From assembly GCA_021397835.1 (NCBI GenBank), contig JAJFZO010000896.1:5682501-5746500 (forward strand): DNA of 64,000 nt, read 5' to 3'. This stretch comes from Moringa oleifera. Lineage: Eukaryota > Streptophyta > Magnoliopsida > Brassicales > Moringaceae. The translations under genes were made by a program, and so were the position numbers. Within the stretch, counting starts at the first letter, position 1. Each line of letters opens with the position of its first letter. The notes beneath the pieces are model-generated. The model worked only from the letters and a program-made list of their open reading frames with translations. It was not told the origin of the DNA and did no database searches. Shown in pieces: positions 1 to 64,000 of the stretch.

Positions 1-1618
1 CTCAAACCAAGTAAATCATTAAGTTCAAATATATTTTTAGCTCAATTATATGTGAAGTCCAATTTTTTATTAGGCTGTATTAGTTAATAAGTTTAACTAA
101 TTTTTGGGCAAAAGTCTTAATAATTATTTGGCAAAATATTTGTTAGGTCTAATTATTTATTCGAGTAAATTATATAATAGATTCAATATTTTATCTGATC
201 TAATTATTTATTACCTAATTATTTATTAAGCTCAACTATATATTAATGTAATTTTTTATAAAATTCAATTAAATCGTAAGTTTAATTAACTATTTAGCCC
301 AACAAATTGTTAAACCTGATGTATTATTAGATTCAATTAGTTGTTATGTTGAACTACATATTATTTGTTAGACCTATTTTGTTCTTAAGTTTAATTATTT
401 ATTAAGCCTAATTTTTTGTTAGGTCCAATTAAATCTTAGGTGCAATTAATAATTTAGTGAAACAATGATTTAGTTCAATTAACAATTGACCCAATTACAT
501 TTTAAACCTAATTACTTTTATGGTCTAATTAATTTTTAAGCTCAATTAATATACATGAGGCTCAATTTTTTTTTAGGTTAAAGTATTTCTCAATTTCATG
601 TATGATATGCCTAACTATATCTTAAGTACTATTTTTTTTTTGGTTATTATTTAGCAAAATTATCTATTGGGTCCAATTATATTAATCTAATTAAAATTTG
701 GATCCAATTATATCTACGACCCAAATTGATCCTAGATCCAATTATCTGTCAAGCTCATGCACAATAAACCTAATTAATTATTGATCTAGTTATATCTTAA
801 ATCATATTAATTTTATGGCTAGTTATATTTTAGCTCAATTATGTATTAATATCATGTCATTCTTAAGCATAATTATTTATTAGGATGAATTATATATTAA
901 ACCTAATTTTTTTATTGGATCTAGTTAAATCTTAGATCTAACTAATTCTGAGCCATAATTAAATCTTAGACCCAATTCATTATGAAGTCAAATTAATTGT
1001 TAAGCTCAATTACATCTTAGATCTAATTATTTATTAAGCTTCATTACATATTATTAAGCTCAATTTTTTATTAAACCTAACTAGTTTCTAGGCTCAATTA
1101 ATTATTTAGACCTATTTGTTAGGTCCAATGAATCTTGAGGTCCAATTAATTATTATAATCAATTATGTAATAAGCTCAATTATTTATTAAGTCTATTTCG
1201 TTCTTAGGCTCAAGTCCAATTTTTATTAGGCTTAATTGAATATTATACCTAATTAATTATTTGACGCAATAAATTATCTAATCCAATTAACTATTAAGCA
1301 CAATTACATATTAGGCCTAATTATTATTATTGTACAATAAATTCTTAGGCCCATTAATATATGTTATGCTATTTTGCTTTTATGCTGAATTATTTTTTAG
1401 TTTCGTGTATGATAGATCTAATTGTATCTTAAGCCTTATCACTGATTATTGAACCTAATTATTTGTAAAGTTAATTTATGTGTATAGTGCAATTTAAGTT
1501 TGAGTTCAATTGTACAGTATGCTTTGTACTTAGGTCTTATTATTTGTTGGGCTCATGCATGTTAAGCTCAATTAATTACTAAGTCCAATTATATCTTAAA
1601 TCTAATTAATTAGACCAA
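1..1618 (+). repeat. AATT-rich minisatellite, array A1 (forward orientation)
   Basis: This is a degenerate tandem array with a unit of roughly 17-18 bp. Its recurring words are TTAAGCTCAATTA, TTAGGCCTAATTA and AATTATTTATTA. It continues past the left edge of the window. No coding potential is visible. The core TTAGGC/TTAAGC alternates with an AATTAATTA spacer, and neighbouring units differ strongly, so the array is old. The same family occurs at 1619-4018, 7139-7319, 27536-28925 and 48431-49958. The period is estimated by eye. Confidence 0.8.
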
Positions 1619-4018
1619 ATAATTAATTGAGTTGAATACTTAATTAGATCTAATATTTAATTAAGTCTAATAAAAAATTAGCATAATATCCAGTTAAGCT
1701 TAACAACAAAATGCGCATAATAAAAAGTTAAGCCTAAAATGTAATTGAGCCTAGTGACTAGTTGGACTAAAAATTTGTTGGGCTTAACAATTTGTTACCC
1801 TAAAAAAATTAATTAGGACTAAGACTAAATTGAGTTTAATAAAAAATTATGCTAAATATATAATAAAACTTAATAAATAATTAGGCTTAATGTATAATTG
1901 AGCTTAAATACATAAATGAGATTAATAAAATATTAAACCTAAAAGTAGGCCTAATAAATAATTGAGCCTAATAATTAAATTGATTTAAAATATAATTGCG
2001 CTTGAGCTCTAATAAAATCTAACAATTAATGACCTCATGATTAGAGTAGTCTAATAATTAATTGAGTTAAAAATTTAATTATGACTACGAATTAATTGAG
2101 CCTAATAAAAAATTAAGTTAATCTATAATCAGACCTAATAAATAATTAGATCTAATCTATAATTTGGACTAAAAATAAAATAAGACTGATAAATAATTGG
2201 GTCTAAAATATAATTAAGTTCAAGACTTATTTGGACCTAACTTGTATGAACCAACAATATAATTGAATGTAACATGCATGAACCCGTGATATAATTAGGA
2301 GTGACGTGCATGAATCCAAAACATAATTGGCGTTAAGAATGAACTGAGTCTAAGAAACAATAAGACCTAAATAATGATCCAACTTAAGATACAATTGAAC
2401 ATAAAAATTAATAGGACTTAATAAGTGATTGGGCTTAACATTTATTAATTAGACCTAAAAATTAATTTGATCAAATATACAATTGAATAATTAATTTAAC
2501 GTAACAATTTAATAGGTCTTATAATTAATTAGCCCTAAGATTTGATTAAATATGATAAAAAATTGGGCTTAATATACAATTTGACGTAATAAATTATTGT
2601 CCTTAATATATAATTAAGTAGAAGAATTAAATCAGCCTAATAAATAATTAATTGCGCCTAAAATTTGGTTATGTCTAAAAATTGGTTGGATCTTATAAAA
2701 AATTGTGTTTAACATATAATTAGATCTAAATAGGCACATGGATATAATTAAGTCTATTAGTGGAACAAAAATGATAAGGTTAATATGTATCAGCCTAACC
2801 AATAATTTGATGTGTAATTGGGCTTTACAAATAATTTACTAAGATATGATCAGATCTGAAATCAATTGGACATGAGATTTAGTTAAGCTTAAGAAATCGG
2901 ACATATAATATAACTAAGGTTCATATATAATTGTACATACAATATAATGAGATACATATAATTGGACTTAAGATATAATTAAGTCTAAATAAATAATTTA
3001 GTTTAATATAAGTGGGCATATTTTGAATAGGTCATAGATATAATTCAGCTTAATAATTAATTAGGCTTAATATTTATTGGGTCTAACTATTATTGACCTT
3101 ACGGTGAATGAACACAAGAAATAATTGCATTTCAAAATGCATTAAGCCTAAGACATAATTGAACCTAACAATTAATTGGGTCTAATAATATATTAAGCTC
3201 AATAAATAACTAGGCTTAAAATTAAATAGGCTTAATAAATACTTCGGCTTAATATATAATTATGTCAGATAGTTAATTAAATATAAGATATAATTGGTTC
3301 CATCGATGAGTTAGACACAAAAGAATTAGTGGACTTAATATTTAATTCAGCCTAACTACTACTTGGATCACAATAAAAAAATTAGGTTTAGTATATAATT
3401 ACATCTGAAAACTAAATGGTCCTAATAAATGTTTGATATTGATGTGTAATTAAGCCTAACAATTCATTAGGCTTAACAATTCGCTAGGCTAAATAATTGA
3501 GCCTCATATTTGATTGGGATGAGAAAAAGAAAGACAAGATAATATATAATTAGGCTTAATAAATAATCAAGCTTATTAAATATTGCACTTCATAAAATAT
3601 TAGACCTAAGATGTGATTGAACCTAATAATTAATTAGAGCAAATAATTTTGATCTTATAATCCATTGAGTCTAATAATTAATTTTGCTTAAGATTTAATT
3701 TTTTGTAGAATTAGTTAGGCCCATTGTCTAAAGTGGATCCCAAAAAAAAAAGTTAGATTTTGTCATATATAATGGAGCCTTAAATATATTTGAGCCCTAT
3801 AACTAACTAGGTCTAAGATATAATTGAACTTAGCAATTAACAACATAACAATTAATTAGGCCTAAAAATTAATTGAGTCAAATAATTAATTACGCTTAAA
3901 TATAATTTAACTGAAGATATAAATAAGCATAACAAATTAAAAACCAATAAAAAATTAGATTTAATATATAATTTGACCTAATAAATTATTAGACTTATTA
4001 TATAAATAATTGAACTTT
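1619..4018 (-). repeat. AATT-rich minisatellite, array A2 (reverse orientation)
   Basis: This is the same degenerate minisatellite as the preceding array but on the opposite strand. Units now read AATTGAGCCTAATAA or AATTGGGCTTAATAA instead of TTATTAGGCTCAATT. The switch falls at about 1610-1625, where forward units end in CTAATTAATTAGACC and reverse units begin at AATAATTAATTGAG. The array fades into plain AT-rich DNA near 4018. No gene is seen. Confidence 0.8.
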
Positions 4019-5878
4019 TTAATCAAGTTTTTTATTTTTTTTATCAATTTTCCATACAAACTTTTTAATTTAGTCTAAATTAAACATTATTTTTAATTTT
4101 TTAAAATAAATTATTTATATAAAAGATATTTTACAATGAACTTTGTTTTGAAATTTGTAAGAAATGCAAATAAATATTCAAGCTACCATTAAAAAAAATT
4201 AGAATTTTTTGAGTAGTAAAATTATGTTCATGAGTTTCAAAAATTTTAAAAATATATAACTTTGATACTCAAAAATTTTGACTTCTTTTTGTGTATTTTT
4301 TCATGCTTGTTGGAAATTTTAAGCTAAAATCAGTTATGCAAAATCACTAATCTGAATTGGTTAAAAAAACTGTAAAAACGATTAAAAAATGCAAATAATA
4401 TAAAGCTAATTTTGATCTTTTTTTAATATTAATTATTGAATTATTAATCTTACTCTTGATAAAAATTATATAATATTAAAAATTATAATTAGTTAAATTT
4501 AAATTTTATGAAATATAATTAAATTAAAAATTAAAAATTTTCATATTATCTTTCATTCCAACATGAGAATAAGGATACAACAAGAAATATTATAATATTA
4601 GATGAACCATTTTCACTAATTCAAAATTTAAAATTAATATATTTTCTCTTAATATTTCAAAACTATAAAAGAAGACTTAAACATGGTTTCCATAAAATGT
4701 GTCCCACTCTTTTGTAAAATTTCTATTTAACTCTTCAAATGGATTTATTTTAAATTAAAAATAATAAAGTTGATAATGAGATATATTAATCACTTAACAT
4801 TTTTCACATGAACTATTTCAAATGAGAATTAAAATTTTTTTCTTTTTGTTTTTTGTGTATGGGCACTTGGTTGGTATTCAAGTGAATAAGTATAATTAAA
4901 TCAAGCAGGCTAGTAATACCATAAAAAATTAATTCTAAAAAAATAATATTATTTTCTATTAAACTTCGAATAAAGACGTTTCTCATCATTTCTTCCTCAT
5001 TACATCAGTATTTTTAACATGAAATCCAAACAATATTTGAAAAAAATTAAGTAAAAAAACTGTATATAGCACTCTGCTTCTCACGTGCCTTTCTTTTATG
5101 TATTTTACATGCAAGTATCATGTATGTAATACTTTATTTTTTTAATTAATCTTTATTATGTTTATAATGTATAATTAAGAAAACAAGTTAACATTGAACT
5201 AAATACCATAATACAATAATTAAATTAATATATAATATGATAATTTTTTTCTTTTTTTAATGTTATCATCGCAAATTATTTACAGAGAGAAAATTGAAAT
5301 TCAAATCTACTTATTATTAAGAAGAATATAATAATAATAATAATGATCATAAGATTATGATAAATTTGATAATTATAAAAATAAAAATAATTATGATAAT
5401 AATAAAGATAATGTTGATAATAAGAATAAAAAATCATAATTGAAATAAAAATGAAATTTTAAATGGAATATAAAAAAGTTCAACAAAATGAAAATGAAAA
5501 TTTAAAAATAAAGAAAATAATAAAAAAATTAATAGTAAGGAGACATTAAAATTTTTTTAAAAATAAAAAATGTGGTAAAATAAAAAAACTACATGAAATT
5601 TGGAAAAATTAAAATATTTCCTTGAAGAAAATTAAAAATAAAAATACAAAATGAAGCAAACAAAATAAAAAATGGTCTCCTTTTCTCTTACTGTTTTCTT
5701 CAGCAATCATTCATTTAATATTAATTTATTATTAAAATAATATAAATTAAAAACTAAACATATAAATAGAAAAACAAAATCAAGATGTGATTCTCTCTTT
5801 AACTTATTATTCTTCACAATGATCATTTTTCCTTTATAAAAAGCATGATAAGAGATTTTTCGTTCATATATAGTGACC
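4019..5878. repeat. Dispersed AT-rich block, copy 1 of 4
   Basis: This AT-rich segment recurs at 28926-31427, 33779-33904 plus 38477-40745, and 49959-51515. Shared landmarks in order are an AATATTAATTATTGAATTATTAATC tract (near 4424), a 'gcacttggttggtattca' segment (near 4863), 'cacgtgcctttctt' followed by 'tttacatgcaagtatcatgta', an AAT/GAT microsatellite (5330-5420) and a CTCTCTTT stretch. Each full copy lies directly beside an AATT array. The copy stops near 5878 at a junction with a retrotransposon tail. It has no convincing ORF. Its nature is unknown: an unclassified mobile element or a segmentally duplicated unit would both fit. Confidence 0.7.
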
Positions 5879-5954
5879 TAGCTGACTTCAGTCCATATCA
5901 TGCTGAGAAAGACATTAAAGACTTGAAGACAAGTTTTTTTCAACTAGGGCAGAT
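5879..5954 (+). mobile_element. 3' internal tail and polypurine tract of a Ty3/gypsy element
   Basis: This short stretch precedes an LTR and ends in CAACTAGGGCAGAT, which corresponds to the tract CAACTAGGGGAGAT next to the 3' LTR of the 33.9-38.5 kb element (read there on the minus strand, 34552-34565). I take it as the last internal bases plus the polypurine tract of a plus-strand gypsy element. The rest of its internal region is absent, replaced on the left by block copy 1. Confidence 0.6.
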
Positions 5955-6582
5955 TGACATATGAGTGGTTATATTACTATATTTATCCCACGATGCTATG
6001 TGAAGAACAGTTGGCATGCACCTTGGAAGATTTTCTAGAGAAAAGGTTATGGAAGCTTGTTCACTGTTGGATAGTTGGCATGCACCTTAGCAATCTTCCA
6101 AAGAGATTTATTTCAGTCCATTAACTTCATTTTCTTGTCAAATAAATGCATTAAATGATTTAGTTATACCTTAATGATTTTCAAAATCACAATGCATGAA
6201 GGAGGGTTTTCATGCACTAGTATTTATTTTCATGCTTTAGACTGAGAAAAGAGCTTAGACTTTAGTTATATGTCTAAAAACTCTTTGAGTTCTTTCTTCT
6301 GTCTCTGTATGTTTGGTTGGGAGCCATTGAGTGGTGAGAAACATCTTTGTGTCTCTCAAGGTGATGTTTATATCCCTTTGAGTAGTCCTTAAGTAGTGAG
6401 TTGTAAGGTTTCTGTATCCTTGTTTATTGTCCTTATGGTAGTGATTTTCTATATCCTTTTAGTATTAGACTTGGTGGTCAGCCTTTTACTCCCCATTTTA
6501 ATTCAAATCTATTCAAACTTATGCTTGTACTCTCCAAACATCATTTCCATTCTTATTACTATTCCTTTAAAATACGTTATCA
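5955..6582 (+). mobile_element. LTR of gypsy family L (copy 1)
   Basis: The ~628-bp LTR begins TGACATATGAGTGG and ends GTTATCA, matching the TGACATAGGAGTGG...GTATCA ends proved by the TSD-flanked element at 33905-38476. A polypurine tract precedes it and a decayed primer-binding-like stretch (CTTAGCATCAGAACA, 6583-6597) follows it, so both internal borders touch one LTR. A short ORF of 63 codons inside it (6396-6587) also appears in other copies and has no recognisable product. The LTR is followed by telomere-like repeat instead of gag. Confidence 0.75.
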
Positions 6583-6597
6583 CTTAGCATCAGAACA

Positions 6598-7138
6598 CTA
6601 ACCTGTAAACCCTAACCACTAAGCCCTAAATCTTAATCCCTAACCCTTACACATTAACTCTAATCCCTAAGCATTAAACCCTAACCCTTGACACTAAACC
6701 CAACATCTTGAACCCAAAAGCCTAAACCACTGAACCTTAAATCCTAACCTAACCACTAAACCCTAATCCCATACCCTAAAAAGAAAATCCTAAACCCTAT
6801 CCTCAACCCCTAACTCGTAAACCATGAACCTTAAAACCTAAATCTAAACCCCAAATCTAAAATCTTCACCCTTGAACCTAGTGCCCTAACCCATAAACCC
6901 TCAACCTTATACTTGAAACTCTAATCCTTAAACCTAAAATGCTGAACTCTAACCTTAATCCCTTGCCTTAAATGCTAAATCTACACCTCTAAACCTTAAG
7001 GCCTAACCCCTAAACCAAAAGCCCTAAACCCTATTCCTCAACACCTTAAACCCTAATCCCTAAACCTTAAACCCTAAACACTAAATCCTATCGTAACACC
7101 ATAGCCTCTAAACCTTAAACCCTAAAACCAAACTCTTA
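6598..7138 (-). repeat. Degenerate telomere-like repeat, C-rich (CCCTAAA)
   Basis: Imperfect units of CCCTAAAC, CCTTAAAC and CCCTAACC fill the segment. Perfect runs of CCCTAAA are very short, so this is not a functional telomere but a decayed interstitial telomere-like array. It starts directly after an LTR of family L and runs into a small AATT array. It carries no gene. Confidence 0.8.
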
Positions 7139-7319
7139 GACCTAAGATGTTATTAAGCCTAATAGTTAATTAAACCTAGCAAATAATTAAGTCTAATAAT
7201 TTTTTAAGTTTAATAATTTATTGGGCCAAAGATGTGCCTAAGAATTAGTTAGGCCTAAAAGTAATTGGGCTTAATAAACAAATGAACATAATATTTTATT
7301 AGGTTTAATTAATCATTAC
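7139..7319 (-). repeat. AATT-rich minisatellite, small array A3
   Basis: This short array has units such as AAGCCTAATAGTTAATT and AGGCCTAAAAGTAATTGG, in the same orientation as 1619-4018. It separates the telomere-like array from the outer end of the Tat element. No gene is present. Confidence 0.65.
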
Positions 7320-9165
7320 TATCACAGCTTATTTTCGATCGGGCTTGAATTCTTGAAGCTGTTTAAAAAAATGTATTTTGGGTGATTCTATTTCAAAAAG
7401 ATTTTTAAAAAAAAATAAAAGGAGTCACCACCAATCCTTTTTTTGGTGTGATTGGACATTGAAATTCATTTGTTTTCAAACAAAATAAATAAGGCAACAT
7501 TGGTCTTTCAAAATTAAAAATATGTGTTCGAGAGTCGATCACGTGTGGGGAAGAATAAACACCCCCACGGCACCCAAAAATTGGTACCGATTCATTATGA
7601 TTATTTTTCGGTTTTGAAATTCATTTGATTTATCCTAAAAATAAGTCTGAAAAAGAAATTATATGAAAACAAATGAAATTTTAATGTTTTGGGGAATATA
7701 AAGGTTTAACTTTTGCTTTGCCTTTAATTCTTGAAATCATTTTATGAGAGAAAATGTAGAGGTTTCACTCTTATTTAACCTCTAATCTTAAAACATTTTT
7801 TTATGATGGAGAATATAGAGGTCTCACTCTTGTTCAACTCCCTAATCCTCAAAATATTTTTTATTATGATTCATGTGAATTCAATGATATTTTAATGCAC
7901 ATGTATAGCCACATTATATAGAACATATAAATCATTTTGAACTCCCATGGCCTTAATTCTATTAATTGAAAATAAAAAGGAATTAAGGGCCATATACACA
8001 AAGTATTTTAATGATTACAAAGATTTTTCTCTTAGATTTTTTTATAAATGTATGTTCAAATATGAAAATTCTCTCTTGAAATTTTTTCACATTTCTCAAA
8101 AAAATATTAACTAAATTTTATATCAAAGAGTGTGAAAATCTCCCTTGAGATTTTTTTTTATATTTTCTCAAAAATATCAAATAAATATTTTAAAAATTAA
8201 TTTGTATTAAGAAATATGAAAACTAATCATTGAGATTTTTCATATTCCTCAAAACTTGAAACACTTATATTTCAGAATAATTTTTTTGTTATTAGAAAAT
8301 ATAAAAACCTCTCTCTTGAGATTTTTTTCATATTTTTCAAAATAGTAGGTAGTTTTTTATATTAAAATGTAAAAATCTCTCTCTTGAGATTTTTTTACAT
8401 CCCTCAAAAACTAGAAATATACATGTTTATTTATTTTTTCTTTTAAGAAAAATAATTCTTACATAAGAAAGATGAAAACTCTCTTAAGATTTTTTCATAC
8501 TTTTCAAAAGCTTTAATTATAGATTATTGTTTTTAAAATAATTTTTTTAAAAAATCAATTCTCTTGAATGATTCATGCTATCAAAAATTTAAAGTATTTT
8601 TTATTTTAATTTTCTAATAAATTAAAATAACATCAAAGTGATTTCAGCTTTTTTGAAAGGAGAATTAAAATTGAGTAAAAAATATGAAAAAAAAACTTGA
8701 TTTACCTAATAATTTTATATTATGAATAATCTAAATTTATTATTTTAAAAAAATCTTAATATCTTAAAGTTACCTATCTTTTTCTCTTTTTTCTCTTTTT
8801 TTTTCTCCTTTTTTGTTCTTTTAAGTAAATTTTATGTATTTAATATGAAAGCATATACTACCCCCAGCCACTTTTTTTTATTTTCTTTTTTTAGTTTATA
8901 TATCCTATCCCATCTATTTTCTATTAAATTATATTTTTTTTACTATTACTTTTGCACACTATTTATTTTTTACTTAACTTTTTATGTATTCAAGAAAGCA
9001 AAGAAAAAATTATGCGTACTTGTAAATAGAGAAATATAAATACATCAATATACAAGGTAAATAAAGATGAATGTGAGAATAATATGAAGATAAGTAAAAG
9101 GATACATGTGTACAAGAGGAATATATATATATATATATAATAACAATTAAGTAAACAAATTAAAG
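7320..9165 (-). mobile_element. Tat 3' LTR, outer part (left of the CACTA insertion)
   Basis: This part aligns along its first 1.55 kb with 24354-25934: both start T(A/G)TCACA(G/A)CTTATTTTCGA and share GTCACCACCAATCC / GTCGCCACCAATCC and the 'ggtgtgattggacac' area. The outer terminus has decayed from TGTCACA to TATCACA. From about 8040 to 8560 it holds imperfect ~80-bp tandem repeats built on GAAAATCTCTCTTGAGATTTTTTCATATT. A 64-codon ORF (8845-9039) and an (AT)n run (9125-9138) lie near the insertion site but have no supported function. Confidence 0.8.
9163..9165. repeat. Target-site duplication AAG, left of CACTA-1
   Basis: The 3-bp AAG directly before CACTA is repeated directly after the terminal TAGTG at 15192-15194. 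Three base pairs is the standard duplication for CACTA elements. Confidence 0.85.
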
Positions 9166-9470
9166 CACTATAAAAAAATTAAAAAATAGCAACATAATAT
9201 AGTGACTGATGTTGTCAATCGCTAAATAATGACAAAATAGCGATAGATTTATTACACAATGAAAATTTTATCATAGCGATGAAATACTGACAGATTAGCA
9301 ACACACATTAATGACAGATGCTATCTTCGTCGCTAAATTTATCTTTAATTAATTTATTTAAATTTTTAATTAACTTAACAACAGATAAGCGATCAAATTT
9401 TCATCGATCATTAATGAAAGATCTAGCGACTACAAAGATTCGATCACTATTTAGGCAATGCAGCCTAGTG
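9166..9470 (+). repeat. CACTA-1 5' terminal repeat and subterminal repeats
   Basis: After the CACTA terminus come several copies, on both strands, of a motif close to TAGCGACAGAT (for example AGCGATAGATT near 9240, GTTGTCAATCGCTA near 9212, TTCGTCGCTAAAT near 9328). In En/Spm elements such subterminal motifs bind the element's own DNA-binding protein. The matching cluster is at 14790-15180. Confidence 0.8.
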
Positions 9471-10890
9471 ACCACCCCATGGGCAGTCGTGAAGGTTACA
9501 AAGTTGCTACCTTCGAAGGCAATGATGCATGGTGGCCACAGAAGCAAGCTGGCCACCAACATGCCACCTTGGAAGGCAGCAATGCATGGCCATCGCTAAA
9601 GCAAGGTGGCCACCAACTTGCTGCCTTCGAAGGAAACCATGCATGGCTGCCTTAGAAGCAAGGTAGCCATCAGGCTTTCCAAGGTAGCCATGCATGGCCG
9701 TGATTGCTGCCATAGTTCGAAGGTGGCCATGCATGGACGCTACCATGGCAGCCATGCATGACCTTTGAAGGTGACTACGATGGCCACAAAGGAGGAAGCC
9801 ATGTCCTTTGAAGGCGGTTGCCATGGCCGCGAAGGAGGCAGCCATAGCAGCCCACAAAAGTAGCCACAGCATCCACGAAGGCATTCATGATAGCCCACAA
9901 AGGCAGCCATGGTGCCCACAAAGGTAGCCACAGGAGCCCACGAAGGCAGCAACGGCGCGCTGAAAGAAGCCAAGGTGCTAAAGAAGGCAGCCATGGGAAC
10001 CCACAAAGGCAGCCACGGTGCCCACGGATACAGCCATGGGAACCCACGAAGGCAGCCACGGTGGCCCACAAAGGCAGCCATGGGCACCCACGAAGGCAGC
10101 CATGGTGCCCACGAAAGTAGCCATAGGCACCCACGAAGGTAGCCACGGTGCCCATAGAGGCAACCATGGTGCCTACAAAGGCAACCACAGCCGCCCATGA
10201 AGGCAACTACGAGAGCCCACGAAGGCAACCATGGCCTTCGAAGGCGGCTGCCATGGCCTTCGAAGGTGGCAGCCATGGCCTCGAAGGCGATAACCATGGC
10301 CTTTAAAGGTGGCAACCATGGCCTTCAAAGGCGATAACAATGGCCATCGTGATAGTGAAAGTAACCATGGCTGCCGTGAAAGCCATGGCTGCCCCAAAAG
10401 ACTCCATGCATGGCTGTGAAAGCAGCCATGGTTGCCGCTAAAGCATCCGTGCATGGCCATAAAGGCAGCCATGCCTGCCGCTAAAGCGTCCATGCATGGC
10501 TGCAATGGTAGCCATGGCCTTCAAAGGTGGTAGCGTTGGTTGCCGCGAAAGCCTGCATGCATGGCTACAAAGGCAGCCACAGCTGCCCCAAAAGCCTCCA
10601 TACATGGCTGTGAAGGCAGCCATGGCCGCTCTCAAAGCATCCATGCATGGCCACAAAGGGAGCAATGCATACTGCCAGAGCATCCATGTATGGCCACAAT
10701 GGTAGCCATGGTCTTCGAAGGTGGCAGTGATGGCTGCCATGAAAGCCTCCATGCATGGCCGTGAAGGCAACTGTGGCCTTCGAAGTTGGCAGCCATGGCC
10801 TTTTAAGGTGGTAGCCATGGGTGCCGCGAAAGCGCTCATGCATGGCCTCGAAGGGGACTGCCATGGAAGCGAAGGCAACGTTGTCTTCCC
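9470..10890. repeat. GC-rich minisatellite inside CACTA-1
   Basis: About 1.4 kb of tandem repeats with the core AAGGCAGCCATGG occupies this stretch. Between 9850 and 10210 the unit is about 21 bp (GCCCACGAAGGCAGCCATGG). Between 10205 and 10340 it becomes GGCCTTCGAAGGTGGCAGCCA, and from 10340 to 10880 a longer unit with GCATCCATGCATGG dominates. The composition is far richer in G and C than anything around it. Open frames on both strands encode low-complexity Ala/Met/Trp-rich or His/Gly-rich peptides; they follow from the repeat and are not listed as genes. Confidence 0.85.
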
Positions 10891-12211
10891 TTGATTTTAT
10901 TTTCAATGTGGATGCAACAATGGACTGAACTTCCATCGCTAGATTTCACTTCTAGCGATCGCCACTTACTTCCGTTGTTAAAGTGCTTATAAATTGAAAC
11001 CCTAATTTTTTTCCTTTCGCGCAAGTACTGTTTCCTTTCCCCCATTTTCTATTGCTGTCTCTGCTTCTGTCTTCTTAAAATTTTTCCTTTTCGTCCGGCT
11101 CCTTTTCCCTCTAATTTTATTGTTGTCTTTACATCTATCGGGATTATGATTGCTCTTTTCACCAACAAGCGACTCTGTTTTTCCCCAATTTGTCTTGTTG
11201 TCTTAGAGCCGAGTCTTTACCATTCTCTTCCTGCTCGGCATCTTAGTGTGTGCAATTTTCTCTTCTATTTTCTCCACTGTGAGTAGTCATTTTCATCTTT
11301 CCTCTTTACTTGATAATTTATGTGGTTAATTATCGAAATTATTGATGATGATATTGATGATTAAAAAATCTTGTATAGGAATATGATAATTATATTTGAT
11401 AATTATAGAAATATTATAAAATTTTTTTTGTTATTTATTTTATGTTTAAATAAATTTAATTTATGGTATATTATTAGGTAATTTTTTAATTTGGTTGTAA
11501 TTTAAGATAAATATTTTAATTAGATTTTCATGAAATTTAAATTAGTTAGATATTTATTAAATTTTATAATTGTTAATTTTATCTATTAATAAATTTAGTT
11601 TATGTTATATTATTTAGAAAATAATTTAATTAGTTTGTAATATAAGATAAATAATTTAATTAGGGTTTTATGGAATTTAAATTAGTTAGGTATTAATTAA
11701 ATTCTATAATTGTTAATTTTGTAGATTAATTAAAAATTTTATTTATATTAAATTAGATAGATAATATTTTAATTAGAATATAATTTGAGATAAATAATTT
11801 AATTAGATTTTTATGAAATTTAAATTAGCTAGATGTTAATTAAATTTTGCAATTGTTGATTTTATCTATTAATAAAATTAGTTAATTTGTTATTGATTAC
11901 ATAGACAATAGTTTAATTACATTGTAATTTCATGACATGAATAATTTAATTAATTAGGTTTTTATGAAAATTAAGTTACTTATATGTTGGTTAAATTTTG
12001 GAGTTGTTAATTTTATTTTTTCAAATAAATTTAGCTTATGTTAAGTATATATTTACATTTGGAAGATTATTACTAATGTTGAGGAAATTTTGTTTATATG
12101 TTAATCAATTAAATTAATCTATTATATGATAATCATAAAATGTTATTGTTAGCAAAGTTAGATATCATTTGGTTAAATATAGTTTCGTATCGGGATATTA
12201 TGTTTGGAATT
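10891..12211 (+). other. CACTA-1 leader region and AT-rich intron-like stretch
   Basis: No gene is supported here. At 10890-10990 the subterminal-type motif recurs (TCGCTAGATTTCAC, TAGCGATCGCC). A pyrimidine-rich section (11020-11285) ends in a donor-like CTGTGAGTAG, and an AT-rich section follows with four imperfect ~120-bp repeats carrying TAATTTAAGATAAAT and ATGAAATTTAAATTAG (11500-11960). This resembles a 5' leader exon and a long first intron of the transposase transcript. Confidence 0.45.
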
Positions 12212-13016
12212 GTCATGGCGAAAATGATGAGAGTTATAATAATAGGGAAACTGAATAATGTCAGGGAATGATCTACAACTGTGCATGAAGTTAATACATA
12301 CCAAACAATGATAATGGATGTCATTGGTCCAGAATTTAATCCAAAAGATATGGAAGAATCCCCTAATCCAAACACTCAACGTTATGATATGTTGAATGGT
12401 ACTAATCAACAATTATGTGATGGTGTCAATATCATTCATAATTATCTACTATTGCTAGAATGATGAACATAAAGTCATAACATCATATTTTGGAAAGATG
12501 CTATGATTATATTTGCCAATTAATGAAAGAGATGATGCTTGTCGGTAATCTCATGACTGAGAATTTTTACAATACAAAGAAATGCATGTAAGGTATGGGG
12601 TTACCAGTTGAAAAGATTCACTCTTGTAACAACGGGTGCATGATATACTGGGTTGAAGACAATGAACTAAGTTCTTGTAAGTTTTGCAATCATCTGCGAT
12701 ATAAAAGATGAAGACCAGAATCTGATAAACAAAAAACACTTGTTTCATATAAGAAGATGTATTATTTCTCTCTTAATCCATGGTTATAGAGACTATATGC
12801 ATCAGAAGCCATAGCTAAGAACATGAGATGGCATGCCAAACACGAGATTAAAGATGGTCTAATGTGTCATTGCTCTCGCTCTCCTGCTTGGATGCATTTG
12901 AATCAATCGCATCCATCTTTTGCTGTTGGATATAAGAACATCAAAATAGGTTTGAGTACTGATGATTTCAACCATTTGCTTAGTCAGGCCAACAATATTC
13001 TTTATGGCCAGTAATA
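12212..13016 (+). pseudogene. TNP2-type CACTA transposase relic (N-terminal half)
   Basis: Fragments of the transposase family tnp2 follow each other in changing frames. First comes a VHEV...MDVIGPEF...MEESPNP segment, then ARMMNIKS, then a segment with EKIHSCNNGCMIYW and CKFCNHLRYK, which holds the family's Cys-rich CNNGC and CxxC pairs. The last is MRWHAKHEIKDGLM...SPAWMHLNQSHPSFA with GLSTDDFN, matching the family's RWH...D...PAW...HP.FA...GL..DGFN core. The intact family protein is several hundred residues longer; here the similarity stops near 13016, so the catalytic C-terminal part is missing. Stops interrupt the reading, for example inside KKCM*GMGLP and after LRYKR. Confidence 0.85.
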
Positions 13017-13394
13017 GTCACGCCATATAAATTTTATCAAGTTTATTAACATGATTAGATGAGAGGCCAAGTGATACGGGGTGACTCCAGAGGGAGAAAT
13101 GACTTTGAAGGGAGAGGTGAGTATCTCGAAGGGAGAGATTCATGATCCGTATCTTCACTTCCACATATCTAGGATGAAGATGAGGACACAGTTTTATTAT
13201 CTCTGCATGTTTCAGCCTTTTCTGGCTTTGTTGCTGCTAGGATGTCTAGCTTAGGGGGTGTGCAAAGTTCAGGTAGACAGTAGATTTATGTAGACAATAA
13301 CACGTAAATATTTATAGTTATTATTTTTAGTACTTTGTATCGTTATCTTTATATATAATTTTTTTTAATATTTATTCATTATCTTATTTGACAG
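13017..13394 (+). other. CACTA-1 spacer between the two transposase relics
   Basis: This stretch contains a short purine-rich repeat (GAGGGAGAAATGA, GAAGGGAGAGG, GAAGGGAGAGATTC, 13090-13142) and a segment with ATGAAGATGAGGACACAG. The latter may be the deleted tail of the TNP2-type gene. An AT-rich intron-like part (13300-13390) ends in an acceptor TTTGACAG at 13394. No protein similarity is recognised. Confidence 0.4.
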
Positions 13395-14649
13395 GATCAA
13401 GCCTTCGCATCAATGCTCTGCGAAGATTTATAAAATTTTTCAAGAGAGGGTCAATCTATGTGGGTACATTTGGAAGATTGACTCTCGAAAAATCAAAGAG
13501 TTTTATTATGAGGATTTGAAAGTATGTATGATTATTTACCAAAAAAAAAAAATTATATTCCATTCTATAATACTTACTAGCATTTATTTTTGCTGCAAAA
13601 ATATTTTACATGGGACGAGGCTATGGATGGTGTGGTGAAGGTTGCATGAGAGGTTCGAGCTGTGGATCGATATGCTGATTTGATGTATGCATATCATCAT
13701 AAGGTGAGGAATAAGCCTCAATTTGTCCCTGATATTGTATGGGAGCAATGGCAAATAGAATGGAACCGATCAGAGTACAAACAGAAGTGTGAAACTATGT
13801 CTCGCAATCGACGAAGCGAAACAGGTGGACTCCGGTCAGGTCCTTCTCGACATAGTGTCGGTTCGTGTTCACTACAGAACCATTGTCAATGCTTGATACA
13901 TATAATATTTAAATTTTTTAAAGAAATATAAGTGAAAATGTTATGATTATTTATTATGTATTTTTTTCAAGCATGAGAGTTGGGTCGTTAGCCTACTACA
14001 ATAGAGCTTTTTAAACATATTTACACTAAAAAATCTAATCCTGATGAGTTCATAGATGAGTGTTCTAAAAAAGTAACTGTAAGTTTATTGTTTTTAATAT
14101 TTAATAAGTAAATTTGATTATATCTTTTTTTATTTCACTATTCGATTCAACTAATAAGTTAACAAAGTGCTTTATTTATTGTAGGAACGGTTTGAAGAGT
14201 TGGTTGCCAGAGCTTCTCAGCCACAGGAGGGATCTTCAGATATGACTGAGGTAGACTGCAGTAAGCTTTACTATGAGGCAGTAGGTGGAAAGAAAAAGTG
14301 TCGAGTGTACAAGCTTAAGAGTCAAGTTGTGTCATGGTATTCAGGCAACAGCTTTAGCAGTGGATACCCTATTGATGACATAGCTATGCAAGATATTCGC
14401 TCTCAGATGAAGGCTATGGAAGAGCGTATAGAGCTGGAGTGTAAGTTTATAAAAGAGCGTATGGAAGAGGAGCATAGGACTTTAGAAGAGAGATTGGAGG
14501 AGAAGCGTAAGACTAGGGAGCATGATCGCATGCACTTCGAGATCGAATTTCAAGAGCGCTTGCGAAGAGAGTTTGACATCAACGAGCGCATCCGCAGGAT
14601 GGAGGCTTTCCTTTTGGGAAATAGACCCGCAGTATCGACTAATAATTAG
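13395..14649 (+). pseudogene. Transposase_24-type (Ptta/En/Spm) protein relic
   Basis: Four exon-like pieces line up: 13395-13521 (DSRKIKEFYYEDLK-like, ends at donor GTATGT), about 13600-13870 (FTWDEAMDG...DRYADLMYAYHH...VWEQWQ...NRRSETGG...GPSRHSVGS), about 13975-14080 (ELFKHIYTKKSNPDEF) and 14185-14649 (ERFEELVARASQ...EAVGGKKKCRVYKL, then a charged coiled coil rich in EER/RME to the stop). This is the order of the plant Ptta/En/Spm family, whose C-terminal coiled coil mediates contacts between proteins. Damage: a stop where a Trp is expected before EVRAVDR, further stops in the first piece, and a lost acceptor AG before FTWDE. The last exon is open for 149 codons from an internal ATG at 14200. 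Confidence 0.85.
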
Positions 14650-14769
14650 ACGTAATTTCCTGTATGAATATTGTATTTCATGAGAATATAATACATAATC
14701 TTGTATTCATTATGTTTTACGAATTTTAGTTTATTTTATTTTCATTTTGTTATTTAAATTTATTTCTTT

Positions 14770-15191
14770 ATAAAAAATAATTATATTAACGACAGATCCA
14801 TCAGTCACTAATCAGTTTGTAGTGAAGCCTTTGAGTTTAGCAACAGAATAATATCAGTCGTCATTTTAGCGACAGAAGTAAATCGGTCATTAATATAGCG
14901 ACAGATTCTTTTTTCTCACTAAATGAATCTATCACTATGCTTTACCGACAGAATTCTTTTTTGTCACTAATTTAGTGAAAGATTAATATCTGTCACCTAT
15001 TTAGCAACAGATCCTTATTGGTCTCTAATATGCCACTAATTAGCGATAGATACAAAATTCAATCGTTAATTTTTCTTGTGACAACGATTTCAACAACTGA
15101 TTTTATCTGTCGCTAGATTTTTTAGTAATAGATTGTTTCAATTTAGTGACGGATTCATCGATCGATAAATCTTTTTTTTTTTTATGTAGTG
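14770..15191 (-). repeat. CACTA-1 3' subterminal repeats and terminal repeat
   Basis: At least ten copies of a motif near TAGCGACAGATT or its complement lie here (for example TTTAGCGACAGAAGT near 14869, TATAGCGACAGATTC near 14896, TTTAGCAACAGATCC near 15000, TTTAGTGACGGATTC near 15138). The end is a run of T followed by ATGTAGTG, the inverted form of the CACTA terminus. Confidence 0.82.
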
Positions 15192-15834
15192 AAGGAAATA
15201 TTCATAAAAAAACAAAAAAAAAAAAGTAATGACAAAATCATAAAAAAGTTTACCTTGTTCTTCAAAAGGAAGTAATATTTGAAAATTTCTCCTCCAAATC
15301 TCTCTTCATAAAAAAAAAAAAAAATCTCTCCAACTCTTTTTACACTACTATCTCCCCATTTTATAACTTTCTCCAAATATTCTCCTAACTCTCAAAATTT
15401 CTTAACATTCTCTCTTCAACATTCCTCTCCAAATCCCCTCCCCCCCAGCTATTGGCCAAGGTAGGTATTTATAGATCTTGGCTAAGCCTATATTTAATGC
15501 AACAAAGGTAGCATTGCAGCATTGTAGCATTGTAACATCGACAGCATTGCAGAATTGGTAACATTACACAATTGGCAGCATTGTAGCAAACTTTATCCAT
15601 TGACAGTTATTTAAGAAATCTAAAGAATTCTGTCTACTGAAAAATATTCACTGTTAACTATCTTTAGTAAAAAATATATTGACAACTGTGATAATTATCT
15701 TAAAAGAGTGTTTTTTTCTAAATGAGAACACTAAGTGATCTATCTAAAAGATTGTTTATACCGTCATTAATAGGCTTTCAAGATAAAATGTGTGAAATGC
15801 ACATGTATGCATGTTTATGGAGATGCAATAATCA
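15192..15834 (-). mobile_element. Tat 3' LTR, inner part (right of the CACTA insertion)
   Basis: The LTR resumes after the AAG duplication. On the minus strand it holds a TATA box and a purine-rich leader. A small tandem stretch of AGCATTG(C/T)AGC words lies at 15508-15590. The inner border is placed at 15834, where the minus strand reads a purine tract AGGGAGAGAGAAG directly followed by TGATTATTGC. With the CACTA element removed the LTR would be about 2.5 kb. The 5' LTR copy lacks this part, so the border rests on the purine-tract/TG junction alone. Confidence 0.6.
15466..15473 (-). promoter_or_regulatory. TATA box of the Tat LTR
   Basis: The minus strand reads CTATAAATACC here, followed by a purine-rich stretch (GGGGGGGAGGGGATTTGGAGAG). 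The position inside the LTR and upstream of a long R-U5 region fits the retrotransposon promoter. The 5' LTR that should drive the element lacks this region, so the element has no promoter of its own. Confidence 0.5.
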
Positions 15835-15851
15835 CTTCTCTCTCCCTATTT
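15835..15851 (-). other. Polypurine tract of the Tat element
   Basis: The minus strand reads AAATAGGGAGAGAGAAG immediately before the TGATTATT start of the 3' LTR. Such a tract primes plus-strand DNA synthesis in LTR retrotransposons. Confidence 0.55.
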
Positions 15852-16574
15852 AGATCATCTTTCTTCTTGTTTTCATTTTTCTTCTTTTTTTCTCTTTATT
15901 TTTCCTTTCCCCCATTTTCTTTTTCTTTTTTTTTTTGTCTTGAAACAAGAGCAATAATCTTTTAATCATTTTATCATCAAGTTTTGATCAAAATGTAAAC
16001 TTTTTCTTTCTTGCGGTTGATCAAATTGATGAATTCAAAACATGCAACTCATTACTTTAAAAATGTCATAACTTCATTGAAATTTGATCACTATTTAGTT
16101 TTAGAACTGACAGTCCTTTATCAAATCATATTTGTAACGACAGTTTGGACAATAAATATGTTTTAAAAAATTTTTATGAAGAAATGATATCTAGTTAAGG
16201 ATGTAATCAAGTAACTAAATATGAAATATTTGAAATAACTTTTATGATAAATTGGATCAGAAGTCATGACGATCGACAATATGGCCTAATATAAAGAACA
16301 AAGAACATTTCAATGCTATTTATCTATCCAATCTCACCCACAATGCTCCTTTTTTTTTTTGACAATTTTTATCATTTAAAAAAATTCAAACACTATTTCA
16401 ACCCAGATCTTCTTGCAAATGTACTGCCACTGCTTTTTTTGGTTCTTCTTCTTTTCACTAGAGAATGATTCCAACATTATTTGTTCCTCTTTAAAGGCAA
16501 ACTGCCCTTTTTCAGGTATAGTACTTCTTTACAATATCTAAATTAATTGGTTTAAGGAGATCATCATCATCCAT
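15852..16574 (-). other. Tat 3' untranslated region
   Basis: This stretch lies between the end of integrase and the polypurine tract. It is AT-rich with long pyrimidine runs (15870-15945, 16345-16360, 16430-16455). I see no protein or structural feature in it. Confidence 0.45.
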
Positions 16575-17640
16575 TTAAGTTAGGATCAAGGCTCCTCTAG
16601 GGAATGCTTTCTTCACAACATATGGGCCTTCGCAATTTGGTGCCCATTCGCCTTTGGGATTTGAAACATTCTCGAGAATCTTCTTCAACACTAAATCACT
16701 TTCTCTCAATACTCTTGGGCATACTCTTTTATTATATGTTTTTTTCATTCTGCTTTGGTACAACTGCCCATGGCAAATAGCTTTAAGGTGTTTCTCATCA
16801 ATCAAGTTTAACTGTTCATATCAAGCTTTGTTCCACTCTGTTTCTTCCAATTTAGATTTCGTGGGCATTTTTAATGAAGAAATTTCAACTTTTATTGGCA
16901 ATACAGCTTTCATCCTCTATACCAATGAATAAGGATTTGCCTCAGTAGAGGTTCTTACTATAGTCCTATAAGCATGGAATGCAAATGATAGTATTTTGTG
17001 CTAATCTTTATAGACTACTCTCATTTTTTGCACTATCTTCTTGATGTTTTTATTTGTTGCTTTTACTGCCCTATTCATTTTAGGACGGTAGGCTGCTGAA
17101 TTACGATATCGAATCTTAAATTATTCATAAATCTCTTTCATAGCCTTCTTATTTAGATTTTGAGCATTATTTGAGATGATTCACTCTAGCAAATCGTATC
17201 AACAAATGATTTCTTTTTTATTTATGATTTACCATAATCTTAGTAATATTAGCAAAAGAATAAACTTTCACCCATTTCGTGAAGTAATCAATGAACATTA
17301 GGATAAATATATGTCCATTAGAAGCTTTTGGGATAATAGGATTGATGACATCAAAATCCCACATTGAAAATGGCCAAGGTGCATTTATTACGGTAGAAGG
17401 GTTGCCAACACATCTATCTTATTAGCATACATTTGGGATGTGTGGTACTTTCTTACAAACTGGATGCAATTCTTTTCTATTGTTAGCTAATAATAACCTA
17501 CTTTCATAATTTATTTAGCTATTGCGGGTCTGCTGGCATGTGTTCCACAAGTACCTTCATGGACTTATCTTAAGATTATCTAAGCCTTGCTTGCATCAAC
17601 GCATCGTAATAGACTTTGATTAAAGCTTTTTTTATAAAGC
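16575..17640 (-). pseudogene. Tat integrase relic
   Basis: Read from high to low coordinates, a zinc-binding H2C2-like segment (VHEGTCGTHA...IMKVGYY, about 17460-17580) comes first. The catalytic core follows with PWPFSMWDFDVINPI and FIDYFTKWV (about 17260-17390). The C-terminal domain is an uninterrupted 76-codon frame (16575-16805) with AICHGQLYQSRMKKTYNK, DLVLKKIL and GPYVVKKAF. Integrase joins the cDNA to the chromosome. Stops and frameshifts between about 16810 and 17300 and in the zinc-binding part show it is dead. The second histidine-cysteine pair of the zinc module is also changed (KYHTSQMYA). Confidence 0.85.
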
Positions 17641-17734
17641 ACTACCCTATCTACCATGAAATTCAAGGCTAACCTCCTTAAGGTTTTCTTGTCTTTGATG
17701 CCCCTTTTAGATATTTTTGATTCATAACATAAAT

Positions 17735-18230
17735 TCAAACATCATGATACCATGGATTGCCATCTTTTTCTTCCTTAGTCACTAAGCAGTGTGCTGGAGA
17801 GTCTAAAATACTCATTTTGATTGGTAAGACTCGCGAAGCCTCAATCACTTGAACCATGGAAGCCAACACTGCTAATAAATATGCCATTTGGTTTTCATCT
17901 TTAGGGAGATAATTGAAACTGACTTCTTTGAAGATCTTGAGTAATTCCTTAGCAAACTTGTGGTAACGAACTAACTTGAGATGTCTTTTCATCCATTCTC
18001 CCTTTAGTTGATGTATAACCAAAGCAGAATCCCCAAATACATCCAACTTTGCTACCTTTTTCTCTATCACAGCTTTTAATCCCATGATGCAGGCTTCATA
18101 TTAGACAGATTGTTATTGGAATTGAAATCTAATCAAGCTATGAATGGTAAGTACTATTCATTTGGTGACTTTAGGATTGCACCAATCCCATGCCTCAAAA
18201 TATTCGATGTCCCATCAAAAAACATTTTCT
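17735..18230 (-). pseudogene. Tat second RNase H (archaeal-type) relic
   Basis: The protein starts near 18225 with MFFDGTSNILRHGIGAIL, continues through a frame with stops to EACIMGLKAVIEKK, and then runs open for 116 codons (17735-18085) with GDSALVIHQLKGEW and LPKDENQMA. This extra RNase H, placed between the polymerase module and integrase, is specific to Tat-lineage elements. The metal-binding aspartates of FFDG and GDSA are kept. In DENQMAY the usual aspartate after MA is replaced by tyrosine. Confidence 0.85.
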
Positions 18231-18319
18231 AAGTGTGTGACCTTCCCTCTTGTCTATGGACATAATTGCCATTAAGTCCTCATTTGGAAAATCAAACCTT
18301 ATCGATTAGTGGTTTTCAT

Positions 18320-19640
18320 TAGCACGATAGGCTAAAAAGTCTGCTGTGGTAATTCCTTTGATCGCCTTTTCGAAAATGTATATAAGATCTTACTCTGACA
18401 ATAATACTTGCCATTTAGCCAGCTTGCCAGATAACAATGGTTTTTCAAACAAATACTTGATGAGATCTAACTTAGTAATTACCCATGTCATATGACTCAA
18501 CAAATATTGGCAAAGTCTATGTGCAGCTCAAGTCAATGCGCTGCAAATTTTCTCAATTGATGAATATTTTGACTCGTAATCAGTGAATTTTTTGCTCAAG
18601 TAATAAATAGCATGCTCTTTCTTGCTAAACTCATCTTGTTGCGCTAATACACAGGCTAACAATCTTTCGCACACTGCCAAATATAAAATTAATGACTTCC
18701 TTGAAATTGACAACATCTGTACTTGAGGGTTGGATAGATACCTTTTATTTTGTGGAACACTATTTAGCATTCTTTATCCCATTCACCAGGATTATTCTTT
18801 CTCAACATCTTGAAGATGGGATCACATATGTTTGTCAATTGGGCTATAAATCTAGAAATATAATTCAACCTTCCCAAAAAGCCTCGTACTTCTTTCACTA
18901 TTTTAAGTGGTGATAAATTTTAAATCATCTTGACTTTGTTAGAATCGACTTTAATACCTTTCTCAATTACGATAAAGCTCAATACTTTTCTTAATTTCAC
19001 GCTAAAAGTGCACTTATTCGGATTCAACCTTAACTTTTATTTTCAGATTCTTTCAAAAAATTTCTTAAATCCTCCATATGATCTTCATCTTTCTTGGATT
19101 TGGCTGTCATGTCATGAACATAGACTTTAATTTTTTTTAGGGATCATATCATGATATAAGGTTATTATAGGGTGTTGGTAAGTTTTGTCGGCATTTTTCA
19201 AACCAAATGGCATTACATGATAGCAAAATGTTCCCTAAAGGGTAAGGATATGGTTTTTTTCATATCCTCTAGTGCCATTTTTATTTGATTATATCGTAAG
19301 TGTCCATCCATGAAAGAAAATAAACAAATATTTGGTTGTATTATCTAGAAGAGTGTGATACATGGCAATAGAAAATTATCCTTGGGACTTGCTCGATTAA
19401 GGTCTCTATAATCTACACACATCCGTACCTTGCCATCTTTCTTTGGTACTTGGACTATATTAGCTACCCATTCTGGCTAATGTGCCATGGCAATAAACCA
19501 TGCATCCAATTATTTTTGGACCTCTTTTTTAATCTTTAGCAACTTTTCTGTCTTCATTCTTCTCGACTTCTTTTGAATTGGTGGACATCTTGATTTTAGT
19601 GGTAATTTATGCTCGACAATACTACTATCTAGCCTTGGCC
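18320..19640 (-). pseudogene. Tat reverse transcriptase and RNase H relic
   Basis: From high to low coordinates: an N-terminal IVEHKLPLKSRCPP and a Lys-rich stretch (about 19500-19625), then PEWVANIVQVPKKDGKVRM and CVDYRDLN (about 19395-19475). The active-site region reads VYVHDMTAKSKKDE (about 19090-19125). Then come KCTFSVKLRKVLSF and GFLGRLNYISRFI, and an RNase H part with YYLSKKFTDYESKYSSIEK (open frame 18528-18770). The polymerase YVDD box is changed to YVHD, removing one catalytic aspartate. Several stops and frame changes also interrupt the finger and palm regions. The order and motifs match Ty3/gypsy polymerases of the Tat type. Confidence 0.87.
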
Positions 19641-20429
19641 TATGTTTGTATGATCATGCAAACACATCTAAATATTCTCTTAATAATTTTATCAACTCTT
19701 TTCTTATGTCAGAAGACAAAGTAATCCTAATTTTTACTTCCTTTTTTTTTTCTATTTCAATTCCCAAATTAATGGTCTCATTAAACTCTTTATGTGGCAT
19801 AGTTTTCCTCTTGTTCAATCATTCTTGATAAATCTAGGGGTAATACATGTTCTTCACTATTTTTCTCTAATTTAGATTCATCCCGATACAGAAATTCTTC
19901 AAGATTTGAATCAAAATTAATATTCATAGCATTGGAATATTCATTGTATATGACCTTGAAGATGAAAATGGGAATGTCTTATTTGCATGCTTAAAAATGA
20001 ATGATAATGACAGGGTGAAGAATAAAATAAATATTGGGTAGAAATAAAATAGTGCGTTCATTAATAGTGATCAAATTTAAACATGAAGTTAGAAAATCAC
20101 ATTTTCCCAATAATGAAAACTACTAGCAATTCAATTGTCATCCAATTATTCAAAGAAAATCCTGGGGAATGTGGACAGATTCCACAATCTCTCTCTTCCA
20201 TGTGTGAATCTCCTATCATGTTGATTGCGAGGTAAGAAAGCTCTTCTACAAGCTCACTTCTAGTTTTGATGATAACATGAATTGGCTCCTAAGGGATAAT
20301 AAAACCAGTTGATCAGAATGCTCGATGCAACGAAATACTACAATCAATAGGCTATTACTTACAAGTTTTCCCTTCAAACAACATCTTTCTCTTTTTCTTC
20401 TTTTTTGTTTTCCAGCATTTGGCTTTTCT

Positions 20430-20624
20430 TTACTCTCGTTCTTTTGTAGCCCAAGCCAATTTGATCCTTGTTTTTAAGATATCCAAGGCCAATGTTATCC
20501 CTTGCAAATTCTTCCCTAATCCTCTTCTGATTTTGTACCTTTTACCTAGGGTCTGCCCCAATTGGAATTTCATATTTTCAAAGATGTGAGGCTCCCATGC
20601 CCATGCGTGTTTAGTAGCATTCAC
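20430..20624 (-). pseudogene. Tat linker region with G-patch-like motif
   Basis: A 64-codon open frame carries GKRYKIRRGLGKNLQGIT and ends soon after. Tat elements have a glycine-rich GxGLGxxxQGI segment between protease and polymerase, and this fits in place and order. The flanking DNA (19640-20430 and 20625-20760) continues the same polyprotein region, but I could not trace it through its frameshifts. Confidence 0.55.
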
Positions 20625-20762
20625 AAAATCTAATGCTTTAAATGAACAATCTTTAGTATTTTCTAAAGCCTTAATATAAAAGTGGCTTTATAAAATTGAA
20701 GCTATGATGTCTTCTTCTCCTTTAATTATGACGAGATGATTATCCATAATCATTTTAACCTA

Positions 20763-21380
20763 CTATTGTAGGGTCGAAGGCACGACCCCTGCCATATGAA
20801 TCCAAGGTCTTTTGAGCAAGTAGTTAAAAGAGGTATTAATGTCCATCACTTGGAATTCATTGTTGTAGGTGTACGGACCTATCCTCATTGGCACTTTCAT
20901 AACCGTAATCACTTCCCTTTTTGAGCTGTTAAATGCTCCTAAGGTTATTGTGCTTTGACTCATGTATGACAAATACAAGGGAAACCTTCTCAGAGTTAAT
21001 AGGGGCATTACATTTAATAAGAACCCATTATACATCAAGACCTTAGAGATGGTATAACCCTTACACTTAGTTGATATGTGTAAGACCTTACTAGAACCTC
21101 TCCCATCCATTGGATTTCATCATCACTAAACATGATAAAATTATAAGTCGTTAGGTCTCTTACCAAGTACGATATGTCATGAGGCACATAGCTATTCTTT
21201 AACACCTTCATTAGGGACTAACGATGAGACTCTGAACTTAGTCAGAGTGATAACAATTAGATCTTTGCTGGCGTTTTTTTGCAATTGGTCAATCATATTG
21301 TATTCATTATGCTTGATGAATTTTAAAAACTCCAGAGCCTCTTCTTCACTGACAAGATGTTTTTTACCAACTTCTTTTCT
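20763..21380 (-). pseudogene. Tat aspartic protease region relic
   Basis: Upstream on the minus strand lies a segment with EEEALEFLKFIKHNEYNMIDQLQK (near 21300-21360), a stretch that precedes the protease in Tat polyproteins. A 115-codon open frame (20763-21110) follows with GRGSSKVLHISTKCKGYTI, NVMPLLTL, FNSSKREVI and LLKRPWIH. The family catalytic motif (D-N-G-S-S) reads YNGFL, so the catalytic aspartate is gone although the frame is open. The normal role is to cut the polyprotein. The identification is firm from order and motifs. Confidence 0.83.
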
Positions 21381-23375
21381 TTCTCTTTCTCACTTGAATG
21401 GGCTATAACTTGTTTTTCTTTAGATCTTGTTGGGCCATAACACCTCCCACTCTGAGTAATATGGCTTGACCATACCACATTAATTGCATCAAATTTTCCT
21501 TTTTTTTTTTTTATCTAGACATGATAATTTCAAGGAACAACATGTGTATCCTTGTATGGAAAAGGTGTTAGTACCTTGATAACTCCTTTTAGCTGCATGC
21601 TTGCCAATAAAATTCATGTATTTGCTTAAGGATTTATCGCCTTAAGTGAGCATGCTAACACTAATGGCTTTAATTTTTCAATGGGGGCTATCATTGATGC
21701 CTTTTTTTATAGTTTCTAACATGTTAATTGTAGGTTGCCCATGCATTGGTAGTGGATTCTTATCCATATTTGGGTTGTGGTGTTTATCAAACCTCAAGCC
21801 CCATGATCAACTAAAGATTAGACCTTTTACTTAAACGTTGTGCAATTCTCTATATTATGTCTAGTCGCTCCACTATGGTAAGCACAAGTCGCCTCTAGGT
21901 CATACTACTTGGGATATGGAGGTTGTATTGATTTCAAAAATGTTGGGGCTACTAACCTTCCTTCTAGTAATTAAGGATACAATTCTGCATGTGTCATGAT
22001 GATCAATCTTATGAGGACCATCTGACATTGACTTTGGGGTCTTACTTGTTGGGGATTGGGTTGGTTAAGGTTTTAGGGAACAACAATAGGTGCTAATGCC
22101 AATTGTCATTACTATGTTGCTGGCCTTGGCACTACACTAATGATGTTTGTGGTTGAATAGTAAGGTGTAGGGTAAGGAGTCCTTGGAAACTGGTAGGGAT
22201 GAAGTCAGGGGTTAAAAAATGGAGGTTGACAAAAAGTTTGTTGAGAAATATGGTTTGTTTCTCCGTCCTTTTTCTTTCTCGTTGTAGCTTTTATCTTTTT
22301 TTTTTTTTTTTTGCATTTTTTTAGATCCTCTAACCATCCAGGTCGACAGTCATTTTAAAAAATCTCCCCCTGCCTAACTATCTTGACAAAATTTTCACCT
22401 GACACACCAAGTAACTTCTTATAGAATGAGGGCTTGAGAGTATTAGCAAATAATTCTAAAAACTCATCTTTAGTCAAAGTCAGATTGACTCTTGCTATAA
22501 CTTCATGTCACCTTCGAGCATATTCTTTGAAGGATTCATCATTTTTCTTGTGCATATTTTGTAAAGTAACTCGATCTAGTGCAAGCTCTACCATGTGTTG
22601 GTAGTGAGCCATGAAAGCAGCAGCTAGATCTTTCCAAGATTGAATTTTACAAGCTTCTAAGTTAGTGTACCAATCTAGTACTTCTTCCTTTAGGCTATCT
22701 TGGAAGCAATGTATAAGCAGCTTCTGATTGTCCTCATATCCATGCATCTTATGCAAGTACATGTGAATGTGCACGCGTGGGCATTTAGTTGCATTGGATT
22801 TGTCGAATTTAGGTGCTTTTGAACTTTGGTGGTAATACTAGTCAAGACATTAAGTTGAGGTCTGAAATATCTAGCCCTTGAATCTTACAAGCCTCTTCAT
22901 ACACTTTCACTTTTTCTGCCAACATTTTATACTTCTACAATAATTCCTTATTATTGACGTTTTCAATCCTTAACTTCTCTATTTTTTTTAGGCCATCCAA
23001 GTTAGGCATATAGATTGGTTTTCCTACTTTTGGCATGTTAGTGAATGCACCGCACTGTGATTCATAAACAGGGGTAAATCCTAGTGGGTAATCAGGTGAG
23101 GATTTCCTTGGTGAGCTATAAAGGTCTCATTTCCCCTGGCATGTATATTTCCAGGAACCTCTTGTTCCATAGCAACTCTTTTTTCCTTAACTATCGATTG
23201 CATCATCTTTATCATTTAGAGGAATTAGGATTGCACCTCTTCTTGACTATGTGCCATCTTCTCTTATGCCTCTTGCTGGTTTCTTGTTATCTTATGTTGG
23301 GTTCTTTGCATGTTCTCTAGTCTCTCCTTCCTAGCTTGCTGATCTTCCATATTAGCTTTTGTCTTTGAGTGAGTC
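21381..23375 (-). pseudogene. Tat gag relic
   Basis: The capsid-like part is an open frame at 22508-22774 with LIHCFQDSLKEEVLDWY, WKDLAAAFMAHY and NDESFKEYARR, the typical retrotransposon gag core. Upstream (about 22780-23375) a charged, coiled-coil-like N-terminus (KERLENMQRTQHK) is broken by stops. Downstream (about 21750-21900) a CAYHSGATRHNIENC segment marks the Cys/His region of Tat gag-pol. The protein packages element RNA into particles in the cytoplasm. The start codon cannot be placed. A second stretch of A/T homopolymer lies at 22290-22320. Confidence 0.8.
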
Positions 23376-24330
23376 CTATAAGTCTTTATAATGAGATGGT
23401 GCTTTAATTTCCTTATACTTGTCTTCTTACCTCAAATCTAATATTTTAATGTTAGAATGGAATATATGCATGCGTTACGGTTAGTATGAATGCAAAAATA
23501 TAAGGAATTTGTTAACTTTGCAATTTGAAAACAAATATTGATTCTTATTAATTTCATGAAGCATCCGTATACATGGTTAATATCTAACATTGAGTCCATA
23601 ATTAAAGACATAACTTACTGATACTTTATGAATTTAACAAAAGTTTATCACTTGTTTTTAAGCTTGCAAAGGTGACAATCCTCATGATGATATGTCATGC
23701 AACTATAAGGCAAAAGAATAAACATTAAGCAAAGAGTCAATATCACAATAGGATAAACATATTAGAAAAATATTCTTATACAAAACATGACTCTCTTTGT
23801 ATCCTAAAAGTTTTTTTTTTTTTTTATGACTTACTATGGCCCTATCTTATTCTTAATTCCCTAGGCTTGCCACATGCTAGGCTTTGAGAAATTGATTAGT
23901 TTTCTATGGGTTCTAAATTGCTCCTCACTAGATTAGTAAGGTACCCTAAAACACTACTATCATTCTTGCAGAAGCATGAACTTCTCGAAAATGATAAAGT
24001 ATTTCAAGTTCAATTTAAGTGGGAATATTTCACAAGCCCGTGCAGAAGCAAGGTGCTTCTTGAGAGCATAGTTTACTTTATTCACTCCTAAAGGGTAAAG
24101 CTCAGTCGAGAGCTTATGTCATGCACGTGATGTGTCTATAGGAAGTATGTAAATCATAAAACAATTTAGGTGACAATATATAATGTAAAGTATAAGTGTA
24201 AAACAAGTAGAAAATTAATCGAACAGTAATTCTAAATGCAATAAATGTGAAATAAAAAGGAACCAAGATTAAACTTCAATTTTCAAAACCAAAAAGTAAT
24301 CCATAATCAATTTTGGTCCGACTCTCTAAA
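23376..24330 (-). other. Tat 5' untranslated leader
   Basis: This is the stretch between the primer binding site and gag. It has no recognisable protein; an open frame of 61 codons on the plus strand (23906-24091) has no support. A homopolymer T run lies at 23811-23826. Confidence 0.45.
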
Positions 24331-24350
24331 TGTCCCCAATGTAGTCGCCA
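24331..24350 (-). other. Tat primer binding site
   Basis: On the minus strand the LTR ends ...GTTGTGACA, then comes a CCT spacer and TGGCGACTACATTGGGGA. It starts with TGG, the complement of the CCA end of tRNA, and lies next to the LTR as required. I did not assign the tRNA; a comparison of its 3' end with nuclear tRNAs would settle it. Confidence 0.7.
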
Positions 24351-24353
24351 AGG

Positions 24354-25934
24354 TGTCACAACTTATTTTCGACCAGGGTCGAATTCTTGAAGCGGCTTAA
24401 AAAAAAATATTTTGGGAGATTTTCTTTCGAAAAGATTTTGGAAAATAAAAATAAAAAGAGTCGCCACCAATCCTATTTATGGTGTGATTGGACACCAAAA
24501 TTTATTTGTTTTTTTAAAAAATAAATAAGATAACATTAGTCTTTCAAAATTAAAAATATAGATTTTGGAATCAATTACACATGGGGAAGGACCAACACCC
24601 CCATGGTGCAAAAAATTAGTACTAATTGATAATGATTATTTTTCAGTTTTGAAATTCATACGATTTTTAAAATTGATTCTAAAAAATATATCTAGAAAGA
24701 AATGATATGAAAATAAGTGAAATTTTAATGTTTTTGAGAATATAAAGGTTTAACTCTTGATTTACATTTAATTCTTGAAATCATTTTATGATAGAAGATG
24801 TAGAGGTTTCACTATTGCTTAACCTCTAATCTTATAACATTTTTTTAATGATGAAGAATATAGTAGTTCCACTCTTTTTTATCCCATAATCCTTAAAACA
24901 TTTTTGTTGTGATTCATGTGAATTCAATGATATTTTGATGCACATGCATAACCACATTAAGTAGAACATATAAATAATTTTGAAGTCTTATGATCATAAC
25001 GTAAGCAAATAATTAATATTTAATATTTAAATATAAGCTTTAAATTGACCTTTTATAATTCTATTAATGTAAAATAAAATGAATTAAGGGCCATATACAT
25101 AAAATGTTTTACAAAATACAAAGATTTTTCTCCTAGATTTTTTTGTAAATATAAAATACTCTCTTGCAACTTTTTCACATTTCTTGAAAGAATATTAAAT
25201 AAATTTTATATTAGAGAGTATGAAAATCTCTCTTGAGAATTTTTTTATATTTTCTCAAAAATATCAAATAAATATTTTTAAAATTAATTTTATATTAAAA
25301 AATATAAAAACTATTCTCTTGAGATTTTTCATACTCCTCTAAACTTGAAACACTTGTATTTTAAAATAATTTTTTTATAATTAAAAAATATAAAATCTTC
25401 ACTCTTGAGATTTTTTTATATTTTTTGAAATATTAAGTAGTTTTTTATATTAAAATATGAAAACCTTTCTGGACATTTTTTTATATCCATTAAAAACTAA
25501 AAATATATGTTTATTTACTTTTACTTTAAAAAAATAATTCTTACATAAAAAATATGAAAATCTTTCTTTTGAGATTTTTTCATACGTCTCAAAAGTTTAA
25601 AATATATTTTATTATTTTTAAAATAATTTTTTTAAAAAATAACTCTCTTAAATGATTCTATACTCTCAAAAATTTAAAGTATTTTTTATTTTAATTTTTA
25701 AAAAATTAAAATAACATCAAAGTAATTTCATCTTTTTTCAAAACATAGTTAAAATTGAGTAAAAAAATAAAATAGAAGTTAATTTATCTAATAATTTTAT
25801 ATTATGAACAATCTAAATTTATTATTTTAAAGTAAACTGGATATCTTGAAGTTACCTATTTTTTTCTCCTTTTTTTTTTTTGTTCTTTCAAGTGAATTTT
25901 ATTTATTCAACATTAAAGCATATACTACCTCCCT
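24354..25934 (-). mobile_element. Tat 5' LTR, truncated
   Basis: This copy starts at its inner end with TGTCACAACTTATTTTCGACC and aligns with 7320-8870 to a shared 'aaagcatatactacc'. It includes the same imperfect ~80-bp tandem repeats (25120-25600). Similarity stops near 25934, where part of a family-L LTR begins. The outer ~0.9 kb, including the promoter, is missing. Confidence 0.8.
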
Positions 25935-26052
25935 GTCCACTAATAAAGAAGTTTTCATAACTTCATCTCTAGAAAATCTTATAAGATGTATGCCAATTGT
26001 CCATCACATAACATCGTGGGCTGAATGTGATAATATAACCACTCCTTTATTA
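25935..26052 (-). mobile_element. LTR fragment of gypsy family L
   Basis: About 118 bp equals the 5' end of the LTR, read here on the minus strand, with 'catcacataacatcgtgggct' like landmarks seen in all copies (GTCCATCACATA, CATCGTGGGCTGAATG). The terminal ATGTCA has decayed and runs into TTTAGGG-like repeats. The fragment makes the breakpoint that truncated the Tat 5' LTR. Confidence 0.65.
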
Positions 26053-26730
26053 AGGGTTTAGTTATTAAGGGTTAAAGTTTAACGTTATGGTTTTAGCATT
26101 TAAAGGTTAGTGTCTAGGAGTTAGGGTTTGGGATTTAAGATCAAGGTATGTGATTTAAGATTTGGTGATTAGGGTGTAGAGGTTAAGGTTTGGGTTACGG
26201 CGTAAGGGTTAGGTTTATGGTTAGGGGTAATATTTAGGCATTTTGCTTTAGGGTTCCATATTATAAGTTAGAGTTTTGTTTAGGATTTAAGGTTTTGGGT
26301 TAAGTGTGTAAGAATTTAGGGTTAAGGATTCAGCTACGAGGTTAGAGGTTAGCGATTTAGGTTTAAAGTCTAAGGGGTTGAGGTTTAAGGATTCGGGTTT
26401 AGGGGTTAAAGATTAGGTTTAGCCTTTAAGGTCTAGGGATTACGGTTTATGGTTTGAGGTTTAAGGTGGTTTATGTAAGGGTTAAAGTGTGGATTTAAGA
26501 TTTTAGAGTTAAGGTTTAGGGGATTAAGGGTTAAGATTTAGGGTTTTGGGTTTAGTGTTTAAGGGATAAAATTTAGTGTTTAAGGCTTAGGTGTTAGGAT
26601 TTATATGTTAGGGTTTTGGGTTGAAAGATTAAGTTTTAGAGTTTAGGATTTAAAATATAGGTCTAGTGTTTAAGGAATAGGGTTAAAGCATTTACGATTT
26701 CGAGGTCAGGGTTAAAGGGTATAAGGTTCA
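26053..26730 (+). repeat. Degenerate telomere-like repeat, G-rich (TTTAGGG)
   Basis: Units such as AGGGTTTAG, GGGTTAAGG and TTTAAGGTTTAGG fill the segment with many substitutions. It lies between two same-strand LTR copies of family L. No gene is present. Confidence 0.8.
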
Positions 26731-27385
26731 CGATATCGTATATTAAAGGAACGATATTAGGAATGGAAATGATATAACTTTGCTGGAATTTTTTTTTTTT
26801 TGGAAAGAACAAGTATAAGTTTGAATAAATTTGAATGAAAATAGGGGATATAAAAGTCTCACCACCAAGTTTAATACTAAAGAGATACGAAAAGTCACTA
26901 CCTTAAATATAATAAACAAGTGATATATAAACCTCACAACTCATCACTCAAACGGGTAAAGATAAATGCCACTTTAAGACATACAGAGATGTTTCTCTTC
27001 ACTTAATGGCTCCAAACCAAAGAGATACAGAGATGGAAGAGACAACTTAAAAAGTTTCTACACATACAATTGAAATTGAAGCTACCTTATAAGTCTAAAG
27101 TATAAAAATAAATACTAGTGCATGGAACAACCCTCCATGCATTGAGATTTTAAAAATCATTAAGTTCTTGCAGATAACTAAATCATTTAATGCATTTATT
27201 TGACAAAAAATGAAGTTAGTTGACTGAAATAAATCTGTCTTGGAGATTGCTAAGCTGCATGCCAACTATCCATCACTAAAGAAGCTTCCATAACCTCTTC
27301 TTTAAAAAATCTTCCAAGGTGCATGCCAACTATCTTTCACATAGCATCATGGGCTAAATGTGGTAATAAAACCACTCCTATGTCA
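26731..27385 (-). mobile_element. Solo LTR of gypsy family L
   Basis: The 655-bp LTR reads on the plus strand from CGATATCGTAT (decayed TGATACNGTAT) to CACTCCTATGTCA, the two ends defined by the TSD-flanked family member. It is flanked by GTTCA on the left and GTTTA on the right, a 5-bp duplication with one difference, and has telomere-like repeat on both sides. It is therefore an independent insertion into that repeat, later reduced to one LTR. A 64-codon ORF (26743-26937) inside recurs in other copies without known function. Confidence 0.8.
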
Positions 27386-27535
27386 GTTTAGACTTCGAGG
27401 TTTAAAGCTTAGTATTTAAGGTTTAAGTTTTTGATTTTAGGGGTTAGGGTTCAAAGGTAAAGGGTTTAGGCTTTACAGTGTTAGGTTTAGGTTTAAGGTT
27501 TATGGTTTAGAGATTAAGGTTTACATTAGTTATGC
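27386..27535 (+). repeat. Telomere-like repeat, G-rich, continuation
   Basis: Short continuation of the array cut by the solo LTR, with units like TTAGGGTTCAAAGGT and TTAGGTTTAGG. It grades into the AATT array. Confidence 0.7.
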
Positions 27536-28925
27536 TTGTTATGCATAAATAAGAAATAATTAGACCTAGAAACAAAGTGGACCTAACACATAATTGGGCC
27601 TAAGCACATGAGCCTTATGGACCTTAAAATTTAATTGGGCATACAAATTGATTGATACTAATAATTGCATGTGCGAATTATGTAAATTAATATACCTAGG
27701 AATTAGTTAGATAATCAAGCCTGGTATGTAATTGATCGTTTTATATAATAAGCCCAAGAAAGGAATAGCTTTAACAAATAATTGAGCCTAAGAAAGCAAT
27801 AGCTTTAACAAATAATTGAGCCTAAGAAAGCAATAGCTTTAACAAATAATTTAGCTTAAAATATTATTGGGGCTAAGATATAACTAGACCTAATAATTAT
27901 TTGAGCGTAAGATATAATTAGACTTAGCATGCATGATCCGCCTAAAATATAGTTGAGCCTAAGAATGAAACGGGTCAAATAAATAATTATATCTAAAGTG
28001 TAGTTGGGTCTAATAACTGCGCCTAATAACTAAGTGATCTTAGCAAGCGTGAACCTAACAAATGATTGGGTCAAAAAACGAATTTAGCCTAGAGATAATA
28101 AGACCTACAATGATAATTGGACTTAATATAGATTGTGCCTTATAAATAATTGAGTTCATTAATCAAGCCCAATAATTAATTAGGCCTGATCAATAATTGG
28201 GCTTAAAGTATAATTGGACCTAAGAATGAAATGGACTTTACAACTAAGAATGTGTAAGATGTAATTGAGCCTAAAATTTCATTTGACCTGATAATTAATT
28301 GGGACAAATATCTAATTGAGTGTAAGGTTTTGTTTTACCTAAGAATTAATTATATTTAATAAAAAATTAAGTTTAAAATATAATTGATCCTAATAAATAA
28401 TTAGCCTTAATAAATAATTGGGGTAAGAACTAAATGAGCTTCATATAGATCAAAATATAATTAGATCTAGTAATAAATTGGATCTAGAGTATCATCGGGC
28501 CAATAGTTAATTGGGCCTTGCATAAGTCCAGCAGATAATTGAACCTAAAAACAAATTAGGCCTAAGATATAATTGAATCCAAATTTTAATTGAACTTAAA
28601 ATATAATTGAGCCATATAAATAATTAGGTCCAATAGACATTTTGGTGTGATAATAAATAATATGGTCTAAGAAATAATTGAGTTTATCATACATGAAACT
28701 AAGAAATAAATCAATCCTGAATGAAATTTAGTCTACCGTATATTAATTGAGCCTAAAAATTGATTGAACTATAAAAATAATTAGGTTTGATATGTAATTG
28801 AGCTTAGGAATTAATTGTATAAAAAACTTTATTACGTAAGATAATTAATTGGACCTAAAATTTAATTCATGCTAATAAAAAATTGGGCTTTAAGATATAA
28901 ATGGACCTAAGAATGAGCCTAAAAA
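27536..28925 (-). repeat. AATT-rich minisatellite, array A4
   Basis: Reverse-orientation units (AATTGAGCCTAAGA, AATTGGGCTTAAAG) form the array. Between 27751 and 27852 a 34-bp unit, AACAAATAATTGAGCC plus AAGAAAGCAATAGCTTT-like sequence, is repeated almost perfectly three times, much more alike than other units and therefore recent. No gene is present. Confidence 0.78.
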
Positions 28926-31427
28926 ATTTTGTATATTTTTTCTTGTTTGTTAAAAATCTTAAGTTAAAACCTGTTGTAGAAAATCACCAATTTGAATTGT
29001 TCCTTTGAAAAAAAATAAAAACAAGATGACTTAGATCAAACAGATTTTTTGTGTAGAATTAATAAAAAGAAAAAACTATAAGAACTTGATTAAAAAATGC
29101 GAATAATACAAACTTCATTTCGATTTTCATCTTATTATTAATTATTGAATTATCAGTCTCACTCTTGATAAAATTTTATAATATTAAAAAAAATAGTGAG
29201 TTAAATTTAAATTTTATAAAATATAATTTAATTTAAAATTAAATAATTTTTATATTATCTTTCAATTAGATATGAGAATAAGAATATTAAAAAATATTAT
29301 AATATTTGATTAACTGTTTTCACAAATTCAATGATCTCTAAATATCTTTTCACTTTTTAAAATTAGATGGTATAAACCATGGTTCTTTTTTCTTTAATAT
29401 ATCAGAAAAAGTTGTTTTATGGTTAGCTTCCTATTAGTACATTAAACAAATCAGTCCTTTTGAATTTGATATATAATTTAATTTAAGTTTACATTTGAAA
29501 TATTTTCTCTTAATATTTCAAAACTGTGAAAGAGCACTCAAACATGGTTTTCATAAACTATGTCTACTCTTTTACAAAATTCTTATTTAACTCTTCAAAT
29601 ATATTTGTTTCAAATTAAAAATTACATAGTTGATAATGATACATATAATCATCTAATAATTTTCAAATAAACTATTTAAAATTAGAAGTAAAGGTTCTTT
29701 TTTTTTTTTGATGTGTGCACTTGGTTGGTATTCACCTAACTAAATCGAGTTGGCTAGCAATACCATAAACAATTAATTCTAAAAAAGTAACATTATTGTT
29801 TTATTAAATTTCGAACAAAAATGGTTTCTCATTATTTCTTTCTTAATACATCAGTACTCTCAATACGAAATTTCAAACATATTTGAAAAAAATTAAATAA
29901 AAAAGAAAAATTGTATGTAGCACTTGTTTCTCGCACGCTTTCTTCCTTTTATTTCACATGCAAGTGATAATATATGCAATACTTTATTTTTCTTGCTAAT
30001 TGATTTTTATTATGTTTATAATAAATGATTAGGAAAATGGATTAACATTGAACCAAATACTATATACAATGAATAATTTAATATATAATATAACGGTTTT
30101 TTTAATATTATCATTGCAAATTATTGAAAGAGTGAAAATTCGAATTCAAATCTACTCGTTGTTGAAGATAATAATAATAATAATGGTGATAATGATAATG
30201 GTGATGATGATGATGATAAAATTGATAATAATAATAATAATAAAGATATGTTAATAATAAAAATAAAAATATGATTGTAACAAAATAAAACTTTAAATAG
30301 GATATAAAAAGGTTCACCAAAATAAAAATAAAATTTTCGAAAATAATAAAAATTAAAAATAAAGAGACATTAAAAAATTTTTGAAAATAAAAATGTTGTA
30401 AAACAAATAAAACAAAGTTCAAATTTAAAAAACCTAAATATTTTTTCAAAAAAAATAAAATAAGATAAACAAAATAAAAAAAATGTTCTCCCTTTTTCTT
30501 ACTATTTTCTTTGATAATCATTTATTTAATATCAAATTATTAAAAAAATTAATTTAAATCAAAAGTTGAAAATATAAGTACGAAAACAAAATCAAAAAGT
30601 GATTCTCTCTTTCTCTTATTATTTTTTATAATGGTCATTTTTCATTTATAACAAGCACGATAAGAGATTTTTCTTTCGCATATACAGTGACCCATTTTTG
30701 TCAATCATAGTGACACCAAATATCTCCAAAACTCAAAGAGAGACTAAGAAAGACCAAGAATATGTGTTTCTCTTTTAATCCCTCCCTAGTCATCAACTCA
30801 GAACTATTACGTTAGGACTTCTGCATGTAACACATCATGTACAACCACCACAAGGCTAGTTATTCTTTTGATCCATCGATAATTTCCTCTCGTCTCTTTG
30901 TAAGTTATGATTGTACTGGAGATGTCCTAAGACCACTTTACAATTGTCTTAGGCAATACGTTATAGATTTCTTTTTTCAAGATTAAAAGTTTTTCTTATA
31001 TTATTAATTTATGTGAATGAATTCACATATACGAATTAGATTGATTTTGGTAATATATTTTTAGTTCTGTGTCCTTCATAGATTTGTAGTTGAAAAAAAG
31101 AAAAAGTTGATATAGATGATGGAGCGAGTTGTAAAACAATTTTTCTATTTTATGGATTCTCGTTTTGTTCTTGTTTTTAATGGATGTGAGAAATGGTGTG
31201 AGATTTGATAGAGAATATGATGCGAGGATTAGCGATTTTGAATGATAATTGATACATAAGCAAATTAAAGAACATGTAAGGAAGCCAAAGAAAATGTGGT
31301 TAATTGTTTTTAAAAGGATTAAAAGACCATTGTGCCCTCACGTATACTTGAAAACTTTTCTTATTATGATGGGTTATCACAGTCAAATCTTAAGTAGTGA
31401 TCAAGAGGAGGCAGTTTCGTTTTGTAC
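28926..31427. repeat. Dispersed AT-rich block, copy 2 of 4 (longest)
   Basis: It shares all landmarks of copy 1 and continues 0.8 kb further, sharing that extension with copies 3 and 4. The extension (30640-31427) looks more gene-like: lower AT content, a GTTAGT donor-like site after CACCACAAGGCTA (near 30860), and an open frame 31249-31443 with RKPKKMWLIVFKRI and HVYLKTFLIMMGYHSQIL. I do not recognise this protein. The ORFs at 30048-30254 and 30111-30521 translate a GAT/AAT microsatellite and are not genes. The block may carry a captured promoter and 5' gene part. Confidence 0.65.
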
Positions 31428-32404
31428 TAAACAAATGCATTAAATGATTTAGTTATCTGCAAAAACTTAATAATTTTGGAAATCGCAATGTGGAGGGTTG
31501 TTCCATGCACAAGTATTTATTTTCATGCTTCAAACTTAGATAGCTTAAACTTGAGTTGTATATGTAGAAACTCTTTGAGTTTTCTCTTCCATCTCTTTGT
31601 CTCTTTGGTTGGGAGCCATTGAGCGGTGAGAAATATCTCTATGTCTTTCATGGCAGGTTTGATTCATGGAATGGAATAGAAAGAGAATGGAATAAGTTTG
31701 GCTTACTGAACTTGAATAGAGTATGAATTTGTTTTTTATGTTTTTGGTTCAACAAAGAATAAATGAGAAAAGTAATGAAAGCAAGTTTAATAGATTAATA
31801 TATCCTTTAAGTAAATAATATTATTATAATAATTTTTTTTGTTTTTTCTTGTTCTCTTTCTTCCTTGTAAATTATTTAAAAAATAAAAATAAAGTTGTTA
31901 TAATTATATATATATATATATATATGATAGTAATTTAAGAATTATATTAAGGGTACGTTGGGAATCAAAAAAGTATAACCATTCCTTATTTTCATGGAAA
32001 AGCTATTCCAATGGCTTACTTCGGAATAGCTAATTCGAGTTTTCAAGGAATAGAAATTTATCAAAAAATTATAATTCCTTGATAAAATGAGCCAGCGTTG
32101 GAAAAATAAGTTCTTTTGGAATAAAGTAGAAAAAGAATTCGTATTCTCGTGAGTCAAAGATGCCATTAGGGTGGTGTTCATCTATATATCCCTTTGGGAG
32201 GTGAGTTGTGAGGTTTCTGTAACGTTGTTTATTCTCATCAAGGTGGTGATTTTCTATATCTCTTTAGTAATAAACTTAGTGGTGAGCCTTTTATCTCTTA
32301 TTTTAATTCAAATTTGTCCAAACTTGTGCTTGTACTCCTCAAATAAATTTTCTAGCATACTTAATCATTTTCTATTCCTAATACGATTCCTTCAAAATAT
32401 GGTT
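31428..32404 (+). mobile_element. 5' LTR of gypsy family L, truncated, with a MITE inside
   Basis: The LTR begins inside its unit at AAATGCATTAAATGATTTAG and lacks about the first 190 bp. It ends around 32404 just before a primer binding site. A 515-bp insertion (31651-32165) splits it between CTTT and AGGGTGGTG. The downstream gag shows this is a 5' LTR. Confidence 0.75.
31651..32165. mobile_element. MITE, PIF/Harbinger-like
   Basis: The insertion begins TGGCAGGTTTGATTCATG and its other end, inverted, reads TGGCATCTTTGACTCACG, giving imperfect terminal inverted repeats. The flanks are TCA and TTA; uninterrupted LTR copies read CTTAGGG here, so the 3-bp target was probably TTA, as in Harbinger elements. 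It contains GGAATGGAATAG words, an (AT)n run (31908-31926) and no coding capacity. The superfamily is inferred from duplication length and termini. Confidence 0.6.
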
Positions 32405-32410
32405 TTAGTT

Positions 32411-32421
32411 TGGTATCAGAG
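32411..32421 (+). other. Primer binding site (initiator tRNA-Met type)
   Basis: TGGTATCAGAG follows the LTR directly. This is the classic start of the sequence complementary to the 3' end of plant initiator methionine tRNA, used by many Ty3/gypsy and Ty1/copia elements. It fixes the LTR border and the plus-strand direction of this copy. Confidence 0.85.
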
Positions 32422-32437
32422 TACAAGGGTAAAGATC

Positions 32438-33190
32438 GTGGCAAGATGGAATGGAAAAGAAGTTGCTAGTGAAGGCAGTAACTATAGTGATGCTATTGAG
32501 TCCTTGAGATTACAGCCTGAAAGATTGTAGCGTAGATTAGATGAGAAGGATGCAATGATTGAGGAACTCAGACAATGTCATAACCAGCATGATAATGAAG
32601 CCAGAGGTTTGATTATAATGAGGACACACCTCTTCACTCGAGAGACTTGGGTACATGTCCTGCAAAGTATAGAGAACAAAATGAATGTAGAGCAAGCATA
32701 GCTCAAAGTTAGACATCTTGGAGTTTGAAAGTAAAATCTATGTTAATGATTTTATTAATTCACTTAATATTGTGGAGAGAATGCTTAAGTTTCATGAATT
32801 ACTAGAACACAAGAAAGTGAAGTTGGTTTGAGTACAACTTTTTGGTGGGAGAATCTGAAAAGACAAAAAAGAATATGAGGGGAAGAATAAGATTGTGACA
32901 TGGAAAAAGATGAAAAGGGAGTTGAAAAAGAAGTACTTATGTGACAATTATAAGCAATATATTTTTCTCAAAATCAATCATTCCAAGTAAAAGGAACTTA
33001 CGGTGAAGGAGTATGGAACAAAATTTGATAATTTGATGCTAAAAAGAGAGCTTTTAGAACCAGAGGAGCAAACCATTGTTAGACACCTTGGGGATTTAAA
33101 ATATAAGATTTCTAAAGTGGTTTAACTTCACCCATATTGGCCATTGAATGATGTGTGCAAGTTGGCTTTAACAGTTGAGAAGTAACATAA
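32438..33190 (+). pseudogene. gag relic of gypsy family L (copy at 32.4 kb)
   Basis: The start reads GTG where other copies have ATG, then ARWNGKEVASEGSN and AIESLRLQPERL before a stop at 32528. Further fragments follow in other frames (RLDEKDAMIEELRQCHNQHDNEA, then a gag core with KRELKKKY and EYGTKFDNLM). The similarity ends near 33190, where telomere-like repeat replaces the zinc-knuckle part. The order matches the gag of the 33.9-38.5 kb element. Confidence 0.8.
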
Positions 33191-33778
33191 GTTTAGTGTT
33201 TAGAGTTTAGTGTCTAGGGTTTAGGGTTAAGGTTATCAATCTAGTTTAGTTATCAGGGTTAAGGTTTAATGATTTGGATATAGGATTTAAGGGTTAGTGT
33301 CTAGGAGTTAGGGTGGTTTAAGGTTTAGGATTAGGGTTTGGGATTTAGAATTTGGTGATCAAGATGTAGGAGTTAGGGTTTGGGTTATGGCTTAGGGGTT
33401 AGGGTTTAGGATTTACGTATTCTGCTTTAGGGTTCTAGGTTACGAGTTAGGGATTTGGTTTTAAGATTCAGGGTGTGAGGTTAATTGTGTAGGAATTTAG
33501 GGTTAAGGGTTAGGTTATAAGGTTAGAGGTTATCGGTTTGGGTTTAAGTTTAAGGGGTTAGAATTAAAGGTTTAGGGTTAACGGGTTCGTTATTAGGTTT
33601 CAGCCTTTAATGTTTTAAGGATTTCATTTTGTGGTTTATGGTTTATGGATTACGTACGAACTAAGGTGTAAGGTTTAGAGTTTTGGGGTTTAGGGTTAGG
33701 ATTTAGGGTTTTGGTTTAGGATTTCAAGGATATAATTTAGAGTTTAGGATTTAGTGCTTAGAGTTTAGGGGATAAAGT
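33191..33778 (+). repeat. Telomere-like repeat, G-rich
   Basis: Units such as TTTAGGGTTAAGG and TTTAGGATTTAGGG with many changes. It is bounded by gag sequence on the left and by block copy 3 on the right. No gene is present. Confidence 0.78.
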
Positions 33779-33904
33779 TAAAATATGTTGTACGAAAACA
33801 CTAATTTGAGTTATTCCTTTATTAAAAAAAATAAAAGTAAGATGAGTTAGACCAAATAAACATTTTATGTGCAGAATTGGTAAAAAAAACTTTAAGAACT
33901 TGAT
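33779..33904. repeat. Dispersed AT-rich block, copy 3, left piece
   Basis: It matches copy 2 from 28963 (TGTTGTA(C/G)(G/A)AAA, then 'aagatgagttagaccaaa') and ends in AACTTGAT. The block continues after the gypsy insertion at 38477. The last five bases, TTGAT, are the left target-site duplication. Confidence 0.75.
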
Positions 33905-34551
33905 TGATACTGTATTGTGAAGGAACAGTATTAGGAATGGAAATGAGGTAACTTTGCTCAAAATTTTGTTTGGAGAACATAAGCACAAGTTTAAATAGAT
34001 TTAAATGAAAATAGAAAAAAAAAAAGGCTCACCACCAAGTTTAATACCAAATGGTATAGAAGATCACCACCCTTAACACAATAAACAAGGATACAGAAAC
34101 CTCACAGTTCACCACTCAAAAGGATATAGATAAATAGTACTCTAAGAGAGACAAATATATTTCACACCACTCAATGGCTCCTAACTAAAGAGATATAAAG
34201 ATTGAAAAGAGAACTCAAAGAGTTCCACATATAATTCAAGTCTCAGCTATCATCTAAGTCCAAAGCATGAAATTAAATATTACTACATGGAACAACCTTC
34301 CATTCATTAGGATTTCAAAAATCATTAAGTTTTGGCTAATAACCAAACTATTTAATACATTTATTTAACAAAAAATAAAGGTTAATGGATTGAAGTAAAT
34401 CTCTCATGAAGATTGCAAAGGTTCATGCTAACTATCCACCACCAAACAAGCTTCTATAACCTTATTTCTAGAAAATCTTCCAAAGTGCATGCCAACTGTC
34501 GTTCATATAGCATCATGGGCTAAATATGGTAATATAACCACTCCTATGTCA
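33905..34551 (-). mobile_element. 3' LTR of the 33.9-38.5 kb gypsy element
   Basis: This 647-bp LTR reads TGATACTGTATTG to CACTCCTATGTCA on the plus strand. On the minus strand it is preceded by the polypurine tract CAACTAGGGGAGAT (34552-34565). It serves as the reference LTR for the family. Confidence 0.88.
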
Positions 34552-34699
34552 ATCTCCCCTAGTTGAAAAGGACTTGATGGAGTGTACAGACCCAAATTTT
34601 AGCCCTTCATTTTAGTCAAATGACATACTCTGCATCGCTTTACAAATTAGTCCATATCTCTAAACATGCTTGGTAAATAGAAATTAGCTTAAACTAGAG

Positions 34700-36320
34700 C
34701 CAAAGTTTTATCTTTACCAAATTATCATCCTAAAATACCACCATAAGCTTCTACTAAAATCACTTGTCTCAAAGAACAAGATGGAACACATAATGCATTG
34801 CCTTTAAAGAGAAAGCCATTGAAGATAGAAAATTTTTTACAAGAACTTGATTTGCAATTCTGCCATATTGAGCTAAAATCAACATCATGCTTATAGAGAT
34901 CCCTAAAAGCATCGAATCCCACCACTTTAACCTTCATATTTGATAAAAGAGAATGCTTTCTACTCAAGGCATCAACAATAAAATTTTGAACATCGGATTT
35001 GTACTTAATGGTAAGTTATAAGATTACAAGTACTCAACTTAAGTTGCATGTCTCTTACTTAACTTGTGTTGGTGATTAATGAATTTCAATGCTTCATCAT
35101 CAAAATAAAGAACAAAAGGCTTTGCAAGAAGGTATTGAATCCAATCGTACAAGACCCTACAAATCACATAGAACTCCTTATTACAAGTACAGTATTTATT
35201 TCAACAATCATTAAGCTTCTCACTGAAAAAGGCAATAGGCTTTCCTTCTTAACGCAAACAGCACCAATACCAATGTTAAAGGTAGCACATTCAACCTGAA
35301 ACACCTTGTCAAAGCTAGGAAGAATTAAAATAAGAGCCTAAGTCATTTTTCTTTTCAATAACTCAAAAGCATCATTTGCTTCACTAGTCTAGTTAAACTT
35401 GTCACCTTTCAAGCACTCGGTGATTGGAGCAATGATAGAACTGAAACCCTTAATGAATCGTCTGTAAAAAGAAGTCAATTCATGGAAACTTCAAATATCA
35501 TGTAGAGAAGTAGGTGTTAGCTAATTAAGAATAGCCTCAACCTAACTTTTATCCATCATAATTGCTTTTCTTGAAACAACATACCCCAAAAACATTACAT
35601 TAAGAGTAAAGAATTCATATTTTCTCAAATTAGTATAAAGTTTTTACTCCCTCAAAATAAGAAACAACTATCTAAGATGATTCATATGCTCATCTTCAAT
35701 TTTGTTATTCGTCGATATGTCATCAAAGGAAACCATAACAAAAGAACCAATGCATGGCTTAAGTATATGATTCAAAAATCACATGAAAGTCCTAAGTGCA
35801 TTAAACAATCCAAATGGCATGATTAACCATTCATGTAAATCATCTGTTGTTTTAAATGCTATCTTCCATTCATTTTCGGGCCTCATTCTCATTTAATGGT
35901 AACCACTTCTCAAATATATTTTAGAGAAAATAGATGCACCACATAATTGATCAAGTAAATCATTTAACCTTGTTGGGAACTGGTAATCAATTGTGATTTT
36001 GTTCATAGCATAGCTATTCATACACATCCTCTAAGAACCATCCTTCTTGGCACTAATAAGGCGGTCACAGCGCATGGACTCATGCCTTTACGAATCAACC
36101 TTTTTCTCACAAAGTCATCAACTTATCTCTAAAGCTCTTCCTACTCTTTAGGACTCATTCCGTAGGTTGTTTTATTTGGAAGAATAGCCCTTGGAACAAG
36201 GCCAATGTGATGTTGAATGTCCCTTAAAGGTGGAGGGGAACTTATTCGAAATTGGTCTCATGATTTTTGTGGTTCATTGTACTATGTACTCTTCACGACA
36301 ACCACAACAACAAAAATAAC
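34700..36320 (-). pseudogene. Reverse transcriptase, RNase H and integrase zinc domain relic
   Basis: From high to low coordinates: a finger region with MCMNSYAMNKITIDYQFP (about 35960-36040), the segment YLRSGYH...[15 protein letters not shown] and [14 protein letters not shown] (about 35790-35930), the active-site SFDDIS (near 35715), then [15 protein letters not shown] with SEANDAFELLK (about 35360-35430) and an RNase H remnant. The zinc-binding integrase start is an open frame at 34725-34967 (DFSSIWQNC, FLFKGNALCVPSCSLRQVIL). The polymerase keeps its two aspartates but stops interrupt it in several places. The motif order is that of a non-Tat Ty3/gypsy element. Confidence 0.83.
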
Positions 36321-36740
36321 TCCACCTCTCTTTAATTCATCCTTGAGTTGATCATAGGACATAAGAGTACTAACTTCTTTCTTTGTTGGACTTGCTTGAG
36401 TAGGTTGCAATGGAGCTAAAATGATCTTTTATCATTTACCTTGAAAGAATAAGTATGCTTATAACCATCATACAACACCATCCTATCATATGGCGAAGGT
36501 CTGCCCAACAACAAATGATAAGCATCTATAGGAGCAACATCAGACCATACTTCATCTTTACAATTCTTTCCAATAGAAAATGAGACTAAGCACCTTTTAG
36601 TTATCTTAATTTCAATCCTTTTTTGTAGCCAGCACAATTGGTAATGATTTGGATGTGGAATAGTGTCCAACTTAGGCTTCTACACCATTTCCAAGTATAT
36701 CACATTCTCAAAGCGGCCATTATCAATGATCACTAAACAC
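36321..36740 (-). pseudogene. Aspartic protease C-terminal region relic
   Basis: An 84-codon open frame (36416-36670) has HPNHYQLCWL, ITKRCLVSFSIGKN and DAYHLLLGRPSPYDR followed by YSFKVND. In Ty3/gypsy elements the LLGRPW-YDR block closes the protease domain and leads to the polymerase. A matching plus-strand copy is at 48100-48420. Confidence 0.78.
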
Positions 36741-36899
36741 ACCTGCCATGAGAAGTACATTTGGGATGAAACACATTCTTTCTCACCTAACCTTCATCCT
36801 CTGTCACATGGGATACTTTCAAGTTACGTTGCACTACAATGAACATACCATGATCTGCATAGGTCATCTCTTCTTCATTGCCATCATGTTCTCGATCAT

Positions 36900-37901
36900 T
36901 GTTACCTTTATCTTCTTCTCCATCACTAACATCTTTCACTAAGTAACAGTCTTTCTATTCAGACAATTAGAAGTAATATGCCTAAAACCATGACATTCAA
37001 AGTATTTCTTACTACTTGGTGTAAAAGGATTGGGTATTTGCCTGCTGCCAGATCCGTCACTCTTTTCTTGCCCTTTTAGCTCCATTTTCCTTTACATAGT
37101 AGGCTTGAAATTAACTCTTTGGAATACACATCTTTGGAACCATGCTTCAATCCCTTTTTAAACTTTTTTTGCTTCTCAGCTTTTAAAGCCAACTTGCACA
37201 CATCATTCAATGACCAATATGGTTGAAGTTAAACCACTTTTGAAATACCATATTTTACACTCCCAAGGTATTTAGCAATGGTTTGATCTTATGGTTCTTC
37301 AAGCTCTCCTTTTAGTATCAAGTTATTAAATTCTATAGTGTACTCCTCTCCTGAAAGTTCCTTTTGCTTGAAATTATTGATTTAAGAAGAATATCTTGTC
37401 TAATATTTTCAAGCAAGTAATTCCTTTTTAATTCCTTTTTCATCTTTTCCCATGTCACAATCTTATCCTTCCTACCAAGTTCTTTTTGTCTTTTCAAATT
37501 CTCCAACAAAAAAGATGAAACTCAAATATTCTTTCTACCACATTAAACCAATCAACAAAATCATCAACACAGATTTTACCTTCAAACTCCAAGATGTCTA
37601 ACTTTGGGCTATGCTTGTTCTACCATTCATCTTATTCTTTATACCTTTCATGATATCCAACCAAGTCTCTTGGGTGAGGAGATGTGTCTTCATCATAAGC
37701 AAAATCTCGAGCTTCATTATCATGCTGATTATTACATCCCTTGAGTTCCTCAATCATTACATCCTTCTTATCTAATCTACACTGCAATCTTTCAAGTTGC
37801 AATCTTAAGGACTCAATATCCACATCATGGTAACTCCCTTCAATAGTAACTTCATTTCCACTCCATCTTGCCATGATTTCTAACCTTGTGCTCACCGCCA
37901 A
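36900..37901 (-). pseudogene. gag relic of the 33.9-38.5 kb gypsy element
   Basis: The N-terminus is open for 89 codons (37632-37901): MAVSTRLEIMARWSGNEV, then IESLRLQLERLQCRLDKKD and HPRDLVGYHERYKE. Middle fragments with frameshifts cover the capsid part (37100-37600). Near 36975-37015 a zinc-knuckle remnant reads YFECHGFRHITSNC, with the first cysteine replaced by tyrosine. The decayed primer binding site GTTGGCGGTGAGCAC lies just upstream and supplies the first codons, so the likely original start is the ATG at MARW. Confidence 0.8.
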
Positions 37902-37902
37902 C

Positions 37903-38476
37903 TATAAGCACAAGTTTGAATAGATTTAAATGAAAATAAGGAATAAAAAGCTCACCACCATGTTTACTGCCAAAGGAATATAGAAAATCACCACACTAAG
38001 GACAATAAACAAAGGTACAAAAACTTCACAACTCACTACTCAAATGGTTATAGATAAACACCACCCTAAGAGATATAGAGATGTTTCACATCACTCAATG
38101 GCTCCCAACCAAAGAGATATAGAGATAGAAGAAAGAACCCAAATAGTTTCTAAACATACAACTTAAGTCTAAGTTATCATCTAAGTCGAAAGCATGAAAC
38201 TAAATACTACTGCGTGAAACAACCCTCCATGCCTTGGGATTTTAAAAATCATTAAGTTTTAGTTGATAACTGAATTATTTAATGCATTTGTTTGCCAAAA
38301 ATGGAGTTAGTCGACTGAAATAAATCTCTCTTGAAGATTACTAAGGTGCATGCCGATGGTCCACCACTAAAGAAGCTTCGATAATATCCTTTCTAGAAAA
38401 TATTCTAAGGAGCATGCTAACTGTCCTTCACATAGCATCATGGGCTAAATGTGATAATATAATCACTCCTATGTCA
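37903..38476 (-). mobile_element. 5' LTR of the 33.9-38.5 kb gypsy element
   Basis: This LTR of about 574 bp aligns with 33978-34551. Its inner ~73 bp (the part from TGATACTG to GAGAACA in the other LTR) is deleted, so it joins directly to the primer-binding region. It ends ATGTCA before the TTGAT duplication. Confidence 0.82.
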
Positions 38477-40745
38477 TTGATTAAAAAATACAAATAATGC
38501 AAAGTTCATTTTGATTTTTATCTTAATATTAATTATTGAATTATTAATCTCACTCTCCATAAAATTATATAATTTTAAAAATTATAATTAGTTAAATTTA
38601 AATTTAATGAAATATCATTAAATTTAAAATTAAATAATTTTCCTATTATTTTTCAATCAACATGAGAATGAGGATATAAAAAAATATTATAATATTAGAT
38701 TAACCCTTTTTACTAATTCAATAATCTATAAATGTTATATAACTTCTTAAAATTAGATGATATAAAATATGACTCTTTTTTTTTCTTTTATTAGATAGAA
38801 TTGTTCATTGGTTAGTTTGCTATTAGTGTATTAATAAGTAAGTCCTCTCAAAGTTGATATATAATTTATATTTGAAATAGTTTCTTTTAATTTTTCAAAA
38901 ATATGAAAGAAGACACAAACATGGTTTTCATAAACATTTTCTTTTGAAAAATTCCTATTTAATTTAAATTTATTTGTTTTGAATTAAAAATTATAGAGTT
39001 GATAACGATACATATTAATCACTTAATATTTTTCAAATAAACTATTTTAAAATTAAAATTATTATTTTTTGTGTGTGTGCGCTACGTTGGTATTATGTGA
39101 ATAAACATAACAAAATCAAGGTGGCTGGCAATATCATAAAAATAAATTATAGAAAAATATTATTATTTTTTATTAAACTTCAAATAAAAATGATTTCTCA
39201 TTATTTCTCCCCTAACATATCAATATTATCACTATGAGCTTTAAAAAATATTTGAAAAAATTAAATAAAAAAACTATATATCACAAACTTCTCACGCTTT
39301 CTTCGATGTATTTCACATGCAAATATCATATATGCAATACTATTTTTTTAATTAATCTCTTTTATGTTTATAATTATGATTAAAAGAATAAATTAACATT
39401 GAATCAAATACCATAATATAATGACTAATTTAATATATAATATAATAAAATTTTTCTTTCTACTTAATATTGTCATTGTGAATTATTGGAAAAGGGAAAA
39501 TTCAAATTCAAATATACTCTTTGTTCAAATTAATAATAATACTACTAATAATTGTAATAACAATAATGATGATGATGATGACTATAATAATAATAATAAT
39601 AAAGAATAAAAAATCATAATGCAGTAAAAATAAAATAATAAAAATAAAATTTTAAATAGAATATAAAAAAGTGAAACAAAATAAAAAATTCAAAAATAAC
39701 AAAAACTAGTAAAAATTAAAAATAAGGAGATATTAAAATTTTTTTGATAATAGAAAATATGGTAAAATAGAAACCACATGAAAATTTTAAAAACCAAAAT
39801 ATTTCTTTGAAAAAATTAAAGCTGGAAATGAGAAAAAAGCAAACAAAATAAAAAAAAAATTATCTCCCTTTCTCTTACTATTTTGTTCTACAATCATTTA
39901 TTTAATATTAATTTGTTGAAAAATTAATTTAAATGAAAAACTAAAAATATAAATAGAGAAACAAAATTAAAAAAAAAAAAGCGATTCTCTCTTTCTCATA
40001 TACTGTGACCAATTTTCCTCAATCACAATAATGCTAAGTACCTCCTAAACTTAGAGGAAGAATGAGAAAGATTAAGAATACATGTTTCTCTTTCAATTAC
40101 TTCCCTAATCATCAAATCAGCGTTATTGTGTTATGAAGGTCCTAAGGACCACTTTACAATTGCTTGGATAATACGTTATAGATTTTTTTTTCCAAGATCA
40201 AACATTTTTTCTATCTCATTGATTTATGTGAATGAATTTATGTATATGAATTGAATTTGATTTTGGTAATATATTTTCAGATTTGTCCCCTTTGAAGATT
40301 CGTACTAGAAAAAAAGCAAAAAGTCAATGTAGATGATGGATCAAGTTGCAAAACGGTTTTTCTGGTTTTATGGTTTTTTTGGTTTTATTCATAGTGAGTT
40401 GCTAGTCTAGGTTTTTGGTGGATATGAGAAATGATGTGAGATTTGAAAGAGAATATGATATGGGGATTGGCGATTTTGAATGATAATTGATACATAAAGA
40501 ATTTAGAGAATAAGTAGGAAAGTTAAAGAAAATATGGCTACTTTTTTTTAGAAGCATTAACACACCATTGTGCTCACATATACTTGAAAACTTTGCTTGT
40601 TATGATGGGTTATCATGGTCAAATCTTAAATGGTGATCAATGTAGGGGCAGTACTGCTTAAGAGATACATTTTTCATGTTCTTACATAAATCTCATTTAC
40701 CTTTGTAAAGTTTTGGTTATATTAGCATGCACCTCTTCACGTAGA
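38477..40745. repeat. Dispersed AT-rich block, copy 3, right piece
   Basis: It resumes at TTGATTAAAAAATAC and follows copy 2 through the microsatellite (39535-39605) and the gene-like extension (39990-40660). It keeps the acceptor-like TATATTTTCAG before ATTTGTCC near 40280 and the motif CTTGTTATGATGGGTTATCATGG near 40596. The last ~90 bp before the telomere-like repeat are not seen in the other copies. The ORF at 39421-39609 covers the microsatellite and is not a gene. Confidence 0.7.
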
Positions 40746-41232
40746 TTCAAACATCAACACCTAATGACTAAACTCTAAACTTTTGAACCCAAAACTTTAA
40801 CTCTTTAACCCTTAATCCAAAACTTGGACCCTTAAATCGTAAATGCTAAACCTCAAACCATAATGCTAATCCTCAAACCTTAACCATTAAACCCTAACCC
40901 CTAAATATTTAACCCTAAACTTGAAGCCCTAAGCCTCATACCTTAAGCCCCTAACTCATAAACCCTATAATTAAATCCTAAACCCAAAACCCTAACCCCT
41001 AAGCCCAGACTCCTTATCCTTAAACCCTAAACCTTAATCCCTAAATGCTTAACTCTAACACCTAAGCCCAAATTCCTAAATTCTTAACCTCGAACACTAC
41101 ATTCTAAGCACCAAATCGTAAAACCTAAACCCCAAATCGTAAACCTTAAATCTTAAACAATATGTTGTAAGTCATGAACAGTAAACTCTAAACATTATAT
41201 ACGATAAACCCTTACATTTTAACCTTAACCTC
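40746..41232 (-). repeat. Telomere-like repeat, C-rich (unit U1 start)
   Basis: CCCTAAAC and CCTTAAACC units with substitutions. At about 41232 the strand flips to G-rich repeat; the junction resembles that at 54222 (shared words: GTCTTA(T/G)GATTTTTGGGCCTA on its right side). Confidence 0.8.
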
Positions 41233-44200
41233 TAGATTTTACGGTCTAGTGTCTTATGATTTTTGGGCCTATGGTCTATAGTTTTAGTGTTTTTGGATTG
41301 AGGTCTAGGGTTTTGGGTTTAGTGTCCATAATCTAGGGTCTAGGGTCTTGGTTCTAGGGTCAAAGTTTCATGTTTTAAGGTCTTAGGTTTTAAGGTCTTT
41401 AATTTAGGGTTCGATTTAGGGTTCACTTTAGGGTTTAAAGGTTTATAGCCTAGGCTTTAAGATATAAGGTATAGGTTTTAAGGTCTAGGGTCTAGGTTTT
41501 AGGGGTTCGGTGTCTTGGGTTCTACAGTTAGGGTTCAGGAATTAGAGTACAGGATCTAGATTTTTGAGTCTAAGGTCTATAGTTTTGTGATTTTAAGGTT
41601 TCAATGCTATATGATTTAGGTCAAATGTTCAGGGTCTTCGGTTTAGTGTGTAGGTTTTAAGTTTTAGGGTCTTAAGGTTTTATGGTCTTGGATCTAGGGT
41701 TTGAGGGCCTAGGGCCTAAGGTCTATGGTATTGGGTATAGGTTCCATGATCTAAGGTGTGGGGTCAAGGTTCTAGAGGTCTTGAGTCCAAGGATCTATGG
41801 TTTTAGGGTTGAGGAGTTAAGGCTTAAGGTTTAGGTTTTAGGGTCCAAGGTCTAGAGTCTAGGGTTTAGAGCTAAGATTTACAATATAAGGCATATAGTG
41901 TAGAGTCTAGGGTCTAAGGTTTGGAATCTACATTTTAGGTTGTAAGGTTAGGATTTTAGGGTTTAAGTTCTACTATTTGAGGTTTAGGAACTAAGGTCTT
42001 TTGTTTATGGTCTTGGGTTTAATGTCTACGATCTTGGTATTAGGATCTTGGTTCATAGGTTTAGGGTCTAAGGTCTACAAATTAGGGTTAGGGATCTAGT
42101 GTCTAGGGTTTAGTCAGTGGTCTAAGGTTAATAGTTTAAGGTTTTAGGGTTAAGGGCCTATAGTGTCTAGCATCTTGGTTATGGTCCAGAGTATAGAACT
42201 GTAGCCTCTAGGGTCTTATGTTTGAGTGCTTAGGGTTAAGGGTTTAAGGTCTTCAATCTTTTATTAGGGAAGATCTATGGTTTTTGGTTTAGGGTAGTGT
42301 TTTAGGCTCAGAGTTAAGGTGTAGGGTTTAGTGTCCTAAGTGTAAGGTTTAACACTTCAGGATATAGAGTTTTAGAGTATGGTTCTGAGTTTAAGGTTTT
42401 AGGATGTAGTGTTTAAGAACAGGGTGTTCAAGGTTAAAATATAGGATCTCAAGTCTACGGTACAAGGTATAAGGTTTAGGATATGGAGTATAGGAGTTAG
42501 GTTCTAGGGTCTAAGGTCTAATGTCTAGGTTTTAGGAAGGTCTCAGTTTTAGGGTCTAAGGTTTAGGTTCTAGGATGAATGTTTAAGGTAAAGTATCTAG
42601 GTTTAAGGTAAAGCATCTAGGTTTAAGGTCAAGGTAATTAGAGTTTAGGGCTTAGGGTCTATGGTCTAAGGTATAAGGCCTGGGGTCTGGGTTGAGGATC
42701 TAGGCTTTTGGGCTTAGGGTCTAACATGTAGGCTCTTATGATTGACATCTCCAAGATCTATGGTCTTAGATCCAAGGTCTAGCTTTTAAGTTTTAGAATT
42801 TTGGAGTCGCAATGTGTAGGGTTTTAGGATCATGGGTGTAAGATCAAGGATTTTGGGTTTAGGTCTTAGGTTTAGGGTTTTTGGTTTAAGGTATAAGGTC
42901 TAGGGTCTATAGTTTAAGACCTTGTATATAGCGCTGAAGGTTTAAGGTGTAGAGTGTAAGGTTAAGGATTTAGGATCTAGGGTCTAGGTTTAGGTATAAG
43001 ATCTTAGGATTTTAAGGTTTTAGGGTCTATAATCTAGGGTTTTTGAGTTTTAAGGTGTAAAGGTCTAGGGTCTCAAGTATAAGATTTTAGAGTTTTAGGG
43101 CTTAGGTTCTAAGGTGTTGGGTCTTCAGTCTAGAATGTGAGGCCTAAAGTCTACGATTTAGGTTTTACGATTTAGGACCTATGGTCCAAGGGTTGGGGTT
43201 TAGGATTTAGAACAAAGGTCTTTAGGGCTTAAGGTGTATAGCATATGGGTCAAGGGTCCATGGTCTAAGGTTTTAAGGTTTAAGGATTAGGGTCTTGGGG
43301 TTTAAAGTTATATGATTTTAGGTCTAGGGTCTAAGGTTTAGGTTTTAAGGTCTCAGGTCTTAAGTCTAGGGCCTAAAGTTTACGGTCTAGGTTCTAGGGT
43401 CTAAGGTTTTAGGATTTTAAGGTTTTTGGGTTTTAGAAACTAAGTCTATAATCTAAGCTTTAGGGTGAATGTTTCAAGACTTCAAAGGTTTAGAGTTTAA
43501 GCTTCAAGGTGTAGATTAGGCCTAGGGTCTACGTTATGGGTTTTAGGGTCCATGATCTGAGGTTTGGAAATTAGGGTCTAAGGTTTAGGAATTTAGGCTT
43601 TGTTTAGGGTTTAAGGGTCTAGGATCTAGGGCCTACGATTTTAGCATTAAGGAGTTAAGGACTAAGGCTAAAGTTTAGGGTTTAACGTTTAGCATCAAGG
43701 ATCTAGGGTTTAAAATCTAGCATTTAAGATCTAAGTTATAAGATGTAGGGTATAGATTTTAAGAATTTAAGGTTTCAGGGTGTATGGGTTTTAAGGTCTA
43801 TGGTTTAGGGTATTGTTTTCTTAGTGTGTATTATCTAAGGTTTAAAGGTCTAGTGCCTAGGGTTAAGGGTGTAAGGTTAAGTGTCTATATTATCTAGCGT
43901 CTTGGTTTACGATCTAGAGTATAGAATTATAGGGTCTAAGGTCTTGGGTTTGAGTATCTAGGGTTAGCGATTTAGGCTTTGATCTTTGGATTAGGGTTTA
44001 AGATCTATGATTTTCAGTTTAGGGTAGCTTTTAGTCTAAGAGTTAGGGTCTAGAGTTTAGTGTCCTAGATCGAAGGTTTCAGGTTTCAAGATATAAAGTT
44101 TCTAAAAAGGGTTCAAGGTTTAAGGTTTTAGGATATACTGTTTAAGAACAGGGGTCAAGTGTTCAAGGTCTAGGTCTAAGATCTCGAGTCTATGGTAAAA

Positions 44201-44771
44201 GGTCTAGGGTTTACAATCTAGAGTATAAGAGTTACGTTTTAGGGGCTAAGGTCTTATGTCAATGTTTCAGGAAGAAGATTCTAAGATTTAGGGTTTAAAA
44301 ATTAGGTCTTGGTTTTAGGATCTATGGTTCACATTTTAGGATCGGTCTAGGTTTTACGATTTAGGTTTAAGTAAAGGGTCTACATTTAGAGTGGTATATA
44401 GTTAAGCGTCCATAGTTTTGGTTGAGTTTTAGGGTAAGGTCTAAGGATTAGGGTTTAAGGTTTGGAGTTTTAAGATTTTGGGTCTAGGTCTAAGGTTTTG
44501 GTTTTGAGGTCTTAGGTCTAGGGCCTAAGGTTTATGGTCTAGGTTCTAAGGTCTAAAGTTTTAGGATTTTAAGGTTTCAAAGTTTTAGAATCTAGCTTTA
44601 TGATCTAAGCTTTCTGGTTGAATGTTTAAGGATTCCAACTTTTAAGGTTTAGGTTTTAAGCTCCAAGGTATAGATTAGGTCTAGGGTCTAGGTTACAAGT
44701 TTTAAGGTTTTAAGGTCCATGATCTAAGGTTTGGAATCAAAGGTTTAAGGTTTACGATTTAGGGTGTAAGG
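41233..44771 (+). repeat. Telomere-like repeat, G-rich, long array in U1
   Basis: About 3.5 kb of degenerate GGTCTAGGGTTTAGG, TCTAAGGTTTAGG and TTTTAGGGTC units. A higher-order repeat is visible: a landmark GGT(A/G)TAGATTAGG(T/C)CTAGGG followed by CATGATCT(A/G)AGGTTTGGAA occurs near 43500 and 44660, about 1.15 kb apart, and again near 51890 and 56130. A 21-bp unit is doubled at 42590-42630. There is no gene. Confidence 0.82.
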
Positions 44772-45390
44772 TGGCACTAAATTATGATGAAATAGTATTT
44801 AGAATATAAATAGTATAACTTTGCTAGAAAATTTGTTTTCAAGATACTAGCATAGGTTCAAACAGATTTGAATAAAAATAAGGGATAAAAGGCTCCCCAC
44901 TCACAAGGTTACTTAAAAGGTACAAAAAATCACCACCACCCTATGGGCAATAAACAAGGATACGAAAACCTCACAACCCACCATTCATAGGGTTACATAT
45001 GAGCACCACCTTAAAAGATACAGAGACGTTTCTCATTACTCAGTGGTTTTGAAACAAAGAGATATAACGATGAAAGAAAGAAATCAAAAAGGTTCTGCAC
45101 ACACAATCAAAGTTTAAGCTACCTTCAATGTTTAAAGCATCAAAATCCAACAACCCTCCATGCATTAGGTCTACGAAAAACAATTAAGTTTTTACTAATG
45201 ACTAGCCTATTTAATGGATTTATTTGATAAAAATAAATGAAGTATTGAAATTTGTTAAGGTGCATGCCAACTACCTACCATTAAAGAAGCTCCCATAACT
45301 TCCTCTCTTGAAAGTCTTCCAAGGTGCATACCAATTTTCCATCACATGGTATCATGGGCTGATTGTGGTAATGTAGGCACTCTTGTGTCA
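44772..45390 (-). mobile_element. LTR of gypsy family L in U1
   Basis: The 619-bp LTR runs from TGGCACTAAATTATG to CACTCTTGTGTCA on the plus strand. Flanks are TAAGG and ATGAT, not a duplication. The same two flanks occur around the LTR at 56540, so the copies came from duplication of a larger unit. Confidence 0.8.
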
Positions 45391-45595
45391 ATGATTTAGG
45401 ATCTAGGGTTCAGGGTCTATGGTTTAGGATTTATGATCTACAGTTTAGAGTTTAGAGCATAAGAGTTTAGGGGTCTAAAGTCTAGGGTTGAATGGTCAAG
45501 GGTCTAGAGTCTAGGTTTTAGGGTATAAAAGTCAAGTGTTTTGGGTTCAAGGATTTAAGGTTTAAGGTCGAAAATTAGGGTTATAGCATCCAAGG
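45391..45595 (+). repeat. Telomere-like repeat between two LTRs (U1)
   Basis: About 205 bp of G-rich repeat with words shared by 52992-53230 and 57190-57424 (CATAAGAGTTTAGGGGTCTA-like and TTCAAGGATTTAAGG-like). It is present at the same place in all three units. Confidence 0.78.
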
Positions 45596-45918
45596 TGATA
45601 CTATGTTAGGATGGAACACTGTTTGGAATGGAAATGATGTAACTTTGTTGAAATTTTTTTTGGAAATATCAATAACAAGTTCGAATAGATTCGAATGAAA
45701 ATAGGGCACAAAAGGCTCATCACCAAATTTAATACCAAAGAGATAAAGAAAATCACCACCCTAAGGACAATGAACCAAGATAAAGAAATCTCACAACTCA
45801 CCACTTACCACTCAAAGGGTTACAGATAGGCACCACTCTAAGAGATATAGAGAGGTTTCTAGTCACTCAAAGGCTCCTAACCAAAGAGGTACAAAGATAA
45901 AAGAGAGAACCCAAAGAG
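45596..45918 (-). mobile_element. LTR fragment of gypsy family L (U1)
   Basis: It starts TGATACTATGTTAGG and follows the LTR for ~320 bp to AGAGAACCCAAAGAG, then jumps to C-rich repeat. The equivalent fragment at 57425-57742 ends at the same place next to TGTGCTA(G/A)ATCTTA. A 67-codon frame inside (45601-45804) is the recurring LTR ORF. Confidence 0.75.
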
Positions 45919-46540
45919 TACATATGTGCTAGATCTTAGACTTTATGCTGCAAACCACAAACCCTAGACCTTAAAACCCTAGATTGTAAACCTTAACAAC
46001 CTAAAACCCAGAAACACTAAAAGCTTAGGTATTAAACCCAAGATCTTAATCGTAAAACCTTAAACCTTAAACTTTAGATCCTAAAACCATAAACCTTAGA
46101 CCCCAGAGCCTAAAACACTAGATATGATACCCTAAACCCCCATATTCTTCATCCAAAAACCTCAAACCCTAAACTCAAGGCCTTAGACCCTACATCTTCG
46201 GCCTTAAATCTTAAAACCTGAAACTCAAACCCTGGGGCCTAGATTACCGACTCTAGACCATGACCTTAGAAAGCTAAACCAAAAACTCGAGATCTAAAAC
46301 TTTAGAAACATAAACCATAAACTCTAGACCTTGGGTCCTAAATCCCTAAAATCATAAAACCCTAGACCCTAGACCTACAACTTATAACGTAAAACCCTAG
46401 ATCATAGACCTAAGACCTTAAAATCCTAAAACCCTAGAGCCTTAAGAATTGGACCCTAGACCCTAAACTTAAAGCCCTAGTACCTAGACTCTAATTTGTA
46501 AGTAATAGACCCTATACCCTAACACCTAAACTTTAGATCC
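45919..46540 (-). repeat. Telomere-like repeat, C-rich (U1)
   Basis: Units such as AAACCCTAGACC and CCTTAAACC. Its right part is nearly identical to that of U3: TAATTTGTAAGTAATAGAC occurs at 46492 and at 58407, followed by CCTATACCCT in both. Confidence 0.8.
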
Positions 46541-46915
46541 CATGTGCTAGTATATATTTTCATGCTTTAGACTTAGAAAGAAGCTTAGAATTTGACTGAA
46601 TTTGCAGTAACTTTTTGACTTTTATCTTTTATCCCTATATAAAATAGTAAGAAACAACTCTGTATACCTTAGGGTGGTGTTGATCCGTTTCCCTTTGAGT
46701 CATGAGTTGTGAGATTTTTGTATTCTTATTTGTTGTCTTTCGGTTGTGACATTTTGTATCTTTTTGATATTAAACTCGATGGTGAGCCTTTTATTTCAAT
46801 TTTTATTCAAATCTATTTGAACTTGTTCTTGTGCTTTTCGTCGAATTTCTAACAAAGTTCTATAATTTCTATTCTAAATATTGTTCCATCATGACACAAT
46901 ACTAGTTTAGTATCA
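46541..46915 (+). mobile_element. 5' LTR of gypsy family L, truncated (U1)
   Basis: It begins at CATGTGCTAGTATAT inside the LTR and runs to the LTR end near 46905. A decayed primer binding site, TTAGTATCAAAGCA, follows. It drives the gag copy in sense. Confidence 0.72.
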
Positions 46916-46929
46916 AAGCATCAGGTATT

Positions 46930-48430
46930 ATGGCAAGATGAAATGGAAAAGAAGTTGCTGGTAAAGGAAGTAAACATGGTGATGATGTCACCTGTGAGGT
47001 TGCAGCTAGAAAGATTGAAGCATAGATAACATGAAAAGGATGCAATCATTAAGGAACTCAGGGGATGTAATAATCAATATGATAATGAAACCTAAGAGTT
47101 TGATTTTGATGATGACACAACTCACTGAGAGACTTGGGTAGTTATCATGCAAGGTATAGAGAACAAGATGGTGACAAAACACGCAAAACCCAAAATGTGA
47201 CATTCAAGAGTTCGAAGATAAAACCTATGTTGATAATTTTTTTTTATTGGCTTAATATGATAGAAAGAATAGTTGAGTTTTATGAACCACTAAAACATAA
47301 GAAAGTAAAGTTAGCTGCACTCAAACTTAGAAACAATGCATTTTTTTGGAAGGAGAATTTAAAAAGATAAAGAGAACATAAGGGGAACAATAAGATTGTG
47401 ACATGGGAAATAATGAAAAGGAAGTTAAATATAAAGTACTTGCCTAACAACTATAGGCAAGATATCTTTCTCAAAATTGATAATTTTTTAAAGGAAAAGG
47501 AACTTATGGTGGAGTCCACAACATAATTTAATAATTTGATGCATAAGGAGAGCTTGTAGAACCAAATGAGCAAACCATCGCTAGATACTTTAGGGGTCTG
47601 AAATATGAGATTTTTAAAGTGGTTAAACTTCTACCATACATGGTCATTGAATGATATGTGCTAATTGACTTTAAAAAATGAAAAGCAACAAGAGTTTGAA
47701 AAGGGATCATGGTATGGTTCCAAATATATGTATTAAAAGAGAGTTAATTCCAAGCCTACTCTCCTAAGCAAAGTGGTATCAAAGGGGCAAGAAAATGGTG
47801 AAGGACCTCCTACCAACAAGCAAACATCCAATTCTTCTACAACAAGTGGTAGGAAATGTTTCAAATGCCATGGTTTTGGGCATACTGCTTCTTATTGTCT
47901 GAGTAGAAGGATTATTACTTTAGTTGAGGATGTTAGTGATGGAGAAGAAGATGAAGGTAACAATGATCCAGAACATGATGGTAATGAGGATGAGATGACC
48001 TATGCTAATCATGGTATGTCCATTGTAGTGCAACATAACTTGAAAGTGTCCGAAGTGTCAGAGGATTAAAGTTAGGTGAGAAAGAACGTGTTTCGCACTA
48101 AATGTACTTTCCATGGTAAGGCATACTTAATGATTATTGGTAGTGGTAGTTTTGAGAACATGATATTCATGGAGATGGTGCAAAAGCTCAAATTCGACAC
48201 TATTCCACATTAAATCCTTACCAATTGTGTTGGTTGCAAAGGGGGGTGAAATTAAAGTGACTAAAAAGATGTTTAGTTTCATTTTCTATTAGAAAGAATT
48301 ATAAAGATGAAGTATGGTGTGATGTTGCCCCTATGGATGCTTGCCATTTATTGTAGGGTAGACCTTGGCTATAGATGCTTGTCATTTGTTATTAGGTAAG
48401 CCTTGGCAATATAATAAGAGGGTATAATTT
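46930..48430 (+). pseudogene. gag and protease relic of gypsy family L (U1)
   Basis: It starts ATGGCAAGA and hits a stop in place of Trp at codon 4. The capsid region continues in pieces (KLAALKLRNNAFFWKENL, then NNYRQDIF). An open frame at 47773-48069 holds the zinc knuckle CFKCHGFGHTASYC, spaced CX2CX4HX4C and intact, followed by an acidic stretch. After a stop come protease fragments (FENMIFMEMVQKLKFDTIPH, then CHLL-like pieces). Near 48330-48415 a segment of about 46 bp (GATGCTTG(C/T)CATTT with AGACCTTGGC / AAGCCTTGGC) is doubled. It ends abruptly against an AATT array. Confidence 0.83.
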
Positions 48431-49958
48431 TTTATACGATCCAGTTAAATATTAGGCATAACTAATGCTAAAACACAATTAAATGTTAAATCAAATTAAT
48501 TATTACGTTCATTTAATTATTAGACTTAATTAAATCTTAAGCTATATTTTATTAACCCAATTTAAGTCGTAGGCCCAATTATGAAAATTCAATTATTTAT
48601 TAAGTTAAATTTATAATATACTCAATTTTTAATTAGACCTAATTAAATGTTAAGGTTAATTAATTGTTGAGCACAATAAATTGATGGGCACAATTAACTA
48701 TTAACCTCAATTATATATTTGACCCCATTAAATATTAGATTCAATTCATGTTCTGATCTAATTAATAATTTAGGCCCAATTAATTATTTATTGTCTAATT
48801 TAACATAAGTTCAATTGTAGTTTAGGTTCAATTATATTTTAGCTTCATACATTCCTAAGTTCAATTATACACAGGTTTCATGCACGCTAAACTTAATTAA
48901 ATCTTAGACTCAATTATATTTTAGGACCAATTATTTATTAGTCATTTACCCAATTATAAATTAAGCCTAATGATTTATTAAACCTAAATATATATTAAAC
49001 TCAAATTTTTTATTAGATTTGGTTAAAAATTAGGCCTAATTAATGTTTTCTTAAAGTTAAATCTTAGGCCAAATTAATTATTAAGATCAATTAGTTGTTA
49101 GGCCAAACTATAAACTCATCTACATCTCAAGGCCAATTATATCTTAGACCTAGTTAATTATTGAGATCTGATATCTTTAGGCACAGTTACTTATTAGATT
49201 CAGTTATTTATATAGTTGAACTTTTAACCAAGCTTAATTAATTCTAAGACTCAATTAAATGTTCGGTAAATTATTTGCTAGGTTCAACAAATAATTAAGC
49301 TCATTTCCCTTTTAAGTCCAACATTTTATTAAGCATACTAACATATTAGGCCTAATTAATTTAATAACCTAATTTATATATTAAGCTAATCTTTTTTTAA
49401 ATACAAGTAAATTTTAGACTCAATTAATAATTTAACCCAACTAATTAATAGAATGAATGAATTGTTAAGTTAAATTAATTGTTAGGCTCAATTGCATATT
49501 GAGCTCAATTATTCATTTGATGCAATTAATTTGGATACGATCATATGTTAAACTCAGTTAGTTATTAGCTCAATTATATCTAAAGTTCAATTATAATTTG
49601 GATATGATCATCTCTTAGACTCAATTCATTTATAAGCTTGATTTTGTATGGGGGTTCAAGCATGCTATGCCTAATTATATGTTAAGGTCTATTAAATTTT
49701 AGAACCAATTATACTTTGGGCATAATTATTTATTTATCTCACTTCATTCTCGGACTCAATTATAAAATAAGCCACTAACTATTTATTAGACTTGATTTTA
49801 TATCAAACTCAATCTTTAATTAGATTTAACTAAATCTTATGTGCAATCAGTTCTTAGTCACAATTCAATCTTGAGCTCAATAAATCATTAAGCTTAATTA
49901 ATTGTTAAACTTAATTGCATCTTAAATCCAATTATATCTGAAATCAAGTAAATCATCT
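48431..49958 (+). repeat. AATT-rich minisatellite, array A5
   Basis: Forward-orientation units (TTAGGCCTAATTAAT, TTAAGCTCAATTATT), the same strand as 1-1618. It is bounded by gag sequence on the left and block copy 4 on the right. No gene is present. Confidence 0.8.
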
Positions 49959-51515
49959 TGAATCAAAAATTATAGAACTGACAATGATACATATTAATCA
50001 ACTAATTTTTTTAAAATAAACTATTTAAATTTAGAATTAAAGTTTTTTTTTGTTTGTGCACTTGACTGGTATTCACGTGAATAAGCATAACTAAATCAAG
50101 CTGGCAAGCAATATAATTAAAAATTAATTATAGAAAACACAATATTTTTTTCTATTATATTATGAATGAGATGGCTTCTCATTATTTTTTCCTGAATACA
50201 TCAACATTCTTAAAATAAAATCTAAAAAATATTTGATAAAAATTAAATGAAAAGAAAAACCATGTATAGTGCTCGCTTCTCATACATCTTCTTCAATGTA
50301 TTTCACATGTAAGTATCATATATGCAATACTTTTGTTTTTTAATTAATTTTTATGATGTTTATAGTGTATGATTAAGAAATAGGTTAACATTTAACTAAA
50401 TATCATAATACAATGAATAATTCAATATATAATATAATAAAATTTTTCTATCTTTTAATATTATCATCACAAATTATTAAAAGTGTGAAAATTCAAATTC
50501 AAATTCAAATCTACTCATTGAGAATAGTAATAATATAATAATAGTAATAATAACAATAAAGATAATTTCAATAATAAGAATAAAAAATTAAATTTGTAAT
50601 AACAATAATTAGAATAAAAATAAAATTTTAAATAGGATATTAAAAAGTTTAGCAAAATAAAAATAAAATTTTCATTAATAATGAAAAATAGAAAAATGGA
50701 AATTAAGGAGACATTAAATAAAATTTTGAAAATAAAAAGTGGTAAAATAAAAAATTACATGAAAATTTAAAAAACCAAAATATTTTAAAAAATAAAAAAT
50801 AAAAAATACAAAATAAAACAAACCCAAAAAAAAAAAAAAGATCTCCCTTTCTCTTACTATTTTCTGTAACAATCATTTATTTAACATTAATTTATCATAA
50901 AAATAATTTAAATGAAAACTAAACGTATAAATGGAAAAAAAAAAATCAAAAAGGATTCTATCTTTCTCTTAGGTTTATTTACAATGATCATTTTTTAATT
51001 AGAATAAGCACGATAAAAGATTTTTCTTTCTCACATATTGTGCTCATTTTCCTAAATCACAACGACACCAACTATTTCTTAAACTCAGATAAAGACAGAG
51101 AAAAATTGAGAATATACATTTCTCTTTCAATTCATCCCCTAATTGTCAACTCACCATTATTACGTTACGACTTCTTCACGTCAATCACCGAGGACACCCA
51201 CCACGAGGTTAGTTATTCTTCTGATCCATCAATAATTTATCTCTTATCTCTAAAGTTATGATTGCAGCAGAGACCACCACATTACGATGTTGACCATCAA
51301 GGTTCTAAGGACCACTTTATAATTGTCTTGAGCAATAAATTATAGATTTCTTTTTTCAAGATCAAACATTTTTTCTATCTCATTAATCTATGTGAATAAA
51401 TTTATATATATGAATTGGATTAATTTTGGTAACATATTTTTAGTTTTGTCTCATATGTAGATTTGTACCCTAAAAAGTCGATGTGGAAGATGGATTGATT
51501 TGCAACATGGTTTTT
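49959..51515. repeat. Dispersed AT-rich block, copy 4 of 4
   Basis: It shares the series of landmarks with copies 1-3 (GCACTTG(A/G)(C/T)TGGTATTCA near 50057, microsatellite 50520-50590, CTCCCTTTCTCTTACTATTTTCT near 50840). The gene-like extension is present from 51010 and includes an open frame 51040-51261. A donor-like GAGGTTAGT follows CACCCACCAC near 51207. It ends at about 51515 in G-rich repeat. The frame product is not recognised. Confidence 0.7.
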
Positions 51516-52343
51516 TCAGTTTTAGAACTAAGGTCTAGGTTTAGGGTCTAAGTTGTATAGTTTATGGCTCAAATGTCCATGATCTAGGGTTCTAGGGTCT
51601 AAGGATTAGGGTTTTAGGGTTTAGGGTTTTACGATTTTAGGTCCAAAGTCTAAGGTTTAGGTTTATAAGTCTTAGGTAGGGTTTAGAGTTTTATAGTTTT
51701 AGGTATAAGTTCTAAGGTTTAGGTTAATTTATAACTCTTAGGTTTAGGGCTTAAGGTTTGTGATCTAGGTTCTAAGGTCTAAGGTTTTAAGATTTTAAGA
51801 TTTCAGGGTTTTAGAAACTAGGTTTGTGATCTAAGCTTTAGGGTGAATGTTTTAGGATTCCAACTTCTAAGGTTTCGGGTTTAAGCTCTAAGATATAGAT
51901 TAGGTCTAGGGTCTAGTCCATGATCAAAGGTTTAGAACCTAAGGTCTAAGGTTTAGGAATTTAGGCTTTGTATAAGGTTTAAGGGTCCTTAATCTAGGAT
52001 ATAGGGCCTACAATTTTAGAATTGAGGAATTAGGGACTAAGGTCCAAGGTTTAGGCTTTAGCGCCAAGGATTTAGGGTGTATGGGTTTCAAGGTCTAGGG
52101 TTTAGGGTATTATTGTCTTAGTGTCTATTATCTAAGGTTTGAAGGTTGTAAGGTCTAGTATTACAATCTAAGGCCTAAGTTTTAGAGTTTTTAAGTTTGT
52201 AGGTCTAGGGTCTATAGTCTAACATGTTGGTGTAGGGTCTAGTGTCTAAATGAATAAGTCATAGATCTAAGTCCTTGCTTTTGGGGTTTATAAGGTCTAA
52301 GGCCTAGGGTTTAGGTCTATGGGTTATAATTTAGGGTTTAGGC
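51516..52343 (+). repeat. Telomere-like repeat, G-rich (unit U2)
   Basis: It contains the same landmark as the long arrays (ATATAGATTAGGTCTAGGG near 51893) and TTTAGGGTATTATTGTCTTAG near 52105, also found near 56330. This marks it as a third copy of the higher-order repeat. Confidence 0.8.
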
Positions 52344-52991
52344 TGATAACGAATTTTGATTGAACATTATTTGGAATGAAAATAATGTAACTTTGCTGAA
52401 AATTTTGTTTATAAAATACAAGCATAGGTTTGAATAGATTTGAATGAAAATAAAAGATAAAAGGCTCACCAGTTACAGGGTTACCAAAGAGATACAAAAA
52501 ATCACCACCTTAAAGACAATGATAAGGATACAAAAACTTCATAACCAGTCTCACAGGGTTACATATGAGCATTGCCCTAAGAGATACAGAGATGTTTCTT
52601 ACTACTTAATGGTTTTGAACTAAAAAGATACAGTGGTGAAAGAGAGAAATGAAAGAGCTTCTGCATATACAATTAAAGTCTAAGCTAACCTAAATATCTA
52701 AAGCATTAAAATAAATGCTAGTGCATGAAACAAACTTCTATTCTTTGGATCTTCAAAAAATAATTAAGTTTTTACTAATAGCTAGCTCATTCAATGCATT
52801 TGTTTTAGAAAAATAAATGGATTTAGTAGGTTGAAATAACTCTCTTGAAAATTGTTAAGGTGCATGCCAACTGCCTACCACTAAAGAAGCATTAGTAACT
52901 TCCTTTCTTTAATATCTTCCCAAGGTGCCTACCAATTGTCCATCACATATCATCATGGGCTGAATGTGGTAACATAGGCACTCTTGTCTCA
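52344..52991 (-). mobile_element. LTR of gypsy family L in U2
   Basis: The 648-bp LTR runs from TGATAACGAATTTTG to CACTCTTGTCTCA. The right flank is ATGATTTAT, matching the right flanks at 45391 and 57190. Confidence 0.8.
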
Positions 52992-53230
52992 ATGATTTAT
53001 GGTCTAAGGCTTAAGCTCTAGGGTGTAGGATCTATGGTTTAGGGTCTAGGGTCCATGGTTTAGGGTCCAAAGCATAAGAATTTAGGGGTCTAGAGTCCAA
53101 GGTTAAATGGTCAAGGGGAGATTTTTAGGGTCTGGAGTCTAGGTTTTAAGGTATAAGAGTCAAGGATCTAAAGTTTACGGTTCTAGGATTTAAGGTTCAA
53201 GGTTGAGTGTTAGGGTTGAAGGGTCTAAGG
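52992..53230 (+). repeat. Telomere-like repeat between two LTR pieces (U2)
   Basis: It corresponds to 45391-45595 and 57190-57424 and ends in the shared GTCTAAGGTGATAC junction. Confidence 0.75.
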
Positions 53231-53257
53231 TGATACCATATTATTATGGAACAGTGT
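53231..53257 (-). mobile_element. Minimal LTR fragment of gypsy family L (U2)
   Basis: Only TGATACCATATTATTATGG and the following ACAGTGT remain of the LTR before C-rich repeat begins. The position equals that of the longer fragments in U1 and U3. Confidence 0.6.
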
Positions 53258-54222
53258 CTAACCTTAACCCTAAATCCTCAATGACTTAAACACTTACATT
53301 AAACCTTAAACACTAAACCATTTAAACACTTACCTTAAATACTAAACACTAAACCATTTAAACACTTACCTTAAACCCTAAATCATAAATGCTAAATATT
53401 AAACTCTAAATCCCAAACACTAAACTATCTTGAAACCTTAAACCAAAAACCTTAAATCCTAAACACACATTCCTAAACCCATAACTCCAAACCTTAAGTC
53501 TTAACTATACTTTAAATCATAACTTATAAATCATTAATATTGATTCCTAAACCCTAAACCCTAAATTCTAAAGTTTAAACCTTAAACCTTAAAACCTAAC
53601 CCTTAACCGATAAACCTTAAGCCTTAAAAGCTAATTCCTAGGCCCTTAAACATAAACTTTAAACTATAAACCATAACCCATAACCCCTACATCTTAACAT
53701 CAAGTGCCTAAATCCTAACCTTTAAACCTGAAAGCTTGGCCCTTAATCCTAAACGCAAACCCCGAAGCCTTAAATCTAAACCTTAATCCCTAAACCGTTA
53801 ACACTAAACCACAAAGCCTAACCCGCAACCTTAACCAACTCATCACTGAACCATAACCCTAACGCTAAACTAGAACACTAACTAGGCCTTAACTCCTAAG
53901 CTCTAAACCGCAAGTCCTAAGCCCTAACTGCTAAACCTTAAACTCAAACCCATCACCATAAACCCAAATCCCAAAACCCTAAATCCTTAACCTTAAACCC
54001 ATAAACCATAATCACTAAGCCCTAAACACTAAACCCTAAACTTAAAATGTAAAACCTTAAACAATAAATTGTAATCGGTAAACCCTGAACCTTAACTAGT
54101 AAACCCTAAAGATGAGCCTTGAACACTAAACTCCAAACCCTATACATTCTAAATCCCTAAACCTTAAAATCTAAAACCTAAACCCTAAATGTTGAGCCTT
54201 AAACCTTAACCATTTAACCTTC
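53258..54222 (-). repeat. Telomere-like repeat, C-rich (between U2 and U3)
   Basis: CCCTAAACC and CCTTAAACAC units. At 53287-53375 a ~35-bp unit with CTAAACCATTTAAACACTTA is repeated two to three times almost exactly. The array ends at the strand switch near 54222. Confidence 0.8.
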
Positions 54223-56539
54223 ACGTCTATATTTTATGGTTTGGTGTCTTAGGATTTTTGGGCCTACAGTCTAGGATTTTAATGTTTCAAGAGAGTGGTC
54301 TGGGATTCTCAGTTTAGTATCCCAAATCCAAGGTCTAGGGTCTTCTTTCTAGGGTTGAGCTTTATGTCTTAAGGTATTAGGTTTAAGGTCTTTTATGACC
54401 TAGGTTCTATGGTATTAGGTATATGTTCTATGGTTTAGAGTCAAGGTTCAAGGGGTTTTGAGTTCAAGGATCTATGGTTTTGGGGTTGAGGAGTTATGGT
54501 CTAGAGTTTAGGTTTTCAGGTCTAAGGTTTAGAGTCTAATATTTAGGGTCTAAGATTTACAATATAGGGCATAAAGTGTAAAGTCTAGGGCTTAGGGTCA
54601 ATAAGATCAATATTGTTAGTTGTATAGTCTAGGATTTTAGGGTCTAAGTTCTACTATCTAGGTCTAGGATTTAGTTCTATAGTCTAAGGTTTTGGGCCTA
54701 AGGTCTTCATTCTTGGGTCTAGGCTTTTTGGCCTAGGGTTTTAGGTTTTGGGATCTAGACACTAGGGTTTAGGTTTAATGTCTAGGGTTTGAGGTTTATA
54801 GGTCTAAGGCCTTGGGTCTTGTGTTTAAGTGGCTAGGGTCTTCAATCTTTGGATTAGTTTTGGATCTATGGTTTTCGGGATTAGGGTCCTTAGTGTAGCA
54901 TTTTAAGCTTAGAGTTAAGGTATAGGGTTTAGTATCCTAGGTCTAGGTTTTAAGATTTAGTATTTAAGAATAGGGGCCAAGTGTTAAGGGTTTAGGTCTG
55001 GGATCTGAGGTCTAAGGTAAAAAGTCTAGAGTATAGGAATTAGCCTGTAGGGTGTAAGGTCTAATGCCTAAGTTTTAGGAAACAGAGTCTAGGATCTAGG
55101 GTTTAAGAATTATGGTCTTTGTTTTAGGGTCTAGGGTTCAGGTTCTAGGATCTAGGATCTATGTTTTATAGTCTAGGTCTAAGGTAAAGGGTATAAGTTT
55201 AGAGTATTAATAATTGGAGTTTAGAACTAATGTTTATGGTCCAAGTTATAAGGTCTAGTGTTTAGGTTTTAAGGTCTAGGTCTACGGTATAATGTCTATG
55301 AATTAGTGTTCTAAGATCGAGGCTCTATGGTCTATGGTCTAACATATAGGGTCTTATGATTAAGATCTCCAAGGTCTATGGTCTTAGGTCCAGGGTCTAA
55401 GTTTTAAGTTTTAGAATTTTAGAGTCTTGGGTGTAATGTGTATGGTTTTAGGATCTTGGGTGTAAGGTCTAGGATTTGGGTTTAAGGACTACGATTTAGG
55501 GTAAGGTCTTGGGTCTGAGGTACAAGGTCTAAGGTCTATGGTCTAGGGCCTAGGGTACGGGGTCAATGGTTTTAGGTGCAAGTTCTGGGGTTAAGGTTTT
55601 ACAATCTAGGTTGGAGGTTTAATGTATAAGGTTTTAGGATTTTAAGGTTATGTCTTAATTTTGGTTTTAAGGTGTAAAGGTCTAAGGTCCTAAGTATAGG
55701 GTTTCAGAGTTTTAAGGTTTAGGTTCTAAGGTATTGGGTCTAAGGTCTAGAACATAAGGCCTTAAATCTACGGTTTAGGTTCAAAGGTTTAGGATTTATG
55801 GTCTGGGGCTTGGATTTACCATTGAGGGTCTAGGATCTAAGATTTAAACTTTAGAGTGTAGGGTTTAGGATTTAAAACTAAGGCCTATGGTTTAGGGTCT
55901 AAGATGTGTAGTTTATAGGTTCATGATCTAGGATTTTAGGATTTAGAGTTTTATGGCTTTAGGTCTAGGGTCTAAGGTTTAGGTTTTAAGGTCTTAGGTC
56001 TAGGGCCTATGGTTTACGGTCTAGGTTCTAATGTCTAAGGTTTTAGGATTTTAAGGTTTTAGAAACCTGGACTATCATCTAAGCTTTAGGGTAAATGTTT
56101 TAGGATTCCAACTTCTAAGGTTTAGGGTTTAAGCTCTAAGGTATAGATTAGCTCTAATGTCTAAGTTACAAGTTTTAGGGTCTATGATCTAAGGTTTGGA
56201 ATCAATAGTCTAAGGTTTAGGAACTTAGGCTTTGTCTAGGCTTTAGAGGTTCAGGATTAAGGATCTAAGGTTTTAGCATTGAGAATTAAGGGCTAAGAAT
56301 TTAGGGTCTATGGGTTTTAGAATCTAGGGTTTAGGGTATTATTGTCTTAGAGTTTAGGGTTTGAAGGTTGTAAGGTCTATGGTCTAGATTTTAGAGTTTT
56401 AAGGTTTTTCGATCTAAGGTCTACAGTTTAAGTTATGGGGTGTAAGGTCTAGTGTCTAAGTTGATGGGTCTTAGATCTAAGGTCTTGATTTTGGGGTTTA
56501 AAAGGTAAAGGCCTATGGTTTAGAGTTTAGGTTGTAAGG
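54223..56539 (+). repeat. Telomere-like repeat, G-rich, long array in U3
   Basis: About 2.3 kb, homologous to 41233-44771 but shorter. It opens with ATTTTATGGTTTGGTGTCTTA and GGGCCTACAGTCTA, parallel to the start of the U1 array. It shares the GATTAG(G/C)TCTA landmark near 56135. No gene is present. Confidence 0.82.
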
Positions 56540-57189
56540 TGACACTATATTTTGACGAAACAATATTTGGAATGGATATAATGTATCTTTGTAATAATTT
56601 TTTTTTTAGGAAATACAAGCACATGTTCGAACAGATTTGAATGAAAATAGGAGATAAAAGGCTCACTACTCATAGGATTACCAAAGTGATAGGAAAAATC
56701 ACCACCCTAGGGAAAATGAACAAGGATACGAAAACCTCATGACCCACCACTCGCAGGGTTACAGATGAGCACCACCCTAAGAGATACAAATATGTTTCTC
56801 ACCACTCAATGGCTTTGAACCAAAGAGATACAAAGATGAAAGAGAGAAATCAAAAAGTTTATGCACTTGTAATCAAAGTCTAAGCTACTTTCAATGTCTA
56901 AAGCATCAAAAAATACTAATACGTGAAACAACCATTCATGCTATGGGTCTTCGAAAAATTATAAGTTTTTACTAATAACTACCTTATTCAATGCATTTGT
57001 TTGACAAAAATAAATGAAGTCAATGGATCAAAATAAGTGTCTCTTGCAAATAGTTAAGGTGCATGCCAACTGCCCACCACTAAAGAAGCTTGCATAACTT
57101 CTTCTCTTGAAAATCCTCCAAGGTGCATACCAACCGTCCATCACGAAGTATCATGGGTTGAATATAGTAACATAGGCACTCCTTTGTCA
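56540..57189 (-). mobile_element. LTR of gypsy family L in U3
   Basis: The 650-bp LTR runs from TGACACTATATTTTG to CACTCCTTTGTCA, flanked by TAAGG and ATGAT exactly as in U1. Confidence 0.82.
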
Positions 57190-57424
57190 ATGATTTTGGG
57201 TCTAGGGTTCAAGCTCTAGGTTGTAAGGTCTATGGTATATGGTCTATAGTTTAGAGTCTAGTGCATAAGAGTTTAAGGGTCTAGAGCGCAAGGTTGAGTG
57301 GTCAAAGGTCTAGAGTTTTAGGGTCTAGAGTCTAGGTTTTAGGGTATAAGAGTCAAGGGTCTAAAGTTTAGGGTTCCAAGATTTAAGGTTTAAGATTAAA
57401 AGATTAGGGTGGTAGGGTCCAAGG
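57190..57424 (+). repeat. Telomere-like repeat between two LTRs (U3)
   Basis: It corresponds to 45391-45595, with the shared words GTGCATAAGAGTTTAAGGGTC and GTCCAAGGTGATAC at the right border. Confidence 0.75.
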
Positions 57425-57742
57425 TGATACATCATTATGATGGAATAGTGTTTGGAATGAAATGATATGACTTAGCTTGAAATTTTTTTAAAAAATACCA
57501 AGCACAAGTTCAAACAAATTTGAATGAAAATAAGGAACAAAAGGCTATCAAGTTTAATACCAAGGAGATAAAAAAATCATCACCCTAAGGACGATAAACA
57601 AAGATAGAGAAATCTCGCGATTCACCACTCGAAAAATTACAGATGGCACCACTCTATGAGATATAAAGGGGTTTCTCACCACTCAAAGGTTTCTAACCAA
57701 AGAGATAAGAAGATAAAAGGGAGGGAAAGAGTGAAACAAGTG
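57425..57742 (-). mobile_element. LTR fragment of gypsy family L (U3)
   Basis: About 318 bp from TGATACATCATTATG, ending at the same internal LTR position as the U1 fragment and joined to the same C-rich sequence. Confidence 0.75.
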
Positions 57743-58455
57743 TGCTAAATCTTAAAATCATTAGACCTAGACCCCAAAACCCTAGATTGCATACCTTAAA
57801 ATCCCAAAACCTAAAAACACTAAATCCTTAGGTCTTAGACTTGAGAGTTTGACTGTAAAACCTTAAACCCTAAATCTTTAAACCCTAAAAACATAGATCT
57901 TAGACCCCTTCGAAAGCCCAAAACACTAGACTTGATACCTTAAAGCCTTAGATTCATAGTACTAAAACCCTAGACCTTAAACCATGATCTAAAACTCTAA
58001 ATCATAAAATCTTAAAACCTAAGACATTAGACCTTAAAATCCTAAAGATGAAAACACTAAAAACAAAAACATAAAATGTTAACCCGAGAACCTTGACCCT
58101 GATTCCGACCCAAGACCTTAGAAATCTAACACTATACCCTAAACCCTGAATCTTAAAACCTAAAACATTGACAACACCCTAGCCCAAAAAACTCTAAACC
58201 TAAAACCTTAGAAACATAAACAATAAACTTTAGACCTTACACCGTAGACCCTAGGTCTTAAATCCCTAAAACCATAAAACCATAAAACCCTAGGCCCTAG
58301 AACCTAAAACCCTAGATCATAGACTTGAGACCCTAAAATCCCATAACCCTATAGCCCAAAAATGTGGACGCTAGACACTAAACTTGAAGCCCTAAAACTT
58401 AGACTGTAATTTGTAAGTAATAGACCCTATACCCTGATAACTAAACCTTAGATCC
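57743..58455 (-). repeat. Telomere-like repeat, C-rich (U3)
   Basis: It aligns with 45919-46540, including the common TAATTTGTAAGTAATAGAC (58407) and TTAGATCCCATG words near its end. Confidence 0.8.
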
Positions 58456-59160
58456 CATGCACTAGTATAATTTGCAAGTTTGAAAAAGGATCATGATATG
58501 GCTCCAAAGATATGTATTCAACGAGAGTTAATTCCAAGCTTGCTCTCCTAAGCAAGGCGATGTCAAAGGGGCAAGAAAATGGTGAAAGATCTCTTGACAG
58601 CAAGCAAACATCCAATTCTTCTACACCAAGTGAAAGGAAGTGCTTTCAAATGTCATGGTTTTAGGCATATTGCTTCTTATTAGTGGAAAAGTACGCAGTA
58701 GAATTTGATAATTTGATGCCAATGGAGAGCTTGTAGAACCAGAGGAGCAACCTATTGGTAGATACCTTGGGAGTCTAAAATATGAGATTTCTAAAGTGGT
58801 TAAACTTCTATCATATTGGTCATTGAATGATACGTGCAAGTTGACTTTAAAAACTAAGAAGCAACAGAAGTTTGAAAAGGGATCATGGTATGGTTCCAAA
58901 GATGTGTATTCAAAGAGAGTTAATTCCAAGCCTACTCTTCTAAGCAAGGCGGTGTCAATGGGGCAAGAAAATGGTGAAGGATCTTTTGATAGTAAGCAAA
59001 CATGCAATTCTCCTACACCAGGTGTTAGGGAAGGCTTCAAATGTCATGATTTTAGGCATATTGCTTCTTATTGTCCGAATAAAAGGATCGTTACTTTAGT
59101 TGATGATGTTAGTGATGGAAAAGAAAGTGAAGGTAACAATGACCTAGAACATAATGGTAA
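58456..59160 (+). pseudogene. gag relic of gypsy family L (U3), internally duplicated
   Basis: After ~15 bp of LTR (CATGCACTAGTATAA) the sequence jumps into gag; the part equal to 46560-47690 is deleted. The stretch AAGGATCATG(A/G)TATGG to CATATTGCTTCTTATT is present twice (58487-58681 and 58877-59070), separated by an upstream gag piece. The second copy lies in a frame (58796-59305) with EGFKCHDFRHIASYC, a zinc knuckle whose first cysteine is glycine, then RIVTLVDDVSDG. The frame is cut at 59160 by CACTA-2; codons beyond are transposon sequence. Confidence 0.82.
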
Positions 59161-59163
59161 TGA
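59161..59163. repeat. Presumed target-site duplication TGA, left of CACTA-2
   Basis: The three bases directly before CACTACAAG. The partner copy lies outside the window, so this is only expected. Confidence 0.4.
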
Positions 59164-59189
59164 CACTACAAGAAAAAGTGGATTATTTC

Positions 59190-59400
59190 ACACTAGATAT
59201 TTCACAGTTTTAATAACAACTGTGAATAAAAGGATTTTTATTCATAGTTGTAATAAAACTATGAACAAAGTTTTTTTTTATTCACAGTTGTTACTAAAAC
59301 TGTGAATAAAAGATATTATGTTCACAGTTATGCTTATAACTATGAACTAAAAAAAAGTTTTTATTCACAGTTATGTTTATAACTGTGAACAAAAGAGATG
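59190..59400. repeat. CACTA-2 subterminal palindromic repeats, outer cluster
   Basis: Five or six ~30-bp imperfect palindromes, TTCACAGTT(N)6-9AACTGTGAA, are spaced every ~35 bp. Each could form a hairpin and each can be read by a binding protein on either strand. The sequence family differs fully from the TAGCGACAG type of CACTA-1, so the two transposons belong to different families. Confidence 0.8.
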
Positions 59401-59481
59401 TGCACCATTGAATTTTTTTGCCTTTGTTACAAGTTTTCCTTTCTTTTCTTCTTCCGTTTCTTTAACCCCCTCCTGAATCAG

Positions 59482-59523
59482 AATGAGCTGCTGTTTGCCA
59501 AAATTGAGTACATGTAGAAGAGG
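59482..59523 (+). pseudogene. Captured AGAMOUS-like MADS-box exon (K region, exon-5 equivalent)
   Basis: Exactly 42 bp lie between an acceptor (CCTGAATCAG) and a decayed donor (GC in place of GT: AGG then GCAACT). The translation is NELLFAKIEYM, a stop, then KR. AGAMOUS-type MADS-box proteins have NELLFAEIEYMQKR at this position in the keratin-like K domain, which mediates dimer and tetramer formation of these nuclear transcription factors. The stop replaces the glutamine codon CAG by TAG. A 42-bp length fits the small K-region exons of this gene class. Confidence 0.85.
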
Positions 59524-59718
59524 GCAACTCTATGCTCATAATCCCCTTAAATTTCTAATATGGTAGCATAGTTTAAACAAGCATATTGAGTTTCCATTGA
59601 TTTTGCCATTGAAAATCACTTCAGTAGCTTCAGGTCTGAATTGGAAAATTAGTGTCCACTTATAACCTGCAAATGTTTTCTTTCTGTCTCATTGAAACCA
59701 TTCATGGGTGCCTTGTAG
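59524..59718 (+). other. Retained intron of the captured MADS-box fragment
   Basis: About 195 bp between the two 42-bp exons, ending in GGTGCCTTGTAG, a good acceptor. Its presence shows capture of genomic DNA, not of a processed transcript. No other feature is seen in it. Confidence 0.7.
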
Positions 59719-59760
59719 GAAATTAACTTGCATAACAATAACCAGCTTCTCCAAGCAAAG
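59719..59760 (+). pseudogene. Captured AGAMOUS-like MADS-box exon (K region, exon-6 equivalent)
   Basis: Another exon of exactly 42 bp, bounded by CTTGTAG and GTACTC, translates without interruption to EINLHNNNQLLQAK. In AGAMOUS-lineage proteins the residues after the EYMQKR block read (R)EIxLxNxNxxLRxK, which matches in register. This is the end of the K domain. It continues in phase with the next exon. Confidence 0.88.
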
Positions 59761-59843
59761 GTACTCTCTCCCTCTTTCTCCCTCTCTTTCTCCTCTGTTT
59801 TTGCATCTTTTTTTGATTTTTCGATGGATATATATATAAGCAG
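59761..59843 (+). other. Short retained intron of the captured MADS-box fragment
   Basis: This 83-bp intron starts GTACTC and ends TATATATAAGCAG. It contains a CT-rich stretch (59767-59795) and an AT run close to the acceptor. Both borders are still functional-looking. Confidence 0.7.
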
Positions 59844-60021
59844 ATATTTAAGAATGAGAGGTACCAGTAAAACATGAACTTGATGCCAAGAGGAGGTAAT
59901 TAACTATGAGGTCATCCAGTCTTAATCCTTTGATTCCAGGAAATTTTTTCAAGTCAGTGCATTACAACCCACAAATCATCACTACTCACGCCAGGATCAG
60001 ATGGCCCTTCAATTAGTGTAA
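59844..60021 (+). pseudogene. Captured AGAMOUS-like C-terminal exon
   Basis: It opens IFKNERYQ and then hits TAA where a glutamine is expected. MNLMPRGGN follows before another stop, and after net +1 frameshifting the tail reads SALQPTNHHYSRQDQMALQLV-type sequence in two parts: ALQPTNHHYS and RQDQMALQLV, then the stop TAA. MNLMP and the terminal (R)QDQMALQLV are the conserved C-terminal motifs of C-lineage AGAMOUS proteins, so the origin is specific. Exon order, sizes and phases match the host gene class. A GTAAGT overlaps the stop (60018-60023). The MADS DNA-binding domain is absent. Confidence 0.9.
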
Positions 60022-60374
60022 GTCCCACAGATTTTTTGCAATTATAAAGAAGTAAATCCAACTGGATATATGTTGTAAAATTAAGCCAAACCATGAATTC
60101 ATTCCAAACGAATTAAGAGGATCCAGTGCTCCAGGTTTGATTAATGAAGCTGTAAACAAGATATGTACGTACTCTCTGTAGGTGTTCCCTTGACAAAGCT
60201 TAAGAGGCAGGGACCAACAATGGGGCAGAATTGCTTGAAGTTTAGCATGCTGGCTTCCCCCTTGAAAACTTAACTTATTTTTCCATGTTTCACTGCTACT
60301 TAATTAATAAACGGTCAGAAACATGGTCAATATGCTTAATATGTTCAACTTGTTAAAATACATAGGAATTAGGC
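60022..60374 (+). other. Probable 3' untranslated part of the captured MADS-box gene
   Basis: Sequence after the stop has an ordinary non-repetitive composition. A possible acceptor (ACTCTCTGTAG, 60172-60182) precedes GTGTTCCCTTGAC and GGCAGGGACC, which could be a 3' untranslated exon joined from the GTAAGT at the stop. Where the captured segment ends is not visible. Confidence 0.45.
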
Positions 60375-60665
60375 TTGAATTATATAAGTGGTAACAAGTA
60401 CACGTGCACATTGTGTAGCTTATTCAGATGGAAGTCATGCCCTCTCCATAAGGTGATGAGAACATATATAAAAAGCAAATCCCTTTGCCGCCTCATAGCA
60501 GTAGAAGGAAAGGGATGCTCATGCACGCCCACCACCACTAAGCCGAAGTTACAGTCAGCCTTCCTCAGCCCTCCCCCTTCTCTCGTGCGTTTTCTTTTTC
60601 TGGTGAAGCTGTGAATCCATGTGCAAGTGAATGAAGGAGCCAGTGACAGTGAGTGAATAAAGGCA
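60375..60665 (+). other. Unassigned segment, possibly a second captured fragment
   Basis: This is unlike the surrounding AT-rich DNA, with a TATA-like ACATATATAAAAAGC (60462-60476) followed by CCGCCTCATAGCAG, then a C-rich leader-like stretch (60510-60600). A 79-codon frame (60375-60614) covers it, but I recognise no protein and the composition suggests promoter and untranslated sequence. It lies between the MADS fragment and the inner subterminal repeats. Confidence 0.35.
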
Positions 60666-60790
60666 CCAACCTTTGTTCACAATTTCAGCCATAACTGTCA
60701 ATAAAGGGTTTTATTCACAGTTTTGGCCATAACTGTGAACAAATCTCTGCATCTTTTGTTCACAGTTATGGCTATAACTGTGAACAAAGC
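60666..60790. repeat. CACTA-2 subterminal palindromic repeats, inner cluster
   Basis: Three palindromes of the same family as the outer cluster (TTCACAGTT(A/T)TGGC(T/C)ATAACTGTGAA) lie here. The captured segment therefore sits inside the subterminal repeat zone, splitting it into an outer and an inner cluster. Confidence 0.82.
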
Positions 60791-61021
60791 CTTACATCTT
60801 CTTTAGAGACATCGAAAAATTAATTCATTCATTCTTTTTCTCCAATTACTCAAACATTTCTTCGATTCTTCAAGTAAGAAGTGTGCACTGTGAAGGGAGC
60901 CTCTCCGGGCTGTAGATGTGCAAACCAAACATTCAATCGGTTCTAACTATTTACATCGACGGGATTAAGAGTGTGTGCAGTGTTGCTTGCTTTTGGGTTC
61001 CACATCTCCTCCCTTTTCTCG
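60791..61021 (+). other. CACTA-2 leader exon candidate
   Basis: This moderately GC-richer stretch after the subterminal repeats ends in TTCTCG followed by GTAAGTTTAATCC, a strong donor at 61022. Position and signals fit the first, untranslated exon of the transposase transcript. There is no long frame. Confidence 0.45.
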
Positions 61022-61189
61022 GTAAGTTTAATCCTTTCTCCCAAAATATTATGCCATCTTTTTTGTTATAATGCAGAAATTATTGTTCCTTGATTTTTGG
61101 CTTTTAGTTTCATTATTTTTAAGCTCACATTCGGATGTGGTTCTCCTCCCATTGGGATTTTAGATATATGCATGGTTTCATTTTCATCA

Positions 61190-62440
61190 GGATTTTAGAT
61201 CTATTTTGAGGTTCAAAATATTTATTAAGATCCAAGATTTAGAAGTATGGGTTCCCGAATGTGGGATGAGAGTTCCTAGGTGAGGGGTTCTAGATCTAGG
61301 CTGAGAGTTTCGGATCTGAGTGAGAGGAGTTCTAGATCTGGGCTGGTGTTTTAGATTTCCACTGAGTATTTCAGATCTGGGTGAGAGGAGTTCCAGATCT
61401 GGGTTGGGGTTCTAGATCTAGGTTGAGTGTTTCAGATCTGGGTGAGAGGGGTTCCAGATCTGGGCTGGGGTTCCACATCTAGGCTGAGAGTTTCAGATCT
61501 GGGTGAAGGGTTCCAAATCTGGGTTGGGGTTCCAGATTTGAGTGAAGGGTCTGGGGTTCTAGATCTGGGTGAGGGGTTCCAGGTCTAGGCTGGAGTTTCC
61601 AGATATGAGTGAGGGGTCTGGGGGTTCTAGATCTGGCTGAGGGGTTCCAGATCTGGACTACGGATTCTAGACCTAAGTGAGGGGTCTAAAGGTTTCAGAT
61701 CTGGCTGAGGGGTTTCATCTCGGGGCTCTAGATTCCACATCTATGTTAGAGGTTCCAAATCTAGGCTAAGGATTTTAGATCTGAAGTCCTATTTTGGATT
61801 TGTACTAGGGATTCTAAAACTGTCTGCAGGGCTTCAAACATGGGCTAAGGATTTAATATCTTCGTTGGGATTTCAAATATGTGCTGGGAGTTCCAAATTT
61901 AGGTATGAGGTTTTTAATCTAGCTTAGAATTTTAGATCTATGCCAGATGTTCTAAATCTGGGTTCAAGGATTTAGATTTTGGCTAGGTATTCTAGATCTT
62001 GGTTGAGATTTTGGAGGTATACTAGGATTTTCATATCTGGGTGCAAGGTTTTAGATTTGGGTTAGAGATTCCAGATATTGGTTAGGATTTCAGAGCTTGA
62101 GGGTTCAAAATTGAGGGTTCAAGATTCCAAACCTGTGCTGGGGATTGTAGATATTGGTGCGAGTTTCTACTTCCATTAAGATTGTAGATCTAGGCGTGGT
62201 TCTACTTGTATCATTGTTTCACATCTGGGTTAGGAATTTCAGATTTATGTTGGGGGTTCCAGATTTATGATGAGGGTTTTAAATTTGGGTGCGAGATTTT
62301 ACTTTCATTAGGGTTACAGATCTGACATGGTTCTACTTCCATCGAGGTTCCAAATCTAACAGATCAAAATGTTGACCTTCATTGATTGCAACAAAGGAAG
62401 ATGTGGTTCTACTTTTATCCAGGTTTCAGATCTAGCTGAT
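61190..62440. repeat. Minisatellite in CACTA-2 (AGATCTGGG type)
   Basis: About 1.2 kb of tandem units with the core TTCCAGATCTGGG(C/T)TG(A/G)GG, roughly 20 bp each, best preserved between 61300 and 61680 and drifting to both sides. The unit contains AGATCT (a palindrome). It lies in the presumed first intron. It is flanked by two similar donor segments (61022 and 62461). No coding capacity is seen. Confidence 0.83.
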
Positions 62441-62460
62441 TAAAATTTCTTTTCAGTTTG

Positions 62461-63639
62461 GTAAGATTAATCTTTTGTCCCCAATTTATAATTACTTTTT
62501 TTCTTTTTATTAGTATCAGCTTTTATGCTTTTTTGTTCTTTTTCAGCTATTGGCATGGCTTTTCTCCAGCAAATATGACCAAAAAGGAGCTTTGTGGACT
62601 TTGATTTAAGTTTGCTTCTCAAGAAATTTTTAATAGCAAGTGAACTATCATGCAGTATAAATTAGACCATGAGATAAATCATTATCTAAAGTAAAAAGCA
62701 AATGAAATACTCATGGTTTAATATTTAGGATTATGTTATAAATAAAGTATTGAGCAAATAATAGTATTGCATGTAACAATCAAGGAGGAAGAATCTGTAA
62801 CTTTTTATATTTTTATTTTCAATTAATTTACTTTTTGTTTATATATAAATACAAAATTGCATCGATCCACTTGTTCCGATACAAACATTTTTCTAGTATA
62901 TTGAGTAACTTTACACTATGACATTGAAAAATCACATGTCACCATAAGAAAGAAAAATATCCTAATCGGTATTATTTTTCATGAATAGTTGTAGCATGAG
63001 AAAAAGTTTCTAACAATATAAAAGAAGTGTAGGATGAGATTTATATTAATTATTATAATTATTGATTGTAACAAATTAAAACATTTCGTAACTTATACAT
63101 TATAAAGATTTACAAATTTATCTAAAGACTTTATGTGAAATGATGATAGGTTATTTGTTAAAATATTTTAATAATTTAATTTTATGAGATTTTATAATTA
63201 TATTTGTATTTTTGTAATGATTATTAAAAATGAAATAGTAATAATATTTACAATGATCATCATTAAATAAAAAAAAATTGTAATGATATTGACCAAATTT
63301 GGAAAATTTGTTTCAATAGAGGAGATTATTATATGATCCTCAATTTCATATGGGCAGAAGTCCAAGACTAACATTATTAAAATATTAGATTTTATTATTT
63401 TCGTTTATATAATAAATATTTAAATTTAGTTTGATCATAATTGCAATCTGTGGATGATATTATTAATTATTTGATTTCATTTAGAGTGTTGTTAGTAAAC
63501 ATAGTTGATCTTTTATTTTGAATTTTTTGAATATTCATTTTTTCTTAAAAAAGTTGACATCTTAAAAAGTTTGGTAATTGTGATTAATAATAAGTTAATT
63601 AGGAAAATTATTACTGAAACATGATTTGTGTTTTTGCAG
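62461..63639 (+). other. CACTA-2 intron-like AT-rich region
   Basis: It starts with a donor-like GTAAGATTAATC. An acceptor-like TTCTTTTTCAG (62536-62546) precedes a small segment with ATGGCTTTTCTCCAGC, which is open only for a few codons. The remaining ~1 kb is AT-rich without features until TTTTTGCAG at 63631-63639. Confidence 0.4.
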
Positions 63640-63681
63640 GAGAAGATAGTATTGCAAGCTAATTGGGGAATCATTATTAAG
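63640..63681 (+). other. Small exon candidate in CACTA-2
   Basis: A 42-bp segment between TTTTTGCAG and GTAATC reads GAGAAGATAGTATTGC and ends ATTATTAAG. The splice sites are good, but no protein is recognised, so it may be an untranslated leader exon. Confidence 0.4.
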
Positions 63682-63857
63682 GTAATCATTATTTTTTTAC
63701 AAAATTTTATTTAATTGATTTTTTAATTTAATGTAAATTTAAGTTATACTTGTGTAATTTTATATTTAAAATTTATTTCACCAATTAGTAAAAAAATTCA
63801 TTTGTGTACAATGTTAGCGCATTATGCTTAGTAAATATAACCTTAGATACCGTTTTA

Positions 63858-63931
63858 GAATTATAAATGAATATTTTATTATCATCCACGTGTATAACAT
63901 GTGGATTAAATAAAATTTTCATTTATAATTC
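63858..63931. other. Long hairpin near the right edge
   Basis: The outer arms GAATTATAAATGAA and TTCATTTATAATTC are perfect complements over 14 bp. The inner arms (TATTTTATTATCATCCACGTG against CATGTGGATTAAATAAAATT) pair with few mismatches around a ~4-7 base loop. The total is about 74 bases. Function is unknown; a tiny MITE or a structured leader would fit. Confidence 0.65.
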
Positions 63932-64000
63932 TTTAATTGTCCATTTTGGACAGTTTGAAAATGCAATATTTATGTATTGCATATGATGTATAAATCTTGA
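63932..64000 (+). other. Window edge, CACTA-2 continues
   Basis: AT-rich sequence with a short palindrome (TTGTCCATTTTGGACAG, 63939-63955). No coding region begins before the edge. Confidence 0.4.

Follow-up and report, generated by a model that had tools for sequence, protein, structure and literature searches.

The DNA analyzed here, a stretch of 64,000 nucleotides from Moringa oleifera that we call the window, contains toward its right end part of a CACTA transposable element, and within that element, on the plus strand from 59436 to 60033, lie exons 5, 6, and 7 of an AGAMOUS (AG) gene together with the introns between them. The features of this region are given below, with percentages referring to comparison with the intact donor gene and strand given where one applies.

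59161..59163: left copy of the target-site duplication TGA; its counterpart comes after the element's right end, which is at window-equivalent position 72918 (L055:8918)
59164..64000, plus strand: in-window part of the CACTA element, defined by comparison of sister copies; the whole element is 13,755 bp and extends to window-equivalent position 72918 in L055
59164..59177, plus strand: left terminal repeat, CACTACAAGAAAAA; read inward, the element's right end gives CACTATAACAAAA
59201..59394: outer subterminal palindrome cluster of TTCACAGTT..AACTGTGAA units
59436..59667, plus strand: AG-derived end of intron 4, exon 5, and start of intron 5 (donor_rc 6859-7090, 95.3%)
59482..59523, plus strand: copy of AG exon 5, 42 bp, NELLFAKIEYM*KR, with acceptor AG and donor GC
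59662..60033, plus strand: AG-derived end of intron 5, exon 6, intron 6, exon 7, and start of intron 7 (donor_rc 7494-7863, 92.2%)
59719..59760, plus strand: copy of AG exon 6, 42 bp, EINLHNNNQLLQAK, with both splice sites retained
59844..60017, plus strand: copy of AG exon 7, 174 bp (170 bp in the donor), frameshifted, with splice sites retained
60034..60463, plus strand: what remains of an earlier F-box/FBD-LRR gene capture, namely its 3' flank, with C18 (L069) as likely source; right boundary set by eye
60464..60670, plus strand: segment with a TATAAAA-like start, partly tandem-repeated in the longer copies L029 and L030
60671..60798: inner palindrome cluster

An initial annotation, made from the sequence alone, had named a CACTA transposon as the carrier, and this was borne out by the terminal inverted repeat (TIR), the 3-bp target-site duplication (TSD), and the presence of tnp2 transposase domains. 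The left terminus reads CACTACAAGAAAA and is found inverted at the other end as CACTATAACAAAA in the window copy, with the right end read inward being CACTACAACAAAA in four of five sister copies. All six element copies checked had a perfect 3-bp TSD, and palindrome arrays, made of repeated subterminal motifs, occurred near both ends of the element. The tnp2-type domains lie beyond the window, in L055 (PF02992, 3e-93; PF13960, 3.5e-41; PF13952, 2.3e-19), where PF13963 appeared only below its cut-off. As the overlapping open reading frames at L055 positions 451-1929 and 1845-2801 are in different frames, the transposase of the window element looks broken. The AG exons are located between the left end of the element and the transposase, and in the same direction. 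Host gene pieces lie within the TIRs, as in Pack-CACTA elements (AG and F-box in the window copy, and KCS as well in longer copies), but the window element retains transposase domains that a Pack-CACTA element would lack; sisters such as L024/L057 are missing element positions 2472-11242, where these domains sit. Other repeats were noted in and around the element. Its left flank holds a gag-like reading frame at 58476-59163, with a zinc-knuckle-like CHDFRHIASYC recognized by eye, and 170 bp of this flank are duplicated (58476-58645 and 58868-59037, 87%). Farther left, degenerate CTAAACCCTAAAACC-like repeats fill about 700 bp (57770-58460), with the motif inverted at about 57200-57420, and inside the element a degenerate GGTTCCAGATCTGGGTGAG-like array at 61260-62450 separates the captured zone from the transposase.

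Two exons of exactly 42 bp had been recognized from the letters, and we located them at 59482-59523 and 59719-59760; the arrangement of three exons in order on one strand, with introns between them, likewise proved correct (59482-60017, plus strand). When an Arabidopsis AG protein was used as a tblastn query, the exon 6-7 span was detected with an E value of 1.1e-11 and exon 5 adjoined it, although weakly when taken alone (E 0.53). Aligned with the genome's own intact AG gene, the first window piece was 95.3% identical (232 bp, E 1.3e-104) and the second 92.2% (374 columns, E 3.4e-156), across exons and introns in both cases, and these E values exclude a chance match. About 400 bp of intron 5 are deleted in the window copy, and the two AG-derived parts are joined at ATAACC. 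The splice sites had been described as mostly intact; those of exons 6 and 7 are canonical, as is the exon 5 acceptor, and the exon 5 splice donor is GC rather than GT. What had been taken for a terminal exon with its own stop after QLV is exon 7, which in the donor gene ends ..TTAGT at the splice donor GTAAGT, the stop codon being provided by exon 8; the stop seen after QLV is that splice donor read through and is not the stop of the gene. Three codons of the window copy were turned to stops by substitution, and exon 7 is out of frame as a result of its 174 bp versus 170 bp in the donor, so that the copy contains no open reading frame; exon 8 is missing from it. We concluded that the window copy is an eroded derivative of a larger captured AG piece.

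The search for a donor in the same genome, proposed in the initial annotation, led to an intact AG gene on contig C533, whose exons and introns both align with the window and which was the best locus in a protein search (E 6.9e-17, exon 7). Retention of the introns, together with the location of the donor on another contig, upheld the claim that genomic DNA had been captured, and a processed copy was rejected because the introns are retained. The donor occupies the reverse strand of C533 and has eight exons, GT-AG introns, and an intact reading frame of 242 residues, with MADS (PF00319) and K-box (PF01486) domains in its protein. Among solved structures the best match of this protein was the AGAMOUS K domain 8cra_A (4e-39), compared with 9.5e-9 and 4.8e-9 for two SEPALLATA 3 chains; the one named plant protein used for comparison was Arabidopsis AG. 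These matches agree with the AG lineage recognized earlier from the exons and indicate that the donor is probably an AG-lineage MADS-box gene. The first codon of the donor reading frame is ACG, not ATG (L054, donor_rc 2668). Arabidopsis AG also starts at a non-AUG codon.

The longest copy read, L029, contains donor_rc 6102-8249 unbroken (2.15 kb, 93.8%), from inside exon 2 to 402 bp past exon 7, within an element that has its own TIRs and TSD. In L029 the AG piece is flanked by the two halves of an F-box piece, and eight loci carry these halves joined without AG. In one of them, on contig C18 (L069), the 3.56 kb of sequence examined contained no CACTA left end; this locus encodes LRR and FBD portions of a gene of the F-box type (PF23622 and PF08387, in frames pieced together by eye), whereas the other seven AG-free loci start with a CACTA left end. 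This locus matched the AG-free element L070 at 93.0% over 1,918 columns and is the likely source of the F-box/FBD-LRR piece. It also explains window positions 60034-60463: within the interval 59,400-60,670, where AG matches had been anticipated, 59436-60033 is AG-derived as expected, but 60034-60463 matches the F-box gene locus instead. AG promoter or downstream DNA was considered as the source of 60034-60670 and rejected, as there was no match in 24 kb around the donor. Farther left in L070, a 190-bp piece matched a gene of the KCS family at 92.1% and is a third capture. Segment 60464-60670 may be a fourth captured piece, for which no source was found among the best 40 of 147 candidates, all 40 lying within 2.5 kb of known AG-bearing places.

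The availability of AG-free loci allowed the site to be compared before and after insertion. The uninterrupted site, CAAGT/CTGCATGC, is read through in the F-box locus and in all seven AG-free elements, with some base changes. When AG is present, the left joint is CAAGT+GT+AGAAGC.., found in five rows representing two distinct loci (L029 and L032), and the right joint is ..GACCC+AGAT+CTGCATGC, found with some base changes in 11 rows representing nine distinct loci; matching allowed up to two substitutions. The target bases were all retained, the extra bases were GT at the left joint and AGAT at the right, and no target-site duplication was seen at the joints examined. A clean insertion of this kind, with neither loss nor duplication of the target, is what break repair by copying predicts; the added bases fit break repair but do not prove it. 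Inspection of the joints by eye, against the usual Helitron ends, gave no sign of Helitron-like carriage of AG.

We propose that a CACTA element which already contained the KCS piece and about 1.9 kb of the F-box/FBD-LRR gene suffered a break inside its F-box piece, and that the break would have been repaired by copying 2.15 kb of genomic AG, from the interior of exon 2 to 402 bp past exon 7, with the ends joined through a few extra bases. The resulting element, carrying AG in sense orientation after its left end and ahead of the transposase, would then have multiplied by transposition, and internal deletions would have removed parts of the insert in its descendants, one such product being the window copy. 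We consider this account, taken as a whole, highly probable. In the tandem-insertion, or Pack-CACTA, route, described for CACTA elements in a 2026 review (PMC13317346) and in a Pack-TYPE paper (PMC8903248), two neighboring elements on either side of AG would be truncated at complementary ends and transpose as a single hybrid with AG inside. Introns would be retained by this route as well; however, it does not predict the clean insertion, and it needs two deletions ending at a single point of the F-box piece, leaving that piece whole on both sides of AG. We therefore regard it as unlikely for AG, while it may apply to the older F-box and KCS captures.

AG-bearing sequence is present at no fewer than 71 places on 42 contigs, a lower bound assembled from junction matches and other genome searches, one of which scored the best 40 of 153 candidates without the donor in its rows. 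The 24-mer that spans the intron-deletion junction was found at 56 places, and its reversed control at none (up to three mismatches). The initial annotation was therefore right in placing AG inside a CACTA element, but the capture was not made by the window copy, being common to at least 71 places. A tree of the F-box-derived part was made from 34 rows, one per distinct locus with duplicates excluded, and rooted on the F-box locus. The earliest branches were mostly AG-free elements; L029 and L032 came next, followed by longer forms that lack the 5' part and finally by the window type together with the most deleted forms. AG presence changed three times on this tree, with starred branches forcing at least two changes and with a single change in 0% of 200 bootstrap trees. 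The extra changes arose because L068, an AG-free row that is 41% filled and retains only part of the F-box piece, falls inside a starred AG clade, and because L064 shares an unresolved fork with L029 and L032. Without L068 (33 rows), there were two changes, at least one of them forced, and 1% of bootstrap trees had one change. Grouping the AG rows as one clade was not rejected (AU p 0.76 with 34 rows and 0.898 with 33), and with 34 rows the tree in which they were held together was 4.09 log units better than the free search. The placement of L068 implies that the AG-free state can arise by loss or recombination. Note that the deletion forms do not strictly follow the tree: L041 has the intron deletion but is grouped with L030, where that stretch of intron is present. 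A single capture fits these results, with some later loss or recombination allowed for.

To describe what became of the captured sequence, 26 of the at least 71 copies were read and compared with the donor. They differed from it by 714 C>T/G>A changes, 176 changes in the reverse direction, and 295 transversions, with inherited changes counted per copy; the K2P distance to the donor had a median of 0.062 and was 0.051 for L029. In L029 there were 71 C>T/G>A changes against 9 in reverse, and the C>T changes affected 6 of 42 CG, 24 of 148 CHG, and 41 of 597 CHH sites. The copies have thus undergone C-to-T decay, a pattern that methylated DNA would be expected to show. In a five-row alignment of 1346 columns, private C>T/G>A changes numbered 22, 24, 29, and 27 in four long copies versus 6 in the donor; the captured part of the donor thus lacks this decay, with no sign that the donor was drawn in. 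A stop was present in the retained codons of 17 of the 26 copies. Protein constraint on the AG cargo was considered and read as not clearly present, since distinct changes per site (0.315, 0.248, and 0.331 for codon positions 1, 2, and 3) were not fewer in exons than the 0.213 outside them. When expressed per cell, the rates were 0.0845, 0.0315, and 0.0821 for the three positions versus 0.0551 outside exons, and the lower value at position 2 counts against a plain reading of no constraint. Judged from these base changes, the copies look like silenced passengers, and that is the most likely description of the effect of the AG cargo, which probably has no function at the protein level.

Among the 24-mers of the donor mRNA, 287 of 882 occurred exactly in at least one of the 26 copies and 45 of 882 in the window copy, while the control, donor intron 2, gave 0 of 3082. 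These shared 24-mers would permit small-RNA contact with AG but are not evidence for it. A role of the AG copies as a dispersed source of small RNAs that dampen or buffer the real AG gene would be compatible with copying into a break, and both the shared 24-mers and the C-to-T decay, with the methylation it suggests, speak for it; yet the captured part of the donor shows no matching decay, and we find such a role very unlikely. We would likewise give little credence to the broad proposal that CACTA elements gain host genes by copying into internal breaks, repeatedly in the same 5' zone and with older pieces as landing sites, and that flowers receive small RNAs matching AG from this family, which occupies at least 71 places. 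Had CACTA elements instead inserted later into an ordinary AG pseudogene or a segmental duplication, introns would also be present, but this reading is scarcely conceivable and was rejected, as the six copies checked share element ends, differ in their flanks, and have their own TSDs, AG is found at so many places, and a search of copies for the MADS exon found none. The case that the initial annotation had set against itself, an ordinary gene continuing to the left with MADS and K domains, also fails, the element terminus being at 59164 and the full gene elsewhere, on C533.

As a rule, the capture of genes by DNA transposons has to be inferred from what it finally produced. In the present case one genome contains the donor, the uninterrupted second-source site, AG-free elements, the fullest copy, and the deletion forms, so that the mechanism becomes testable at the level of single bases. 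The family also amounts to a natural experiment on whether a floral homeotic gene is affected by copies of itself carried in transposons, and the sequence so far indicates that the donor was spared.

Gene theft by transposons is known in plants, and host gene pieces captured in CACTA elements are established (PMC13317346, PMC8903248, PMC5105172, PMC2528002). AG capture is not reported in the passages used from the open-licence texts PMC8978399, PMC4158355, PMC2890015, PMC9773529, and PMC10291800. PMC8978399 describes an 80-bp AP2 piece in Chenopodium CACTA elements, which is similar to the present case in being a fragment of a floral homeotic gene in the 5' region of the element, upstream of the transposase; in contrast, the AG piece is up to 2.15 kb with introns, its donor and the uninterrupted site are both present, and it occurs in deletion forms and at no fewer than 71 places. 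The Tpn1 family of Ipomoea nil (PMC5105172) also consists of En/Spm-type elements with captured host gene regions, some of which are transcribed there, but its capturing elements are described as non-autonomous, whereas the window element retains transposase domains, although out of frame; AGAMOUS is not mentioned in the main text of that paper. Pack-CACTA and Pack-TYPE elements resemble it as TIR elements holding gene pieces from several loci, but they are defined as non-autonomous, and the tandem-insertion route proposed for them is a poor explanation of a clean internal insertion such as that of AG (PMC8903248, PMC13317346). Cactavine-5 of grapevine (PMC2528002) is a CACTA family with the coding sequence and 3' UTR of a host PPR gene, present in two copies, antisense, and downstream of the transposase, whereas the copies here are many, sense, and upstream. 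The present case is resolved unusually well and stands out for the presence of its donor, for uninterrupted and filled sites that can be compared base by base, for one capture lying inside another, and for the copy number.
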